Below the pieces are notes generated by a model. That model saw nothing but the letters and a program-made list of their open reading frames with translations. It did not search any database and was not told the DNA's origin. The translations under genes were made by a program, and so were the position numbers. A stretch of DNA of 64,000 nt, taken from contig NZ_ATUX01000006.1 of the NCBI RefSeq assembly GCF_000420425.1, forward strand, positions 1-64,000. Reading direction: 5' to 3'. Positions 1 to 64,000 of the stretch are shown here, piece by piece; the stretch's first letter is position 1; the number at the start of each line of letters is the position of its first letter. The stretch comes from Schaalia vaccimaxillae DSM 15804 (GTDB lineage: Bacteria; Actinomycetota; Actinomycetes; Actinomycetales; Actinomycetaceae).

Positions 1-126
1 CAAAACAATCCCCACTTATTGTGGGGACACAAACAAGCAAACAATGCTCGTTAACCACTATACGAATCACCACCAACCCACACAGCAAAACCCCGGCAAC
101 GGTAAACGGTGTGTGGACACATAGTT
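1..126 (+). other. 23S-5S rRNA intergenic spacer
   Basis: Non-coding sequence directly before the 5S gene. It contains a small perfect hairpin (7-bp arms at 9-15 and 21-27, loop TTATT). I infer that the 23S gene ends just left of the window; its 3' end is not visible here. The hairpin may be a processing signal for the rRNA precursor. Confidence 0.6.
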
Positions 127-246
127 TTGTGGTGGTCATAGCGTAGGGGAAACGCCCAGCATCCCTTTCCGAACCTGGAAGCTAAGCCCTACAGCGCCGA
201 TGGTACTGCACCTGGGAGGGTGTGGGAGAGTAGGACACCGCCACAA
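127..246 (+). rRNA. rrf: 5S ribosomal RNA
   Basis: A 120-nt 5S rRNA, recognised from its conserved core (CGAACCTGGAAGCTAAGC around 168-187, and the GGGAGAGTAGGACACCGCC 3' part) and from the closing helix, in which TTGTGGTGG (127-135) pairs with CCGCCACAA (238-246). It is the last gene of an rRNA operon whose 16S and 23S genes lie outside the window. Confidence 0.97.
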
Positions 247-261
247 CCAAACCAAAATAAC

Positions 262-328
262 CAAGGGGGGGGCCGCAACCCGTCAACACAATGAACGACA
301 AGTTGCGACCCCCCCTTGCTTTTGTTTC
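262..328 (+). terminator. rho-independent terminator of the rRNA operon
   Basis: A GC-rich stem in which CAAGGGGGGG and the following CCGCAAC (from 262) pair with GTTGCG and ACCCCCCCTTG (302-318). It is followed by CTTTTGTTT. It lies 15 bases past the 5S gene, where an rRNA operon terminator is expected. Confidence 0.85.
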
Positions 329-670
329 CAAAACACCCACAACAAACAACACACTAACAACCCTAAAAACGTCCCTACGCCTTCCCGTCGAAGCAAGTTT
401 TTGCTGCCATCAATGCCTCTTCTTAGGCAATGCCTATTCACAGGTTTCATTCATGCTGCGACCGTCTAGCTCGTGCGTTCGTTGGACTGCATTCGGTCCG
501 TACGTGTATTACGACGCGTCACATCACATGGCTTAAGCCCGTACGAACTACCCTTATGTCTCATTGGCCAGTTATGATTACGGTAATTTGAGCCAAGAAG
601 GCGTGAAGCGACCGATGAGGTCGAGTGAGCAAAAGACGCGCAGCTTTGCGCAGGAATAGAGGTTGAAGCC
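329..670. other. intergenic region without a recognised gene
   Basis: About 340 bases between the rRNA terminator and the TPR-HAD gene. The short open frames here have no recognisable protein and overlap one another on both strands. I see no tRNA cloverleaf. The region presumably holds the promoter of the 671-9552 cluster, but no convincing -35/-10 pair stands out. Confidence 0.5.
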
Positions 671-3247
671 ATGGCAGACGAGCAGCGAGGACAATTAGAC
701 CGCGGTCGTGGTGGATACCAGCGTCGACAAAACAACTGGCGTGATTCAGGTGACCGTAATTGGCGAGGTCGCGAGGGGCAATCATACGATCGTGACGATC
801 GTTCTGGTGGCTCGTATGGTCGTGATGATCGTGGTCAGCGGTCTTTCAACCGCGACGATCGCGGGGGCCGAGGTTTTAGCCGCGATGACCGCGGTGGTGA
901 ACGTCGTGGTGGCTATGGGCGTGATGGTCAGCGTTCCTTTAACCGTGATGATCGTGGCGGCCGTTCTGGTGGCTCGTATGGTCGTGATGATCGTGGTCAG
1001 CGGTCTTTCAACCGCGACGATCGCGGGGGCCGAGGTTTTAGCCGCGATGACCGCGGTGGTGAACGTCGTGGTGGCTATGGGCGTGATGGTCAGCGTTCCT
1101 TTAACCGTGATGATCGTGGCGGCCGTTCTGGTGGCTCGTATGGTCGTGATGATCGTGGTCAGCGGTCTTTCAACCGCGACGATCGCGGGGGCCGAGGGCG
1201 CTCTCGCGACGCGCAACGTACACCGAATCGCGACGACCGTGACTACCAAAACTACGCAAGTACGGAAGAGTACGTCTCTCCGCGTGGAGACGAACCAACA
1301 ATTCCTGCGGGCGTTTCTGCAGAAGAGCTAGACGCCAACGCGCTGCGCGCTCTGCAAACCCTTTCTGGTCCGAATAAGGACATTGTTGCACGGCACCTCG
1401 TGATGGCGGGCCAGCTGATCGACCTCGACCCCGAGGAAGCCTACAAGCACGCACAAGCAGCATCGAACCGAGCCGGCCGTGTCGATGTGGTTCGGGAAGC
1501 CGCCGCACTCACTGCCTACGCTTCCGGACGCTACGAAGAAGCTCTGCGCGAAGTGCGTGCGGTTCGCCGTATGCGCGGGGATCTATCTCTGCGTGCTGTT
1601 GAAGCCGATTGTGAACGCGGACTGGGACGTCCTGAAAAGGCCGTCGAGTTGATTGACCAAACCGACACGAAGGGAATGGACCTCGCTGACCAGGTTGAGC
1701 TGGTCCTTGTGTCCTCGGGAGCCCGTGCCGACCTCGGGCAACATGAGGTGGGGCTCGTCCTCGTTGATGACGCACTCGCCGCACTGCCAGCAGACGGCGA
1801 CGAAGAGCTCGTGCGTCGACTGATGGCAGTCAAAGTAGATCGCCTGCGTGAACTTGGTCGAAACTCCGAAGCTGATGAAGTTGAGGCGTCGATCCCCGAT
1901 GAGATCGAAGATCCTGAAATTGTTGATGTCTCGCTCTTTGCCGATGCCGACGTCGACTTCAAGCGTTCAGCGTTGCGTGGATCTTCTCAACCTCTTGCCT
2001 CTATGTTCGATGCTGCATTACTGGATCTAGACGGGACAGCATGGGCGGGAGACATCAAGCTTGATAATGCATCGGAATCAATCATTGCGGCCCGCGCGTT
2101 AGGAATGAAAACTTCCTTCGTCACTAATAATGCGATGCGCACCCCTGCTGAAGTCACCGACAAACTCAACCAACACGGATTTGAAGCAACAGCGCAGATG
2201 GTGATGACCTCGGCCATGGATGTCACCGCATTGCTCAAGGATCGTCTTGAAGAAGGCGCCAAGGTCTTCGTTATCGGCGGCGCAGGAATACGCGAAGCCC
2301 TGACGGATGCAGGCTATGAAATCGTTGACTCTGCCGATGTTGAACCGGCAGCCGTAGTCCAAGGTTTCGACAGAAGCGTGAACTGGGAGACCCTCACCGA
2401 AGGTGCTCTGGCTATCCAAAAGGGAGCAGAATTCTTCGCTACCAACCTTGATGCCACGCTGCCCGAGGAGCGCGGTCAAGCCCTTGGTAATGGCTCCCTT
2501 GTTAAAGCGATCCAGCATGCGACTCGCAAACGTCCCATCGCTGGTGGAAAGCCTGAACCCGGCATTTACGATCGTGCAGCCCAGCTCATCGGCTCAACAA
2601 ATCCGATTGCGGTCGGGGACCGTCTTGAGACTGACATTATGGGTGCAGTTGCCGCAGGTATCCCATCAATGCACGTACTGACGGGAGTCCATGGTGCCCG
2701 CGAGATCATTACCGCTCCGCGTGGACAGAGGCCAAGTTATCTTGCTCTGGATCTGCGTGGACTTCTTGAAGAACACCCGGCACCTAAACATCACAAAGAT
2801 GGCACCTGGACCTGTGGAGTCTCGCAGGTTGCCAAGGTACTGCGTGATGGCACACTGACCCTCGACGATATAGAGCTCCATGAAGATACTGTCGTATGTC
2901 TGGACTCTTATCGAGCGTTGGCAGCTGCGGCCTGGGAGTATGCCGATCTTGGTAACGACGTGCATTGTCCTACCCTGACCGTTGTCGGTAACGACGATGA
3001 AAGCGGAGTCGTTGTAGCTCCGCTCGAAGATGAAACCGACGAGTACGAGTTCACCCAAGCAGACGAGAATCTGTCTTTGGACGCGGATGGCCTCCCCGAG
3101 CCCAGCGAGGAGACGGTGACATTCCTGCCAGGCGAAGAAGAACTCGAAGCGTTGCTGCAGGAAACAGATCCCATGAACGATTCACAGCATGACGATGCAG
3201 AGGCAGAAACCTCAGCACTCGGTCAGGCCACCGACGACAACGAATGA
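671..3247 (+). CDS. TPR / HAD-IIA fusion protein with RD-rich repeats
   Basis: An 858-residue protein in four parts. Residues ~1-185 are low-complexity and Arg/Asp/Gly-rich, with GRDDRG and FNRDDRGG repeats. Residues ~220-430 are helical and TPR-like. Residues ~446-700 form a HAD-superfamily IIA phosphatase domain with DLDGT, the TNN motif, the lysine motif GKPEPGIYDRA and GDRLETDI. The tail is acidic. In mycobacteria the TPR part (Rv1691) and the HAD part (Rv1692) are separate genes in front of Rv1693-tlyA, so this looks like a fusion of the two; the substrate is unknown. The start is ATG with a weak GAGG-like site. The stop overlaps the next ATG (ATGA), so translation is probably coupled. 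RGG/RD-rich tails often bind RNA, but that role is inference. Confidence 0.85.
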   Translation: MADEQRGQLDRGRGGYQRRQNNWRDSGDRNWRGREGQSYDRDDRSGGSYGRDDRGQRSFNRDDRGGRGFSRDDRGGERRGGYGRDGQRSFNRDDRGGRSGGSYGRDDRGQRSFNRDDRGGRGFSRDDRGGERRGGYGRDGQRSFNRDDRGGRSGGSYGRDDRGQRSFNRDDRGGRGRSRDAQRTPNRDDRDYQNYASTEEYVSPRGDEPTIPAGVSAEELDANALRALQTLSGPNKDIVARHLVMAGQLIDLDPEEAYKHAQAASNRAGRVDVVREAAALTAYASGRYEEALREVRAVRRMRGDLSLRAVEADCERGLGRPEKAVELIDQTDTKGMDLADQVELVLVSSGARADLGQHEVGLVLVDDALAALPADGDEELVRRLMAVKVDRLRELGRNSEADEVEASIPDEIEDPEIVDVSLFADADVDFKRSALRGSSQPLASMFDAALLDLDGTAWAGDIKLDNASESIIAARALGMKTSFVTNNAMRTPAEVTDKLNQHGFEATAQMVMTSAMDVTALLKDRLEEGAKVFVIGGAGIREALTDAGYEIVDSADVEPAAVVQGFDRSVNWETLTEGALAIQKGAEFFATNLDATLPEERGQALGNGSLVKAIQHATRKRPIAGGKPEPGIYDRAAQLIGSTNPIAVGDRLETDIMGAVAAGIPSMHVLTGVHGAREIITAPRGQRPSYLALDLRGLLEEHPAPKHHKDGTWTCGVSQVAKVLRDGTLTLDDIELHEDTVVCLDSYRALAAAAWEYADLGNDVHCPTLTVVGNDDESGVVVAPLEDETDEYEFTQADENLSLDADGLPEPSEETVTFLPGEEELEALLQETDPMNDSQHDDAEAETSALGQATDDNE
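801..1197 (+). repeat. 162-bp tandem repeat inside the coding region
   Basis: Two complete 162-bp units (801-962 and 963-1124) look identical base for base. The first ~73 bases of a third unit follow (1125-1197). Each unit encodes 54 residues, so gain or loss of a unit keeps the reading frame. Exact identity at the DNA level, including third codon positions, indicates recent duplication or ongoing homogenisation. Confidence 0.93.
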
Positions 3248-3423
3248 ACAACGAGTATGACGTGGTGATGCCGGGCGGGACGCACTTGTCTCGTCCGGCT
3301 CACGATGCCGTCTCGCGACTCGCTCAATACGACGAGATGGACGTAGACAAGCAGATCGCCCTCCTCAAAGACGTCGAGTCTCATTTACGTGCTCGGCTAA
3401 CGAATCAGGGGAGCGCAGGGTGA
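3244..3423 (+). CDS. conserved 59-aa protein (Rv1693-like)
   Basis: A 59-residue reading frame starting MNNEYDVVMPGG and ending NQGSAG. Its ATG overlaps the stop of the TPR-HAD gene and its stop overlaps the GTG of tlyA (GTGA). It has an amphipathic C-terminal half (KQIALLKDVESHLRARL) and no known catalytic motif. Mycobacteria have a small protein of similar size (Rv1693) in exactly this position before tlyA, which supports it as a real gene. The function is unknown. Confidence 0.8.
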   Translation: MNNEYDVVMPGGTHLSRPAHDAVSRLAQYDEMDVDKQIALLKDVESHLRARLTNQGSAG

Positions 3424-4250
3424 AGCTGCGTCGCATTGATTCCGAATTGGTACGCCGATCGCTGGTACGTTCGCGCACCCAGGCTCGTGAGCTTATCGAA
3501 TCTGGACGCGTAAAACTCGATGGCGAAGTTGTTCTTAAACCCGCACGTCAGATGAATCCAGCTCAAGCCATTGTCATTGAAGAGGCCACAGAAGACGACT
3601 ATGTCTCCCGAGGGGCCCACAAATTGGCTGGAGCATTGGACGCGCTTGGCGAACTGGGCCCCACTATTGAGGGACGTCGATGTTTGGATGCGGGTGCGTC
3701 GACAGGTGGTTTTACTGACGTGCTACTAAGACGAGGCGCTGCATCCGTCGTTGCTGTCGACGTCGGCTACGGTCAACTCGCGTGGCGATTGCAAGCTGAT
3801 CCCCGCGTTGAAGTACACGACAGGACCAATGTGCGCACCCTCGACCCAGCTCAGGTGGCTCCCGCCCCACAGGTAGTTGTCGGTGACATGTCCTTCATAT
3901 CTTTGACGCTCGTCCTGCCTGCGCTGGTCAAAGCGGCTGCACCAGATGCTGACTTTCTTCTCATGGTTAAGCCTCAGTTCGAGATCGGTAAGGAAAGACT
4001 CGGTCACGGCGGTGTTGTTCGCAATCCGCAGCACCATGTTGAAACAGTCATGAATGTTGCCCAGTGCGCTTTAGAGCTTGGGCTGCAGATCGCGGCGGTT
4101 CAGGCATCGCCTTTGCCGGGTCCTTCCGGTAACGTCGAGTACTTTCTTTACATGAGGGCGCACCACCCGCAAGCTATTGCGCGCGAGGACCTTCAATCGC
4201 GTATCGTCGAAGCTGTACACCTCGGACCAGCTGGCGAAGGAAAGGGGTGA
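3420..4250 (+). CDS. tlyA: TlyA-type rRNA 2'-O-methyltransferase
   Basis: A 276-residue protein with an N-terminal S4 RNA-binding domain (residues ~1-60, RTQARELIESGRVKLDG) joined to an RrmJ/FtsJ-type SAM methyltransferase. The fold is marked by SRGAHKL, CLDAGASTGGFTDVLL (SAM site), GDMSFISL, LMVKPQFE and a late Glu in VEYFLYM, which fit the K-D-K-E catalytic set. TlyA methylates cytidines in 16S and 23S rRNA at the subunit interface; its loss gives capreomycin resistance in mycobacteria. The GTG start overlaps the preceding stop. The length is close to that of mycobacterial TlyA. Confidence 0.95.
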   Translation: MKLRRIDSELVRRSLVRSRTQARELIESGRVKLDGEVVLKPARQMNPAQAIVIEEATEDDYVSRGAHKLAGALDALGELGPTIEGRRCLDAGASTGGFTDVLLRRGAASVVAVDVGYGQLAWRLQADPRVEVHDRTNVRTLDPAQVAPAPQVVVGDMSFISLTLVLPALVKAAAPDADFLLMVKPQFEIGKERLGHGGVVRNPQHHVETVMNVAQCALELGLQIAAVQASPLPGPSGNVEYFLYMRAHHPQAIAREDLQSRIVEAVHLGPAGEGKG

Positions 4251-4254
4251 ACAG

Positions 4255-5112
4255 ATGGTCGAAAATATCCTCGTCATCTGGAACACTCACCGATCGCAAG
4301 CGATTGCTGCCGCGCAAACTGCACAACGAGAGATCGAAAAAAGAGGGCTCAACGTCATTCTTCCGCAAGACTATGAGCGCGCCGACTTCGTCTTAGCTCT
4401 GGGTGGTGACGGAACAATTTTGGCCGCCGCCAACCACGCACGTAGGCACGACGCTCCGCTTCTAGGCGTAAATATGGGCCATATGGGCTTCCTGGCCGAA
4501 GGGAATGCTAACGGGATTCCCGACATCGTCGCCCGCATTGGAGCCGAAGACTTCAAAGTTGATTCTCGAATGACCTTGGACGTCAACGTGCAGTTGCCTG
4601 GCGGGGACACCATTTGTGACTGGGCACTTAACGAAGCTGTAGTCATGCACACAGATGTTGCCCATCCTGTTCAACTTGCATTCGTTGTCGACGGCCAGGA
4701 TGTTTCAACCTACGGGGCTGACGGAATCGTGTTAGCCACCCCTACTGGATCAACGGCATACTCGTTCTCTGCCGGCGGTCCCGTCGTTTGGCCAGATACA
4801 GAGGCGATTGTCATGGCTCCTCTGGCGGCTCACGGCCTCTTTACACGCCCGCTTGTGGTGGGCCCGTCCTCGACACTTGAAATTGTTGTCTTGGAGGAAA
4901 CGTGGTCAGCTCCCGAGCTGTGGTGCGACGGTGCTCGAAGCTCCGAACTTCCGACGGCATCTAGCGTCGAAGTCACGGTTGGAAAGAGGCCGGTCAGATT
5001 GGTGCGTCTGGACGATACTCCATTTTCAACCAGACTTGTCAATAAATTTAATCTTCCCGTTCGAGGTTGGAGGAACGTCGGGCCAGCCGGGGTCGCTGAG
5101 GAGAATCGATGA
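4255..5112 (+). CDS. nadK: NAD kinase
   Basis: A 285-residue ATP/polyphosphate-NAD kinase that makes NADP+. It has the GGDGT motif (residues ~47-51, LALGGDGTILAAA), GVNMGHMGFLAE, and the conserved TPTGSTAYSFSAGGP loop. I chose ATG 4255 because GGAAAGGGGTG lies just upstream and because the product then begins with the usual beta strand ENILVIWN. An in-frame start at 4177 would reach back into tlyA. The stop overlaps recN (ATGA), so it is part of the tlyA-recN operon. Confidence 0.96.
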   Translation: MVENILVIWNTHRSQAIAAAQTAQREIEKRGLNVILPQDYERADFVLALGGDGTILAAANHARRHDAPLLGVNMGHMGFLAEGNANGIPDIVARIGAEDFKVDSRMTLDVNVQLPGGDTICDWALNEAVVMHTDVAHPVQLAFVVDGQDVSTYGADGIVLATPTGSTAYSFSAGGPVVWPDTEAIVMAPLAAHGLFTRPLVVGPSSTLEIVVLEETWSAPELWCDGARSSELPTASSVEVTVGKRPVRLVRLDDTPFSTRLVNKFNLPVRGWRNVGPAGVAEENR

Positions 5113-6782
5113 TCTCAAGAATCGACATCTCGAGCCTGGGCGTGATCGATGAAGCGCACCTCGATCTAGCACAGGGCTTGACTGTCCTGACTGGAGAAAC
5201 AGGCGCCGGTAAAACGATGGTTCTGACCTCGCTGCAACTGCTCCTGGGTGAACGCGCCGACGCCGTCCTCGTACGTACCGGCGCCACGCAAGCTCTCGTT
5301 GACGGAATCTTCATTGTTCCTCCAGATATCGGCGCTATTGCCGCGCAAGCCGGAGGAGTGATCGAGGACGACGAATTGATCGTCTCTCGAACCATTCCCA
5401 CCCAAGGACGTTCGCGAGCTCACCTTGGAGGCAGGCCTGTGCCCGCTTCTTTACTCCAAGAGATCGTCGGATCCATCGTCACCATTCACGGCCAAACCGA
5501 TCAGTTACGGCTTAAGAATCGCTCGACGCAACGGCAAGCGCTTGACTCATTTGGTGGAGCCAAACACCGCAAAATCGTTGAAGAATACCGAAATGCTTGG
5601 GAGCATGCCGTCCATGTCAAACGCATGCTTGACGAGGCCGTGTCACAGTCAGCAACTCGATCAGACGAAATTGAGGTTCTCCGATCGGCCATCGACTTCA
5701 TCGCTGACTTGGATCCGCAGCCTGGAGAAGATGAAAACTTGGCGCACGAGGCCAGAAGGCTGACCAATATTCAGGATCTACGTATGCACGTTGGTCGCGC
5801 TCACGCTTTGCTTACGGGTTCAAGCAACACGGACAGCCTTGGAATTGTCGATTCAACGCGGATGGTGCTAGACGATCTACTCACCGCGCAACGATTCGAT
5901 TCTGGACTCGACGTTTTGAGTTCGCGGCTCTCCTCTCTCTTCCTTGAGCTTGACGCATTGACGGACGACATCCGCCACTACGACGAGCGACTGGGAGCCG
6001 ATCCGAGCCGGTTGGCGGATATTCAACAGCGCCGGGCACTACTCAAACAAGCGATGGAGGGCAGGGCCTCGGATGTTGAAGGTCTGCTCCAATGGCGTGA
6101 TCAAGCTGAACGTCGGCTTGATGAACTGACTCAGCCTGGTTCAGATCCGCAGACTTTGCGCGAGAAACTCACCAGCGCACAGGATGAGGTTTTGCGCATC
6201 GGCGCATTACTCAGTTCTTCTCGCCAGGATTTGGCAAGAAAACTGTCGCAGGCTGTGGATGCCGAACTTCGCGATCTTTCCATGCCTGACGCGCACCTGG
6301 AGATTCAGCTCACCCAATCGAAGCCTGCATCTCACGGTCTTGAAGACATCGTGTTTGCACTGTGTCCTCACCCCAGCGCACCCGCACGGCCACTGGGCCA
6401 GGGTGCATCTGGAGGCGAATTATCGCGTGTTATGCTCGCACTCGAGGTCGTTTTGGGAGCGGACTCGCAAGTGCAAACATTAATTTTTGATGAGATTGAC
6501 GCCGGTATCGGTGGACGAACTGCCACAGAAGTCGGATCACGCCTTGCCCGGCTTGCACGCGACCGTCAAGTCATCGTTGTCACTCATTTGGCCCAGGTAG
6601 CAGTTTTCGCCCAACATCACATGGTCATTTCCAAAGCTGATGGGGTGACCACCGTCGAACGAGTTGAAGGCGAACTTCGCGAGGCGGAGCTGACTCGAAT
6701 GATGGGTGGGGATCCTGACTCTCCAGCGGCACGCCGCAACGCTATGCAGGTGCTCGGCTCAGCCGTGCCACAATCCAACTGA
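5109..6782 (+). CDS. recN: DNA repair protein RecN
   Basis: A 557-residue SMC-like ATPase of double-strand-break repair. The N-terminal Walker A is GETGAGKT (residues ~31-38). The middle is predicted coiled coil. The C-terminal half carries the ABC signature QGASGGELSRVML and Walker B TLIFDEIDAGIGG, followed by VIVVTHLAQVA. The length matches RecN of other bacteria. ATG 5109 overlaps the nadK stop, and its own stop touches the next ATG. No LexA box is visible in front of it. Confidence 0.96.
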   Translation: MISRIDISSLGVIDEAHLDLAQGLTVLTGETGAGKTMVLTSLQLLLGERADAVLVRTGATQALVDGIFIVPPDIGAIAAQAGGVIEDDELIVSRTIPTQGRSRAHLGGRPVPASLLQEIVGSIVTIHGQTDQLRLKNRSTQRQALDSFGGAKHRKIVEEYRNAWEHAVHVKRMLDEAVSQSATRSDEIEVLRSAIDFIADLDPQPGEDENLAHEARRLTNIQDLRMHVGRAHALLTGSSNTDSLGIVDSTRMVLDDLLTAQRFDSGLDVLSSRLSSLFLELDALTDDIRHYDERLGADPSRLADIQQRRALLKQAMEGRASDVEGLLQWRDQAERRLDELTQPGSDPQTLREKLTSAQDEVLRIGALLSSSRQDLARKLSQAVDAELRDLSMPDAHLEIQLTQSKPASHGLEDIVFALCPHPSAPARPLGQGASGGELSRVMLALEVVLGADSQVQTLIFDEIDAGIGGRTATEVGSRLARLARDRQVIVVTHLAQVAVFAQHHMVISKADGVTTVERVEGELREAELTRMMGGDPDSPAARRNAMQVLGSAVPQSN

Positions 6783-7963
6783 TGACTCACACCGACACAT
6801 TGAATGTAGACGCACACGCCGGCGCCGTTTCTGGCAAAGTCCGACTTGATCCTCGACCGCGCAAACTAGCGACTCGGCTCGAGCCGGGTGATATCGCCGT
6901 TATCGATCAGACGGACTTGGACCGCACCACCGCGCAGGCCCTGATTACAGCCCAGCCTGTCGCAGTTCTCAATGCCGCTCCCTCGGCATCAGGACGCCAC
7001 CGAGTGCTTGGGCCAAACATGATCGTCGACGCAGGAATCGTCCTTATCGACGACTTAGGTCAAGACATTATGACGTTGCGCGAGGGCGAGACTGTCAGTA
7101 TCGCTGGCGGCCAGGTTCTACGTGACGGACACGTCGTCGCCAGCGGGACCCCGGTGACTTACACGTCGTGGCCGGATACTGCAGACGAAGAACTTGTGAA
7201 AACTCAAATGCGGTCTTTCGCAGCTTCAATCGATGACTACCTTGAACGCGACGGATCGCTCCTGCTGACGGGGGAAGGCGTACCGATCGCCGTCGATCTT
7301 TTCGAAGGTCGCACGGTTATGGTCATCATGGACGATGCTGATACGAAGCCTCAACTTAAGGCTCTGCGGAGTTGGTGCCGTGATGCTGATCCGCTTGTCA
7401 TCGGAGTTGATGCCGGAGCTGACACCGCTCGGCGCGTGGGTTTGCATCCGCACATGATCATTGGCGACATGGACCTGGTGTCTGAGAAGGCTCTTCGGTC
7501 AAACGCTCGCCTTATCGTTGTTTCCGGACATGATGGCGTTGCTCCGGGGAGAGATCGGCTAGATCGGATGGGGATCGACTACGAGGTCATCGAAATGATG
7601 GGTGGGCCTGAAGATGCTGCGACGCTCATCGCAACGCATTCTGGTGCTGACGCCATTGTCACTGTCGGCGCGCATCATTCGATTGATGATCTCATCGATC
7701 AGGGCCGAGCAGCTATGTCGCCCTCGTTCTTCACTCGCCTCCGCGCCGGCGACCTGTTGGTCGCCGCTGACGCAGTGGCCGCAACACATAGGCCGCGCAT
7801 CTCCGCCTGGATGGTCGTTCTTTTTGCGCTCACGGTTCTCGTCACTTGCGGCGTAGCCTTGTGGGCTACGCCGTGGGGCAATGACGTGTATCAGTCGGTG
7901 ATCGGCTTTTTTATCGATCTTATTGGAAATGACTTGCCTGCAGCGGGCGAGGATGTGGGCTGA
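6782..7963 (+). CDS. steA: SteA-like cell-separation protein
   Basis: A 393-residue protein with a thiamin-pyrophosphokinase-like core (PLVIGVDAGADTARRVG, MIIGDMDLVSEKAL) and one C-terminal membrane segment (ISAWMVVLFALTVLVTCGVALW, residues ~340-361), so the bulk should be cytoplasmic. In Corynebacterium the homologue SteA acts with SteB at the division site to control cell-wall hydrolysis during separation. Rv1697 is the mycobacterial equivalent between recN and mctB, the same order as here. The TPPK fold is probably not a thiamin enzyme. The ATG overlaps the recN stop. Confidence 0.88.
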   Translation: MTHTDTLNVDAHAGAVSGKVRLDPRPRKLATRLEPGDIAVIDQTDLDRTTAQALITAQPVAVLNAAPSASGRHRVLGPNMIVDAGIVLIDDLGQDIMTLREGETVSIAGGQVLRDGHVVASGTPVTYTSWPDTADEELVKTQMRSFAASIDDYLERDGSLLLTGEGVPIAVDLFEGRTVMVIMDDADTKPQLKALRSWCRDADPLVIGVDAGADTARRVGLHPHMIIGDMDLVSEKALRSNARLIVVSGHDGVAPGRDRLDRMGIDYEVIEMMGGPEDAATLIATHSGADAIVTVGAHHSIDDLIDQGRAAMSPSFFTRLRAGDLLVAADAVAATHRPRISAWMVVLFALTVLVTCGVALWATPWGNDVYQSVIGFFIDLIGNDLPAAGEDVG

Positions 7964-7973
7964 GGAGGCCATC

Positions 7974-8891
7974 ATGATTAACTTTCGCTATCACTTGGTT
8001 TCTCTCATTGCGGTGTTCTCAGCGCTGGCTATTGGCATCATTCTGGGTGCCGGTCCTTTGCAAACGCGATTGAGCTCGGCCCTTGAAAAGTCCGACGACC
8101 CAGCTGCTCAGGTGGATAGTCCGGCGTTGGCCGATGCTCGAGCTCGCCAAAACGCTGAAGCAGCGGGGCTTCTTGCTGCCGCTCAAGCGGTTATTCCGGG
8201 CACCCTTGAGGGGCTGAAAGTCGTAACCGTGTCGTTGCCGGGCGCAGATTCAGGAGATGTTTCTCAGACCCGCCAAATGCTTGAAGACGCAGGAGCGCAA
8301 CTCGTTGGTGCAGTCTCCTTGACATCAAATTGGGATTCCCAGGCTATGAGTAAGTACAGGGATACGCTCGCCACGCCCTTGGCGACCCACATGGTGGTCG
8401 ATTTACCTGCTCAGACGACCTCTGATGGTGTCGTCGGATATTCCATTGTGCAGGTGCTGACCACAACGGGTTCTGAAACTAAACTTGTTTCCGATATTCT
8501 CACCGATAAAGAACATCCGATTTTGACCTTCGAGGAAGATCCTTCAGGATCCGCTGAAGCTCTTGTGCTGATTTCGGCGCGCAGTACCGCCGCAGTCCAG
8601 GCAGACGAAGCCCAGTCGGGTGGCACCTTGCGATCTGTTGAAGCATGGTCTGGCCTTGCTAAGGCGCTTAATTCTGCACCTAAGGCGGGTGTCCTTCTGG
8701 TGGACGCTGCGGTAGAGGAATCGATGGGAGCAAAGATCCGCAAACTCGGCGTTGATGTCACTACCGTTGATTCCCCGGGGACAGTCCTTGGTTCCCTCGG
8801 TGTTGTCCTGGCGCTTCCTCAAGCAGGTAGTGAGGCAAAGTACTATGGTGTAGACCTCGAAGCTCAGGCAGTTTTGCCCGAGATTCGATAG
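7974..8891 (+). CDS. MctB/SteB-family membrane protein
   Basis: A 305-residue protein with an N-terminal transmembrane segment (LVSLIAVFSALAIGIILG) and a long extracytoplasmic part, the layout of the mycobacterial MctB family (Rv1698), described as a copper exporter or channel. The Corynebacterium homologue SteB partners SteA in cell separation. The immediate neighbour is steA, so the division role is at least as likely as copper efflux. I chose ATG 7974 because GAGGAGG lies six bases upstream; the product then begins MINFRYHLVSL. Confidence 0.87.
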   Translation: MINFRYHLVSLIAVFSALAIGIILGAGPLQTRLSSALEKSDDPAAQVDSPALADARARQNAEAAGLLAAAQAVIPGTLEGLKVVTVSLPGADSGDVSQTRQMLEDAGAQLVGAVSLTSNWDSQAMSKYRDTLATPLATHMVVDLPAQTTSDGVVGYSIVQVLTTTGSETKLVSDILTDKEHPILTFEEDPSGSAEALVLISARSTAAVQADEAQSGGTLRSVEAWSGLAKALNSAPKAGVLLVDAAVEESMGAKIRKLGVDVTTVDSPGTVLGSLGVVLALPQAGSEAKYYGVDLEAQAVLPEIR

Positions 8892-8901
8892 AGGATAAAC
8901 C

Positions 8902-9552
8902 ATGGGCTTGGAGATGTTTGAGTCGGATTCGACCGACTCGATTTGCGACGTCAAGGTTGAACGCCAGGTCCTTTCTCATCGGGAGATCTGGCAAGGCAGA
9001 GTCATCAGCCTGCAGGTTGATGATGTGTGCGTTGCCAAGGATGCGGCCCCGGTGACTCGCGAGTATGTGGGCCATCCTGGGGCCGTTGCGATTGTTGCTC
9101 TGAGGGGGCAAGTCGGGCAAGAAGAAGTTCTCCTGGAACGACAGTATCGCCATCCCGTTGGGGCGCAGCTGTGGGAGATTCCGGCTGGACTGCTTGACGT
9201 CGAGGGCGAGGACCCTCTCGTGGCTGCGCAGAGGGAGTTGCGTGAAGAAGTCGATATGGTCGCCCGACAGTGGGATGTTCTGTTGGATTACTTCACTTCT
9301 CCGGGAGGCTCGAACGAATCCATCCGGGTCTTTTTAGCTCGTGATCTTGAGGAACTTGAAGATCCTTTTGATCGTGAAGATGAGGAGGCTTCCATGGTGG
9401 CGACGTGGGTCAGCCTTGATGATGCGGTGTCTCTGGTCCTTAATGGCTCGATTCACAATCCCAATGCCACGCAGGGCATTATGGCTGCTTTTGTCGCACG
9501 TTCTCGGGACTGGCAAACGCTTCGGCAGCCAAGTGAGCCGTGGTTTCGCTGA
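8902..9552 (+). CDS. NUDIX hydrolase, probable ADP-ribose pyrophosphatase
   Basis: A 216-residue NUDIX protein. The box reads GLLDVEGEDPLVAAQRELREE, with the one-residue insertion seen in actinobacterial ADP-ribose pyrophosphatases such as Rv1700. EIPAG precedes it and an acidic loop follows. It should hydrolyse ADP-ribose or related sugar nucleotides to AMP and sugar phosphate. It is the last gene of the tlyA-recN cluster, as in mycobacteria, with AGAGGA ahead of the ATG. Confidence 0.9.
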   Translation: MGLEMFESDSTDSICDVKVERQVLSHREIWQGRVISLQVDDVCVAKDAAPVTREYVGHPGAVAIVALRGQVGQEEVLLERQYRHPVGAQLWEIPAGLLDVEGEDPLVAAQRELREEVDMVARQWDVLLDYFTSPGGSNESIRVFLARDLEELEDPFDREDEEASMVATWVSLDDAVSLVLNGSIHNPNATQGIMAAFVARSRDWQTLRQPSEPWFR

Positions 9553-9596
9553 ATTGTGTGGCGTGGTCAATATCGAGGATCCGGTTTAGGAAAGGA

Positions 9597-9613
9597 ACCT
9601 TTTGCTAAAAGGT
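9597..9613. promoter_or_regulatory. candidate SufR operator
   Basis: A perfect palindrome, ACCTTTT-GCT-AAAAGGT, in the spacer before sufR. A possible -10 element TAGACT (9616-9621) follows immediately. Its position in the promoter of an iron-sulfur sensing repressor suggests an autoregulatory operator. The assignment is inferred from position, not from a matched consensus. Confidence 0.5.
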
Positions 9614-9657
9614 CGTAGACTCGTTTCTGAGCCGATCGACCGAGGAACGGAGGGGTC

Positions 9658-10353
9658 TTGTCCGAACAGCAGGACGCGAACACTCGCCAGTACGTGCTGG
9701 ACCTCATCGTTGAGAAGGGGCCGGTCACAGCTTCCGCCATTGCCAAGATTCTAGGCCTGACAACTGCGGCGGTGCGACGCCATATTACGATCCTTCTCGA
9801 TTCCCGGGAGATAGCAGAGCACGATCCTGGCCATATCGGTAAACGAGGACGAGGCCGACCCGCCCGCCACTATGTAGCCACTGAACGGGCTCATCTCAAA
9901 CTCGCTGACGGCTACTCCGACCTCGCTGTCAAAGCATTGGGATATCTTGGACAAGTCGGCGGCGGAGAGGCCATTGACGCATTTGCCGCTGCCAGGTCTC
10001 GAGAAATTGAGCGCCGCTATGCGCCGATCGTGCGCGAAGCCGGATCGGACCCCAAGATGCGAGCACAAGCCCTCGCCGATGCGCTGACTTTGGATGGATA
10101 CGCCGCCACAGTCCGTGAGATCGCCGGTGGAGCCTTCGCGGTCCAACTGTGCCAAGGCCATTGTCCGATCCGTACCGTTGCCGGGGACTTTCCCCAACTA
10201 TGTGACGCCGAGACGCAAGCCTTTTCTCGACTGCTTGACGTCCATGTTCAAAGACTTGCCACGCTGGCCGGCGGGGAACACGTGTGCACCACTCATATCC
10301 CAGTAGGTGCCCCGATGATCCGTCCTGCTGCGCGTGCAGCGCTGCGTAAGTGA
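9658..10353 (+). CDS. sufR: SufR-type iron-sulfur regulator
   Basis: A 231-residue regulator with an N-terminal winged HTH (residues ~15-60, GPVTASAIAKILGLTTAAVRR) and a C-terminal cysteine set, CQGHCPI, FPQLCDAE and HVCTTHIP, which fits a [4Fe-4S] ligand site. SufR-type repressors lose their cluster under oxidative stress or iron limitation and then derepress suf genes. The TTG start is supported by GGAGGGG seven bases upstream. It heads the suf operon, 39 bases before sufB. Confidence 0.93.
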   Translation: MSEQQDANTRQYVLDLIVEKGPVTASAIAKILGLTTAAVRRHITILLDSREIAEHDPGHIGKRGRGRPARHYVATERAHLKLADGYSDLAVKALGYLGQVGGGEAIDAFAAARSREIERRYAPIVREAGSDPKMRAQALADALTLDGYAATVREIAGGAFAVQLCQGHCPIRTVAGDFPQLCDAETQAFSRLLDVHVQRLATLAGGEHVCTTHIPVGAPMIRPAARAALRK

Positions 10354-10392
10354 CTCACGCAGCAAGTTCCATGATGAGAGGTTGACACCACT

Positions 10393-11844
10393 ATGACCCA
10401 GTCCCCGCCAACGGCCACGGGACTCGAGGATCGCCAGATGACCGATGATGAGATCATCGAGTCCATCGGCGCTTACGAGTTCGGTTGGCACGACAATGAC
10501 GAGTATTCAAAAGACGTGCCCTACGGTATTGATGAATCCGTTGTTCGTGCGATTTCCGAACGTAAGAACGAACCCGAATGGATGCTTGAACGCCGACTCA
10601 AGGCTCTCGAAATGTTCGAACGCAAGCCGATGCCCACATGGGGGCCGGACTTGTCTTCGATTGATTTCGACGCATTCAAGTACTACGTGAATCCGACAGA
10701 TCGCCAGGTCAAAGATTGGCAGGATCTGCCCGAAGACATTCGCGAAACCTACGACCGCCTCGGTATTCCTGAGGCGGAGAAGAATCGTTTGGTTGCTGGT
10801 GTCGCCGCTCAGTACGAATCAGAGGTCGTCTACCAGCAGATCCAGGAAGACCTGGAGAAGCAGGGTGTGGTCTTCCTTGATACCGATACGGGTCTTCGGG
10901 AGTACCCAGAGCTCTTCGAAGAGTACTTCGGACGCTCCGTTCCCTCCGGTGACAATAAGTTCGCCGCATTGAATACGGCTGCTTGGTCGGGTGGATCATT
11001 CGTCTACGTCCCCAAGGGAGTGCACGTGGAAATCCCGTTACAGGCGTACTTCCGAATTAACACCGAGGCAATGGGACAGTTCGAACGAACGCTGATCATT
11101 GCCGATGAAGGCTCCTACGTCCACTACGTTGAGGGCTGCACGGCTCCGATTTACGACACGAATTCCCTGCACGCCGCAGTCGTGGAAATTTTCGTTCGTA
11201 AGGACGCGCGGGTGCGCTACACGACGATCCAGAACTGGTCCACCAATGTTCTCAACCTGGTGACTCAGCGTGCCATCGTCGAAGAAGGCGGCACAATGGA
11301 ATGGATCGATGGCAATATGGGTTCTGCCATCACTATGAAATATCCGGCATGTTTCCTCATGGGTGAGCATGCTCGCGGAGAGACCCTCTCGATTGGTTTC
11401 GCTGGTCCCGGTCAGCACCAGGATACGGGCGCCAAGATGGTGCATATGGCCCCCAACACGTCCTCGTCGATCGTTGCTAAGTCAGTATCACGAGGCGGAG
11501 GGCGCACCTCGTACCGCGGTCTGGTCCAGATCAACGCACGTGCCCGTCACTCTAAGTCCAATGTTTTGTGTGACGCCCTGCTGGTCGACAAGATTTCCAG
11601 GACAGACACATACCCCTACGTCGATGTGCGCACAGACGATGTCGAAATGGGACACGAAGCGACAGTGTCGAAGGTGTCAGCCGATCAGCTCTTCTACCTG
11701 ATGAGCCGCGGACTGGCTGAAAATGAAGCCATGGCGATGATTGTTCGAGGATTCGTTGAACCGATCGCCAAGGAACTCCCGATGGAGTACGCCCTCGAAT
11801 TGAACCGCCTCATCGAATTGCAGATGGAAGGATCCGTCGGCTGA
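10393..11844 (+). CDS. sufB: Fe-S cluster assembly scaffold SufB
   Basis: A 483-residue core subunit of the SufBCD scaffold on which [4Fe-4S] clusters are built. Family features are [20 protein letters not shown], the EGCTAP cysteine motif, beta-helix repeats, and the C-terminal [11 protein letters not shown] motif shared with SufD. The length is normal for SufB. Its stop is followed after one base by the sufD ATG, so translation is probably coupled. Confidence 0.97.
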
Positions 11845-11845
11845 T

Positions 11846-13024
11846 ATGACCACCATAGATACCCTTGGCCAGTCCCACTCCCACGGAGCAGTTGAGTCTG
11901 GCTCTCACGAATCACGCGCAGATCGACTGACATCTTTCGATCTCGCTGACATTCCCACGCCTCGTGGACGTGAGGAAGACTGGCGTTTCACCCCGATGCG
12001 CCGCATCGAAAAACTTTTCGACCCCTCCCTATATGACGAGGGCGACGCCCCCGTGCGCGTGGATGCGCCAGCCAACGTCAGCGTCGAATCGGTTGAACGA
12101 GACGACGAGCGCCTGGGCACCGTTTTGGCACCGGGAGATCGTACAGGTGCGGTTGCTTGGGATCGCTTTGTGCGTTCCACTGTCGTGACCGTGGCGAAAG
12201 GCGAGCAAGTTGACGAACCCATCCGGATCGATATTGACGCGGTCGAGGGAGTTCGAGCCCAGCACCTACTGATCAAGGCTGAAGAATTATCCAGCGCCAC
12301 GGTCATTATTCAGCACGCTGGTAGCCCGCAGGCAGCACTTAATCAGACCATTGAAATCGACGCTGCTGATGCCGCGAATCTGACTGTCGTGTCCGTACAG
12401 GAATGGGACCGCAGTGCCTTGCACGCTTCCAATCACCGTATCGCCGTCGGTAAGGACACGAAGCTCACTCATATCGTCGTTACCTTCGGTGGCGACCTGG
12501 TCAGGATTTGTTCCGACACGGATTTCCGCGGATCGGGAGCTGAACTGAATATGCTCGGTTTGTACTTTGTTGATAACGAGCAGCACCTTGAACACCGCGT
12601 CTTCGTTGATCACTCGGCACCGAATTGCTACTCGCGTGTGACCTACAAGGGAGCGCTGCAAGGTAAGGATGCTCATTCCGTGTGGATCGGCGACTGCCTC
12701 ATTCGCGAAACAGCGGACGATACCGACACCTACGAACTCAACCGCAACCTCGTTTTGACTGAGGGAGCTAAAGCTGATTCCGTTCCCAACCTTGAGATCG
12801 AAAACGGCGAAATTAAGGGAGCCGGACACGCATCGGCTACGGGCCGTTTTGATGACCAGCAGCTCTTCTACCTGATGAGCCGCGGAATTAGCGAAATGGA
12901 TGCTCGCCGTCTCGTTGTGCGCGGCTTCTTCGCTGAACTCATCAATCAGATCGGCGTCAAGGAAGTCCAAGACCACCTCATGGCCTCAGTCGAGGCCGAG
13001 CTGACAAAGTCGCGCAACGACTGA
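11846..13024 (+). CDS. sufD: Fe-S cluster assembly protein SufD
   Basis: A 392-residue SufD paralogue of SufB, forming the SufBC2D complex. It shows PRGREEDWRFTP near the N-terminus, the central beta-helix (HRVFVDHSAPNCYSRVTYKG) and the shared [14 protein letters not shown] motif. It follows sufB after one base. The 66-base gap to sufC contains a short hairpin around GGCGCAATGCGCC that could tune the relative amount of SufC. Confidence 0.96.
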   Translation: MTTIDTLGQSHSHGAVESGSHESRADRLTSFDLADIPTPRGREEDWRFTPMRRIEKLFDPSLYDEGDAPVRVDAPANVSVESVERDDERLGTVLAPGDRTGAVAWDRFVRSTVVTVAKGEQVDEPIRIDIDAVEGVRAQHLLIKAEELSSATVIIQHAGSPQAALNQTIEIDAADAANLTVVSVQEWDRSALHASNHRIAVGKDTKLTHIVVTFGGDLVRICSDTDFRGSGAELNMLGLYFVDNEQHLEHRVFVDHSAPNCYSRVTYKGALQGKDAHSVWIGDCLIRETADDTDTYELNRNLVLTEGAKADSVPNLEIENGEIKGAGHASATGRFDDQQLFYLMSRGISEMDARRLVVRGFFAELINQIGVKEVQDHLMASVEAELTKSRND

Positions 13025-13090
13025 CCACTACGCGCGACTGCGCACCCGAACCAAGACTGAACGGCGCAATGCGCCGATGAGGAGAAAATA

Positions 13091-13843
13091 ATGTCGACTC
13101 TGACAATCAAGGACCTCCACGTCAACGTGGAGACTGCCGACGGCCCCAAGGAGATCCTTAAGGGCGTCAATCTGACCATCAATTCGGGCGAAATCCACGC
13201 CATCATGGGACCGAATGGCTCCGGCAAGTCAACGATGGCCTACGCCCTGGCAGGCCATCCCGACTATGAGATCACCTCAGGTGAAGCGTGGCTCGATGAC
13301 AAGCTCATCACTGAGATGGAGGTGGATGAGCGCGCTAAAGCTGGTCTCTTCCTGGCCATGCAGTATCCCGTTGAGGTCGCAGGTGTTTCCGTGTCCAACT
13401 TCCTTCGCACCGCGAAGACCGCTATCGACGGTGAAGCTCCCCAGATCCGCAAGTGGGTCAAGGATGTGCGCGGCGCTATGGAGAACCTGCGTATGGACCC
13501 AGACTTCGCCGAGCGTGACGTCAATGTCGGCTTCTCCGGGGGCGAAAAGAAGCGCCTCGAAATCCTCCAGATGGAGCTCATCAAGCCTTCCTTTGCGGTT
13601 CTGGACGAGACCGACTCCGGCCTCGACGTTGATGCTCTACGTATCGTGTCCGAGGGCGTGAACCGCGTCCATGGCAACACTGGCTGCGGCATCATGCTCA
13701 TCACCCACTACACGCGTATCTTGCGCTACATCAAGCCAAGTCACGTTCATGTCTTCGTCGATGGCCATGTCGCTGCTCAGGGTGGTCCCGAGCTTGCCGA
13801 CGAACTCGAAGAAAACGGCTACGACAAGTACCTGAACCTGTGA
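13091..13843 (+). CDS. sufC: Fe-S assembly ATPase SufC
   Basis: A 250-residue ABC-type ATPase with Walker A GPNGSGKST, signature FSGGEKKRLEI and Walker B FAVLDETDSGLDVD; the DETDSGLD form is typical of SufC. ATP binding by two SufC subunits reshapes SufB-SufD during cluster assembly. It has a good GAGGAG site and is followed by an overlapping sufS start. Confidence 0.97.
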   Translation: MSTLTIKDLHVNVETADGPKEILKGVNLTINSGEIHAIMGPNGSGKSTMAYALAGHPDYEITSGEAWLDDKLITEMEVDERAKAGLFLAMQYPVEVAGVSVSNFLRTAKTAIDGEAPQIRKWVKDVRGAMENLRMDPDFAERDVNVGFSGGEKKRLEILQMELIKPSFAVLDETDSGLDVDALRIVSEGVNRVHGNTGCGIMLITHYTRILRYIKPSHVHVFVDGHVAAQGGPELADELEENGYDKYLNL

Positions 13844-15138
13844 CAACGATGAAGTCGGCTTCCGCAGATTTTTCCGCGAAGGAATTGGAATCCATGCGCG
13901 CGGACTTCCCAATCCTTGCCAGGATTGGCCGAGGAGGGCGCCCAATTGCCTACCTCGATGCTTCCGCGACCTCGCAAAAACCCCTTCAAGTCATTGAAGC
14001 GGAAGCCGACTTCTATCGCCTCCACAACGCCGCCGTTCATCGGGGGACCCACCTACTTGGAGACGAATCCACGTCCGTGTACGAGGACGGCCGGGCTGCC
14101 CTGGCGCAGTTTATCGGTGGGCGAAGCGACGAGATCGTCTGGACAAAAAACGCGACGGAAGCCATTAATCTCGTCGCGCTGTCCATTGGCCACGCTTCCT
14201 TAGGACGCGGGGGAGCAGCCGCTCAAACACTTGCTGTCGGTGCCGGAGACCGGATTGTTGTCACCCGTGCAGAACACCATGCCAACCTCATTCCGTGGCA
14301 AGAGCTGTGTGCTCGCACCGGAGCTGAACTGGCTTGGCTGGATCTTCACGAGGACGGTCGAATCAACCTCGAAACTCTCGACGTCATCGACGAGAGAACG
14401 AAACTTGTGGCATTCACCCACGTTTCGAATGTTACGGGTGCCATTAGCCCGGTTGAGCAGATTGTGGCCGCAGCGCGCAACGTGGGTGCACTAGTCCTGC
14501 TGGACACATGCCAATCGTCTGCTCATCTGCCGGTAGACGTTGGTGCGCTTGGCATCGACTTCGCCGTGTTTTCTTCCCACAAAATGCTTGGGCCCACCGG
14601 CGTTGGAGCACTTTGGGCACGCCGTAGCCTCCTCGAGGCTATGCCTCCTGTCCTGACAGGGGGTTCGATGATCGCAACCGTCACTATGGGCTCAGCCGTC
14701 TACATGGACCCGCCCGAACGCTTCGAAGCAGGTTCGCAACCTATCGGGCAGATCGCAGGCTGGACCGTCGCTCTGCAGTACCTGAGCGTTTACGGGATGG
14801 ATCGGATCGCCGCCCACGAAGAGATACTGACAGCGAAAATGCTGGACGGCATATCAGCCATTGAAGGCGTGCGAGTCTTAGGACCAACCGATAGCCAAGA
14901 TCGCATTGGCGTGGTTGCTTTTAGCGTCGATGGTGTCCATCCCCACGACGTCGGTCAAGTCATGGATGCCGATGACGTTGCTGTGCGTGTCGGGCATCAT
15001 TGTGCGATACCGTTGCACACGTTCTTTGGTGTCAGATCATCGGGGCGCGCATCTGTCGCGCCGATGACCAACGAGGACGAAATTGATCGTCTCATTGAGT
15101 CTCTGGCTCACGTCCGCCACTACTTCGGAGGTTTTTAA
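13840..15138 (+). CDS. sufS: cysteine desulfurase SufS
   Basis: A 432-residue PLP enzyme of the class II SufS group. It takes sulfur from cysteine as a persulfide and hands it to SufU. The PLP lysine lies in FSSHKMLGPTG, the cofactor histidine in RAEHHANL, and the catalytic cysteine in VRVGHHCAIPLH. GTG 13840 overlaps the sufC stop (GTGA). An ATG three codons later (13849) is the other possible start. Confidence 0.95.
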   Translation: MTTMKSASADFSAKELESMRADFPILARIGRGGRPIAYLDASATSQKPLQVIEAEADFYRLHNAAVHRGTHLLGDESTSVYEDGRAALAQFIGGRSDEIVWTKNATEAINLVALSIGHASLGRGGAAAQTLAVGAGDRIVVTRAEHHANLIPWQELCARTGAELAWLDLHEDGRINLETLDVIDERTKLVAFTHVSNVTGAISPVEQIVAAARNVGALVLLDTCQSSAHLPVDVGALGIDFAVFSSHKMLGPTGVGALWARRSLLEAMPPVLTGGSMIATVTMGSAVYMDPPERFEAGSQPIGQIAGWTVALQYLSVYGMDRIAAHEEILTAKMLDGISAIEGVRVLGPTDSQDRIGVVAFSVDGVHPHDVGQVMDADDVAVRVGHHCAIPLHTFFGVRSSGRASVAPMTNEDEIDRLIESLAHVRHYFGGF

Positions 15139-15608
15139 TGTCAAGCCTCGAACAGCTCTACCAGCAAGTGATTTTGGATCACTCGCGAGCCCGCCACGGT
15201 TGCGCAAGCCTTGAAGGGCTGCAGGCACAATCCCATCAGGTCAACCCCACCTGCGGCGACGAGGTGACGTTAGGACTCAACCTCGACGGCACACAGGTGA
15301 CCCGATTGGCTTGGGACGGTGATGGCTGCTCAATTTCGCAAGCCTCACTGTCGATGCTCTTCGATTTGGTTGACGGAAAGTCCACCGACGAAATTGCTCA
15401 GATGTATCAGGCGATGGAAACGATGATGCATTCGCGCAATCTGGGCGTTGACGACGACGTGCTCGATGTGCTGGGAGATGCCGCAGCCCTTGAGGGCACC
15501 TCCCAATTCGCTAACCGTGTCAAATGTGCGCTGCTGGGCTGGTACGCCCTGCGCGATGCAATGGCCCAACTAGGAACAGATATTGCAGGAGGCTCCACCA
15601 ATGAGTAA
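15138..15608 (+). CDS. sufU: SufU sulfur acceptor
   Basis: A 156-residue IscU-like zinc protein that accepts the persulfide from SufS. The three cysteines are in NPTCGDEV, GDGCSISQAS and RVKCALLGW, with the insertion between the second and third that separates SufU from IscU scaffolds. It overlaps the stop of sufS and is followed by an overlapping sufT. Confidence 0.95.
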   Translation: MSSLEQLYQQVILDHSRARHGCASLEGLQAQSHQVNPTCGDEVTLGLNLDGTQVTRLAWDGDGCSISQASLSMLFDLVDGKSTDEIAQMYQAMETMMHSRNLGVDDDVLDVLGDAAALEGTSQFANRVKCALLGWYALRDAMAQLGTDIAGGSTNE

Positions 15609-16026
15609 CCCCATGGCCCAGTCCGAGCCAGTCGAACAGCGTTTCGCTCCGGTGGACGATTCTGCTTGCGCAACCGCGAGCCGACAAATTGACGGCACGG
15701 ACGTTGTAGAAAACGGCACGATTAACGCTGAAGACGCCCTCGAAGCAATGCGCGACGTCATTGATCCTGAACTGGGCATCAATATCGTCGACCTCGGCCT
15801 CGTTTACGGGATTGAAATTAGCGAGGACGACGCAGTTTGCCTCGATATGACTTTGACTTCAGCGGCATGCCCTCTAACAGACGTCATCGAACGACAAACT
15901 CAAATGGTTTTGTCTTCAATGACCGACAATGTCGAGATCAATTGGGTGTGGATGCCGCCATGGGGGCCTGACCGCATCACCCCCGATGGACGCGAACAGC
16001 TACGTGCTATTGGTTTTAACGTCTGA
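15601..16026 (+). CDS. sufT: SufT, MIP18/DUF59 family
   Basis: A 141-residue protein of the MIP18 (DUF59) family, used in Fe-S cluster maturation or transfer. Conserved parts are EAMRDVIDPELGINIVDLGL and LTSAACPLTDVI with the single conserved cysteine. I chose ATG 15601 because AGGAGG lies seven bases upstream; it overlaps the sufU stop. Residues 1-40 before the domain are poorly conserved in composition. It is the last gene of the suf operon, followed by a strong hairpin. Confidence 0.92.
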   Translation: MSNPMAQSEPVEQRFAPVDDSACATASRQIDGTDVVENGTINAEDALEAMRDVIDPELGINIVDLGLVYGIEISEDDAVCLDMTLTSAACPLTDVIERQTQMVLSSMTDNVEINWVWMPPWGPDRITPDGREQLRAIGFNV

Positions 16027-16034
16027 GTGTCAAA

Positions 16035-16076
16035 AGCTGTGGGCCCAAAGAATGACAGTTCTTTGGGCCCACAGCT
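16035..16076. terminator. bidirectional terminator between sufT and fadD
   Basis: A perfect 18-bp inverted repeat (16035-16052 and 16059-16076) with a six-base loop, between the convergent ends of sufT and the acyl-CoA ligase. There is no long T-run, but the stem contains AAAGAA/TTCTTT. Position and strength support termination in both directions. Confidence 0.8.
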
Positions 16077-16106
16077 CGTAGCAACGAGGTCCTCAGCGCT
16101 TTGCAC

Positions 16107-17789
16107 TCAATCACCTAGGAGACGTTCTCGGACCTTACGACGAAGAATCTTGCCCATCTGATTACGAGGCAGCTCATCAATAAAAATGATCCTGCGGGGT
16201 AGGGCGTAACGAGGAATCGTTTGCGTGGCCCAGGCTTGGACGTCTTCGAGTGACATTGCGGGCACGCCCTCGTCGACAATGACGGCCGCAACCACCTGCT
16301 CAGTCTCATCCTCCAATGGGACTCCCACCACGGCCACATCGGCAACGCCCGGCATCGAACGGATCGCCTCTTCAACCTGGCTGGGGTAAACATTGAACCC
16401 TCCCGACAAGATCAACTCTTTCTTGCGGTCAGCCATGGTGATAAAACCCTCGTGGTTGACACCGATGTCTCCGGTGCGCAGCCACCCATCGGGAGTGAAG
16501 ACTTTCGCGTTCTCTTCGGGGGCATCAAGATATCCGGAGAACACTTGGGGACCTTTGACCAGAATCTCTCCCGGCGAACCGTCCTCGACGTCAATGGAAG
16601 GATCCTCCAGATCGACAAGCCTGACCTGTGTTGAGGGGAAAGGAACGCCCAGTACACCGTGGCGGCGTTTATCCGACAGGGGAACACCCATGACCACGGG
16701 CGATGTCTCAGATAAGCCGTAGCCCTCAACGATCATTCCGCCAGTTTCTGCTTCCCACTGGGCTGCCAATTTTGTAGACAAGGGCATAGCACCGTTGACC
16801 GAGTAACGGATAGAGGAAATATCGGTGTGAGTACGTTGGGCTTGGGCCAAAATCTTTTGGAACATCGGGGCGACGCCGACGAAGAATGTTACGGGCCTGC
16901 GTCGGTGAGCATCTAAAGCCATTTCGGCATCAAACCTGGGAAGAAGAACCTGGGTTGCCGCCTTACGCACGGCTGCGCACAAGAAGAAAGTCAAGCCGAA
17001 AGCATGGAAGTAGGGAAGCAGAGAAAAGAAAGTCTCTGCGCCCTCGTGCAGCATCCACACCCAGAAGACACACATATCCACATTGGTGCCGATATTGGTG
17101 TGAGTCAGGGGAGCAGACTTCGGTACGCCGTTGGTGCCGCTCGTATGCAAGATCACGGCCCGATCTTGACCGCTTGGGTGCGGGAATGAGGACGGCAATG
17201 CACAAGCTGCAGTCACCGCACGGTCCCATGACGCGGTTTGAGGGCTGACCTCTCCTCGAAGCTGATCACGGGTCTGGCGGGCCTTGGGTACAGGTAAGGC
17301 TAAGAGCATCCGCTGGTGACGCGGCATGTGATGACTCAGATCTACGGTGAATACCTTTTCCAAACCGCCCTCGCCGAGGGGATATGCGTCAGCGCATTTC
17401 TCCCAGACAATCGCAACCTTTCCGCGGTGGCGTTCAAGCTGACCTGCGACCTCTACAGCAGGCGCGAGAGGATTGTGCTGAGCAGCAACGGCACCAATCC
17501 TCATGCAGGCGTAGAAAGCCACAAAAGCCTGTGGGCAATTCGGCAGGGCTAAGGCTACGGCATCGCCTTTCTTCACTCCCGCATCAACAAGGACACTCGC
17601 AGCCCGTAACACCATGTCGTGCACCTGCTCGTAGGTGATGGACTTTCCGAAGAAATCGAGGGCATCGCGCTTGGGGTAATGACGCGCAGCATCATCGAGG
17701 AGCCAGAACAGCGAACGATCCCAGAGAGGAACCTCCCATGGGGTTGCGTTGTATTGATCGTGGCCTTGATCGACGATGCTGCGAGTCAT
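16107..17789 (-). CDS. fadD: long-chain fatty acid-CoA ligase
   Basis: A 560-residue adenylate-forming enzyme activating fatty acids to acyl-AMP and then acyl-CoA. Motifs are HTSGTNGVPKSAPLTH (P-loop, with Asn where Thr is common), YGLSETSPV, DGWLRTGDIG and the late catalytic lysine region PRNQMGKILRR. I chose ATG 17789 (MTRSIVDQGH) because GGGAGAG sits just upstream; an in-frame TTG four codons earlier would overlap that site. It is the last gene of a minus-strand group. Confidence 0.9.
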   Translation of the reverse strand: MTRSIVDQGHDQYNATPWEVPLWDRSLFWLLDDAARHYPKRDALDFFGKSITYEQVHDMVLRAASVLVDAGVKKGDAVALALPNCPQAFVAFYACMRIGAVAAQHNPLAPAVEVAGQLERHRGKVAIVWEKCADAYPLGEGGLEKVFTVDLSHHMPRHQRMLLALPVPKARQTRDQLRGEVSPQTASWDRAVTAACALPSSFPHPSGQDRAVILHTSGTNGVPKSAPLTHTNIGTNVDMCVFWVWMLHEGAETFFSLLPYFHAFGLTFFLCAAVRKAATQVLLPRFDAEMALDAHRRRPVTFFVGVAPMFQKILAQAQRTHTDISSIRYSVNGAMPLSTKLAAQWEAETGGMIVEGYGLSETSPVVMGVPLSDKRRHGVLGVPFPSTQVRLVDLEDPSIDVEDGSPGEILVKGPQVFSGYLDAPEENAKVFTPDGWLRTGDIGVNHEGFITMADRKKELILSGGFNVYPSQVEEAIRSMPGVADVAVVGVPLEDETEQVVAAVIVDEGVPAMSLEDVQAWATQTIPRYALPRRIIFIDELPRNQMGKILRRKVRERLLGD

Positions 17790-17845
17790 CGGCTCTCCCA
17801 ACGGAGTCTATTGTGTGTTTCGGCGTTTGTTCGATGGCCTGGAAT

Positions 17846-18742
17846 TCAGACAGTCTGAGCAGACCATGTATCACAGGTTTGGATCGAACCTGACTTCAAG
17901 CCCTTGAGCAACCATGTTTGGCGTTGCTCAGAGCTACCGTGGGTCCATGTTTCAGAGTTGGAAGAGCCCTGATATTTTTCTTGAATCCGATCGTCACCAA
18001 TAGCTTCGGCGGCTGCCAGTGCGTCAGCAATCTGAGATTCGGTGGGCTCCTGTAAGAAAGTCACACCCGAGTCTGGATCTTTTGTCCGCGAAGCCCAGTG
18101 CATCCACACGCCGGCATAGCAGTCGGCCTGAAGTTCAGAACGTACCCCCGCTCCCTGCTCACCCGTCTCGCGGGTGTTATAGGTGGACAGGATTCCTTGA
18201 AGATTCTGAATGTGATGGCCCCACTCATGGGCTACGACATATTCCTGAGCCAGCGGCGCATTAACAGCTCCGAACTGAGTCTCTAGCTGCTCGAAGAATC
18301 CGAGATCAAGGTAGACGGAAGAGTCAGCCGGGCAGTAGAAGGGGCCCGAATAGGAGGTGGCATTGCCGCAGCCCGTTGATACGGCATCTTGGAAAATCTG
18401 GAAACTGGGCATCTTGTAGGTCACGGAGGTGTTCTGCTCGGCCAGTTGGTTTTTCCACACAGCGTCGAGAGAGTCAGCTGTCATCACCATGCGGCATTCA
18501 GTTCGGGAGTTCGCCGCTTCAGCGGTCCCACAATCAGACAGGTCAATTCCCGGTACTGATTCAACTTGTTGGGAGGAGCTCACCCCACCAAGGATCGGCG
18601 TCAGATCGACTCCGGTGAATTGGCCGATGAGGAACACCGCAACTACGAGAAGAACGGAACCACCGCCAATGCCCGCGGCTTTACGTCCACTAGAAGTACG
18701 AACTCTGGATGTATCTGAACGAACGCCTTCGTTAAAACTCAT
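17846..18742 (-). CDS. neutral zinc metallopeptidase, YpfJ family
   Basis: A 298-residue membrane-anchored peptidase with a short cytoplasmic N-terminus, a transmembrane helix near residues 22-45 (IGGGSVLLVVAVFLIGQF) and a zinc-binding HEWGH motif in VVAHEWGHHIQNLQGI. Further family features are FYCPADSSVYLDLGFF and SELQADCYAGVW. The peptidase part should face outward; its substrate is unknown. It begins three bases after the tgt stop, so the two are co-transcribed. Confidence 0.87.
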   Translation of the reverse strand: MSFNEGVRSDTSRVRTSSGRKAAGIGGGSVLLVVAVFLIGQFTGVDLTPILGGVSSSQQVESVPGIDLSDCGTAEAANSRTECRMVMTADSLDAVWKNQLAEQNTSVTYKMPSFQIFQDAVSTGCGNATSYSGPFYCPADSSVYLDLGFFEQLETQFGAVNAPLAQEYVVAHEWGHHIQNLQGILSTYNTRETGEQGAGVRSELQADCYAGVWMHWASRTKDPDSGVTFLQEPTESQIADALAAAEAIGDDRIQEKYQGSSNSETWTHGSSEQRQTWLLKGLKSGSIQTCDTWSAQTV

Positions 18743-18745
18743 GTG

Positions 18746-20065
18746 TCAATTCCCCTTTCGGGAGCCCGCAGCATATCTGGCGAGCATGTCGTCGCGGAAC
18801 TCAGCGTAAACGCCCCGCTCGATGGAGGCACGAATCGCGTCGACGAGTCGTACAGTGAACCATTCGTTGTGAATTGTGGCCAAAGTAGACGACAACATCT
18901 CTTTGGCTTTAAACAGATGATGTACGTAAGCACGAGTGTAGTGCGTGCAGGTGTAGCAGCCACAGCCCTCTACGAGGGGCGTGAAGTCGCATTTGAATCG
19001 CGTGTTGGTGATGTTGAAACGCCCATCGGGAGTGTAAATGGCTGCATTGCGAGCAACCCTCGATGGATTCACACAGTCAAAGGTGTCGGCACCGGCTTCG
19101 ACTGCGCGAAAGAAATCGTCTGGTTCTGAAATACCCAGCAGGTGGCGGGGGCGATCCTCACCCAGTTCTTCACAAACCCACGAAACGATCGTGCCCAGGT
19201 TTTCTTTTTCGAGGGCGCCTCCAACGCCGAAGCCATCGAAACGTTGGCCGTCCTCTTCCATCTGAGCTAGGGTCCGGGCAGCTTGACGTCGTAAGTCCTC
19301 GTATTGCGCTCCTTGAACAACACCCCATAGCTGCTGGTAGGGCTTTGAATTGCGTTCCTCGGTCAGTCGCCGATGTTCTCTCAGGCAACGCCTGGCCCAG
19401 GCGTGAGTGCGTTCCAAAGACTCTTCCTGATAGGAACGCGGATGAAGCAGGGATGTGAGTTCGTCGAATGCGAACATAATGTCCGAACCCAACTGGTGCT
19501 GGATCCGCATAGAAATCTCGGGATTGAAGCGATGGCGAGTTCCGTCAATATGTGAGCGGAAAACAACTCCATCATTATCGACCACAGCGTTGGACGCTTT
19601 GACGGCCTGCATATGGAGCTTCGGGTCAGACGTGTTGGCGGTACCAGAAAACTCCTGAGAGAGAACCTTCTTGAAACCGGCTCCCAATGACAAAACTTGG
19701 AATCCACCAGAATCGGTGTAGGTGGGCCCTGGCCAATTCATAAAAGCAGCGAAACCTCCGGCCTCATCTACGAGATCGGATCCTGGTTGTAAATACAGGT
19801 GATAGGCATTGGCCAAAACAGCCTGTGCCCCTAGGCTCGAAACCATCTCCGGAGTCAGAGCTTTAACGGTGGCTTTCGTACCAACTGGAATAAATGCTGG
19901 AGTTGAGATTGTGCCGTGGGCAGTGTGCAAAACGCCGGTGCGACCCAATCCAGCGCTCTCGTCGAGCCGTGTACCGATGTCAAAGCCACGATCACGGCCT
20001 GAAGTATGTGCGCCAGGCTTGGGAAATCCCTGGGTTGGAGCTGCCAACCACGTTGCTGATGTCAT
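18746..20065 (-). CDS. tgt: tRNA-guanine transglycosylase
   Basis: A 439-residue TGT that replaces guanine-34 of GUN-anticodon tRNAs with a 7-deazaguanine base, the first tRNA step of queuosine modification. The general-base motif is TDSGGFQVLSLG, the nucleophile region is FDCVNPSRVARNAAIYT, and the zinc site is GCGCYTCTHYTR with a later His. I chose ATG 20065 because GGAGAGG lies ten bases upstream; the preceding in-frame residues overlap the upstream gene. It overlaps the VUT transporter gene. Confidence 0.94.
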   Translation of the reverse strand: MTSATWLAAPTQGFPKPGAHTSGRDRGFDIGTRLDESAGLGRTGVLHTAHGTISTPAFIPVGTKATVKALTPEMVSSLGAQAVLANAYHLYLQPGSDLVDEAGGFAAFMNWPGPTYTDSGGFQVLSLGAGFKKVLSQEFSGTANTSDPKLHMQAVKASNAVVDNDGVVFRSHIDGTRHRFNPEISMRIQHQLGSDIMFAFDELTSLLHPRSYQEESLERTHAWARRCLREHRRLTEERNSKPYQQLWGVVQGAQYEDLRRQAARTLAQMEEDGQRFDGFGVGGALEKENLGTIVSWVCEELGEDRPRHLLGISEPDDFFRAVEAGADTFDCVNPSRVARNAAIYTPDGRFNITNTRFKCDFTPLVEGCGCYTCTHYTRAYVHHLFKAKEMLSSTLATIHNEWFTVRLVDAIRASIERGVYAEFRDDMLARYAAGSRKGN

Positions 20066-20745
20066 GCAGCTAATACCTCTCCAGCTTCTAAACCTTCTCG
20101 TGAACGCACCCAAGCAATGACGCGATAAGTCAAAGGCAGTAGCACGATCTCCACAGCCACTTTATAGATGTACCCGGTGATGACGTAATTGAGGAATTCG
20201 TATCCGGGGATTACTCCAAGGAAAGCAACCGTACAGAAGATCACGGTATCGAAGAGTTCGCCAACTAAGGTCGACCCAATGAGGCGGGCCCATAGATGGT
20301 TTTTACCCCAACGCTGGCGAATCTTGACCAACACCAGTGCATTGACGAGCTGGCCGATGAGATAGCCGCACACGGACGCTGCCACGATGCGTGGCACGAA
20401 GCCAAGAACAGCTTCGAATGACTCCTGCGCCTCATAACCGGGGCCAACTGGGGCTAATTGGACGATCCAGAAGGTGAGTGAGGCCAAGATCGAGCACACG
20501 AATCCCATAATGATGACGCGACGGGCGCGGGCAAAACCATAGACCTCTGATAGGACATCTCCCAGGATGTAGGTCAGAGGAAAAAGGATGGCACCACCGT
20601 CGAATACCAGATGGATTGGCCCCCAATCGAGAGCCGTGATCTTGGTGCCCGCGATATTGGAGATCAGGAGGAATGCGACGAATAAGACTGCGATGACGTC
20701 GAAGATGCGCGGCGTACGAGCAGACTGCGTGTTCGGGGTTGTCAT
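20062..20745 (-). CDS. VUT-family queuosine precursor transporter
   Basis: A 227-residue polytopic membrane protein of the YhhQ/VUT family (six predicted helices; RIFDVIAVLFVAFLLISNI, YILGDVLSEVYGFARARR). YhhQ imports queuosine precursors such as preQ0/preQ1 in E. coli. Its end overlaps the tgt start by four bases, a strong context link to base salvage. GGAAGG lies upstream of the ATG. Confidence 0.88.
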   Translation of the reverse strand: MTTPNTQSARTPRIFDVIAVLFVAFLLISNIAGTKITALDWGPIHLVFDGGAILFPLTYILGDVLSEVYGFARARRVIIMGFVCSILASLTFWIVQLAPVGPGYEAQESFEAVLGFVPRIVAASVCGYLIGQLVNALVLVKIRQRWGKNHLWARLIGSTLVGELFDTVIFCTVAFLGVIPGYEFLNYVITGYIYKVAVEIVLLPLTYRVIAWVRSREGLEAGEVLAA

Positions 20746-20837
20746 GAAACGCCTTCCGGGATGTTAAGTCCCTCCCATTGTGCCTTCTTATTGCATCTTC
20801 CCGCCCTTTCAAGGTGGGTGGAGCTTCCCACAACCAC

Positions 20838-20849
20838 TAGGATCAATGG
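20838..20849 (+). promoter_or_regulatory. -10 element TAGGAT, leaderless start of the ABC-F gene
   Basis: TAGGAT (20838-20843) ends six bases before the GTG at 20850, so transcription would begin at or next to the start codon. There is no Shine-Dalgarno site. The nearby ATG at 20846 meets a stop after three codons, which favours the GTG. Confidence 0.6.
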
Positions 20850-22463
20850 GTGATTAACGTCCAGGATTTCTCTTTGCGCATTGGTCCGCGTCAGCTCGTT
20901 GGTGATGCATCCTTTAGGGTCGACAAAGGCATGCGTATCGGCCTCGTGGGGCGAAACGGAGCGGGAAAAACCACGACGATGCGTTTGTTGGCAGGCCAGG
21001 CCGACGAGGGCGGGGCGGCTGAGTACACGGGCCAGGTCACATCGTCTGGCACCATCGGCTACTTAGCGCAGGACACGCATGTGGGAGACCAGGCGATGTT
21101 GGCACGCGACAGGATTATTTCCGTGCGAGGAATTGATGCGATTATCGCCAGGATTCGCAAAGCTGAGCACGAAATGTCGACCACGGAAGGGGCGCGTCAG
21201 CAAAAAGCGATGGAACGCTACGTTCGCCTCGATCAAGAGTTCACGAATCAGGGCGGATGGGCTGCCAACGCAGAGGCGGCACAGATTGCACATTCACTTG
21301 GTTTAGAGGATCGGATTTTAGAACAAAGCCTCGACACTTTGTCAGGTGGGCAACGCAGGCGCGTCGAACTGGCGCGAGTCCTCTTTTCTAACGCTGATAT
21401 TTTGCTTCTTGATGAGCCCACCAACCACCTTGATCACGATTCGATCGTCTGGCTGCGCGACTGGATTAAAACTTTCTCCGGCGGCGTCATGATGATTTCC
21501 CACGACGTGAAGTTGTTGGGAGAAACCGTCAACCAGGTGTTTTATCTTGATGCGAACCGAGCCAAGATTGACATTTACCACCTGGGGTGGTCTGCGTACC
21601 TTAAGCAGCGTGAAGAGGATGAGCGCAGACGCCGTAAGGAACGTGCGACGGCTCTGAAGAAAGCTGAACAGTTGCGAGCACAAGGCGAGAAGATGCGTGC
21701 AAAGGCGACAAAAGCCGTTGCTGCCCAGCAGATGCTGCGCCGTGCTGAAGAGCTCTTTGAAAAAGCTGGGGGAGAGGTGGTTCAAGATAAAGTTGCCCGC
21801 CTGCGTTTCCCTGAACCCCTGCCTTGTGGCCGGGTCCCGCTAACAGCGCAGGGCTTGTCCAAGTCGTACGGTTCGCTGGAAGTTTTTACCGGAGTTGACT
21901 TGGCGATCGACCGCGGAGCAAAGGTTGTCGTGTTGGGGCTCAACGGCGCTGGTAAAACAACTTTGCTCAGGCTCTTGTCTGGGATTGAGGAGCCCGATAT
22001 GGGTGAGGTGTTGCCTGGGCATGGCCTCAAGTTGGGCTATTACGCCCAGGAACACGAGACCCTCGATATGTCGGCTACGGTGCGCGAAAATATGTCTGTG
22101 GCTGCCCCCGACTTCGATGACACGCATGTGCGCAACGTCCTGGGCCAGTTCCTATTCCAAGGTGACGATGTGGATAAGCTGACGTCGGTGCTATCGGGGG
22201 GAGAAAAGACCAGACTTGCGTTGGCTACGCTAGTTGTGTCGGGCGCGAACGTCCTGCTGCTTGATGAACCGACGAATAACCTCGATCCTGCTTCTCGTGA
22301 GGAAATCTTGTCAGCCTTACATTCCTACGAGGGCGCGGTCGTCCTCGTCACCCACGATCCGGGAGCCGTCCAAGCCCTGGAACCTGAACGGGTGCTCCTG
22401 CTGCCGGACGCGGATGAGGACCTGTGGGACGATTCCTATCTGGACCTGGTGACCTTGACCTGA
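20850..22463 (+). CDS. ABC-F family ATPase
   Basis: A 537-residue protein with two ABC domains and no membrane segment. Domain 1 has GRNGAGKTT and LSGGQRRRVELAR with LLLDEPTNHLD. Domain 2 has GLNGAGKTT and LSGGEKTRLALA with LLLDEPTNNLD. A charged helical linker (about residues 250-300, rich in Arg, Lys and Glu) joins them. ABC-F proteins act on the ribosome, either as translation factors or as antibiotic protection proteins. The sequence does not let me choose between these. Confidence 0.9.
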   Translation: MINVQDFSLRIGPRQLVGDASFRVDKGMRIGLVGRNGAGKTTTMRLLAGQADEGGAAEYTGQVTSSGTIGYLAQDTHVGDQAMLARDRIISVRGIDAIIARIRKAEHEMSTTEGARQQKAMERYVRLDQEFTNQGGWAANAEAAQIAHSLGLEDRILEQSLDTLSGGQRRRVELARVLFSNADILLLDEPTNHLDHDSIVWLRDWIKTFSGGVMMISHDVKLLGETVNQVFYLDANRAKIDIYHLGWSAYLKQREEDERRRRKERATALKKAEQLRAQGEKMRAKATKAVAAQQMLRRAEELFEKAGGEVVQDKVARLRFPEPLPCGRVPLTAQGLSKSYGSLEVFTGVDLAIDRGAKVVVLGLNGAGKTTLLRLLSGIEEPDMGEVLPGHGLKLGYYAQEHETLDMSATVRENMSVAAPDFDDTHVRNVLGQFLFQGDDVDKLTSVLSGGEKTRLALATLVVSGANVLLLDEPTNNLDPASREEILSALHSYEGAVVLVTHDPGAVQALEPERVLLLPDADEDLWDDSYLDLVTLT

Positions 22464-22491
22464 GCTAGCGGCTTTCCAGTCAGGGCTGTGA

Positions 22492-23265
22492 TTACAGGAC
22501 CTTTGAAAAGAAATCTTGGGTGCGTTCCTCGCGTGGATGGTCGATGACCTGAGCGGGGGTTCCCGCTTCGACAATGACGCCCTCGTCCATAAACACCACG
22601 TGGTCGGCGACTTCGCGGGCAAAACCGATTTCGTGAGTGACCACTGCCATTGTCATACCTGACTGCGCGAGGTCTTTCATGACGCCAAGAACTTCGCCGA
22701 CCAGCTCAGGATCCAAAGCTGAGGTTGGCTCATCAAAGAGCATGATCTCCGGTTCCATGGCCAAAGCGCGTGCAATAGCAACGCGCTGTTGCTGTCCGCC
22801 GGACAATTCGGCAGGGTAGTGGTCCGCGCGATCGGCTAGGCCCACGCGCTCTAGCAATTCGAGGGCGCGAGATTTTGCTTCTTCTTTGCTGATTCCGGTG
22901 ACATGAATCGGAGCTTCCATAATGTTTTCAAGCGCCGTCTTATGGGGGAAAAGATTGAACCGCTGGAAGACCATACCAATTCGAGCCCGCTGAGCTGCAA
23001 TGACTTTGTCTGGTAATTCGTAGAGTTGGCCCGACTCGTCCTCGCGGTATCCCAGTAAAGAACCGTCGACATACACGCGGCCGGCGGAGATTTCTTCGAG
23101 CTGATTGAGGCAGCGTAGAAGTGTTGATTTTCCGGAACCTGAAGGGCCGAGAATAACGCAGACTTCGCCCGATTGGATCTGCAGATCGACGCCTTTGAGT
23201 ACGTGCAAGTCACCAAAGAACTTGTGGACTCCTTGAACTCGGACCTTGGGGATTGTGTCGGTCAT
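22492..23265 (-). CDS. polar amino acid ABC transporter ATPase
   Basis: A 257-residue GlnQ-type ATPase with Walker [11 protein letters not shown], signature [15 protein letters not shown] and Walker [16 protein letters not shown] switch histidine is present in [12 protein letters not shown]. It energises the importer formed with the upstream permease and lipoprotein. Its ATG overlaps the permease stop by four bases. The substrate is probably a polar amino acid; the identity is not visible. Confidence 0.94.
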
Positions 23266-24203
23266 GGTGTCACATCCAAGAATTTGAGATTGAGTTGGGA
23301 AGAATCAGAAGCGCCATTCTTGTCGCCGGTTCCGGTTGGTGCTGCTCCATCGCGACGTTCAAAGCCTTTACCGAAGTGACGCTCGATATGGGACTGGATC
23401 CACATGAGTAAAGAGGTAATGAGTAGGTACCACAGGGCGGCAGCTACAAGCAGGGGGATCGGGGCGAAAAGCTGCTGGCCGCGGTCCTTTGCTACGAAGG
23501 TTAATTCCAATGTGAAGGGAATGGCTGAAACCAAGGACGTTGTTTTAAGCATGGAGATGGTTTCATTGCCAATCGGTGGGACGATGACACGCATTGCTTG
23601 GGGCAAAATAATGCGCCGGAAGATAGTGGTTCGTGGCATTCCCAGCGCCGTGGCGGCTTCCCACTGGCCTTTATCAACCGAAAGGAGTCCGGCGCGCATG
23701 ATTTCGGCCAGGTAGGCTCCTTCGTTCAAACCTAAACCGATGAAAGCCATCATGAAGCTCGAGAAGTAGCGACTGGTTTCAAAGGTGATGAACTCAGGGC
23801 CAAAAGGAATACCGATCGAAAGTTGGGGATAGAGGGTGGGTAGCAGAGACCAGAAAATGAGCTGCGTGTAGATCGGGGTACCGCGGAAGAACCAGATGTA
23901 GGCGGTTGCTACCCACCGCAGAATCGGGTTAACACTTTGACGCATAATCGCCATGGTGATGGCCAATGCCGTGCCGATCACCATTGCTAAAACTGTCAGG
24001 ATCAGTGTATAGAGGACTCCCGTCATGATCGATTGGGAGAAGAGCCATTGAAAAACCAGGTCCCACTGGAAATTCTTATTGGTGATGAGAGCGCTGGCGA
24101 TCATCGCGGCAAAAACTGCCGTGATCGCGGCGCTGACCCACCTGCCGGGGCGCGGGAGCGCTTTGGCTTGGAGTAACTCGACGCCGTCTTTAATCTGTGC
24201 CAT
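23262..24203 (-). CDS. amino acid ABC transporter permease
   Basis: A 313-residue His/Glu/Gln/Arg-family permease with about six membrane helices. The coupling-loop EAA motif reads [20 protein letters not shown], followed by [17 protein letters not shown]. The N-terminal ~40 residues and the C-terminal tail of ~35 residues are hydrophilic extensions. Being the only permease gene in the operon, it probably forms a homodimer. Confidence 0.93.
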
Positions 24204-24223
24204 GGGTTCCTCTACACGTCAGT

Positions 24224-24248
24224 GCCGACCCTCCGATGGAGGGTCGGC
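24224..24248 (-). terminator. hairpin between binding-protein and permease genes
   Basis: A perfect 11-bp inverted repeat (24224-24234 and 24238-24248) with a three-base loop in the 59-base gap after the binding-protein gene. There is no T-run. It is best explained as an mRNA-stabilising or attenuating hairpin that gives more binding protein than membrane subunits, as in many ABC importer operons. Confidence 0.55.
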
Positions 24249-24262
24249 TGACTCGTGATGTG

Positions 24263-25204
24263 TCAGAGCGCGGGGTCGAGCTCTGCCTTGGTCAGTGCCG
24301 CATCCTGAGCGCCGTAGGGCTCAAGAATCTTGGCGAGGTAGCCCTCGTCCATCAGGTACTGAGTTGCTGCTTGGAGTGCCTTTGCGAGTTCCTGGTCGCT
24401 CTTGGCAACGGCGATCCCCTGGGGAGCGGACTCAATGTCCTCGCCGATCTTCTCGAGTTTACCGTCGGCCAGTGTTGTCGTGTAGCCAATGACTGTCGAA
24501 TCAGCGAGGGTGGCGTCGTACTGTCCACCAATGACCTTGGTGGAGATATCGGTTTGAACCTCCAGTGGCATGACCTTAATGGGGTCTTTGCCGTCGGCCT
24601 CGCATTGGGTGGACAGTTCGTTGGCATAGTCCTGCTGATAGGTGCCAGTCTGGACGCCGATCGTGGTGCCACATGGATCGGTGGGATCGAATCCCTTCGG
24701 GTTGCCGGCTGCCACCGCGTAGGCGGAGCCAACCTCAACATAGGAAATCATTGATGCCTGCTCGATACGTTCTGCGGTGATCGTGAAAGAAGAGACGCCG
24801 ACATCAAACTTGGTTCCCAGGGCCGGAATGATGGTGGGGAACTCTGCATGAGTGGTGGTCCCTTCCTTCAGTCCCATGACTTGAGCGAGGGCTTTGACGA
24901 GGTCGATGTCATAACCGACGGGTGTCTGTCCGTCTGCTGCACGGTATTCACCCGGGGCGTAGTCGGTGGAAGCACCATTGCGCAGAACTCCGCTTTCTTT
25001 GAGAGATTCGGGAACCATAGCGGCGATCTCTTCGTTGACGGGAATCTGAGAAACATCGAAGGCAACGATGTCGGTGGATGCGTTTGACGAGGACTGCTCG
25101 GTGCTGGAATCTGAGGTTGAGTTTGTGCTCGTGGGATCTGAGCAGCCGGCTGCCACGAGTGCGGCTGTAGCCGAAAGTGCGAGTAGGGCGGGCAAAGTGC
25201 GCAT
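24263..25204 (-). CDS. amino acid ABC transporter substrate-binding lipoprotein
   Basis: A 313-residue lipoprotein. The signal peptide ends in the lipobox LVAAGC, followed by a Ser/Thr-rich linker. The type-3 solute-binding fold is seen in GYDIDLVKALAQVMGL and TIGVQTGTYQQDYANE. I chose ATG 25204 because GGAAGG lies six bases upstream and the signal peptide then begins MRTLPALLAL; a TTG-like extension upstream is unlikely. It is the first gene of the importer operon on the minus strand. Confidence 0.93.
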   Translation of the reverse strand: MRTLPALLALSATAALVAAGCSDPTSTNSTSDSSTEQSSSNASTDIVAFDVSQIPVNEEIAAMVPESLKESGVLRNGASTDYAPGEYRAADGQTPVGYDIDLVKALAQVMGLKEGTTTHAEFPTIIPALGTKFDVGVSSFTITAERIEQASMISYVEVGSAYAVAAGNPKGFDPTDPCGTTIGVQTGTYQQDYANELSTQCEADGKDPIKVMPLEVQTDISTKVIGGQYDATLADSTVIGYTTTLADGKLEKIGEDIESAPQGIAVAKSDQELAKALQAATQYLMDEGYLAKILEPYGAQDAALTKAELDPAL

Positions 25205-25247
25205 GATGTGCCTTCCAAGGATATTGATCATCTTGATAGATAGTATG

Positions 25248-25276
25248 CACCCCCATGCATATTATGCATGGGGGTG
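25248..25276. promoter_or_regulatory. 14-bp palindrome upstream of the ABC importer
   Basis: A perfect inverted repeat with arms 25248-25261 and 25263-25276 around one central base (CACCCCCATGCATA and its complement). It lies 44 bases before the binding-protein ATG and 26 bases past the stop of the DUF4191 gene. It could be an operator for the importer or a terminator for DUF4191. No T-run follows on either strand. Confidence 0.5.
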
Positions 25277-25301
25277 TCTCAGCATGTGATGACCTCGAAA
25301 G

Positions 25302-25997
25302 TCAGCGCCCTCGCATCGCTCGACGATTCGGCCGAGCTTTCATCGGGTCAATACCCTTAGGGATAGGCATCTGCGATGATCTGAGTGCCGCCAAACGCGC
25401 AGCAACCGAAGGAACATCTTCCTTAGCAAGCTCCTTCTTCAATGAGCGCAACTTGCCCTGGAGCTTAGCCAATTCGATCTGGCCATCACTGTGACCAGTC
25501 TGAATGACATGAACCGGAACATTCTGGATGACCTTACGAATGTGATTGCGTTCGGCGTTCATGAGGGGCTGGACGCGACTCGAGGGCCCCTCAGAGATGA
25601 GAACAACACCCGGGCGTCCGACAATGCGCCAAATAACGTCCTGCTGGCGGGTGACTTGCTGAGGCTGTTCGGGAATAATCCAACCCGAACGAATCTGACT
25701 CAGGACCCCGTAGACCGCGCCGACAGTGCCGTCAATCTGCGCATACATCGCCCGCCGCACCATGAAAGACAAGATTCCCATAGCGGCTGTGAGCGCCAGC
25801 AGGATGCCAAGTACCGTCCAGAGAATCCAATTCCCTTTGGTTAGGAAGCATACGGCTAGGGCGAGGGCAATCACCACCACCGAGACGCCACCTAAAAGCC
25901 AGCCCACCCACGGGTATGTGCGGGCAGTCACTCGATAAGCGTCAATCAGGTTGTGGTACCAACGACGCTTCTTTCCGGAAGCAAGATTCTCAGTCAT
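25302..25997 (-). CDS. DUF4191 membrane protein
   Basis: A 231-residue protein with two adjacent membrane helices near the N-terminus (WLLGGVSVVVIALALAVCFL and WILWTVLGILLALTAAMGIL) and a soluble C-terminal half. It belongs to the actinobacterial DUF4191 family; the mycobacterial member (Rv2219) lies beside the lipoate synthesis genes and near the E2 gene dlaT. Here the E2 and E3 genes are also close. I chose ATG 25997 (MTENLASGKKRRW); a longer frame would run into the divergent gene's control region. The function is unknown. Confidence 0.8.
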   Translation of the reverse strand: MTENLASGKKRRWYHNLIDAYRVTARTYPWVGWLLGGVSVVVIALALAVCFLTKGNWILWTVLGILLALTAAMGILSFMVRRAMYAQIDGTVGAVYGVLSQIRSGWIIPEQPQQVTRQQDVIWRIVGRPGVVLISEGPSSRVQPLMNAERNHIRKVIQNVPVHVIQTGHSDGQIELAKLQGKLRSLKKELAKEDVPSVAARLAALRSSQMPIPKGIDPMKARPNRRAMRGR

Positions 25998-26111
25998 AAC
26001 GTCCACATCGTACCCGGGATTGACATGTGAAGAGAACGACGCGAGATGAGTTATCCACAGGAACTTCATCACTCATTGAGATACCCGCGGTGCGCACGGA
26101 AAACTTGACGT

Positions 26112-27353
26112 ATGAATATTAATGGCTACGAGTTCGGCGAGATTGCATTTATGACAGCTGGAGGGCCGTTGTGGGCCACAACAGCCGACGGCTGCCCCGC
26201 CCTCGTCGCCCTCAGATCCGCCAACCAAGCTCAGCGCAGTCGTCAACGTTGGAAAGCCTGGGCCAACGTCGATTCGCAATACGTTGTGCGTCTCATTGAT
26301 GTGGCCCAACACGACGATGGACGCTGTGCAATCGTCCAAGAGCGTGTGCGAGGGCGCACCCTGGAATCCCTCTTAACTTCGGACGAACTACGGCCTCTGG
26401 CAACACGGCGCATGATCATACGAGGATTGAGGCGCGGGCTCGAGGCTCTCCACGAAGCTGGCGTAGTGCATGGGGATTTATCTGTCTCCAATGTCCTTAT
26501 TGATCAACGCCTTTCGCCGGTGATTATTGACCTCATCGACCTGCCAACGGACGATGCAGGAACCCCAGGATGGACACTGGACCTTTCCGTTTGTCCATCC
26601 TCTGACTTTGTGGCTCTGAAACGTATTGCACGGGCTCTTGGAATACACGATGACGACGATGCGCAAGAAACTACTGACAAGGACGACACGGTCAAACCTG
26701 TCGATGAGGAATTGATTGCCAAAATGTTCATCGACCCGACCAATGCCGTTGAAGACTTACGTAGAGCCGCCGCCGTTACGCCAACTATTTCACCTCAACA
26801 AAAAGGACGCCATGGCATCAAACGCCCAAGAAAACGTCCTTCTATCCCGCTGAGCCTGAGCCTTGGCCTGACTGCGGTTGCGGTGATGGCAGCGACATCG
26901 GGATTTACGTGGTGGGCGCAGGACGAGACGATCGATTCTTTAGATCTTCCCGCTCAATCTGCGCTCCGGCCACAGCACCGCTGCTCACTCCAAGACGCGC
27001 AAAACCAACTCGATGAGATTCTGCGACAGCGTGACTTAGCTTTTCAAAGTACCTCAGTAGACCAGCTTGCTACTGTGCTGGACGCAGAACTACTTCAGAT
27101 AGACACCCGCACAATCGAAGAACTTGTCGCGAGCGGGACAACGCTTCAAGACATCTCTACGGCCGGTACAGTCCAAACAATTTCCTCCTGCTCATCGCAA
27201 AGGATGATTGTCGAGGCCGTCATCCAACAAAATCGCTCCCAGACGTGTCAGGCAGGCCAATGTCGCCAGTGGGGTCCGCAACAAGAACACCTCGTTGAAC
27301 TCGTCCTTGAAGGCGCCCCCATCAAAGCAACACGTATGCGACCGCTGGCATAA
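26112..27353 (+). CDS. membrane-anchored kinase-like protein, probable pseudokinase
   Basis: A 413-residue protein. Residues ~1-190 resemble a protein kinase: VVHGDLSVSNVLID matches the catalytic loop (Asp and Asn kept). The strand-3 lysine appears as Arg (VALRS) and the DFG position reads DLID. An acidic linker, a Lys/Arg-rich stretch and one membrane helix (~residues 246-268) follow. The last ~140 residues should be extracellular and carry several cysteines (RCSLQ, SSCSS, TCQAGQC). The layout recalls Ser/Thr kinase receptors, but the missing residues suggest weak or no catalysis. It is transcribed away from DUF4191. Confidence 0.7.
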   Translation: MNINGYEFGEIAFMTAGGPLWATTADGCPALVALRSANQAQRSRQRWKAWANVDSQYVVRLIDVAQHDDGRCAIVQERVRGRTLESLLTSDELRPLATRRMIIRGLRRGLEALHEAGVVHGDLSVSNVLIDQRLSPVIIDLIDLPTDDAGTPGWTLDLSVCPSSDFVALKRIARALGIHDDDDAQETTDKDDTVKPVDEELIAKMFIDPTNAVEDLRRAAAVTPTISPQQKGRHGIKRPRKRPSIPLSLSLGLTAVAVMAATSGFTWWAQDETIDSLDLPAQSALRPQHRCSLQDAQNQLDEILRQRDLAFQSTSVDQLATVLDAELLQIDTRTIEELVASGTTLQDISTAGTVQTISSCSSQRMIVEAVIQQNRSQTCQAGQCRQWGPQQEHLVELVLEGAPIKATRMRPLA

Positions 27354-27356
27354 AGA

Positions 27357-27387
27357 GGGGAGGGACACCGCTGCGGCGTCCCTCCCC
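27357..27387. terminator. bidirectional terminator between kinase-like gene and E2 gene
   Basis: A 10-bp perfect stem (GGGGAGGGAC at 27357-27366, GTCCCTCCCC at 27378-27387), extended by CCG/CGG inside the loop. It lies in the 43 bases between two converging genes. The plus-strand side is followed by AAGAAGAAAT rather than a T-run. Confidence 0.75.
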
Positions 27388-27396
27388 AAGAAGAAA

Positions 27397-29148
27397 TCAG
27401 ATGTCCAGATCTGCTTCGAAGTCACCAGCCTCAAGACGCTTCTTGACGTCCGTGAGGTAGCGCGACGCGTCAGCACCATCGACTAAACGATGGTCGTAGG
27501 ACAAAGCTAAGTAGACCATCGACCTAATGGCGACAGAGTCGGAACCGTCAGCACCCTTGACTACCATGGGACGCTTGACGATCGCACCGACGCCCAGGAT
27601 CGCAGTCTCAGGCATATTGAGAACCGGAGTATCGAAAAGGGCTCCGCCAGATCCCGTATTCGTAATTGTGAAGGTCGAACCGGAGAGCTCTTCGGGGCCA
27701 ACCTTTGAATCACGAGTACGGGCAGCCAGATCGTTGATCGATGAAGCAATCTCAGCCATCGACTTCGTACCAGCATCCTTGATCACCGGAACGAGCAAGC
27801 CGCGAGGCGTATCAACCGCAATACCAATGTGCTCGTGGTCGAAGTAGGTCACCTCTTTATCCTCGATCGTGGCGTTGATCTTCGGATGGAATTGAAGCGC
27901 CTCGGTCGCTGCCTTAACAAAGAAAGGTAGGAAGGTCAGCTTCGTTCCGTTCTTTTCTAAGAACGCATCCTTTGAGCGTGCGCGCAGCGCCGCCACCTTC
28001 GTCACGTCAACCTCAATGACCGTTGTGAGTTGAGCAGCAGCCTGCAGTGACTCAACCATGCGGCGAGCAATGGTCTGGCGTAGGCGAGACATCTTTTCGG
28101 TCGTGCCACGTAGCGGCGAAGGCTCGCGAGCCTCATCTGTGGAGGTGGAGGTAGGAGCGGAAGAAACCTGGGTTTCGGGCTGAGCCGAAGCCTGAGCCTT
28201 CTTTGCGGCCGCTGCCTCAATATCCTCGCGGCGAATCCGGCCACCGACGCCAGTGCCAGAAACCTCGGACAAATCAATGCCAGCTTCACGTGCCAACTTA
28301 CGAACAATCGGGGTCACGTAGCCGCCCGAAATTGCGCCAGCAGCCGAAGGCGCTTCCTTTGTGGTTGCCCCAGAAGCTGCTTGTTCTGTCAAAGATTGTG
28401 CGGTTGGGAAGGGATTTGCGGGAGGCTGCGGCGCCGTAGCAGCTGGGGCTGCTGGAGGCTCAGGCTGGGAGGAAGGCACAGGAGCGTTTGACTCTCCTTC
28501 GCCCTCAATGGGCGCCTCATCTGGGGCCGCAAGATCAGGAGAAACCGACGTTGTGGGTTCATCGCCAATAATGGCAACAACCGTTCCAACCTCAACGGTT
28601 TCATCCTCTTGGACTCGGATCTCCGTCAAGTAACCCGCGGCGGGAGAGGGGACCTCGGAGTCCACCTTATCGGTGGATACCTCGAGCAGAGGTTCGTCCG
28701 CCTCGACCTTGTCACCCAGAGCCTTCAGCCACGTTGTCACTGTTCCTTCGGTGACAGATTCTCCCAGCGCAGGCATCTTGACCTCGATGCCGGAAGCCGG
28801 GCCAGCTGGCTCAGCAGAAGTCGAAGACTGTGCGGGAGGCTCAGTAGAGGCCGACTCAGCGGGAGCCGGAGCCTCCTTGGCCTGCGATTCTTGTGATTCG
28901 GAGGCCTCCGATGCGTCACCGATCATTGCGATCTTCGTGCCGACCTCGACAGTCTCGTCTTCGCCAACGAGGATTTCGATCAGGATGCCAGCGGCAGGCG
29001 AGGGGACCTCGGAATCAACTTTGTCTGTGGAAACCTCCACGATGGGTTCGTCAACGGCCACGGTGTCGCCGACGTTCTTAAGCCAAGTAGTGACGGTTCC
29101 CTCCGTCACGGACTCGCCCAGTGCGGGCATAGTCACTGCGGTTGCCAT
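27397..29148 (-). CDS. 2-oxoacid dehydrogenase E2, dihydrolipoyl acyltransferase
   Basis: A 583-residue E2 subunit. There are two lipoyl domains, with lipoyl lysines in STDKVDS near residues 43 and 161. Ala/Pro/Glu-rich linkers lead to an E3-binding domain (~270-305, IVRKLAREAGIDLSEVSGTG) and a catalytic domain ending in SYDHRLVDGADA. Annotation pipelines often call this SucB. In actinobacteria the single E2 (DlaT) serves pyruvate dehydrogenase, which I consider more likely. ATG 29148 has GGAGGAG upstream. E3 lies just upstream; no E1 gene is in the window. Confidence 0.92.
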   Translation of the reverse strand: MATAVTMPALGESVTEGTVTTWLKNVGDTVAVDEPIVEVSTDKVDSEVPSPAAGILIEILVGEDETVEVGTKIAMIGDASEASESQESQAKEAPAPAESASTEPPAQSSTSAEPAGPASGIEVKMPALGESVTEGTVTTWLKALGDKVEADEPLLEVSTDKVDSEVPSPAAGYLTEIRVQEDETVEVGTVVAIIGDEPTTSVSPDLAAPDEAPIEGEGESNAPVPSSQPEPPAAPAATAPQPPANPFPTAQSLTEQAASGATTKEAPSAAGAISGGYVTPIVRKLAREAGIDLSEVSGTGVGGRIRREDIEAAAAKKAQASAQPETQVSSAPTSTSTDEAREPSPLRGTTEKMSRLRQTIARRMVESLQAAAQLTTVIEVDVTKVAALRARSKDAFLEKNGTKLTFLPFFVKAATEALQFHPKINATIEDKEVTYFDHEHIGIAVDTPRGLLVPVIKDAGTKSMAEIASSINDLAARTRDSKVGPEELSGSTFTITNTGSGGALFDTPVLNMPETAILGVGAIVKRPMVVKGADGSDSVAIRSMVYLALSYDHRLVDGADASRYLTDVKKRLEAGDFEADLDI

Positions 29149-29167
29149 GATGATCTCCTCCGGAGGG

Positions 29168-30541
29168 TCAGTTGTGGACGTGAAGAGGTTTGCCGGCCAG
29201 AGCCAATGCAGCTTCGCCGATTGACTCATTCTGGCTCGGATGAGCGTGGATGAGAGAGGCGACATCCTCAGGGTACGCCTCCCAGTTAACCATGAGTTCG
29301 CCCTCACCGACCTGCTCACCGATACGGGCGCCGATTCCGTGGAAACCAACGATCGGTCCATCCTCAATGGAAACGAGCTTAATAATGCCCGAAGTGGCCA
29401 GGATCGTGGACTTTCCGTTGCCTGCCAGGTTGTATTCGACGGTCTTGACCGAGTCGCCGTACTTTTCGCGTGCTTGCTTTTCTGTCAAACCAACGGAAGC
29501 GATTTCTGGTTCACAGAAGGTCACGCGAGGAATTCCTGAATCCTCCATGAGGTTTGGCTTGAGGCCTGCGATCTCTTCGGCAACAAAAATGCCCTGAAGG
29601 AAACCGCGGTGGGCCAGCTGGAGGCCGGGAACAATGTCACCAACCGCGTAGATATTGCCAACACCAGTATGTAGACGCTTGTCGGTCAAAACGAATCCGC
29701 GATCCATCTTGATTCCGGCCTCTTCATAGCCCAGTCCCTCGGTGACCGGGCCGCGTCCAATGGCAACGAGAAGAACATCGGCATCGAAAGACTTGCCGTC
29801 TTCACTTGTCACGTTCACGCCGGCGTCGGACTGAGTGGCAGAGGCGAAACGAGTGTTGGTGTGGAACGTGATTCCGCGCTTGCGGTATGCGCGCTCCAAG
29901 TGCTTAGAAATCGCTTCGTCCTCGTTATTAGCCAAGTGAGGAAGGCCTTCAAGAATGGTGACCTCAGCGCCAAAGGAACGCCACACGGAAGCAAACTCCA
30001 GACCTATGACTCCGCCACCCAAAATGACGGCTGAACGAGGAACCCAATCCATGCGCAGAGCTTGATCGGAGCTAATAATGCGTCCGCCAATTTCCAAACC
30101 GGGCAGGGAACGAGAGTAAGAGCCCGTCGCCAAAACAATGTGGCGACCAGTGATTGCCCTGCCGTCGACCGTCACCGTATCCTTGGCGGTTAGCTTCCCC
30201 CAACCGTTAATGACATCGATGCCGCGCGAAGAGATCAGGCCTTGCAGGCCCTTGTACATCCTATTGACGACAGAATCGCGGTAAGCTCCGACTTGCGTCA
30301 TATCCACGCCCTCGAAAGAAGACTGGATGCCGAAGGCTGCAGATTCGCGAACCGCATCGGCTGTTTCGGCGGCATGTAAATAAGCCTTTGTGGGAATGCA
30401 TCCGCGGTGCAGGCAAGTACCGCCGACCTTATCTCCCTCGATGAGGGCGATCTTTAGTCCCAGCTGGGCGCCGCGCAGGGCGGTGGCGTATCCACCGGAA
30501 CCGGCTCCCAGGATTACGACATCGTATTCGGGCTCGGTCAC
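29168..30541 (-). CDS. lpdA: dihydrolipoyl dehydrogenase (E3)
   Basis: A 457-residue FAD disulfide reductase that reoxidises the lipoyl group of E2. It has the FAD site DVVILGAGSGGYATALRGA, the redox disulfide GGTCLHRGCIPTK, an NAD site VILGGGVIGLEFASVW and the C-terminal IHAHPSQNESIGEA with the catalytic His-Glu pair. I chose GTG 30541 because AAGGAG lies ten bases upstream and the length then matches the family. It is 19 bases before the E2 gene, so the two form an operon. Confidence 0.95.
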   Translation of the reverse strand: MTEPEYDVVILGAGSGGYATALRGAQLGLKIALIEGDKVGGTCLHRGCIPTKAYLHAAETADAVRESAAFGIQSSFEGVDMTQVGAYRDSVVNRMYKGLQGLISSRGIDVINGWGKLTAKDTVTVDGRAITGRHIVLATGSYSRSLPGLEIGGRIISSDQALRMDWVPRSAVILGGGVIGLEFASVWRSFGAEVTILEGLPHLANNEDEAISKHLERAYRKRGITFHTNTRFASATQSDAGVNVTSEDGKSFDADVLLVAIGRGPVTEGLGYEEAGIKMDRGFVLTDKRLHTGVGNIYAVGDIVPGLQLAHRGFLQGIFVAEEIAGLKPNLMEDSGIPRVTFCEPEIASVGLTEKQAREKYGDSVKTVEYNLAGNGKSTILATSGIIKLVSIEDGPIVGFHGIGARIGEQVGEGELMVNWEAYPEDVASLIHAHPSQNESIGEAALALAGKPLHVHN

Positions 30542-30743
30542 GAGATTCCACTCCTTGGTGTTGTTGCAATATGCGTGACCCTCCACAGGGGCCATCTGGG
30601 CCTATTGTCCCACTCGTTGAGTCAAATGTCGTTGCTGATGAGCATGACTAGTGGTGGGACCGCCCACATTGTTAACACTGATTGTCCTTCTGGACTGCGC
30701 TCACGCCACGCTAGGATGCATCTGTTCGCGCAAGGAGGAAGCT

Positions 30744-31244
30744 ATGACAGATCCGACGCTGGATCCTCCCAACTTCGACGGCAGCGTTGAATCCGTTGAT
30801 ACACGCCCACCGGCACTGGGGTTGGGGCGCCTCGTCATGGTGATCTACTGGGTATTTGGAGCCTGGGTTACTACGGTTGCCGTTATTGACCTGTTTCGCT
30901 ACGAGGACGGACCGCTGGGTCCAGTGATCCTGGCCCTCGTAGCAGGCCTCGTCTACCTTGCTGCAGCTCTGGGACTGACGCACAACGGTCGGCGAATGCG
31001 CATTATTGGATGGGTGTGCGTCAGTGCTTGCTTGGTTTGTCCAATCGTCTTATGGATCGCAGGCCTAGATGTTCCCACTTTAAGTATGGCCCGATCAGCG
31101 TGGACAGATATGGGCAGGGATTTCTACTACCTTCCCGTAATTGTCGCGATCATCGGAGTGGTTTGGATGTGGTGGTCTAATCCGCGCAGGATTGTTGAAC
31201 TCGCCGAGCAAGTAGAGCGCCCCATGCTCAAAAGGCGTAGCTGA
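30744..31244 (+). CDS. four-helix membrane protein of unknown function
   Basis: A 166-residue protein with a ~30-residue hydrophilic N-terminus, four hydrophobic helices (LVMVIYWVFGAWVTTVAVI, VILALVAGLVYLAAALGL, IIGWVCVSACLVCPIVLWI, LPVIVAIIGVVWMWW) and a basic C-terminal tail. I chose ATG 30744 because AAGGAGG lies six bases upstream; a longer frame starts at 30651 inside the intergenic region. I do not recognise the family. It ends two bases before the convergent TrmL gene. Confidence 0.75.
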   Translation: MTDPTLDPPNFDGSVESVDTRPPALGLGRLVMVIYWVFGAWVTTVAVIDLFRYEDGPLGPVILALVAGLVYLAAALGLTHNGRRMRIIGWVCVSACLVCPIVLWIAGLDVPTLSMARSAWTDMGRDFYYLPVIVAIIGVVWMWWSNPRRIVELAEQVERPMLKRRS

Positions 31245-31246
31245 AG

Positions 31247-31714
31247 TCAGTTTCCTTCGGGGAAACCAATTTGGCGCCATGCCTCGTACAGGGCGATCGA
31301 TGCTGAGTTCGCAAGATTGAGCGAGCGAACACCGTCAAGCATGTGAATTCGCACCAAATCTTCAACGCGTGGGTGCTCCATTGCTTCGGCAGATAGGCCG
31401 ACAGATTCGCGACCAAAAAGCAGTCCGTCGCCATCTTGATAGCTCACGTCCGTATACATCCTTGATCCGTGGCCGGTGAAGGCCCAAATCCTGCCTGGCA
31501 CCGCCGCAAGGGCCGAATCGAGATCGGGGTGAATCTGAACGTGGGCGAGGTCGTGGTAGTCCAGCCCTGCGCGGCGCAGCTTAGCGTCATCCATGTCGAA
31601 ACCAAGCGGCTCGACTAGATGAAGCATTGAGCCTGTGCAGGCGGAGAGGCGAATAGCGGCCCCAGAATTTCCTGGAATCTCCGGTTCAAAGAAAATGATG
31701 TGAAGCACGCTCAT
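31247..31714 (-). CDS. trmL: tRNA (cytidine/uridine-34 2'-O)-methyltransferase TrmL
   Basis: A 155-residue SPOUT-fold methyltransferase. The N-terminus LHIIFFEPEIPGNSGAAIRL, the SAM loop LLFGRESVGLS and the knot region LDGVRSLNLANSASIALYEA are typical of TrmL/YibK (157 residues in E. coli). It methylates the wobble ribose of leucine tRNAs. I chose ATG 31714, since an upstream in-frame start would run into the imuA' promoter and make the protein over-long. Confidence 0.92.
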   Translation of the reverse strand: MSVLHIIFFEPEIPGNSGAAIRLSACTGSMLHLVEPLGFDMDDAKLRRAGLDYHDLAHVQIHPDLDSALAAVPGRIWAFTGHGSRMYTDVSYQDGDGLLFGRESVGLSAEAMEHPRVEDLVRIHMLDGVRSLNLANSASIALYEAWRQIGFPEGN

Positions 31715-31833
31715 ATCCTGCCACCGTTGAGGCGATACGCCGAATAAAGAGCCTGCGGTCGAAGCTGGAATTTCCCGCAAGACGGTGTTGTCAAGGAAGT
31801 GTTGACCGGTACGCAAATGCGGGGGAGCAGATC

Positions 31834-31855
31834 TAAACTTCGAACAAATGTTCGA
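31834..31855 (+). promoter_or_regulatory. LexA (SOS) box and -10 element of imuA'-imuB
   Basis: TCGAAC-AAAT-GTTCGA (31840-31855) is a perfect match to the actinobacterial LexA box. TAAACT (31834-31839) directly before it can serve as the -10, so bound LexA would cover the transcription start. GGGGGAGG and the GTG of imuA' follow within 12 bases. Confidence 0.93.
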
Positions 31856-31866
31856 AAGGGGGAGGT

Positions 31867-32352
31867 GTGGATCGCCGCGAGCGCCTCGAGAATGCACGGG
31901 CAATGCTGCGCAGTGCAGAAAACGCCATGGGAGTCAGATGCCGACATGATATCTCTGAAACGCGTGGCCTTGCATTCCCTGTGATGCATGTGCGCACCTA
32001 CGAATTGATGCCCACAGTGGTTGATCTCCTCCCAGAAAGAGGATGGGTGGGAATGATTGCTACTGCCAATGTGAGGTGGGAAGCAGCAGCGCGTGCGGGA
32101 CTTGATCTTGAGCGAGTACTCGTTGTTCGAACACGGGAATACGCGGGGTACGTGTGTTCTTTAATGCTTGAGGGTATTGATGTTGTGTGTCTTGGCGCGG
32201 TTGATTTAACTCACCAGCAGCGCCGTCGGCTCGCGGCCCAGACCCGATCCCAAGGGCGACACATTCTGACCCTGGAGCCGTGGGACGGGATCTCACGCTC
32301 CCGTCACGAAGCATCATCGCTCATCACGGCTTCAAAGCGGCAGGCTAGCTGA
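31867..32352 (+). CDS. ImuA'-like mutasome accessory protein
   Basis: A 161-residue protein in the position of ImuA', directly behind a LexA box and overlapping imuB by one base. Features are WVGMIATANVRWEAAARAGLDLERVLVV and GIDVVCLGAVDLT, a RecA-like fold remnant without a complete P-loop. It is shorter than mycobacterial ImuA' proteins. In mycobacteria ImuA', ImuB and DnaE2 together perform error-prone translesion synthesis. The frame itself is unbroken. GTG start with GGGGAGG upstream. Confidence 0.78.
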   Translation: MDRRERLENARAMLRSAENAMGVRCRHDISETRGLAFPVMHVRTYELMPTVVDLLPERGWVGMIATANVRWEAAARAGLDLERVLVVRTREYAGYVCSLMLEGIDVVCLGAVDLTHQQRRRLAAQTRSQGRHILTLEPWDGISRSRHEASSLITASKRQAS

Positions 32353-33948
32353 TGAGACGAATTGTTTTATGGGTACCCGACTGGCCCACGAATAGTCTGG
32401 CTGTTGATCTGCCTCCCGGAGGCAAAGGAGCTGTTGCACGTAAAAATCTCATTACGCATGTGTCAGCTCATGCCCGTCGCGGTGGGGTTCGTGCCGGGAT
32501 GAAAGTAACGATGGCTCAGTATCTTTGCCCCGAACTCATCGTGATGGCTGAAGATCCTGATCGTCAGGGAAGAGCCTTTGAGCCAGTGCTGGCAGCTTTT
32601 GATCAGGTCGCTGCCGGAGTTGAGTGCCTGCGGCCCGGATTAGCTTGGGCTCGGGCTGCAGGGCCTGCGAAATGGGCAGGCAGCGAAGAACAAGCCAGCG
32701 AAAATCTCGTCAACGCTGTTCAGGAAGCGACTGGGGTTGAGTGTTTTGTTGGCGTTGGTGACGCAGCGTTTGCGGCAGTCGAGGCTGCCCGCCAGGGAAT
32801 CATCGTTGAATCCGAACAAACGGGGCAATTTCTTGCCGCCATTCCTTTACGTCGAGTGCTCGAAGTCGTTCCCCCACGGCTACACCAGGACTTTGTGCAG
32901 GTGCTGGACCTGCTTCATGCGCTGGGTGTGCGAACCTGCGCAGATTTAACGCAGATGGGACAACGGGCTCTAGTCACCAGGTTTGGTCAGATTGCGCAGA
33001 GGCTATGGGAACTCACCCATGGTCGTGAGCTGTGGACGCAACCACGGCAGTGTCCGCTTGACAACATCTATGCATCCATCGACATAGACGAGGGCGGGGA
33101 GGGGCTCGATACCCTCACCTTGCCTATTCGACGTCTGTGTGAAGGATTCTTCCAGCGTCTACAGGAAGCGGGGATCACCAGTGACCTCATCACTATCAGC
33201 ATCCATAATGCTCAAGAATGTGTGGTGACTCGTTCGTGGCGAGGAATTGACCTTGAAGACCAAGATGCGTTAGCGGATCGTATCCGCTGGGTTCTCAAGG
33301 CGCTGAGTGACCAAGGTGCAGATTCACGATACAAGGACGCGAGTGTCAAAAGTATGGTCCTATGCGCCCATGATCCTGTGCCTGGTTATGCGCCGCAAGG
33401 ACTATGGGGCACTGCGGGACTTGATTCAAAAGTGTTGCGCAGTGCTAGGAGGATCCAATCCTTACCTGGAGAGCAGGCCTTGATGACTCCGCGACTCCAA
33501 GGCGGTTTCGATCCTCGATCACGGGTTGTCATGCTGCCTTGGGGACAAGATGAAGATCCTCCTTGTCAAGGGGGCGAATGGGCGGGAAGTTTAGAACTGA
33601 GTCCCCAGACGCTCTATGACAATCCCATCGGTGTTGAATTGCTTTCTCACAGCACCGATACGAGTGACTGCTCGTGGGGCACTCAACGCTCACCCTTGCT
33701 ATTTGCGTCTACTTGAGACAAATACTCCACTGAATCCTCGCGATGTGGATGAACTTTTTGACGGCCGTGGAATCCTTGCAATTGATCTGGTGTCAGGCCC
33801 CTGGCCGGTTCTAGGGCGATGGTGGGAAGGGGTAGATCACGACAGATCACCGCGTGCTTATCTCAGGGTTAGTCGAAGAGGCGGCGGCGATATTCTTCTG
33901 GTTCAAAGACATAACCGCTGGTTCATAGAGGGGCTCTACGATCAGTAG
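32352..33948 (+). pseudogene. imuB: imuB (Y-family polymerase-like), frameshifted near the C-terminus
   Basis: The first frame (32352-33716) gives 454 residues of ImuB: Y-family-like polymerase folds (VLWVPDWPTNSLAVD; the catalytic acids are normally absent in ImuB) and the little-finger region. From about 33645-33670 the conserved C-terminal reading continues in the +1 frame as IRVTARGALNAHP, then GPWPVLGRWW and WFIEGLYD, to 33948. Joining the frames gives about 530 residues, the usual ImuB length. The lost C-terminus in mycobacteria contains sites for contact with the beta clamp or partners. The break may be a real mutation or a sequencing error. Confidence 0.85.
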
Positions 33949-33985
33949 TCGAGATGCCGTCACCGCACAGTATTGGCACCTGTCA

Positions 33986-33997
33986 TAGACTGGCGGG
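33986..33997 (+). promoter_or_regulatory. -10 element TAGACT before the SNF2 helicase
   Basis: TAGACT (33986-33991) ends six bases before ATG 33998, the leaderless-promoter spacing. The intervening GGCGGG could alternatively be read as a weak ribosome site. Confidence 0.5.
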
Positions 33998-36900
33998 ATG
34001 CGCAATGCCACGCCACTTTCATACGCGATTCGCGTTCTTGACGACTCCGACATCATGTTCCAAGTTGGACCGTCAACCTGGGCTAAAGGATTAACGCTGT
34101 GGCGTACCGGCAAGGTTGAAAGCACCCAGTGGGACGGAAAAGGCAGCGCTAGCGCGCGCGTTAAAGACACCGGACTGTCGTACAAAACATGGATTGCCGA
34201 TGGTGTGGGCAGACTCGAGCTGACTTGTGCGTGCACTATTGGAAGAGACTGTGCGCACGCGGTAGCGGCACTGCTTGCGTTGCGCGAGCAAGCGCGTGAA
34301 CTTGAGCCTGAAAAATCAGGATGGAAAACCGCTCTTGCGCAGATGATCGGGGAATCAGGAATTTCAGGTGAGCCCCTGGGGCTGCTCGTCGACGCGCACG
34401 ACCCATCCAGTGAGATTTGGCTGCGCCCTCTTCGACCAGGTACCCGGGTGGCGTGGACAGAAAAACGTGCCACCTGGCCTGATCTAACCTCAACCCAATG
34501 GGAGTCAGTCACTGACGGCATCAACGCCACTCATCTGGCACTCATGCGTCAGGGATACAGGATATCCAGGGAATCAGAACAGTGGCACTCGCGCGGCGAG
34601 GTTGCCTTGGGATCTTTGGGGGACCAAGCCTTTGGGTGGCTCACACGACTATCGCGCGCAGGAGTGACACTTCTTGCCTCCCTAGATCCCCTAACTCCTT
34701 TAGTTTTAGATCGATCCACATGGGATTTGGATCTGGATGCTCAAGCAACACAAGAAGGTCTGGCTCTGGTGCCGGTTGCCCGCAACGGTGAGCAGATCGC
34801 TCGGCGCCCACGATTAAACGCAGCGATGGGAATGCTCATCTTGGAGGGAGGAACGAGGCTAGCACGAGTCAATGGCATCAGTCTGCTGGAGGCCATGCCC
34901 GCGACAGGAAATATCGAAATCCCTAGTCACGATCTGGCAGATTTTAGAGCCAATTGGTTGCCCTCTTTGCGCCGCCAGTTCAGCCTGACTTCTTCGGATC
35001 GAAGTTTTGAGATCGTGGACAAGGCCCAACCGCAGGTTGTTGCCACCGTCCGAACGCAAGACAACGATTCTATTGTTGTGCGGTGGTGGGCCGAATTTGA
35101 CTTCGGCGGGTCGACGTCGCGAATACTTTTGTCCAGAGCCCTCGACGATCCTCAGGTTCAAGACTTGGCGGAAATGGTTGACGAACTTGGAAAACGCGCG
35201 CCGTCGCGCCTTTATCAGCCAGGACCGGCAACAATTCGCTTACCAGCATGGCGGACTCCAGAGTTGCTCAAAGACCTTGTCCAGACCATGCAGGATCCAT
35301 GTTTAGTTTGGGATATTGCTGCCGAGGTTGCCGATATCAAGGTCGATGATCGCGGAATGCGTATATCCGCATCCATCCAAGATGGCCCATCTGACTGGTT
35401 TGACCTCAAAGTTCGTATCGACGTTGGTGGCCATGAAGTCGCCCTCGAAGAAATCTTGGGTGCTTTGGCGCGCGACGAACAGTATTTACTCTCTGATTCA
35501 ACTTGGGTACGTCTGGACGGAGAACGCATTCGCGTACTCAAGAGTCTCTTGGATGAAGCTCAGATGCTGTCGGCAGAATCGTCAATCTTTGATCAGCCGC
35601 GCATTTCGCTCATCCACATGGGGCTCTGGGATGACCTTGAAGGCGCCGCCGACGATGTGACTGCCTCTCAGACCTGGTCAAAACGTCTCGACATGCTCAG
35701 AGGAGTCAGCACCGCCGGACCTTTACCTGTCTCGCCCTCGTGTCGAGCACAGCTGCGTCCCTACCAGGCAAGTGGTCACGACTGGTTGACTGTAAGAGCA
35801 CGTATGGGACTTGGCGGGATCCTCGCAGACGATATGGGCCTAGGCAAAACAATCCAGATCTTGTCGGCTATCCGATCGATCCTCGAATCCTCACAGGACT
35901 CATCCCAGCCGTCAGGCCCCGTCCTCGTTGTCGCACCGACGTCGGTGCTGACGACGTGGAAGCATGAAGCCGAACGTTTCTTCCCGAACCTGAAGGTCCG
36001 CACCGTCACCGAGACGGCGCGCCGCAGATCTCAACCTCTGGCGCAGATTTGTCAGGGTGCGGACGTGGTGGTGACCTCATACACAATTTTGCGTCTCGAG
36101 GTTGATGACTTTAGCGAGCAGGAGTTCTGCGGTCTGGTCATTGACGAGGCTCAGGCAGCCAAGAATCCGCGCACTGCGATCCATCGAGCACTCGCTGGGA
36201 TTCGCAGGCCGTGGACTTTTGCCGTAACAGGTACGCCGGTGGAAAACTCTGTGACTGATTTGTGGTCCATCATGTCACTGACAACTCCGGGGCTTTTGCC
36301 CGGATGGAAAACGTTTAACGACTCGATGCGCCGAAGAATCGAACAGGAAGACGACAGTGAGGCCCTAGAGCGGCTCCATCGTCTGACCTCCCCCTTTATT
36401 CTGCGTCGAACGAAGGAAGAAGTTGCCCCCGAACTTCCCGATAAGATTGAATCCGTCATTGAAGTTGAGCTCGGCGAGGAACACCGGCATATTTACGACC
36501 AATTCCTGACCCGCGAGCGCGCCAAGATCCTGTCCCTCATAGACGACTATTCAAATCATCGAATCGATGTACTGGCGTCTATTACGAGACTGCGCCAATT
36601 CGCGTTGGACCCAGCTTTGGTCGATGATTCCTACGATCATGTGGGTTCTTCGAAGATTGAATTCTTGGCTCAACAACTCGACCAAATCGTGCCCCGCGGA
36701 CACCAGGTATTGGTATTTAGCCAATTCACGTCATTCCTTGAGCGCATTCGTCGCGTCCTCGAACGGCGAGGTCTAAGTGTCGTTCAGTTAGACGGGTCAA
36801 CGCGTGATCGTCAAGGAGTTATTGAGCAATTCCGTTCAGGGCAGTCCCCGGTTTTCCTGATCTCTTTGAAAGCCGGAGGTACCGGATTGACGCTGACTGA

Positions 36901-37150
36901 AGCCGACTACGTTTACATGATGGATCCGTGGTGGAATCCAGCGGCTGAAGCTCAAGCTGTCGATCGCGCTCATCGAATCGGTCAAACAAAGAAGGTCAAC
37001 GTCTATCGTCTGGTTGCTCAAGACACCATTGAGCACAAAGTCTTAGACCTTCAAGAACGCAAGCGGCAATTAGTGACATCCGTGATCGAGGGTGGCGGCA
37101 CAGGTGGCAGGATTGATATCGAGGACCTGCGGTCTTTGTTATCTCAGTGA
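33998..37150 (+). CDS. SNF2-family helicase with SWIM zinc finger
   Basis: A 1050-residue ATPase. The N-terminus has a SWIM zinc finger (LTCACTIGRDCAHAVAALL, residues ~69-87). A long middle region follows. The SNF2 motor begins near residue 590: Walker A DDMGLGKTIQ, DEAQAAKNP (motif II, DEAQ form), then the helicase C lobe with QAVDRAHRIGQTKKVNVYRL. Such bacterial Rad54/RapA relatives remodel protein-DNA or RNA polymerase complexes. It sits between imuB and dnaE2, which is not usual for the mutasome. The end overlaps the convergent dehydrogenase by 12 bases. Confidence 0.9.
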   Translation: MRNATPLSYAIRVLDDSDIMFQVGPSTWAKGLTLWRTGKVESTQWDGKGSASARVKDTGLSYKTWIADGVGRLELTCACTIGRDCAHAVAALLALREQARELEPEKSGWKTALAQMIGESGISGEPLGLLVDAHDPSSEIWLRPLRPGTRVAWTEKRATWPDLTSTQWESVTDGINATHLALMRQGYRISRESEQWHSRGEVALGSLGDQAFGWLTRLSRAGVTLLASLDPLTPLVLDRSTWDLDLDAQATQEGLALVPVARNGEQIARRPRLNAAMGMLILEGGTRLARVNGISLLEAMPATGNIEIPSHDLADFRANWLPSLRRQFSLTSSDRSFEIVDKAQPQVVATVRTQDNDSIVVRWWAEFDFGGSTSRILLSRALDDPQVQDLAEMVDELGKRAPSRLYQPGPATIRLPAWRTPELLKDLVQTMQDPCLVWDIAAEVADIKVDDRGMRISASIQDGPSDWFDLKVRIDVGGHEVALEEILGALARDEQYLLSDSTWVRLDGERIRVLKSLLDEAQMLSAESSIFDQPRISLIHMGLWDDLEGAADDVTASQTWSKRLDMLRGVSTAGPLPVSPSCRAQLRPYQASGHDWLTVRARMGLGGILADDMGLGKTIQILSAIRSILESSQDSSQPSGPVLVVAPTSVLTTWKHEAERFFPNLKVRTVTETARRRSQPLAQICQGADVVVTSYTILRLEVDDFSEQEFCGLVIDEAQAAKNPRTAIHRALAGIRRPWTFAVTGTPVENSVTDLWSIMSLTTPGLLPGWKTFNDSMRRRIEQEDDSEALERLHRLTSPFILRRTKEEVAPELPDKIESVIEVELGEEHRHIYDQFLTRERAKILSLIDDYSNHRIDVLASITRLRQFALDPALVDDSYDHVGSSKIEFLAQQLDQIVPRGHQVLVFSQFTSFLERIRRVLERRGLSVVQLDGSTRDRQGVIEQFRSGQSPVFLISLKAGGTGLTLTEADYVYMMDPWWNPAAEAQAVDRAHRIGQTKKVNVYRLVAQDTIEHKVLDLQERKRQLVTSVIEGGGTGGRIDIEDLRSLLSQ

Positions 37151-38200
37151 TTCTTCATCGGTAATGACAGCAACCTTGAGGCCTTGGCGTGTGCGCTGAG
37201 CATGGAAAGCGTCTGCGACCTTTTCTAAGGGGAAGGTGTGAGTGATAAGGGAATCAAGGCGTACTTCACCTTCGGAGATCATTCGAACAGCGTCGGCATA
37301 ATCAGCGACCGTTGCATTCGCGCTGCCGCGCACGGTGAGCTCGCGGTAGTGGATGGCGTTGGGATCTAAGACGACCTGGTCGCGAGGAGAAAAACCCGCG
37401 AAGAAACTGATGGTCGCCCCAACTGCCGCCATTGAAGGAGCTGCGTGGGCCAGTTCGGTTGAACCAACAGCCAAAATGACGAGGTCGGCGCCGCGTCCTG
37501 ATGTGAGTGCCTTGACCTCATCGATGAGGTCTTGCCCCGAAGCGCTCGTCGTGTGGTGTGCTCCCATTTGTACGGCCGGAGCTAAACGAGAGGGGCGTCC
37601 GCAAGCAATGATCTTGCGGGCACCGCCAGATTGTGACAAGGCAATATGCATAAGCCCTATTGGGCCTGTTCCTAAAACAAGCACCGTGGATTGTGGCTCA
37701 ATGTTGAAACTTCGGTGAGCCCTTAAACAGCAGGAAAGAGGTTCGGCCAGGCTCAGAACACGCGGATCAACAGGGGATGAGGTAGCGACGATACTTCCTG
37801 CCGCTACTGCGGGAGCGGGAACGAGGAGATATTCAGCAAGGCCCCCATCAATGGTGGTGCCAAAAAGCAGCATATTTTCGCAGATATTTGAGCGTCCCGA
37901 TTGGCAGGTGTCGCACCTGTAGCACGCGTATTCGGGTGCGAGGCCGACCTGGGTGCCCACAGGTGGACACGTGGATCCCTCGCCAATTGATTCAACGCGG
38001 GCGGCAATCTCGTGGCCCATGATGACGTTCTTTGTGACTCCTTGCGTTTTCGCGCCAGTTACAATTCGCAGATCTGTGCCGCAGATTGTTGTTGATTCAA
38101 TCTTGAGGAGGACTTCTCCGGGTCCTGGGGTTGGCCGCTCTTGGGTCTGCAGAGTCAAGTTATCGATAGCGGCTAGGCGTGCTGCCAGCATGGTGTTCAT
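37139..38200 (-). CDS. zinc-dependent alcohol dehydrogenase family protein
   Basis: A 353-residue medium-chain dehydrogenase. Catalytic zinc ligands are in TTICGTDLR and MGHEIAARV. The structural zinc cysteines are in ACYRCDTCQSGRSNICE, and the NAD site is VLVLGTGPIGLMHIAL. It is related to sorbitol/threonine dehydrogenase types; the substrate is not evident. Its ATG (38200) lies 42 bases from the LexA box of dnaE2 on the other strand. A TAGTCT element six bases upstream suggests a leaderless transcript. Confidence 0.88.
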   Translation of the reverse strand: MNTMLAARLAAIDNLTLQTQERPTPGPGEVLLKIESTTICGTDLRIVTGAKTQGVTKNVIMGHEIAARVESIGEGSTCPPVGTQVGLAPEYACYRCDTCQSGRSNICENMLLFGTTIDGGLAEYLLVPAPAVAAGSIVATSSPVDPRVLSLAEPLSCCLRAHRSFNIEPQSTVLVLGTGPIGLMHIALSQSGGARKIIACGRPSRLAPAVQMGAHHTTSASGQDLIDEVKALTSGRGADLVILAVGSTELAHAAPSMAAVGATISFFAGFSPRDQVVLDPNAIHYRELTVRGSANATVADYADAVRMISEGEVRLDSLITHTFPLEKVADAFHAQRTRQGLKVAVITDEESLR

Positions 38201-38206
38201 GGTCTG

Positions 38207-38212
38207 AGACTA
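38207..38212 (-). promoter_or_regulatory. -10 element TAGTCT of the alcohol dehydrogenase
   Basis: On the minus strand TAGTCT ends six bases before the ATG at 38200, indicating a leaderless transcript. The divergent dnaE2 promoter with its LexA box begins about 30 bases away, so LexA could influence both. Confidence 0.5.
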
Positions 38213-38241
38213 ATTGTTCAACCGGAGGAACAAAAGGCGTA

Positions 38242-38263
38242 TCGAACAGATGTTCGATACACT
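38242..38263 (+). promoter_or_regulatory. LexA (SOS) box and -10 element of dnaE2
   Basis: TCGAAC-AGAT-GTTCGA (38242-38257) is a perfect LexA box. It is immediately followed by the -10 element TACACT (38258-38263), then six bases and GTG 38270. This fixes the dnaE2 start and predicts a leaderless SOS-induced mRNA. The control region appears fully intact although the coding region is broken. Confidence 0.92.
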
Positions 38264-38269
38264 TGTTGG

Positions 38270-41200
38270 GTGCTACCAACACGATCAGTCGAACCCTGTG
38301 AATACGCAGAGCTTCACGCTCATTCGGCTTTTACTTTTCTTGATGGCTGCGATGCCCCCCGCTGATCTTGTTCACACGGCCGCAGACCTGGGGCTACAGG
38401 GATTAGCGTTGCTTGATGTTGATGGAATGTACTCAACGATTCAGGTGACAATGGCTGCCCGCGATAGTGGGCTACCAATTGTTTATGGATCAGAGCTGAC
38501 ACTGGATCACAAACAATTCTCCCCCTTATTTTTTCGACAGATCAAGCGGGGTGGGGGGCTAGTAGCAGGAGCTGAAGATCCGGGTATTCGCTTGCCGATT
38601 CTTGCGACTTCTCCCAGGGGATATACCTCTTTATGTGCCTCCATGAGCGATCACTTCCTTGCTCGCCCTGGTCGGCGCAAATCCGCTCATCTGTTGGAAG
38701 ATCTATCTGAGCATTCTCGCGATTGGATTGTTATGACAGGGACCGCGCGAGGTCCCTTAAAAAGGGCGATTGCCCAGGGAGGAGTGCCAGCAGGAGAGAA
38801 GATGCTTGACCTGTTGATTGGCCTCTTTGGCCGCGAAAGTGTTGTTGTTGAGAATTGTGCTTTGCCCACCGATAGTCGCGTTGAGTCAGATCGTCTTGCT
38901 GACCTTGCTCACCGTCGAGGGCTGCGACTGGTGGCTACGACTGGTGCGCGTTGTGCGACGCCAAACTCCCAGGCTCTTGGCGATGTCCTGTGCGCCACTC
39001 GACTCAATCGGACTTTGGAACGGGCTGAACCACACTTGCCGGCTTTTCGTACTTTCTTACGAAGCGCTTCAGAAATGGTCCAGATCCATCGGCATCATTT
39101 AGACGATGTTGCCAACGCTTGTGATATTGCTCGACAGGCCGCTTTCGATTTGCGTCTGGTCGCACCCCATTTGCCTCGTACTCACGTCCCCAGTGGACAT
39201 ACTCCCGCTTCATGGCTGCGCGAATTGACTTATCGGGGAGCGAGGCGTCGATATGGATCTGCCAGTGACAATCCGCAGGCCTGGCGCACTATCGAACGTG
39301 AACTCGACATTATTGCCGACCTGGATTTTCCCGGGTATTTCCTCATTGTCAATGAGATTATTGACTTCTGTCGTAGCAAGGGGATTCTGGCTCAAGGACG
39401 CGGTTCTGCAGCCAATTCTGCCGTGTGTTTTGTTTGGGATCACTGCCGTGGACGCGGTTCGCCACCAGCTTCTTTTTGAGCGCTTCCTTTCTGCTCAAAG
39501 ATCCGGGCCCCCTGATATCGATATCGATATTGAGGCTGAGCGCCGAGAAGAAGTCATCCAGCATGTTTATGAGACTTATGGGCGTGATCGGGCAGCGCAG
39601 GTTGCCAATGCCATCAGCTATAGGCCACGTTCTGCTGTACGCGATGCAGCGAGAGCTTTGGGTTATCCATCGGGGGTGGCGGCAGCTTGGAGTAAAAGCG
39701 CAGGGCAATATCGGCGTCGTATGGGATGGAGGGATGAGGTCGTAGATTCTCAGGAAGATAGCGAAAACGACACAACGGCGCATCACCAAAACGATGAGGA
39801 AATCCCCGTCCTCGTTGAAAAAGTAGCTTCTGCTTTAAACAGGCTCCCACGTCATATGGGAATCCATTCCGGTGGCATGGTCCTGACAGATGAACCTGTT
39901 AGCCAGATCTGCCCGGTGATGTGGGCAGCGATGGACAATCGCTCTGTCTTGCAGTGGGACAAGGAAGATTGTGCGGATGCCGGCCTGGTCAAATTCGACC
40001 TACTGGGATTGGGAATGCTGACGGCACTCAGGCTCTGTTTTGAGGCCCTTGCTGATGAGGGGAAACGAGGCCGTGGTGGACAGATCCTGGGTTTGCATTG
40101 TGTTCCCGAGGACGACCCTCGCACTTATGACCTGCTATGTGCTGGCGACACGGTCGGAGTATTTCAAGTTGAGTCTCGGGCGCAGATGAATACTTTGCCG
40201 CTCCTGGCTCCTAGATGTTTTTACGACATTGTCATCGAAGTAGCGTTGATCCGCCCTGGGCCTATACAAGGCCATGCGGTGAATCCATATCTGCGCAGGC
40301 GCCAGGGCCGTGAAGCGATCACCTATCCGCACCCTTTGCTTCGACCGGCCTTAGAGAAAACTTTAGGAGTGCCTATTTTCCAGGAGCAACTGATGCGTAT
40401 CTCCATTGATGCTGCTGGTTTTAGCGCTACCCAAGCAGATCAACTGCGCAGAGCCATGGGAGCTAAGCGCAGTGCGGAACGTATGGAAGCGCTCAAGCCC
40501 GCACTGATGAACGGGATGGCTGAGCGAGGAATTGATGAGGATACGCGCAATAAGATCTACAACCAGTTGAAGGGGTTTGCAGACTTCGGATTCCCCGAAT
40601 CACACGCATTTTCATTTGCCCACATTGTTTACGCTTCAGCTTGGCTTAAAGTCCATGCGTCCAAGCAATTCTATGCGGCTCTCTTAGCAGCCCAGCCCAT
40701 GGGGTTCTACCCTGCGGCCTCGTTGGTTCAAGATGCACGAAGACACGGCGTGCGCGTGGGTGGCCCCGATGTTCAGCTATCCCGTCAGCGTGCTCATGCC
40801 CACCGCGCAGACAGTAATAACCCGCCAGCTCCTGCTCCGATTGCTCCCGTCACCCTGGACTGCGACGAGAACACCATTGTGCGAATTGGTCTTGATCAGA
40901 TCAAAGGATTGGGTACTGCAGCGGATCGTATTGTCGCTTGTCGTGATACGGGTGGAACGTTTGCTGGAATGGCTGACTTGGCTTCCAGAGCATCCTTAAG
41001 TTCTCGAGAATTACAGCTCCTTGCGCGCGCCGGAGCCCTTGACAGATTGGGAGTTTCTCGAAGAGAAGGAATATGGGCTTCTGGGGCCTTGGGACAAGAG
41101 CAATGGCACCAGCCCTTTTGCTGGGAACCGAAGTTGGTGTTCGCCCTCCTTCGCTTTGTGCAATGTCACCGGTTGAAGAACTGCAATCTGACTATGAGTC

Positions 41201-41576
41201 TGCGTCTTTAACAGTCAAAGATCATCCTTTGAAGGTGTTACGACCGTGGTTACAAGCCCGCGGAATTATTGCGAATCACGATGTCACACAAAACTTGGAT
41301 AAACGAGTCATCAAAGTGTGCGGGATTGTCACTCATAGACAGCGTCCCAACACGGGGTATGGAGTGATTTTCTTGTCTCTGGAAGATGAAACAGGGCTAT
41401 TAAACGTGTCTTGTTCGAAGAATATGTGGACCCATTTTCGCCGCATGGCACTACAAGCACATGCTCTCGAAATTAGGGGCAGAGTCGAGTACGCCGACGG
41501 AGCGATCAATATTAAGGCTCACGCGATGGAAGAAATCAGGCTGGCGCTAACCCTGCGATCACGAGACTTGCGCTAA
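38270..41576 (+). pseudogene. dnaE2: dnaE2 (error-prone DNA polymerase), three frameshifts
   Basis: A C-family polymerase spread over successive frames. Frame 1 from GTG 38270 gives the PHP-domain start YAELHAHSAFTFLDG and stops at the run of six Cs (38355-38360); five Cs would restore DAPADLVHTAADLG. Frame 2 runs to about 39426-39438 (ILAQGRGSAANSAVCF). Frame 3 continues GITAVDAVRHQLLFERF with the catalytic PPDIDIDIE motif, to about 41101-41125. A fourth segment carries the OB-fold (VCGIVTHRQRPNTGYGVIFL, LEDETGLLNVSC) to 41576. The total, ~1,100 codons, fits DnaE2. Either the gene is decayed or all three indels are sequencing errors. Confidence 0.9.
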
Positions 41577-41582
41577 TCCGAT

Positions 41583-42245
41583 TCAGCGCGAATGCGGCAA
41601 CAATAGTTCGCGTAGATCTGCCAAAGTTTCGGCGTGGGCATCCGCGCCGGATAAGCCACCTTCTCCCGGGTATCCCCAGCCCACTGCAATAACCGGCAAT
41701 CCGGCTTCGTGGGCGCCCTCGATATCCCAAATGGAATCTCCGATGAGTACGGGAGCGGATACGTCGTGTCCCATGGCTTCCATGCATTCCAAAGCGTCTG
41801 CAATAACCGTGGCTTTCGTGCATTCTCGCGAAGAGTTCGCGCCGGCAACAACGTCGAGGAGAGAATCAAAACCCAGGACACGCATCTGCTCTTCAGCCAT
41901 GTAATCATCCTTCGAAGACGCTGTCGCCATCGGATAGCCGCCTTGCCGGAGCTCGACCAGCAGCTCTTTGATGCCAGCGAAGGGTTGCGGTTCCAAATAG
42001 TGCTGATCATAGATCTCTTTGTAACGCTGAAGAAGATGTGCGGCCTTGTCACCGAAGTATCCGAGCGAATCAATAGACCACCACAGAGGCGGACCAACAT
42101 ACTTTTGGAGTTCTTCGTAGCTCGGGATTGGATAACCGCACTCGCCAAGAGCTGTTTCGAATGCGCCGATCACTACGGGAGCAGAATCAACCAAAGTGCC
42201 GTCAATATCGAAGAGAAGACAAGACCAGGGACCTAAGTGGGGCAC
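41583..42245 (-). CDS. HAD-superfamily phosphatase, phosphoglycolate phosphatase-like
   Basis: A 220-residue HAD hydrolase with the nucleophile motif LLFDIDGTLVDSA, a helical cap (residues ~20-85), the Thr/Ser motif ATASSKDD, and the acidic motif VLIGDSIWDIEGAHEAG. It may act on phosphoglycolate or nucleotides; the exact substrate is not visible. GTG start with AAAGG upstream. Its stop is seven bases from the convergent dnaE2 end. Confidence 0.88.
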   Translation of the reverse strand: MPHLGPWSCLLFDIDGTLVDSAPVVIGAFETALGECGYPIPSYEELQKYVGPPLWWSIDSLGYFGDKAAHLLQRYKEIYDQHYLEPQPFAGIKELLVELRQGGYPMATASSKDDYMAEEQMRVLGFDSLLDVVAGANSSRECTKATVIADALECMEAMGHDVSAPVLIGDSIWDIEGAHEAGLPVIAVGWGYPGEGGLSGADAHAETLADLRELLLPHSR

Positions 42246-42342
42246 GACGCGACCTTTCTTCTACGCTCATTCACGGCAACTATGCCATATGATCCGACCT
42301 GTATACGTGCGACGCGGAAGCGGACTGTGAACGGAGAGGCAA

Positions 42343-42822
42343 GTGGTGGATGGGCCGGGGATGAACCCGATCAACGAGGCGGGTAATCGACGCTCAGCTG
42401 CTTGGCGGGTTTTCTTCGAGGCTTCGGGCAGACTTCAGGGGATTCTTGAAACGCGTCTCAAGCGAACCTATGGCGTATCGATGCCCGACTACAACATTCT
42501 TCTAGCGCTGTGGGAAGCCAAAGATCATCGCCTACGTATGGGGGAGTTGGCTGAAAGGGTCGTCTACTCGCCCTCGCGAGTGACCTACCTTGTATCGAAC
42601 CTGACAAAAGACGGATGGGTCGTTCGCATTCCTTCCCAAGACGATCGACGCGGCTACGATGCGTGTTTAACCACACAGGGAATTGAAACTGTGTTGGCTG
42701 CCACAGATCTGCATCAGCAGACCGTGCGTGAATATCTTCTTGATGGCATGACAGACGCCGAGATCAACCAGATCGTCAAGGTCTTCTCGACCTTGGACTC
42801 CAAGCTCAAATCTTCGCTGTGA
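42343..42822 (+). CDS. MarR-family transcriptional regulator
   Basis: A 159-residue winged-helix regulator. The recognition region is LRMGELAERVVYSPSRVTYLVSNL and the wing is GWVVRIPSQDDRRGYDACLT, with helical ends for dimerisation. MarR proteins respond to small ligands or oxidants. The target is unknown; no drug-efflux gene is adjacent. GTG start five bases after GGAGAGG (42332-42338). Confidence 0.9.
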   Translation: MVDGPGMNPINEAGNRRSAAWRVFFEASGRLQGILETRLKRTYGVSMPDYNILLALWEAKDHRLRMGELAERVVYSPSRVTYLVSNLTKDGWVVRIPSQDDRRGYDACLTTQGIETVLAATDLHQQTVREYLLDGMTDAEINQIVKVFSTLDSKLKSSL

Positions 42823-42995
42823 CGCAAAAATTTGCTTCTATGCGCTCCAAAACAGCAAAAAATCAACGTCGGTTCACTAATGTTGATGTTGTCATTCACA
42901 TCCTGACTCATCTCGATTGGCCTTTAGGCTCGCAAGCGTGTTAGTGTTCTTCTCGCTTCACGGCGAACGTTTCAAACGCAAGTCGTGTGTCACCT

Positions 42996-43081
42996 GCGCG
43001 GGTGGCGGAATAGGCAGACGCGCTAGCTTGAGGTGCTAGTCCTCGTATTAGAGGGTGGGGGTTCAAGTCCCCCTCCGCGCA
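42996..43081 (+). tRNA. tRNA-Leu (anticodon GAG)
   Basis: An 86-nt type II tRNA. The acceptor stem pairs GCGCGGG (42996-43002) with TCCGCGC (43074-43080), with discriminator A. The anticodon loop TTGAGGT gives GAG, reading CUC/CUU leucine codons. It has a long variable arm and a TTCAAGT T-loop. CCA is not encoded. TrmL in this window modifies leucine tRNAs of other anticodons in E. coli. Confidence 0.97.
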
Positions 43082-43086
43082 CGACT

Positions 43087-43120
43087 GAAATCCCCAGAGC
43101 ATTTGCTCCGGGGATTTCTT
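43087..43120 (+). terminator. terminator after tRNA-Leu
   Basis: GAAATCCCC (43087-43095) pairs with GGGGATTTC (43110-43118), with GAGC/GCTC extending the stem inward. TT follows. It lies six bases past the tRNA and before the DsbA-like gene. Confidence 0.8.
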
Positions 43121-43161
43121 ATATCCTCAACCCGGATGCGATCTACTGGAAGAGAGTCACC

Positions 43162-43848
43162 GTGCACATCGACGTTTGGGCGGATGTCGCCTGCCCGTGG
43201 AGCTACCTAGGTATTCGCCACCTGCGCACCGCCTTATCGGAATTCGAGCATCGTGACGAAGTGGAAGTTGTGATCCACGCCTACTTTCTGGATCCGCAGC
43301 TTGAGGGTCCCTTGGATATCAGCCGATCGGAATACCTTGAGTCGTTTGGATCAGTGAGTGCTGAGCAGATTGAGGAATCAAATGAGAGGCTCCGCAAGCT
43401 AGGGCGAGCCGAAGGCGTCGTCTTTGCTTTTGACAATGTGATTGTCGCCCCGACCTCCAACGCGCACCGGGCTATCGCTTTGGCCCATGAACTCGATATT
43501 GAGCGCGATACAGTCACCGGCCCAGATACGACAGCGCTCAAGCTTTTTGAAGCTTTAAGTCGGTCCTACCTAGAAATGGGCTTAAATCTAGCCGACCCTG
43601 ACGTAGTGATCGGCTGCGCTCAGGATATTGGCATGGAGGCTGACAACATCGTTCGCGCGATGGCTGAAGAACACTACGCCGCCAAAGTGTTCTCTGATTT
43701 CCAAATCGGCGTGCAGATGGGAATAGATCTGGTACCGACGTATCTATTTGATCGGGCATTGGTTGTCCAGGACCATCAACCAGTCACAGCGATGCGTAAC
43801 ATTCTGTCCAGTGCATGGGACCACAAGCAACAGGAGCAACAGTCATGA
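43162..43848 (+). CDS. DsbA/FrnE-family protein with a single active-site cysteine
   Basis: A 228-residue thioredoxin-fold protein of the FrnE (2-hydroxychromene isomerase-like) group, with a helical insertion domain and a late cis-Pro region DLVPTYLFDRALVV. The active-site motif reads ACPWSYLG, where FrnE members usually have CPWC, so the second cysteine is Ser. No signal peptide is visible; it should be cytoplasmic. I chose GTG 43162 (preceded by AGAGAG), because a longer frame would read through the tRNA gene. It overlaps the next ATG. Confidence 0.85.
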   Translation: MHIDVWADVACPWSYLGIRHLRTALSEFEHRDEVEVVIHAYFLDPQLEGPLDISRSEYLESFGSVSAEQIEESNERLRKLGRAEGVVFAFDNVIVAPTSNAHRAIALAHELDIERDTVTGPDTTALKLFEALSRSYLEMGLNLADPDVVIGCAQDIGMEADNIVRAMAEEHYAAKVFSDFQIGVQMGIDLVPTYLFDRALVVQDHQPVTAMRNILSSAWDHKQQEQQS

Positions 43849-44885
43849 ATCTGCGTACGCCAGTTAGTGTTGATGGCCAGTCGATCCGCCTTGTACCTAT
43901 GGGCCCCCAACACGCCCGCCCAATGACCGATGCGCTTCAGGATCCACGGATTAGTCAAACAACGACCATTCCTTTCCCGTACACGCTTGAGATGGCGGAA
44001 GAAAACATCGCGGGATCGGCACAGCGGTGGAATGTAGGCGGTGGCGACTGGGCGATCGAAGCGGCCGACAACGGGGAGTTTCTTGGTCGGCTCGAACTCA
44101 TAGCCTCGACCCGAACACCCGATCAATACGAGCTCGCTTTCTTTTGCCGCTCCGACCGCTGGAACCAGGGCATTATGTCGCAGGCCGTCAGGGTGGCAGT
44201 CAACCTTGCCTTAGACGAGTGGGGCGCTACCCGTGTGGAATGGTTCGCCCACATCGATAACTGGGCGTCCTGGAAGCCTGTGTGGAAGTGTGGTTTTAAG
44301 CGCGAGGGCGTGCGCCGTTCCTCCGGTGGTGACCTATGGCAGGCGGCGATCCTCCCTTCCGATCCACGCCAGCCTGCATCCCCCTGGGATGGGCCCGGTA
44401 GCGGACGTGGCCCAGCACTTGACCCGTCAAGACCCCAGGCATTGGTTGAGCAATTCCACCGAACCTATTCGATGCCTATACGCCTGGGATCGGGCGCCGC
44501 CCCGACCATCGACTATGAGCGCCTCCATATGCGGATGTCGCTCATTACCGAAGAATTTGCTGAGTTGCTGGGCGCGGTCTATGGTCCCCAGGCAAGGCGA
44601 ATTATTGAAGAGGCTGTCACGGCGGCGGTTGCCTCTGATGAACATGAACGTGACCTGGTTGAAACTGCGGATGCATTAGCTGACCTGGTCTATGTGATTT
44701 ACGGCATGGGGATTGAGTCAGGTATCGATCTTGACAAAGTTCTTGCAGAGGTCCAAGCCTCCAATCTTTCCAAGCTCATGCCCGATGGAACGGTCAAGCT
44801 GCGCGAAGATGGAAAGGTTTTGAAGGGCCCAGATTTCTTTGCGCCCAATGTTCGCCGCGCGCTCGGCCTGGGCGAAGAACAGTAA
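43845..44885 (+). CDS. GNAT acetyltransferase fused to a MazG-like NTP pyrophosphohydrolase
   Basis: A 346-residue two-domain protein. Residues ~1-170 are a RimJ/RimL-type GNAT domain (ELAFFCRSDRWNQGIMSQAV, then NWASWKPVWKCGFKREGVRR). After a Pro/Gly-rich linker, residues ~200-330 are an all-alpha NTP pyrophosphohydrolase-like domain with EEFAEL (EExxE) and ETADALADLVYVIYG (ExxD) metal-binding motifs. ATG 43845 overlaps the stop of the DsbA-like gene, so the two are co-translated. The pairing suggests modification plus nucleotide clean-up, but no substrate can be deduced. Confidence 0.83.
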   Translation: MNLRTPVSVDGQSIRLVPMGPQHARPMTDALQDPRISQTTTIPFPYTLEMAEENIAGSAQRWNVGGGDWAIEAADNGEFLGRLELIASTRTPDQYELAFFCRSDRWNQGIMSQAVRVAVNLALDEWGATRVEWFAHIDNWASWKPVWKCGFKREGVRRSSGGDLWQAAILPSDPRQPASPWDGPGSGRGPALDPSRPQALVEQFHRTYSMPIRLGSGAAPTIDYERLHMRMSLITEEFAELLGAVYGPQARRIIEEAVTAAVASDEHERDLVETADALADLVYVIYGMGIESGIDLDKVLAEVQASNLSKLMPDGTVKLREDGKVLKGPDFFAPNVRRALGLGEEQ

Positions 44886-44967
44886 ACCCGTGATCTTTGT
44901 CGCGCGCATCTGAGCGCGTCACATGGGAAGATACTTGTGATCTGTGAATCCTAAGGAGGACCAAAAC

Positions 44968-46065
44968 ATGGCGCGTGTCGTCGTAATCGGTGGCGGATAC
45001 GGCGGTGTCACCGTCGCCAAGGGACTTGACCCGATGGCTGAGGTCATTCTGATTGAGCAAAAAGACCAATTTGTTCACCATGCTGCAGCCCTGCGCGCTG
45101 CGGTGGATGAAGTCTGGGAACACTCAATCTTCATGCCGTACACAAATCTTTTGAAGAACGGAACCTTCATTCAAGGCACCGTCTCCAAGGTTGAGGGCAC
45201 GACGGTCCACGTCTTTGGACGCGAACCTATCGAGGCTGACTACGTGGTCATGGCGACTGGCTCGACCTACCCCTTCCCTGCGAAGTATTCCTCATCCAAG
45301 ACTCAGGTAGCCAAAGCTCGCCTCGAACAGCTCCACGAAAACCTAGCGGGCGCCCGCTCAGTCATGATTGTTGGTGGCGGCACGGTCGGCATTGAACTGA
45401 CGGGCGAATTGGCGAACGCCTACCCGGAACTCGAAATCACGATCGTCGAAAAAGACGAGCAGATCCTTTCGACTCCGGGCTACACCGATGAGCTGCGCAA
45501 GGAAATTTCACAGCAGCTCGCCGAGCTTGGTGTACGGGTCATTACCGGTTCAGAACTGGCGTACTTGCCGCCTCATAACGTCGGCGAGCTCGGGCACTTC
45601 CAGGTTGCAACAAAGCACGGTGATGAGATTGAGGGCGACATCTGGTTCCAGTGCCACGGTTCTCGTGCGAACTCCGGCTACTTGGTGGGAACTGAATACG
45701 AAGAACTTTTGCTTCCTTCAGGTGCCCTTCAAGTGGAGGCGAATCTGCAGGTCAAGGGGCATACCAACGTTTATGCTGTCGGAGATTTAACGGATGTGCG
45801 TGAGTCTAAGCGTGCCGATGCTGCGCGCCAGCAAGCTCGTGTCGTCATCGCTAATATTTCCAATCAACTCGAGGGCGAAGAACCTGACGCCGTCTATCAG
45901 TCGACCAAGGAATGGGTGATCCTTCCTCTCGGTCCTTCGATGGGTGCATCTCAGTTGCTCGATGCCGACGGCCAGACCAGAATCTTGGGTGCAGAGCAGA
46001 CGGCCGAGATCAAGGGAACTGATTTGATGGTTTCTGTTATCCGGTCGCAACTCAATCTTCCGTGA
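44968..46065 (+). CDS. FAD-dependent NAD(P)H oxidoreductase, FSP1/NDH-2-like
   Basis: A 365-residue pyridine-nucleotide disulfide oxidoreductase fold without the redox disulfide. The FAD site is RVVVIGGGYGGVTVAKGL, the NAD(P)H site IVGGGTVGIELTGELA, and the second FAD motif NVYAVGDLTD. It resembles FSP1/AIF-type quinone reductases. I chose ATG 44968 because AAGGAGGA lies just upstream; the in-frame start at 44944 would leave that site inside the protein. Confidence 0.85.
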   Translation: MARVVVIGGGYGGVTVAKGLDPMAEVILIEQKDQFVHHAAALRAAVDEVWEHSIFMPYTNLLKNGTFIQGTVSKVEGTTVHVFGREPIEADYVVMATGSTYPFPAKYSSSKTQVAKARLEQLHENLAGARSVMIVGGGTVGIELTGELANAYPELEITIVEKDEQILSTPGYTDELRKEISQQLAELGVRVITGSELAYLPPHNVGELGHFQVATKHGDEIEGDIWFQCHGSRANSGYLVGTEYEELLLPSGALQVEANLQVKGHTNVYAVGDLTDVRESKRADAARQQARVVIANISNQLEGEEPDAVYQSTKEWVILPLGPSMGASQLLDADGQTRILGAEQTAEIKGTDLMVSVIRSQLNLP

Positions 46066-46083
46066 GTCAGGCCACGCCGAAGC

Positions 46084-46095
46084 TAGGATCGTTAT
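46084..46095 (+). promoter_or_regulatory. -10 element TAGGAT before the acidic protein gene
   Basis: TAGGAT (46084-46089) ends six bases before ATG 46096. This implies a separate leaderless transcript although the upstream oxidoreductase ends only 30 bases away. Confidence 0.55.
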
Positions 46096-46392
46096 ATGAC
46101 TTCCCAGACGCGGCACGCTTTAACTCGCCTGATCGATGCCTTCGAGACGCACTTTGCCTTGGCTCAACTCGGTGAAGACTCTGACGCCGACGCGTTAGAA
46201 GCCGCTGAGGAACAGCTACGCAATGCGTTCTTCACCTACGATGACGAACTCTTCACTCGCTTCGGCGTTGAATTGCCTTTCGACCTTCTCGATGAAGAAG
46301 ATGACGAGGATTTCGACGAGGACGAAGAAGAGGACTTCGACGATGTAGACGAGGACGATGAAGACGATGACTTCATCGACGTGGATGACTAA
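46096..46392 (+). CDS. small protein with polyacidic tail
   Basis: A 98-residue protein. Residues 1-70 are predicted helical (HALTRLIDAFETHFALAQLG, AAEEQLRNAFFTYDDELFTR). The last ~33 residues are almost only Asp and Glu with Phe/Val, giving a very acidic protein. I do not recognise a family. Acidic tails of this kind can mimic nucleic acid or bind basic proteins, which is speculative. It has its own likely promoter and a strong terminator. Confidence 0.72.
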   Translation: MTSQTRHALTRLIDAFETHFALAQLGEDSDADALEAAEEQLRNAFFTYDDELFTRFGVELPFDLLDEEDDEDFDEDEEEDFDDVDEDDEDDDFIDVDD

Positions 46393-46435
46393 TAAGGCGA
46401 ACGCAGTCTAGGCGAGCCAAAGTACCCCCGCTTAC

Positions 46436-46485
46436 AAGACCTTTGACGAGGGCCAAGCGAAAATCTCGCCCTCGTCAAAGGTCTT
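46436..46485. terminator. bidirectional terminator with 18-bp stem
   Basis: A perfect inverted repeat with arms 46436-46453 and 46468-46485 around a 14-base loop. It ends inside the stop codon of the convergent aldo/keto reductase-like gene and serves both converging units. Confidence 0.85.
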
Positions 46486-47419
46486 ATTGCAACCCAGCTA
46501 CCTCATTGAGCACGAGACGGATAGGTTCAGGCAGGGGATCTGAATGCTCTATCAGCTGATCGAGCTGACGGGCTGTCCTAGGACCAACAATGGCCGCACA
46601 CACTCCAGGAAAGTCTCTAGCCCAAGCAAGGGCGACATCAGTGGGCGTTCGATCTAGGCCATCGGCAGCTCGAACCACTGCCTCGATGATGCCGCGAGAC
46701 TCATCGTTGAGATAGGGCAAAACACTGGAACGCAGGTGCGGCGATGCTGCTCTGGAATCGGGAGGCGTCGAATGACGGTATTTGCCCGTCAACGCGCCAC
46801 AGGCAAGTGGGGAGTGAGCAAGGAATCCCACACCTCGTTTCCGTAGGGAGTCAATCCGACCGCTGCCAGCGCGAGCTGCCAAGAGAGAAAACTCATCCTC
46901 AACCACAGCCATCGGTGAGCGTCCCAACGACGCTCTCGTCACGGCCTCAGCGAGCTCCCAAGTCGGCATACCCGACACTCCCACATAGTAAGCCCGGCCA
47001 GACGAGCGCGCGGTTTCCAGCGCTTCCAACGTTTCGGTCAGAGGAATTTCCGGGTCGTAGGGAGCTAACCAAGCGTCGACATAGTCCGTGCCCAGACGGG
47101 CGAGGGAATCATCCAGAGACTTCAGCATGTCACCGCGTGCACCGGAGGCCACCCAGAAAGAGCCTTCTTGGCGAGCGGCGCCACGCCATACGAGGACCAC
47201 GCGATGTCGACCCAAAGCATTTAGTCCCTGAGCCAGTACATCCGTTGCCATTCCATCGCCGTGGCGAGGAGAAGCTTCCACCAGGTTTCCACCCGCGTCA
47301 ATAAAACGCGACAGCATTTCGATGGCTTCGAGATCATCGGTGTCTCGCCCCCAGGTCAAAGTCCCTAAACCAAGCTCAGAGACCCGTAGTCCAGTCGTTG
47401 CGCATTGTCTGATTCGCAT
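46484..47419 (-). CDS. aldo/keto reductase-fold protein with altered catalytic tetrad
   Basis: A 311-residue TIM-barrel of the AKR superfamily, clear from ELGLGTLTWGRDT, ARLGTDYVDAW and the C-terminal DVALAWARDFPGVCAAIVG. All four usual catalytic residues appear replaced by alignment by eye: the Asp and Tyr region reads NLVEASPRHGDG (Glu, His), the Lys position reads VWRGAAR (Arg), and the His position reads AWLAPYDP (Pro). It may be a pseudoenzyme or have another chemistry. It is divergent from uppP with 88 bases between. Confidence 0.8.
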   Translation of the reverse strand: MRIRQCATTGLRVSELGLGTLTWGRDTDDLEAIEMLSRFIDAGGNLVEASPRHGDGMATDVLAQGLNALGRHRVVLVWRGAARQEGSFWVASGARGDMLKSLDDSLARLGTDYVDAWLAPYDPEIPLTETLEALETARSSGRAYYVGVSGMPTWELAEAVTRASLGRSPMAVVEDEFSLLAARAGSGRIDSLRKRGVGFLAHSPLACGALTGKYRHSTPPDSRAASPHLRSSVLPYLNDESRGIIEAVVRAADGLDRTPTDVALAWARDFPGVCAAIVGPRTARQLDQLIEHSDPLPEPIRLVLNEVAGLQ

Positions 47420-47425
47420 GCTTTA

Positions 47426-47431
47426 AGGGTA
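47426..47431 (-). promoter_or_regulatory. -10 element TACCCT before the AKR-like gene
   Basis: On the minus strand TACCCT ends six bases before the ATG at 47419. The spacing matches the other leaderless candidates in the window; the hexamer itself is a weaker match. Confidence 0.45.
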
Positions 47432-47494
47432 CGTGGTGGGCGTTCCCACACATCGTGTGCCCCGCCGGAGCGCGGCTGAGCGCCCGAAGCCCCG

Positions 47495-47500
47495 TAGAGT
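47495..47500 (+). promoter_or_regulatory. -10 element TAGAGT before uppP
   Basis: TAGAGT ends seven bases before ATG 47508. No strong Shine-Dalgarno site lies between, so a leaderless transcript is likely. Confidence 0.5.
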
Positions 47501-47507
47501 GGAAACC

Positions 47508-48365
47508 ATGAGCTGGCTCGACGCAATTATCCTGGGATTCGTCCAAGGTCTAACCGAATTCCTTCCCATATCTTCTTCGGCCCACCTCCGGATTATTGGT
47601 GAGCTCATTGGCAATTCGGATCCTGGGGCTGCCTTTACAGCGATCACACAGATTGGCACGGAGGCTGCCGTGCTGATCGTCTTTTGGAAAGACATTGTTC
47701 GCATCATCGGACACTGGTTCAGGGCGCTACCGTTTTGGCCTCAAGCCAGCCGCCTGAGCCCAACGGATCCAGACGCACGCATGGGGTGGATGATCATCGT
47801 TGGTTCTATCCCTATCGCAGTCTTGGGCCTGCTCTTGGAAGACTGGATTGACACGACATTTAGAAATCTGTGGATCACAGTGGCAATGCTTGCTTTCTTC
47901 GCCGTCTTGCTGGGCACAGCAGACCGTGTGTGTCCACAAGAAAAGACTTTGAAAGAGTTGTCCTGGAAGGATGCGATCCTGTACGGATTCGCCCAGGCGA
48001 TGGCCCTCATCCCCGGCGTGTCGCGCTCTGGTGGCACCATCACCATGGGACGCGCGCTGGGCTACACGCGAGAAACAGCCGCTAGATATTCCTTTCTGCT
48101 AGCAATGCCTGCGGTTTTCGCATCAGGTTTCTACAAGGTCTACAAGGTGTTCTCGGGAGGAGAACACGTCGATGTAGGCCCCACAGTTGTAGCCACTGTC
48201 ATTGCCTTTGTCGTTGGCTGGGCGTGCATCGTCTGGTTCCTCAAACTGGTTTCGACCAAGTCGTATATGCCGTTTGTCTGGTATCGCATCGTCGTGGCCA
48301 TTGTGGTCGCGGTTCTGCTCATCACGGGCGTTTTGACGGCCACAGGAACGGTGGCAGTGTCGTGA
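47508..48365 (+). CDS. uppP: undecaprenyl-diphosphatase UppP
   Basis: A 285-residue polytopic membrane enzyme that dephosphorylates undecaprenyl diphosphate to recycle the lipid carrier of peptidoglycan synthesis; it also gives bacitracin resistance. The two active-site motifs are [19 protein letters not shown] near the N-terminus and [18 protein letters not shown] in the middle. I chose ATG 47508 because the sequence begins [14 protein letters not shown] as in the family; the longer frame upstream is hydrophilic. Confidence 0.95.
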
Positions 48366-49045
48366 GCCAGCTACCAGCAGCCGTCTTGGTGGATCAAGAC
48401 GGAACGGTTGTTGATACCGAACCCGTGTGGGAGCGATGTGAGGGCGAACTCCTGTCATCAATGGGTGGGGTGTTAACCCGCCAGATGCGCACGCAGATGG
48501 TGGGCGGTCCTTTGCGTACAACTGTGGAGGTCATGCTCAGCGCAGCGCCACATCCTCGTCCGGTGGACGAAGTCGAAGCCGAATTAGTTGACGCCGTAGC
48601 CAACTACATCCACGAACACGGAGCACCTTGGATGAAAGAAACTCCGGCGTTCATTTCCCGAGTCAGGAGCATGGGCGTTCCGATTGGCCTGGTGACATCT
48701 GCTTGGGGACGTATTGCCCGCGCTGTGGCGGCACAAGCCCCAAGCGGCGGCTTCGACCTTGTCATTGCTGGAGATGAGGTCGCCCAACCCAAGCCTGCGC
48801 CAGACGCGTACCTGGAGGCAGCGCGGCAGCTTTCGGTCGATATTCGCAACTGCGTTGTCGTTGAGGACTCGCCAACGGGTATTCGCGCCGGCGTAGCCAG
48901 CGGTGCGCATGTCGTTGTCATTCCAGGTGAGATTGCGATTCCTGCAAGTCCCGATTATTCGCGCTTGAGCTCCCTGGAGGAATTAACCGAGGAAGCTCTT
49001 ATACGTCTGACAGCGGGCGAAATCATTGACACCTGTGCCAATTAG
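48362..49045 (+). CDS. HAD-superfamily phosphatase / beta-phosphoglucomutase-like
   Basis: A 227-residue HAD hydrolase with nucleophile [17 protein letters not shown], a helical cap, the Ser/Thr motif [16 protein letters not shown] lysine motif and [19 protein letters not shown] 48362 overlaps the uppP stop (GTGA), so translation is coupled. The cap type is closest to phosphoglucomutase/sugar-phosphate phosphatases. A link to the lipid carrier cycle is possible only from position. Confidence 0.87.
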
Positions 49046-49051
49046 CTGACG

Positions 49052-49909
49052 CTAAGCGACCCGTGTTTGTAGGAGCCACTGGATCCGTTCCTGGTCAAGT
49101 TCGGGAGTTGTCCCACCGAAAAGCGGACACATCGAACGGACCCCGCACCAGTTGCACAAAGGATTTTTACGCGGGGCGAACTCACCTTTGACAGCGTCGG
49201 CCTCAATGCGTGACCACAACTGACTCAGCTGAACTCTGAACGCCTCAATATCTGCTGCCTGCGGATCTAAGGTCAGCACTTGTCCGGCCTTGAGATAGAT
49301 CAACTGTGTACGAGCTGGGAGACGATCAACTAACTGCAAGAGCAATGCGTAAAAACGCATCTGGAAAAGAGCTTCTTCTTGAAAACGAGGTGACGGAGCT
49401 TTTCCGGTTTTATAGTCGACCACGCGCAGGGCCCCATTGGGCGCACAGTCGACGCGATCAATGAAGCCGCGCAACCTGATTCCCTCATTTGTTACCGCAT
49501 CAATGAGTTGCTCCCTGCTGTGCGGCTCAAGACGCTTCGGATCTTCGATAGCAAAATATTGGCTCAAAATGGTCCTCATTTGCGATTCCCATTGAGATTG
49601 GTCCTCTTGATCGACAAAGAGTTCAAGCACTTGTGGATCTTTTGACTTCAGCGCTGCCCATTGCTGGCTTAAAAGATCCTGCGCATGGGCATCGATCCGC
49701 TCAGGGGCGGGTGCGTCGAAAAGATGTTCGAGCACCGCATGGATGAGAGTTCCCATAGTTGTTGCTTTTGTTGCAGGTTCTCTGATCCGATCAACAACGT
49801 GGAGCCTGTATTGCAAAGGACAACGCTCATATTCCTTCGCTCGACTTGCAGATAGCGCCGAGGAGCGCGAAACGTGGCTGCCTTCGCGTAGAACTTGCTG
49901 GTCATTCAT
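49052..49909 (-). CDS. RecB-family PD-(D/E)XK nuclease
   Basis: A 285-residue RecB-like exonuclease. The C-terminal nuclease motif is RVVDYKTGK (Asp...Lys). The C-terminus has NPLCNWCGVRSMCPLF, a three-cysteine cluster that, with an N-terminal cysteine (YERCPLQYRL), fits an Fe-S staple as in AddB/Cas4-like nucleases. The suf operon could supply the cluster. In mycobacteria a homologous gene (Rv2119) also lies beside trmI, supporting the call. Confidence 0.87.
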   Translation of the reverse strand: MNDQQVLREGSHVSRSSALSASRAKEYERCPLQYRLHVVDRIREPATKATTMGTLIHAVLEHLFDAPAPERIDAHAQDLLSQQWAALKSKDPQVLELFVDQEDQSQWESQMRTILSQYFAIEDPKRLEPHSREQLIDAVTNEGIRLRGFIDRVDCAPNGALRVVDYKTGKAPSPRFQEEALFQMRFYALLLQLVDRLPARTQLIYLKAGQVLTLDPQAADIEAFRVQLSQLWSRIEADAVKGEFAPRKNPLCNWCGVRSMCPLFGGTTPELDQERIQWLLQTRVA

Positions 49910-49989
49910 AGGAACACCGTATCTGGGCTCTCAGGCGTTTGCGGACTCACATGGGAGCTGTGGACTGTCCACGATAGAATCGAAGCGAT

Positions 49990-51039
49990 ATGAGTGAAGA
50001 GATGACGACAAATACCGACGTTGCAATCGGACAGCAGAACAGGCGAGGTCCTCTCAGGGTCGGGGACCGAGTTCAAGTTCGCGATCCGAAAGGTCGGTTC
50101 CACCAGGTGATCCTCGTCGAAGGTGGGCGCTTCCAGTCAAACCGCGGAGGCTTCAGTCACGATGAGCTCATCGGACGCCCTGACGGGCAGGTTATTACCA
50201 CCGATGAAGGCCGCCAATTCCAAATTATGCGCCCCCTTCAAGTTGACTATGTCATGGCAATGCCTCGTGGTGCGGCTGTCGTGTACCCAAAGGATGCGGG
50301 AGTAATCATCCACATGGGTGATATCTTCCCCGGTGCCACAGTTGTCGAAGCCGGTGCTGGTTCTGGTGCGCTATCCCTGGCTCTGCTCAACGCGGTTGGT
50401 CCGCAAGGCAAACTCATCTCAGTGGAACGACGCGAGGATTTCGCCCAGATCGCCAAAGCCAATGTTGACCTGTGGTTCGGAACCGAACATCCTGCGTGGG
50501 ATCTTCAAGTCGGCGACGTGGAAACGGTACTCAACTCCCTAGAGGCTTCCAGCGTCGACCGAGTTGTGCTGGATATGCTGGCACCCTGGGAGAATCTTCA
50601 AGCAGTTTCGCGCGCGCTGATCCCCGGAGGCGTCCTCGTCTGTTACGTAGCCACCGTCACCCAAATGTCGCGCCTCGTCGAAGACCTGCGAGCCACCGGA
50701 CAATACACCGATCCGATTGCATGGGAAGATATGCGACGTGAATGGCACCTTGATGGGCTCGCCGTTCGTCCCCAGCATCGCATGGTTGCCCACACGGGAT
50801 TCCTTCTAATCACCCGTCGACTTGCTCCCGGGGTCGATCCGCAGGAGCGTTCGACTCGCCCGGCAAAAGCTGCCGAGGGCCTTCAAGGCCAGTGGAACGG
50901 CGTTCAAGACTGGAGTGAAGAATCCGTTGGCGTCAGAGTTTCCTCTCCCAAGAAAGTCCGCAAGGTCCTGCGAGACACGACGAATCAGGCTGACACGTGG
51001 GTCGAGGATCGTCGACAAGGACAGTCAGATGACCAGTGA
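49990..51039 (+). CDS. trmI: tRNA (adenine-58-N1)-methyltransferase TrmI
   Basis: A 349-residue tRNA m1A58 methyltransferase. It has an N-terminal beta domain (GDRVQVRDPKGRFHQVIL), SAM motif TVVEAGAGSGALSLALL and the catalytic LDMLAPWENL motif. The homologue is Rv2118c, also next to the pupylation genes. A possible -10, TAGAAT (49975-49980), lies nine bases before the ATG. The C-terminal ~60 residues are polar and the stop overlaps the ARC start. Confidence 0.94.
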   Translation: MSEEMTTNTDVAIGQQNRRGPLRVGDRVQVRDPKGRFHQVILVEGGRFQSNRGGFSHDELIGRPDGQVITTDEGRQFQIMRPLQVDYVMAMPRGAAVVYPKDAGVIIHMGDIFPGATVVEAGAGSGALSLALLNAVGPQGKLISVERREDFAQIAKANVDLWFGTEHPAWDLQVGDVETVLNSLEASSVDRVVLDMLAPWENLQAVSRALIPGGVLVCYVATVTQMSRLVEDLRATGQYTDPIAWEDMRREWHLDGLAVRPQHRMVAHTGFLLITRRLAPGVDPQERSTRPAKAAEGLQGQWNGVQDWSEESVGVRVSSPKKVRKVLRDTTNQADTWVEDRRQGQSDDQ

Positions 51040-52585
51040 TTTTTCCGCTCATCAAGTCGATGAGATGCAGCGCCTGATTGTCTCTCTCGAAGGTAAGAAC
51101 GAACGACTTTCCCAGGCACTCACGCAAGTGCGGGGCCAACTCATACAAATGCAGGCCCAGCTCCAGGAAGTTAATCGTCCTCCGCAGACTCTGGCTCTCT
51201 TTGTTTGCGCCGATATTGCCTCACGTCAAATCGAAGCGATTGTTAACGGGCGACATATGCGTTTGGCCGTAGCGCCCGCTCTAGACCTCGCATCCTTGTC
51301 CTACGGACAGTGGGTCAGGGTTGATGACAAGATGATCGCGGTTGCCGCCGACGTCTTCCCTCGTACCGGCCAAATGGCGTCAATCCTTGAAATGGTTGGC
51401 GACGACCGCGTTCTCGTGGCGGCTGATGGCGGACAAGAACACCTCCTGATATTGGCCGGTCCTCTGCGGCACGGGAACCTGCGACCCGGAGATTCTCTGG
51501 CGGTTGATTTGCGATCCGGCATCGCTTTCGAACGCATTATCCGCTCTGATGTCGAACAGTTGCTCACGCCAGAAATCCCTGAAACCACCTATGGTGACAT
51601 TGGCGGCCTCGGCGAGCAGATTCAACAAGTGCGCGACGCTATTGAACTTCCTTTCCGCCACCCGCAGATGTATCGAAATTACGGTTTGCGGCCCCCCAAA
51701 GGCATTCTTCTGTATGGGCCGCCTGGTTCTGGCAAGACGCTCATTGCCAAGGCCGTCGCCAACTCACTCTCAAAGCAGGGGAGCGGCAAACAGACATACT
51801 TCCTGTCGATTAAGGGCCCCGAACTGCTCAATAAGTTCGTCGGTGAAACTGAACGTCAGATCCGAGCAATCTTTGCTCGCGCCAGATCCCTTGCCGCAGG
51901 AGATGTTCCAGTCGTCATCTTCTTTGACGAGATGGAGGCTCTGTTTAGAACCCGAGGGACAGGCGTGTCCAGCGACGTCGAAACCATGATCGTTCCCCAG
52001 CTCTTGGCCGAAATGGATGGCGTCGAATCTTTGGATAATGTCGTCATTATTGGAGCATCAAACCGTGCTGACATGATCGATCCTGCAGTTCTACGGCCGG
52101 GGCGCCTCGATGTTCGCATTCGAGTTGAACGACCAGATAGGCAAGGAGCTAGCGAAATCTTCTCGAAGTACCTCACGCGAAACATTCCACTGCACCAAGA
52201 CGAGGTCGACGCCGCAGGCTCGAGCCAAAATGCTGTTGATGCAATGATCGAATCTGCAGTAGATCGCCTCTTTGTCGAGGACGAGACAACCGCACTTTTT
52301 GATGCAACTTTGTCCTCTGGTCGAATCAAACGCATTCATCTGCACGACATTGTTTCGGGAGCGATGATCGCTGGCATCGTTGAACGAGCAAAGAAGCATG
52401 CGATTAAAGAATCTCTCGATGGCGTTGACCGAGGAATGTCAATGCATCACCTGCTCATGGGTGTCTCTGAAGAAATGAATGAGTCTGTGGAGTTGGCTGC
52501 GACCTCATCCCTGGAAGATTGGTCGCGCACCATCGGCCTACGCGAGGAGATTGTCAGCATTTCGCCTCTGGGAGCCCATGCATGA
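51029..52585 (+). CDS. arc: ARC (Mpa-type) AAA ATPase without the proteasome-docking tail
   Basis: A 518-residue ring ATPase of the pupylation system. It has an N-terminal coiled coil (residues ~8-45) that binds Pup, an OB region, and an AAA domain with Walker A YGPPGSGKTLIAKAVA (~230) and Walker B VIFFDEMEALFRTRG (~296). The protein ends ISPLGAHA. Mycobacterial Mpa ends GQYL, which opens the 20S core gate, so that motif is absent here. I chose ATG 51029 (MTSDFSAHQVDEM), 11 bases inside trmI; the longer frame is out of family. It overlaps dop. Confidence 0.94.
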   Translation: MTSDFSAHQVDEMQRLIVSLEGKNERLSQALTQVRGQLIQMQAQLQEVNRPPQTLALFVCADIASRQIEAIVNGRHMRLAVAPALDLASLSYGQWVRVDDKMIAVAADVFPRTGQMASILEMVGDDRVLVAADGGQEHLLILAGPLRHGNLRPGDSLAVDLRSGIAFERIIRSDVEQLLTPEIPETTYGDIGGLGEQIQQVRDAIELPFRHPQMYRNYGLRPPKGILLYGPPGSGKTLIAKAVANSLSKQGSGKQTYFLSIKGPELLNKFVGETERQIRAIFARARSLAAGDVPVVIFFDEMEALFRTRGTGVSSDVETMIVPQLLAEMDGVESLDNVVIIGASNRADMIDPAVLRPGRLDVRIRVERPDRQGASEIFSKYLTRNIPLHQDEVDAAGSSQNAVDAMIESAVDRLFVEDETTALFDATLSSGRIKRIHLHDIVSGAMIAGIVERAKKHAIKESLDGVDRGMSMHHLLMGVSEEMNESVELAATSSLEDWSRTIGLREEIVSISPLGAHA

Positions 52586-54117
52586 CAACCCAACGCATTA
52601 TTGCCACCGAAACCGAATACGGTGTGTATCGCCCCGGCGATCCCTGGGCCAATCCCGTGGCTCTATCAAGCCAGGTCGTGCGTGCCTACGCCGAGCTGTC
52701 TCGAAATGGAACAGCCACCGAAGGTTTAGGACCTGTGCGCTGGGACTACACGGCTGAAGACCCTCTCAACGACCTCCGCGGGATGCGGATGTCGCGCGCA
52801 GCAGCAGATCCGTCCCTACTCACTGATGACCCCTACCACCTTGCTCCTTCAGGGGGAACTGAAAGGGTCGCACGTCCCACCCCGGAAGAGTTGGCTCTGC
52901 CTGCTGCGACAACAGCGGTACTGACCAACGGAGCCAGGCTCTACGTCGATCATGCCCACCCCGAATACTCTGCTCCCGAAACCTTGGGGGCAATGGATGC
53001 CGTCCTTTGGGATCGTGCCGGTGAAGTCATTGCCGACCGAATGATGCGCGCTGCCGCCGATGCCGGGGACGGGCAGATCGTCCTCGTCAAGAACAACACG
53101 GATGGCAAAGGTGCTGCTTATGGCACCCACGAGAACTACCAGATGCGCCGCGACGTTGATCTTGATCATGTCGTACGGGGTTTGACTCCATTCATGGTTT
53201 CGCGGCCCGTGACCTGCGGGGCTGGCAGAGTCGGCATCGGGCAAAAGAGTCAAGTTCCTGGCTTCCAGCTCTCCCAGCGTGCTGACTTCGTGGAAAATGA
53301 AGTTGGGTTGGAAACGACCTTCAACCGGCCCATTATCAACACCCGCGATGAGCCCCATGCTGACCCCTCGCGTTTTCGTAGGCTTCACATCATCGGCGGT
53401 GACGGCAATATGTTCGACTGCTCAGCACTCTTGCGCTTTGGCACCACGTCGCTTGTCATTTGGGCTATTGAGCAGGGCATTGGGCTTGAATGGGAATCGC
53501 TCGCCCTTGACGATGCTGTCCAAGAAACATGGAACTTCTCCCACGACCCGCATTTGAATTACCGAGCCACAACCGCGGGCGGTCGTTCATACAATGCGGC
53601 CGAACTGCAGCAGGTCTACCTCGACCTGGTCGTCGCAACTTTTGACCGCACTGGAATTGAGCCGAGTGAGGAAGACCGTAGAGTCCTTGATCTGTGGCAA
53701 TCCGTGTTGGAGCGCATGCGCAATGATCTTTTCTCCGTGGCAACCCAGGTTGAATGGGTGGGCAAGTATCAGCTTGTTAAACGGCAAAAGGAACGTGCAC
53801 AGCTGGACTGGAGTGATCCGCGTCTGGCAGCGATTGACTTGCAGTGGGCGGATCTGCGCCCCGACAAGGGACTCGCCTTTAAGTTGGGTCGCGCAGGACT
53901 CATTGAGAGGCTCTTTAACGATGAGGAAGTGCAAAGAGCCGCAGATTGTGCTCCAACAAACACACGCGCCTCTATCAGAGGTCATGCGGTTGCCAACGAC
54001 CCAGGATTGGTGAAAGCCTCGTGGACGTCTCTTGTGCATGACCCAGGGCAGGGGGATCTCGTTCGTGTTCCTCTGCCTGACGCACGACAGCTCCACACGC
54101 CATCATTACAGGATTAA
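52582..54117 (+). CDS. dop: depupylase / Pup deamidase Dop
   Basis: A 511-residue protein of the carboxylate-amine ligase fold. It begins TQRIIATETEYGVYRPGD, the nucleotide-site motif, and has HPEYSAPETLG, NNTDGKGAAYGTHENY and NTRDEPHAD. Dop deamidates Pup ending in GGQ to GGE and removes Pup from substrates. ATG 52582 overlaps the ARC stop (ATGA). It is about the length of mycobacterial Dop (505). Confidence 0.96.
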   Translation: MTTQRIIATETEYGVYRPGDPWANPVALSSQVVRAYAELSRNGTATEGLGPVRWDYTAEDPLNDLRGMRMSRAAADPSLLTDDPYHLAPSGGTERVARPTPEELALPAATTAVLTNGARLYVDHAHPEYSAPETLGAMDAVLWDRAGEVIADRMMRAAADAGDGQIVLVKNNTDGKGAAYGTHENYQMRRDVDLDHVVRGLTPFMVSRPVTCGAGRVGIGQKSQVPGFQLSQRADFVENEVGLETTFNRPIINTRDEPHADPSRFRRLHIIGGDGNMFDCSALLRFGTTSLVIWAIEQGIGLEWESLALDDAVQETWNFSHDPHLNYRATTAGGRSYNAAELQQVYLDLVVATFDRTGIEPSEEDRRVLDLWQSVLERMRNDLFSVATQVEWVGKYQLVKRQKERAQLDWSDPRLAAIDLQWADLRPDKGLAFKLGRAGLIERLFNDEEVQRAADCAPTNTRASIRGHAVANDPGLVKASWTSLVHDPGQGDLVRVPLPDARQLHTPSLQD

Positions 54118-54153
54118 TGGGCGCTTCAGCGCCGCAGATCAGGAGAAAAATCA

Positions 54154-54336
54154 ATGTCTCTCAACCAACTTTTTGCTGGATCTGGCTCCGATGACCATTC
54201 GGACGAGGACGGAGCCGCCGGCCAGGTTCAAGCGCAGACCAACTCCATTGACGACCTTTTAGACGAAATCGACACCGTGCTCGAGACTAACGCGCAGGCT
54301 TTCGTCCAGGGCTTTGTTCAGAAGGGTGGCCAGTGA
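54154..54336 (+). CDS. pup: prokaryotic ubiquitin-like protein Pup
   Basis: A 60-residue disordered protein modifier, ending VQGFVQKGGQ. The C-terminal Gln must be deamidated by Dop before PafA can attach it to lysines. The ARC-binding helical stretch is IDDLLDEIDTVLETN. The reading frame has AGGAG upstream of its ATG. It sits directly between dop and pafA; no prcB or prcA follows. Confidence 0.96.
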   Translation: MSLNQLFAGSGSDDHSDEDGAAGQVQAQTNSIDDLLDEIDTVLETNAQAFVQGFVQKGGQ

Positions 54337-54337
54337 G

Positions 54338-55726
54338 GTGAGGCGCAGAGTCGTCGGAATCGAGACGGAGTATGGGCTGACAGCCGCCACAACGACAGGG
54401 CAGCCGTCCAGCATGGATGCCGATCATGCGGCGCGCCTCCTCTTCGAGCCTCTGCTACACCGAGGACGCTCCTCCAATCTCTTCCTACGCAATGGTGGAA
54501 GGCTCTATCTCGACGTCGGCTCACATCCGGAGTACGCGACCGCCGAATGCGATCAACTCATAGATGTGCTCGCTCAAGACCGAGCGGGCTCTCAGATGCT
54601 TGCCCAGCTCGCCCAGCAAGCTGACGCGGCACTCGATGATCTCGGTGCCAGCGAAAGGCTTCATCTTTTCCGCAACAACGTGGACTCACAGGCAAACTCT
54701 TATGGCTGCCACGAAAACTATTTGCTCCACCGACGTAGAGACTTCCGGCAGGTCGCAGACGCTCTCGTTTCCTTCTTCATTACACGCCAGATTGTGGTGG
54801 GTAACGGATGGCTTAAGCCGACGCCGTCGGGAGTCCGGTTGACGTTTTCGCAGCGTAGCGAGCAAATGTGGGATGCAGTGTCTGCTGCAACCACGCGATC
54901 ACGTCCAATTATCAATACCCGCGACGAACCTTTAGCTGATTCCGGTTCATACCGGCGTATGCACGTCATTGTGGGAGATACGAATGTCGCCGAGCCCACA
55001 ACTGCCCTCAAAGTTGGTATGACCCAGATGCTGCTGGAAGCCATAGAGGATGGGCTACATATTGAAGATCTTTCCTTAGCGGACCCCATGCGAGCGATCC
55101 GTGAAATCAATTCCGATCTGACGGGCACAACGTCTGTAGATTTGGCGGATGGACGTTCTATGACTCCCGTTGGAATCCAACGTGAGATCCGCGGACGCAT
55201 CCTGGAGGCAGTTGACGAGTCCAGCCTAGATCCGATCCATGCATACGTTGCCGACCTGTGGGACAGGGGACTGGATGCTATCGAGTCGGGGGACTGGTCG
55301 GGCGTTGATACTGAACTTGATATTGCTATTAAACGTAAATTGCTGACCTCTTATGCCAGTCGGCAGTCGGCGTCTTTTGACGATGCACGGGTTGCTAGGT
55401 TGGAGCTTTCCTACCATGACATCACTTCCGCGGGCCTGCTTGAACGTATGGAAAGTGCAGGCCTGGTGAGGAGATTGACAACGCGTGCGCAAGTTCGCGA
55501 AGCCTTAACGGTGCCTCCGCGAACCACCCGGGCACACCTGCGTGGCCGCATTATTGCTGCTGCGGAGGACACGCGAACGGATCTCACTGCTGACTGGGTG
55601 CATGTGCGAGTGGACGACCATTCGGCAGCTCCATTGTCTTTACAGGATCCACTGGCCAACGAAGACCCTCGTGTCGATGCCCTCATTGAATCGATGACGC
55701 GTCTCCAAGGCGATTTACCCGCATGA
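54338..55726 (+). CDS. pafA: Pup ligase PafA
   Basis: A 462-residue Pup-protein ligase that joins the C-terminal Glu of Pup to lysines with ATP. It shares RVVGIETEYGL with Dop and has HPEYATAECDQL, NNVDSQANSYGCHENY and INTRDEPLADSG. I chose GTG 54338, two bases past the pup stop, because it gives the family N-terminus (RRRVVGIETEYG); an ATG at 54314 inside pup is less likely. It overlaps the FKBP gene. Confidence 0.95.
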   Translation: MRRRVVGIETEYGLTAATTTGQPSSMDADHAARLLFEPLLHRGRSSNLFLRNGGRLYLDVGSHPEYATAECDQLIDVLAQDRAGSQMLAQLAQQADAALDDLGASERLHLFRNNVDSQANSYGCHENYLLHRRRDFRQVADALVSFFITRQIVVGNGWLKPTPSGVRLTFSQRSEQMWDAVSAATTRSRPIINTRDEPLADSGSYRRMHVIVGDTNVAEPTTALKVGMTQMLLEAIEDGLHIEDLSLADPMRAIREINSDLTGTTSVDLADGRSMTPVGIQREIRGRILEAVDESSLDPIHAYVADLWDRGLDAIESGDWSGVDTELDIAIKRKLLTSYASRQSASFDDARVARLELSYHDITSAGLLERMESAGLVRRLTTRAQVREALTVPPRTTRAHLRGRIIAAAEDTRTDLTADWVHVRVDDHSAAPLSLQDPLANEDPRVDALIESMTRLQGDLPA

Positions 55727-56760
55727 CGATTCCTATACGCTCGCAGGTCGCAGCGGCTTCGGGGGAACATCGTCCGAAGCCGCTCAAACGCGTGCTATTG
55801 CCTCTTATTGCTATTGTCGTTGCCCTGAGCGTGACGCTGCTGACCGTGTTCCTCATGCAACACGGCCAGGATGACTCAGAAGTCGAAACGACCCCGCAGT
55901 CGATTTGGTCGGTCTTTGATGCTGTGTCGGTGTCGGGCAGGGTAGGGGCGGTTCCCGTTGTGGCCGTTAATGGTCAAATCAATGTGAATGCGATGAAAAG
56001 CCGCGTTCTTGCCAGCGGTAGCGGAAGAACAATTACGCAAGATGCGCCGGTCCTGCTCTCAGTCACAGCCTTTGATGGTGACGATGGCACGAACCTTTCG
56101 CCCCAAGGTCGACCCCAGCTCATGGTTGGACGCGCCGACGCTGACACCGTTGGACAAGACATCCTGAATTTGGTGGTGGGACAAGCCGAAGGAGCTCGAA
56201 TCCTCGTTGTACGGCCAATCGCACCAGAACAGGGCGCGCAAGGATCCTCATCTTCGGTGGAAATCGACGTGATCGACATTTTGGCGTCCATTGCCTATGG
56301 GGATGAAGTCACAGGCGAGCAAGCGGGCTCCCTCCAGGTGACTATGCGCGACGAAGGCCCCGTAATTAAACATGATGAGCAAGTGCCCGGCGGACTGACT
56401 GTTCAAACTTTGATTTCAGGTGCTGGAGGGCAGGTACTTGAAACGGATCTTGTGGTGGCTCAGTTTTCTGTTGTGGGATGGAATGACGGTGTTGTGCGTG
56501 CTTCAACCTGGCAGACCGGAATTCCCGAGTTGGTTGATATGAACACCGCGATGGTGGGACTGCGTCAGGCTCTGGTTGATCAACGTGTCGGTTCTCGACT
56601 GGCAATTTCAATTCCGCCTGATATGGCCGAGGGCGATGACACTTTGTGCGTCGTCATTGATATTTTGGGAACTCAACCTTCCACCGTTTCTCAACCTGAA
56701 CAAGATTTTCCCCAATCTCAATCCGGCACCTCGGACGAAAACACCAAACAGTCCGGCTAA
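55723..56760 (+). CDS. FKBP-type peptidyl-prolyl isomerase, membrane-anchored
   Basis: A 345-residue protein with one N-terminal membrane helix ([22 protein letters not shown], residues ~24-45) and an extracytoplasmic part. The C-terminal segment [28 protein letters not shown] matches an FKBP domain. An earlier segment [16 protein letters not shown] may be a second, diverged repeat. The final ~30 residues are Gln/Ser/Asn-rich. The ATG overlaps the pafA stop; in other actinobacteria an FKBP gene also follows pafA. Confidence 0.8.
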
Positions 56761-56769
56761 ACGTCCCGT

Positions 56770-56775
56770 TAGGAT
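56770..56775 (+). promoter_or_regulatory. -10 element TAGGAT before hisF
   Basis: TAGGAT ends seven bases before ATG 56783 and has no Shine-Dalgarno site after it. This fits a leaderless transcript separating hisF from the pupylation operon. Confidence 0.55.
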
Positions 56776-56782
56776 CGATGGC

Positions 56783-57556
56783 ATGACCGTAGCTTTGCGT
56801 ATTATTCCCTGTCTTGATGTTGATGCGGGCCGCGTCGTTAAAGGCGTCAACTTCCAGAATCTGCGAGATGCAGGCGACCCCGTTGAACTTGCTCGCCGCT
56901 ACAGCGGTGAAGGGGCTGACGAAATCACTTTCCTTGACATCTCAGCGTCGGCAGATGGGCGAGCCACCATGCTTGACGTTGTCGCAGCCACTGCCGAGCA
57001 GGTATTCGTCCCGTTAACAGTTGGGGGCGGGGTACGTAGCGTTGACGATGTCGCCAGGCTTTTAGCTCACGGTGCCGACAAGGTTGGAATCAACACCGCA
57101 GCGATTGCTGACCCGGATTTGCTGGCGCGAGTTTCTGATCGTTTTGGCAACCAGGTGATTGTCTTGTCCGTTGACGCTCGCAGGTGCCCCCCAGGAGTGT
57201 CTACTGCCTCCGGCTATGAGGTGACGACGCATGGCGGTAGACGCTCGACGGGCATCGACGCCATCGAATGGACGATTCGCGCCCAAGAACTTGGGGCCGG
57301 TGAAATCCTCCTGAACTCAATGGATGCCGATGGTGTTGGTGACGGTTTTGACCTCGAGATGCTCTCACAGATCCGCTCGCATGTCGGCGTACCCCTCATC
57401 GCCTCGGGCGGTGCCGGCACATCAGACCATTTTGTTTCTGCGGCCCGCGTCGGCGCCGACGCAGTCTTAGCGGCATCTGTGTTCCATTTCGGCACTCTGA
57501 CGATTCACGAGGTCAAGCAGCATCTGTCAAGCGAGGGTTTCCCCGTCCGTATGTAG
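56783..57556 (+). CDS. hisF: imidazole glycerol phosphate synthase subunit HisF
   Basis: A 257-residue (beta/alpha)8 cyclase. It has [18 protein letters not shown] with the catalytic Asp (CLDV), [30 protein letters not shown] with the second catalytic Asp, and [10 protein letters not shown]. It makes IGP and AICAR in histidine synthesis with HisH. No other his gene is in the window. The ATG at 56783 is chosen over longer in-frame starts because it gives the family N-terminus [12 protein letters not shown]. Confidence 0.96.
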
Positions 57557-57600
57557 CACCTACCGCGACCGATGAGGGGGCGCTGTGACACACTGGGCAC

Positions 57601-58815
57601 ATGCTCAGATGGCTGACTGCAGGTGAATCCCATGGCCCGTCGCTGGTAGCGATCATTGACGGTGTCCCCTCAGGGGTGGAATTAACGACTCAGACCTTTC
57701 GTGATGCCTTAGCGCGCCGCAGACTTGGACACGGGCGCGGGGCTCGCCAGAAGTTCGAGCAAGATGTCGTCCGAATCCTTGGAGGAATTCGACACGGCTT
57801 GACCACTGGCGCCCCTGTCGCCCTCGAGATCGCAAATTCAGAATGGCCAAAGTGGCAAGTCGTCATGTCGGCAGACCCAGTCGATCCTAAGGATCTCTTA
57901 GTCGATGCCGGTACCGGGGATGAACGCGAGATTGCGCGTAACAAGCCTCTGACGCGTCCGCGCCCCGGTCATGCTGATCTGGCTGGGATGATCTCTTATG
58001 ACTTGGCGGAGGCCCGCCCCGTCCTCGAACGTGCATCCGCGCGCGAAACTGCGGCCAGGGTTGTTCTTGGTGCGGTTGCTGAGGCCATACTTCGTCAGGT
58101 TGGTGGCATCGAATTGGTGTCACACGTTGTTCGGGTCGGCGCCGAAGCTATTCAAGATCCTCATCATCTACCCCAACCCGGTGACGAGGACGCACTCAAT
58201 CAGTCAAAAATGCGCACCATCGACGCCGAGGCGGATGAGCGTTTCACTCTCGCCGTTGACGAGGCGAAGAAAGCTGGCGACACGATTGGTGGCGTTATTG
58301 AGGTGGTTGCCTGGGGTGTTCCCATTGGTTTGGGGACCCATGTTCAAGCAGATCGACGCCTCGATGCGCGCATTGCGGCAGCCCTCATGTCTATCCAGTC
58401 AGTCAAGGGTGTCGAGATTGGCGATGGCTTCGCCCAGGCAGCTTTGCCGGGATCGAAAGCACATGACGAGATCGTCAAGGGTGCCAACGGCCGGCTCACT
58501 CGCTCCTCTAATCGCGCTGGGGGCATAGAAGGCGGTACCTCCAACGGAGAAGCCATCGTCGCCCGAGCTGCGTTCAAACCGATCTCAACAGTTCCTCGCG
58601 CACTCAAATCCGTGGATTTGGCGACGGGGGAGGAGGCCGTTGGTCTGCATCAAAGGTCCGATACTTGCCAGGTGGTGCCCGGCGCCGTGATTGCCCAAGC
58701 CGAAGTTGCATTGGTCTTGGCTGACATGCTGAGCGACCACGCAGGCGGTAACTCCATTGCGGAGATGAAACGAAACCTGAGGGCCTACCTCGCACGAGTG
58801 GAAGAACGCGCATGA
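57601..58815 (+). CDS. aroC: chorismate synthase
   Basis: A 404-residue FMN enzyme converting EPSP to chorismate, the last shikimate step. The N-terminal MLRWLTAGESHGPSLV, the RPGHADL motif, SSNRAGGIEGGTSNGE and RSDTCQVVPG are diagnostic. The start ATG has CACACT six bases upstream, a weak leaderless -10 candidate. It overlaps aroKB at its end (ATGA) and heads an aromatic amino acid operon. Confidence 0.97.
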   Translation: MLRWLTAGESHGPSLVAIIDGVPSGVELTTQTFRDALARRRLGHGRGARQKFEQDVVRILGGIRHGLTTGAPVALEIANSEWPKWQVVMSADPVDPKDLLVDAGTGDEREIARNKPLTRPRPGHADLAGMISYDLAEARPVLERASARETAARVVLGAVAEAILRQVGGIELVSHVVRVGAEAIQDPHHLPQPGDEDALNQSKMRTIDAEADERFTLAVDEAKKAGDTIGGVIEVVAWGVPIGLGTHVQADRRLDARIAAALMSIQSVKGVEIGDGFAQAALPGSKAHDEIVKGANGRLTRSSNRAGGIEGGTSNGEAIVARAAFKPISTVPRALKSVDLATGEEAVGLHQRSDTCQVVPGAVIAQAEVALVLADMLSDHAGGNSIAEMKRNLRAYLARVEERA

Positions 58816-60395
58816 GCCAATTAACTCTACCCATCGTCATGGTTGGTTTGCCCGGTGCCGGAAAGTCAAAAGTTGGGCGGCTGTTGGCTCACAAGCTCGG
58901 AGTTGCCCATATTGATACCGACGATCTCATCGAATCTGATGCTGGCAAATCAATCTCCGAAATTTTTACCGAGGACGGGGAAGCGGCCTTCCGCCAGCTT
59001 GAGGTTCAGGCTGTCTCTCGCGCTTTGACGATGGATGCGGTGGTGTCCCTGGGGGGCGGAGCTGTTGTGACACCACGGGTGCGAGAACTATTGGCTAGTG
59101 CCAGCGTTGTCCATATTGACGTTGAGCATGAAGAATTGCTGCGGCGTACGAGCCGTAAGACACATCGGCCCTTATTACGTGAGGACCCCGACGGCGCCCT
59201 AAAGCAACTACGCGAGCAACGTTCGCCGCTGTACGCCGAGGTTGAGACTGTTCGAGTGCATTCTGATTCTGGGCCTGCTGAGCAGGTCGTCGAGGCGATC
59301 GCTGCAATGGTGGTTCACGACTATACCCGTGTCCAAGTCCAAGCTGACCGGCCTTACGACGTACTGGTTGGTCGCGGGTTTAACACCAGCTACATCACCC
59401 AGGTGTTGCGCAGTGACGCAACGAAGGTGCTGGTGATCCACGCTCCCGCTTTACAGCACCAGGCTGAGCTCATCAGCCAAGGATTGCGGGCTGGTGGATA
59501 CGAGGTTCTTGCCTGCGCTCATCCTGATGCTGAGGCGGCCAAAACAATCGATGTTGTCGCGCAGTTATGGGACCAAGCCGGCACCTTGGCTTTGGGACGT
59601 GCAGACGCCGTTGTTGCTTTGGGCGGTGGAGCTACGACCGACATGGCCGGTTTTGTCGCGGCGACGTGGCTGCGAGGCATTGACGTGATCAATGTGCCAA
59701 CGACGCTGCTAGCAATGGTTGATGCGGCTGTGGGCGGTAAGACTGGCATTAATACTCGTAGCGGTAAGAACCTGGTGGGTTCTTTCCATACCCCTGCTCG
59801 AGTCGTGTGCGATCTTGATTTTTTGGCGACTCTTCCTGCCCAAGATTTACGCGCGGGTCTGGGAGAAGTCATCAAGTGCGGTTTCATTGCTGACCCACAG
59901 ATCCTGGAGTTGGTGCAATCGGCGAGCATCGATGATCTACTCACCGCGTCATCTGCTGCACTTAGAGAACTTGTCGTACGCGCAATACGGGTAAAAGCTA
60001 ATGTCGTTGGACAAGATCTTCAAGAGTCGGGTCTGCGTGAAATCCTCAATTACGGGCACACTCTGGCGCACGCGATTGAACGGTGCGAGGGATACACCTG
60101 GCGCCACGGGGAAGCAGTATCGGTCGGTTGCGTGTTTGCGGCGCGTCTGGCTCAAGCGCGTGGTCTGATTGGGCAGGACCTGGTCACATTGCATGAGGAT
60201 TTATTTTCCAAAGTGGGCTTGCCAATGAGATATGAGGGCGGTTCGGTGGATCGCCTCATTGACGCTATGGGCTCCGATAAGAAAGTCCGGGCAGGTGTTC
60301 TGCGCTTCGTTCTTCTTCACGGGCTTTCCCAGCCGGCCACACATCGAGTCGATCCCAACGAAGTCAGAGAAGTGATTGAGCAGGTGCTTGCGTGA
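58812..60395 (+). CDS. aroKB: shikimate kinase / 3-dehydroquinate synthase fusion
   Basis: A 527-residue bifunctional protein. Residues ~1-170 are shikimate kinase: P-loop MVGLPGAGKSKVGRLL, IDTDDLIE and SLGGGAVVTP. Residues ~175-527 are 3-dehydroquinate synthase (YDVLVGRGFN, ALGGGATTDMAGFVAATWLRG, zinc and NAD motifs, NYGHTLAHAIE, WRHGEAVSVG). Fusions of these enzymes occur in some actinobacteria. It is translationally coupled to aroC and to the next gene (GTGA). Confidence 0.96.
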   Translation: MSQLTLPIVMVGLPGAGKSKVGRLLAHKLGVAHIDTDDLIESDAGKSISEIFTEDGEAAFRQLEVQAVSRALTMDAVVSLGGGAVVTPRVRELLASASVVHIDVEHEELLRRTSRKTHRPLLREDPDGALKQLREQRSPLYAEVETVRVHSDSGPAEQVVEAIAAMVVHDYTRVQVQADRPYDVLVGRGFNTSYITQVLRSDATKVLVIHAPALQHQAELISQGLRAGGYEVLACAHPDAEAAKTIDVVAQLWDQAGTLALGRADAVVALGGGATTDMAGFVAATWLRGIDVINVPTTLLAMVDAAVGGKTGINTRSGKNLVGSFHTPARVVCDLDFLATLPAQDLRAGLGEVIKCGFIADPQILELVQSASIDDLLTASSAALRELVVRAIRVKANVVGQDLQESGLREILNYGHTLAHAIERCEGYTWRHGEAVSVGCVFAARLAQARGLIGQDLVTLHEDLFSKVGLPMRYEGGSVDRLIDAMGSDKKVRAGVLRFVLLHGLSQPATHRVDPNEVREVIEQVLA

Positions 60396-60940
60396 CGACT
60401 GTGCAGGGTGAGCCTTTGGTGCCTCAGTTAGTTTTGGTCGGTGTTTCTGGTTCTGGTAAGACAACTGTGGGTCGCATCATCAGTCAGCGTGTGGGATTGG
60501 CTTTTATTGACGTTGACGAGGCCGTCGAAGAACGGCTAGGAACGTCAATGGCGGATCTGGTGGTCAATTTCGATCCGAGGCTGAATGAGGCACGTGAGCA
60601 GGAGGCTCTTCGCGCGTTAAGCACTGGGGGAGCGGTGTGTACATTGGGTGCTTCTCAGATCAATGTTGAGTCGGTGCGCCATAGTCTTCGTGCCGCTCAG
60701 ACTCAAGGTGCTTTGGTTGTTGAGTTGGTTGCTGGAATTGCTCATGTGTCTCGCCGCCAGGGACTTAATGGCCCGCGGTCGGTGGCTCTGGGAGCCCCTC
60801 GCGCAGTGCTCGCTCAGATGATTGCACAGTTGCATGAGTCCTACGTTGCAGTGGCCGATCACTCAGTGCTCACTGATGGTTTCACCCCCGATGAGGTGGC
60901 CGATGCCGTGATGGCGGCGTGTAGACTGGCCGACGATTGA
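60392..60940 (+). CDS. second shikimate-kinase-like protein
   Basis: A 182-residue P-loop kinase homologous to the AroK domain in the preceding protein. It keeps VGVSGSGKTTVGR, the DxD (IDVDEA) and an RxxE (AREQE) seen in shikimate sites. The GGG triplet of AroK reads STGGAVC and the lid region is GPRSVALG, so it is diverged. GTG 60392 overlaps the aroKB stop. It may be a back-up shikimate kinase, a regulatory paralogue, or a kinase for another small molecule. Confidence 0.82.
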   Translation: MTTVQGEPLVPQLVLVGVSGSGKTTVGRIISQRVGLAFIDVDEAVEERLGTSMADLVVNFDPRLNEAREQEALRALSTGGAVCTLGASQINVESVRHSLRAAQTQGALVVELVAGIAHVSRRQGLNGPRSVALGAPRAVLAQMIAQLHESYVAVADHSVLTDGFTPDEVADAVMAACRLADD

Positions 60941-60966
60941 GAATCCCCTGAAGTGAGGTTAATACT

Positions 60967-61530
60967 GTGGCAACGACGAATGATCTGAAGAACGGTCTGG
61001 TCATGGTCATCGATGGCCAGCTGTGGCAAGTTGTCGAATTTCAGCATGTCAAGCCCGGCAAGGGACCGGCCTTCGTGCGTACGAAGATTAAGAACGTCAT
61101 GTCTGGCAAGACTGTGGACAAGACTTTCAACGCTGGCCTCAAGATTGAGACGGCAACCGTTGATCGTCGCGATATGACCTACCTGTACCAGGATGGTGCG
61201 GATTACGTCTTCATGGATCAGTCGACCTACGACCAGATTACTGTTTCAGCTGAAACCGTGGGCGACGCGAAGAACTTTATGGTCGAAAACCAGGACGTGA
61301 TTGTCTCCCAGCACGAGGGCACGGTTCTGTTTGTAGAGTTACCCGCGACGGTGGTTCTGACCATTACTGAGACTCAGCCTGGTCTGCAGGGTGATCGTTC
61401 TTCTGCCGGGACAAAGCCGGCAATTTTGGAGACCGGTTATGAAATTCAGGTTCCTTTGTTCATGGAGGAAGGAACTCGAGTCAAGGTCGACACTCGCGAT
61501 GGCTCCTACTCTGGACGCGTCACTGAGTAA
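60967..61530 (+). CDS. efp: translation elongation factor P
   Basis: A 187-residue three-domain factor that relieves ribosome stalling at polyproline. It begins [20 protein letters not shown], has [15 protein letters not shown] with the lysine-tip loop, and ends in the OB-domain [13 protein letters not shown]. No modification enzyme (EpmA/EpmB, EarP) is nearby. GTG start with a weak GAAGTGAGG site. It overlaps nusB by one base. Confidence 0.96.
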
Positions 61531-62219
61531 TGTCGAAGCAACATCGTTTCACCTCTCGTACAAAAGCTCGTAAGAGGGCCGCTGATGTCGTTTTTGAAGC
61601 TGATCAGCGGGGCATGGGGCGTAATCCGGAGGTCTTGCGCGATCTGCTTCGCGAACGTCGTGTGATTACGGCAGCCTTGACTCCTTTGCCGGAGTACTCG
61701 ATCCGTATTATCGAGGGCGTTGCTGATCGTTTACGCGATATTGACGATTTGCTTGCTGCTCATGCCAGAGTAGCCGGTTTGGATCGTATTGCTGCTGTCG
61801 ATCTGGCAGTGATGCGCGTAGCCGTGTGGGAAATGCTTGAAAATCGAGAAGACGTCAACCCTGTCATTGCTATTGATGAGGCAATCTCTATTGTCAAGTC
61901 TTTGTCGACTGACACGTCACCTAACTTCGTCAACGCCGTCCTGGATGCGTGCCGCAAGGATATTGAGTCTCCAGCGTGGTCGCGTCGCAATGATTCTGCG
62001 GACCGATGGCAAGACGAGCGGTCGGATACTTTCAACGAAGACCTCTCCGAGTTCACCGCAGCGGTACCTCAGGAGGGCTCATCGTCCGTTACTGATGATC
62101 CGGATGCTCCAGCAACCGAGGCCACAGATGAAGCTTTATCGGGTGTTTCCTACCCCTCGATGGATGACATTACGGCAGCCGATCTTGAAGAACTCGACGA
62201 ATTACTCGATGAATACTGA
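61530..62219 (+). CDS. nusB: transcription antitermination factor NusB
   Basis: A 229-residue protein. Residues ~1-150 are the NusB RNA-binding fold (RTKARKRAADVVFEADQRG, LAVMRVAVWEML, NPVIAIDEAISIVKSLS, NFVNAVLDA). It binds boxA of rRNA transcripts with S10. The remaining ~75 residues form an acidic, probably disordered tail ending ELDELLDEY, longer than in E. coli (139 residues in all). It overlaps efp and precedes a terminator; efp-nusB is a common actinobacterial pair. Confidence 0.95.
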   Translation: MSKQHRFTSRTKARKRAADVVFEADQRGMGRNPEVLRDLLRERRVITAALTPLPEYSIRIIEGVADRLRDIDDLLAAHARVAGLDRIAAVDLAVMRVAVWEMLENREDVNPVIAIDEAISIVKSLSTDTSPNFVNAVLDACRKDIESPAWSRRNDSADRWQDERSDTFNEDLSEFTAAVPQEGSSSVTDDPDAPATEATDEALSGVSYPSMDDITAADLEELDELLDEY

Positions 62220-62235
62220 TTGAGCGCTGGCGTTG

Positions 62236-62276
62236 GGTCGGTCCGAAGATTTTTCTTCGGACCGACCTCTTTGTCT
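62236..62276 (+). terminator. rho-independent terminator after nusB
   Basis: A perfect 14-bp stem (62236-62249 and 62254-62267) with a TTTT loop, followed by TCTTTGTCT. It lies 17 bases past the nusB stop and closes the aro-efp-nusB unit. Confidence 0.9.
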
Positions 62277-62320
62277 GACTTTGGCTCTTTTTGACGCAAA
62301 CGTTGAACAAGAAGATGCAC

Positions 62321-62391
62321 TTTTTGTTGACAATCAGGTACCTTTTTGCAAGATGATCAATATTCACAATGTTTGAACTCGTCCAGTTCGA
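62321..62391 (+). promoter_or_regulatory. promoter and candidate operators of the GntR gene
   Basis: TTGACA (62327-62332) is a perfect -35 hexamer, embedded in the small palindrome TTGT-TG-ACAA; a -10 candidate, CAAGAT (62349-62354), follows after 16 bases. Downstream is an imperfect repeat, TTGAACT-N5-AGTTCGA (62373-62391). A related TTGTT...AACAA motif lies in the SDR promoter. Autoregulation by the GntR protein is inferred. Confidence 0.5.
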
Positions 62392-62425
62392 GCCTATGTA
62401 GACCAGTGTCGGAGGCCACGAGACC

Positions 62426-63100
62426 ATGGCAATGTCGGGAATTAGTCGGCAGACCTTGAGGGAACAGGTCAGGCAAACCCTCCGTTCTGCCATCCTTGAT
62501 GGAAGGCTGACAGCGGGGCAGCGACTCGGTGAGGTCGATTTGTCCGAGCAGCTGGGCGTTTCCAGGGGCACGATCCGTGAGGCCCTGCGCAGATTGCAAC
62601 AGTCTGGCCTGGTAGAAGGCGAAGAACGCATGGGACTTCGGGTTGCTCAACTCAGCGCCGAAGAAGTTGTCGAACTATATGACGTTCGTGCAGCTCTGGA
62701 ATCTCTAGCTGCGGTGCACATTGTTCACTCAGATCACGCTGACGAACTCATTGAGGATCTTGAAGCAAAACTTCCAGTATTCCCCGAGGGAGCAACGCTC
62801 AACGAACGACTCGATATTGACCTGGGTTTCCATGAAGCTCTGTGTCGTGCATCGGGCAATACCGTCCTGTTGAGCATGTGGAGTCAGCTTCAGGACCGGA
62901 TGAGAATTGCCATTCTGTCCGACTCCTCGACTGAGCGTCCTCGCCTCATGCAGTCTGATTACCATGTGCCGATTATTGAAGCCCTTCGATCTGGCGATGC
63001 AGAGTTAGCTCGTAAAGCCATTGTTGATCACATGCGTCATTCCGGACTAGCTTGGCAAGACAGAGCCAGCGATTTCAAAGAAATCATGGCTATTGACTGA
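62426..63100 (+). CDS. GntR-family regulator with FCD domain
   Basis: A 224-residue regulator of the FadR subfamily. The N-terminal winged helix is LREQVRQTLRSAILDGRLTAGQ and LSEQLGVSRGTIREALRRLQ. The C-terminal all-helical FCD ligand domain has DVRAALESLA, FHEALCRASGN, and DYHVPIIEALRSGD with metal-type His residues. It may sense an organic acid and control the adjacent dehydrogenase. CGGAGG lies ten bases before ATG 62426. Confidence 0.92.
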   Translation: MAMSGISRQTLREQVRQTLRSAILDGRLTAGQRLGEVDLSEQLGVSRGTIREALRRLQQSGLVEGEERMGLRVAQLSAEEVVELYDVRAALESLAAVHIVHSDHADELIEDLEAKLPVFPEGATLNERLDIDLGFHEALCRASGNTVLLSMWSQLQDRMRIAILSDSSTERPRLMQSDYHVPIIEALRSGDAELARKAIVDHMRHSGLAWQDRASDFKEIMAID

Positions 63101-63136
63101 CGGCGAGCGGGGGCTCGCAATTTACGCCGGTCTTAT

Positions 63137-63177
63137 CGCGCGGGATTCTTTTGGGGATCCCGCGCGTCTTGTCGTTC
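63137..63177 (+). terminator. terminator after the GntR gene
   Basis: A 10-bp perfect stem (CGCGCGGGAT at 63137-63146, ATCCCGCGCG at 63157-63166) with a 10-base loop, followed by TCTTGTCGTTCT. Confidence 0.82.
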
Positions 63178-63213
63178 TGACCTACGGAAAGTGCGACAAA
63201 TGATCACGCTTAA

Positions 63214-63252
63214 TTGACATCGATTCATTGCATTGTTTACTGTTAACAATGC
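63214..63252 (+). promoter_or_regulatory. promoter and operator of the SDR gene
   Basis: A perfect -35 TTGACA (63214-63219) is followed, after 18 bases, by a -10 TACTGT (63238-63243). A palindrome GCATTGTT-N7-AACAATGC (63230-63252) is centred on the -10, so a bound protein would block RNA polymerase. The neighbouring GntR protein is the likely candidate. Confidence 0.65.
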
Positions 63253-63296
63253 AGGCGATGGTGCCTGTAGTCACATCGATGTGGAGAGAAGAACCA

Positions 63297-64000
63297 ATGA
63301 GCTACGGCACAGGAATCGGACAGCGTACGGCCATCGTTACCGGCGCTTCGTCCCTCAAAGGAATTGGCTACGCCACCGCACTGCGCTTCGCACGTGAAGG
63401 CTGGGGCGTTGCAATGCTCGATATCAATGAAGAAGGCGTCAACGCTGCAGCTGATGCAGTCAAGGCTGAGGTTCCCGGAGCTCCGGTTGCAGCTTTCGTT
63501 GCGAACATTGCAGATCCAGACTCCGTCAAGGATGTCGTCGAGGCTATTAAGGCGTCAGACCTGCCTCCCGTCGGCGCCCTCGCCAATATCGCTGGCATTC
63601 CCTCTCCCAAGGGATTCCTTGAAATCTCACTCGAGGAGTGGAACCGCGTCCTGGCAATCAACCTGACCGGTTCTTTCATCCTCGCCCAGGCCGTCGTGCC
63701 GCTCATGATCGAGGGCGGCTACGGTCGCGTTGTCAACACTTCTTCTGTCACTGCCCAGCATGGTGGTGGTGTCTTCTCTAAGACCTCCTACGCCGCTGCA
63801 AAGGCTGGCGTCCTCGGTCTGACCCGTGGAATGGCACGTGAACTCGCCGAATACGGCATCACCGTCAACTCTGTGGCACCCGGCGTCGTTAACACCAATA
63901 TCCGTACCGGCACCACGGAAGAGACCGAAAAGGCTCTCGCCGAGGCCGTTCCGCTCAAGCGCCAGGCTGAGCCGTGGGAAATCGCAGCACTGATCTGCTG
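63297..64000 (+). CDS. SDR-family oxidoreductase, truncated by the window end
   Basis: At least 234 residues of a short-chain dehydrogenase/reductase. The nucleotide site is VTGASSLKGIGYATA, the catalytic Ser is in NTSSVTAQ and the YxxxK motif is SYAAAKAG, with NSVAPGVVNT after it. The structural Asn motif reads ANIAG. It resembles FabG-type and sugar/polyol dehydrogenases; cofactor preference is not certain, though an Asp after strand 2 (MLDINEEG) suggests NAD. The gene continues beyond the window. It is probably under GntR control. Confidence 0.9.
   Translation, partial: MSYGTGIGQRTAIVTGASSLKGIGYATALRFAREGWGVAMLDINEEGVNAAADAVKAEVPGAPVAAFVANIADPDSVKDVVEAIKASDLPPVGALANIAGIPSPKGFLEISLEEWNRVLAINLTGSFILAQAVVPLMIEGGYGRVVNTSSVTAQHGGGVFSKTSYAAAKAGVLGLTRGMARELAEYGITVNSVAPGVVNTNIRTGTTEETEKALAEAVPLKRQAEPWEIAALIC

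Follow-up and report, generated by a model that had tools for sequence, protein, structure and literature searches.

The question raised by this locus is what a ubiquitin-like tag does in a cell without a proteasome, and the window, i.e., the whole stretch of 64,000 nucleotides analysed here from Schaalia vaccimaxillae DSM 15804 (contig NZ_ATUX01000006.1), itself repeats a known case. On its plus strand, a trmI-like tRNA methyltransferase gene (49,990–51,039; Pfam TrmI-like_N and GCD14) is situated upstream of arc (51,029–52,585), whose ATG falls within the final 11 bases of the methyltransferase gene and which encodes a 518-aa AAA ATPase of the ARC/Mpa family (TIGR03689, 681 bits, cut-off 505). 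The arc stop (TGA, 52,583–52,585) is joined through an ATGA overlap to dop (52,582–54,117), encoding a Pup deamidase/depupylase of 511 aa (TIGR03688, 544 bits, cut-off 492), followed by pup (54,154–54,336; 60 aa; TIGR03687, 69 bits, cut-off 41; PF05639 also over its cut-off) and the Pup ligase gene pafA (54,338–55,726; 462 aa; TIGR03686, 581 bits, cut-off 551). The pafA gene begins with GTG; a single base separates this start from the pup stop, as it does in all 33 fetched loci of the genus. The original prediction had described an arc-dop-pup-pafA run with overlaps or short gaps, in which pafA starts two bases after pup, and the coordinates, read directly (54,336 and 54,338), bear this out. 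The pafA stop is overlapped by a further plus-strand gene (55,723–56,760) with a very weak FKBP-like likeness (Pfam FKBP_C, E 0.077, below cut-off), the product of which, judged by eye, is membrane-anchored.

All four genes are intact, they all pass their NCBIfam cut-offs, and the catalytic motifs, as read from the sequence, are retained in their products. ARC carries a Walker A (GPPGSGKT), a Walker B (FFDEME), and a pore loop (NKFVGETE), and its best PDB matches were 7ljf and 7px9. The catalytic loops of Dop and PafA read YVDHAHPEYSAPE and YLDVGSHPEYATAE, with PDB matches to 9cku and 4b0r for the former and to 4b0t and 4bjr for the latter. Pup ends in GGQ, so deamidation would be required before ligation.

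The genome encoding this locus (13 contigs, 100% complete) contained no PF00227 protein in the profile search, that is, no 20S core and no prcB or prcA, which extends to the whole assembly the absence of both genes first noted for the window. The same family covers HslV, and HslV as a proteasome substitute is thereby ruled out; the E. coli control presumably matched PF00227 through HslV. Across the Actinomycetaceae, PF00227 was found in 0 of 200 genomes, several of them from the same genus and assembled on a single contig, while the same search, run on 297 genomes of the order, detected it in 166 and thus works on relatives. Bpa (PF10759) was likewise absent from this genome and from all 26 family genomes checked, this one included; among nine core-bearing genomes in the same search it was present in six (not in G257, G361, or G336). 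Within the limits of the assembly, a 20S core can be excluded as the degrading protease. Compared with the mycobacterial Pup-proteasome system (Mpa, Dop, Pup, PrcBA, PafA, Bpa), the locus has the same four proteins and, except for prcBA, the same gene order, whereas the 20S core, Bpa, and the GQYL tail found there are all missing here.

The locus is therefore a further example of a proteasome-less pupylation locus of the Corynebacterium type, a situation known from relatives. In the excerpts of PMC3511204 and PMC8223512, the Corynebacterium locus likewise has arc-dop-pup-pafA but no prcBA, with pup immediately preceding pafA, an ARC that has no docking motif, and a retained Dop. It belongs to another family and differs in that Pup of C. 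glutamicum ends in Glu rather than GGQ (PMC3511204) and that ferritin is a substrate there (PMC8223512), whereas only a Dps-like protein was found in the genome studied here. The excerpt of PMC3511204 (2012) describes loci without a proteasome, with pup directly before pafA, tailless ATPases, and a role for the ATPase together with Dop; this suggestion for proteasome-less species resembles the mechanism in which ARC unfolds and Dop releases, proposed in the excerpt of PMC8223512 for C. glutamicum ferritin. A degradation-free role of Pup at this locus is plausible and, going by that part of PMC3511204, has a published precedent.

The explanation we favour, and consider probable, is a standard proteasome-less pupylation locus in which Pup serves as a reversible tag and ARC exposes tagged proteins to Dop. 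According to the activities predicted from sequence, Dop would deamidate PupQ to PupE, PafA would ligate PupE to lysines of putative substrates, and Dop would later remove Pup. ARC is still a full ring ATPase equipped with a pore loop. It most probably grips Pup at its N-terminus and then pulls on or remodels the protein that carries the tag; this would expose the protein to Dop instead of feeding it into a 20S core, making the tag a reversible mark. In favour of this explanation are the four curated cut-offs passed, the catalytic motifs, the absence of the core and Bpa, the one-base pup-pafA gap, the conservation of ARC (over cut-off in 187 of the 200 core-less family genomes), and the precedent in the available parts of PMC3511204 and PMC8223512. 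Against it stand two genomes without arc (G148 and G040) and ferritin, a known ARC substrate, which was not found here by PF00210 and NCBIfam searches: the single PF00210 protein had Dps as its best NCBIfam match, at 59.6 bits and hence below the cut-off of 114. Any PF00210 protein was present in 41 of 61 family genomes, and ferritin disassembly as a conserved job is unsupported here. The original prediction, that Pup acts through ARC unfolding and Dop release and not by degradation, is consequently supported in part. Neither of the two findings that would have refuted it, prcB/prcA elsewhere in the genome or an HbYX/GQYL-like ARC end, turned up, and the assembly speaks against degradation by a 20S core; the proposed mechanism has to be qualified because of the Dps-like protein, the two genomes without arc, and the loose coupling between core and tail.

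The same genomes bear on the main alternative, in which Pup is purely regulatory and reversible, like mono-ubiquitin, and ARC plays a minor or substrate-specific accessory part, unfolding not being the main output. In G148 (genus g32) and G040 (genus g7), dop-pup-pafA is retained and trmI runs straight into dop, which indicates that ARC unfolding is not needed everywhere. Additionally, G092 (99% complete) had one Pup, two ligase-family matches, and no ARC over the cut-off, and a mono-ubiquitin-like role for Pup is suggested in the excerpt of PMC3511204. However, the 187 genomes with ARC over the cut-off indicate that it serves a purpose unrelated to a 20S core, and the Walker, pore-loop, and RPGRLD motifs are conserved across the ARC rows compared. 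We consider this alternative unlikely.

The C-terminus of ARC is relevant to whether tagged proteins are passed to another protease in place of the 20S core. In the window, ARC ends in ...IVSISPLGAHA, and no longer form with an HbYX/GQYL-like end was found, the reading frame closing at the arc TGA; none of the 33 ARCs of the genus (32 fetched plus this one) has a docking tail, in agreement with the tailless SPLGAHA end originally described. Past the DWSR motif, 18 residues remain, whereas 32 ARCs with a GQYL tail have a median of 38 there; of the 32 fetched genus ARCs, 18 contain the motif pattern, followed by a median of 18 residues (range 16–37). In sister genera, a conserved C-terminal ARC peptide, roughly [W/F]DxxxxxGLI, is present despite the missing core, which suggests some partner. 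Since the 33 ARCs examined from this genus carry no such tail and this genome has no PF00227 protein, HslV included, transfer to another protease appears very improbable here. A decaying, vestigial locus is, if anything, slightly more improbable: Pup, the ligase, or both went unmatched in 7 of the 200 family genomes, so the system can be lost, but all four genes were there in 32 of the 33 fetched genus loci, and in the exception (G196, 84% complete) most of arc is missing beside an N in the sequence. That prcBA is present and was missed through an assembly gap or extreme divergence can be dismissed almost entirely, given that the assembly, though unfinished, agrees with the 0 of 200 family genomes, single-contig members of the genus among them, and with the missing Bpa.

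Once the core is gone, loss of the tail is to be expected, and the coincidence of both absences, which had been taken to strengthen the original prediction, adds little. Nor is 'no core, no tail' a rule in this family, because some core-less genera retain GYL or DYL ends and others bear the conserved peptide: 18 of 107 ARCs from core-less family genomes, and 19 of 135 from core-less genomes, end in xYL. Conversely, 32 of 34 ARCs from core-bearing genomes end in GQYL and two (G257, G361) have no tail, in a sample that leans canonical, 30 of the 34 being best-scoring matches, out of 166 core-bearing genomes of the order. The tail analysis comprised 31 tail-bearing sequences chosen from 44 on the basis of their final residues, eight of them from one genus (g26). 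The register-shift control on the aromatic residue at −10 gave 0 of 20,000, a post hoc value, as the position was chosen after viewing the tails.

The tail clade, defined by genus from quick trees, had a support of 89 in the ARC-only tree and, for eight of its twelve genera, 100 in the concatenated tree. In the quick ARC-only tree (LG model) the family did not come out as a single clade, and the GYL/DYL genera adjoined core-bearing ARCs (97), which counts against a single core loss; in the quick concatenated tree (mixture model, SH-aLRT only) the family formed one clade (100). The core may have been lost repeatedly in the Actinomycetaceae.

A broader reading, which we put forward tentatively as somewhat less probable than its negation, joins these observations: the 20S core would have been lost early and pupylation repurposed; in one clade the ARC tail would have been rewritten to a conserved peptide (aromatic at −10, G-[L/V]-[I/L] end) binding a non-proteasomal partner, while GYL/DYL ends were kept elsewhere and the clade studied here became tailless; some lineages would have acquired a second, divergent four-gene Pup cassette that moves between genera, and at least two would have lost ARC entirely. 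The 200 sampled core-less genomes represent a natural experiment in which the tail has been kept, rewritten, or lost, ARC has been lost, or two systems coexist, and this range makes the role of the tag testable. The rewritten tail offers a short bait for a non-proteasomal ARC partner, species without arc would reveal whether tagging alone suffices, and two Pup systems per cell would permit tests of tag specificity.

Gene counts indicated a second Pup system in 41 of the 200 family genomes, ten of which were read at both loci; within the genus, G169 had two Pup and four ligase matches. Two divergent complete systems per genome, as in these ten, are also described for Leptospirillum ferrooxidans in the excerpt of PMC3511204, where the copies share their genetic context, whereas the second systems inspected in Actinomycetaceae lie in other surroundings and the genome studied here has a single system. 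A conserved neighbour gene was discarded as a feature of the second system, since none was seen across genera in eight loci (genes named by eye), and neighbours were shared only between the two loci of genus g21.

The pupylation locus of the window is a real, intact and ordinary proteasome-less locus, of the same kind as those of the Corynebacterium type, and the main interest lies in what was found in its relatives, above all a rewritten ARC tail. All four genes were found where the original prediction had placed them: arc at 51029–52585, dop at 52582–54117 (an ATGA overlap with arc), pup at 54154–54336, and pafA with a GTG start at 54338, one base past the pup stop. The run extends further than had been described, as a methyltransferase gene 5′ of arc overlaps it by 11 bases and the pafA stop is overlapped by the next gene downstream. 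ARC, Dop, Pup, and PafA each passed the NCBIfam cut-off for their own name, and the catalytic motifs are kept; Pup ends in GGQ and therefore needs deamidation ahead of ligation. The pafA-adjacent gene (55723–56760) encodes a hydrophobic N-terminal stretch and a C-terminus with a very weak FKBP-like match, and a short protein at 46096–46392 has an extremely acidic (Asp/Glu) C-terminal half.

The predicted absence of prcB/prcA extends to the whole genome (2,338,426 bases, 13 contigs, 100% complete), in which a domain search found no PF00227 protein, so that a 20S core is missing. Run across the order, this search found PF00227 in 166 of 297 genomes, and within the family Actinomycetaceae in none of 200. 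Bpa, which goes along with the core according to excerpts of PMC8223512, was not found in this genome nor in 25 other family genomes checked; it was present in six of nine core-bearing genomes of the same search and not found in G257, G361, and G336. The ARC in the window has 18 residues from the DWSR motif to its C-terminus (median 38 in 32 GQYL-tailed ARCs), and no tail turned up among the 33 ARCs of the genus (32 fetched plus its own). Neither of the two findings named beforehand as refuting the prediction was therefore made.

The sequence supports a functional Pup cycle without 20S degradation, in which Dop would deamidate Pup, PafA would ligate it, Dop would take it off again, and ARC, a complete ATPase, would remodel the tagged proteins. 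This last role is inferred from the pore loop and ATPase motifs, present in the window's ARC, from retention in core-less genomes (ARC over cut-off in 187 of 200 in the family), and from published work. Excerpts of PMC3511204 describe core-less actinobacteria with pup directly before pafA and a retained ATPase missing its C-terminal motif, and report stimulation of depupylation by the ATPase in vitro; those of PMC8223512 give a model for Corynebacterium glutamicum, with unfolding of pupylated ferritin by ARC and recycling by Dop. The originally predicted ARC unfolding and Dop release is thus reasonable but is prior art, because both sources already propose such roles. The double absence adds little to it, core loss being a single event from which tail loss is to be expected. 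The sole PF00210 protein of the genome matches a Dps model best, under that model's cut-off, which speaks against carrying over the ferritin story. In two genomes, G148 (genus g32, in two contigs and 98% complete) and G040 (g7, in about 170 contigs and 92% complete), dop comes straight after trmI, pup and pafA are in place, and a profile search found no ARC over cut-off; the tagging genes thus persist without a motor in two genera, which favours a regulatory tag at least there. Neither locus (L320, L321) is accompanied by a proteasome.

An early 20S loss followed by repurposing of pupylation, with the ARC tail rewritten for a non-proteasomal partner, kept or dropped, a mobile second cassette, and ARC lost in at least two genera, is a possible though somewhat doubtful overall reading; its odds, first put at even, were lowered because the evidence for transfer proved weaker on rechecking and because the family is not a single clade in the ARC-only tree.

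Among 169 distinct ARCs surveyed from the fetched loci, 34 came from core-bearing genomes, and 32 of these ended in GQYL. The other two, from G257 and G361 (loci L221 and L220), have prcB/prcA close to arc, yet lack the tail, and Bpa was not found there. An xYL end occurred in 18 of 107 core-less family ARCs: GYL in nine g22 genomes, one g8, and one g13 genome, TRDYL in five core-less g9 genomes, and the remaining two in a g30 genome and in a second-system copy of g14. Outside the family, 27 of 28 core-less ARCs were tailless and one (G423) ended in TGTYL. GYL-, DYL- or TYL-ended ARCs in genomes without a PF00227 or Bpa match were noted at L001–L006, L011, L013, L015–L017, L019, and L020, and further at L022, L027, L029, L128, and L160. 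The PrcB match is in two pieces in G336 (L219; one open frame, no Bpa) and in G445 (different frames, ARC also in two frames), both retaining the GQYL tail; the split may stem from insertion, sequence error, or decay.

In a group of twelve related genera, sampled with one ARC from each of 44 genomes, the ARC ends are neither GQYL nor random. L/I/V/M fills both final positions in 26 of 44, compared with 2.3% of upstream dipeptides in the same proteins (n = 1232), and Gly occupies position −3 in 28; no such end occurs in 13, including all of g2, g17, and g31. An aromatic residue stands at −10 in 24 of the 31 tail-bearing ARCs, eight of which come from g26, and is the majority state in seven of nine genera. 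For this position, which was chosen post hoc, 0 of 20000 register shifts by genus gave as high a total. Synonymous variation is seen in the Leu, Ile, and Gly codons, and the fullest form, in g26 (roughly RPVxx[W/F]DxVVx[K/E]GLI), lies behind a stretch variable in length and sequence. The rewritten tail looks like a putative docking peptide under selection in proteasome-less genomes, and it conflicts with what excerpts of PMC3511204 state for core-less species in general, namely that the motif is missing; the window's own genus is left untouched by this result. Proteasome-less loci with the conserved rewritten C-terminus are L285–L298, L305, L309–L311, L036, and L119, with further ones at L121, L125, L127, L130, and L132. 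In G058 (L304), the ARC end apparently runs out of frame just ahead of a GLI-type end, which its congener G029 keeps.

At least four Pup_ligase-family matches occurred in 42 of 200 family genomes, 41 of them with at least two Pups, in counts that split genes can inflate and for which some genomes were read at locus level; none of 273 order genomes outside the family had as many. For ten genomes both loci were read, and all four genes were present at 19 of 20, the contig ending within dop at the twentieth (L042); the pafA match at the second locus of G014 is split between two frames, apparently by a late frameshift. In the concatenated tree, eight second systems formed one group (support 95; 100 with the sole system of G030 added), nested in the family clade (100). 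The two PafA2 proteins tested scored 373 and 383 bits, under the PafA cut-off of 551, and one of two Dop2 fell under its own (424 vs 492). The catalytic Asp loop is kept, and four of eight PafA2 have an altered INTRDEP motif, which may reflect changed activity. By eye, the two first systems inspected lay between trmI-like and hisF-like genes, and the eight second systems elsewhere, in surroundings that differ between genera. Transfer between genera is suggested, but weakly: the g14 and g21 second systems form a joint group (100) and their first systems do not (concatenated tree), and a g5 copy sits among g4 copies (99, ARC-only tree), from a genome matching a metagenome-assembled record, with contamination possible.

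Literature searches on Actinomyces with PafA and Pup, and on Actinomycetaceae with prokaryotic ubiquitin-like protein, found none. A search on two-copies wording found only PMC3511204, a legend of which names Leptospirillum, Saccharopolyspora, and Salinispora. In a scan of named genomes, PafA2 of G100, which has two systems and no core, had relatives of at least 50% identity in Actinomyces oris, A. johnsonii, A. naeslundii, A. bowdenii, A. denticolens, and A. vulturis, in Buchananella hordeovulneris, and in further strains. Two divergent arc-dop-pup-pafA systems per core-less genome were noted at L031–L050 and L234 (A. oris CCUG 34288). Within the window's own genus, G169, with two Pups and four ligase-family matches, is the only sampled member hinting at a second system.
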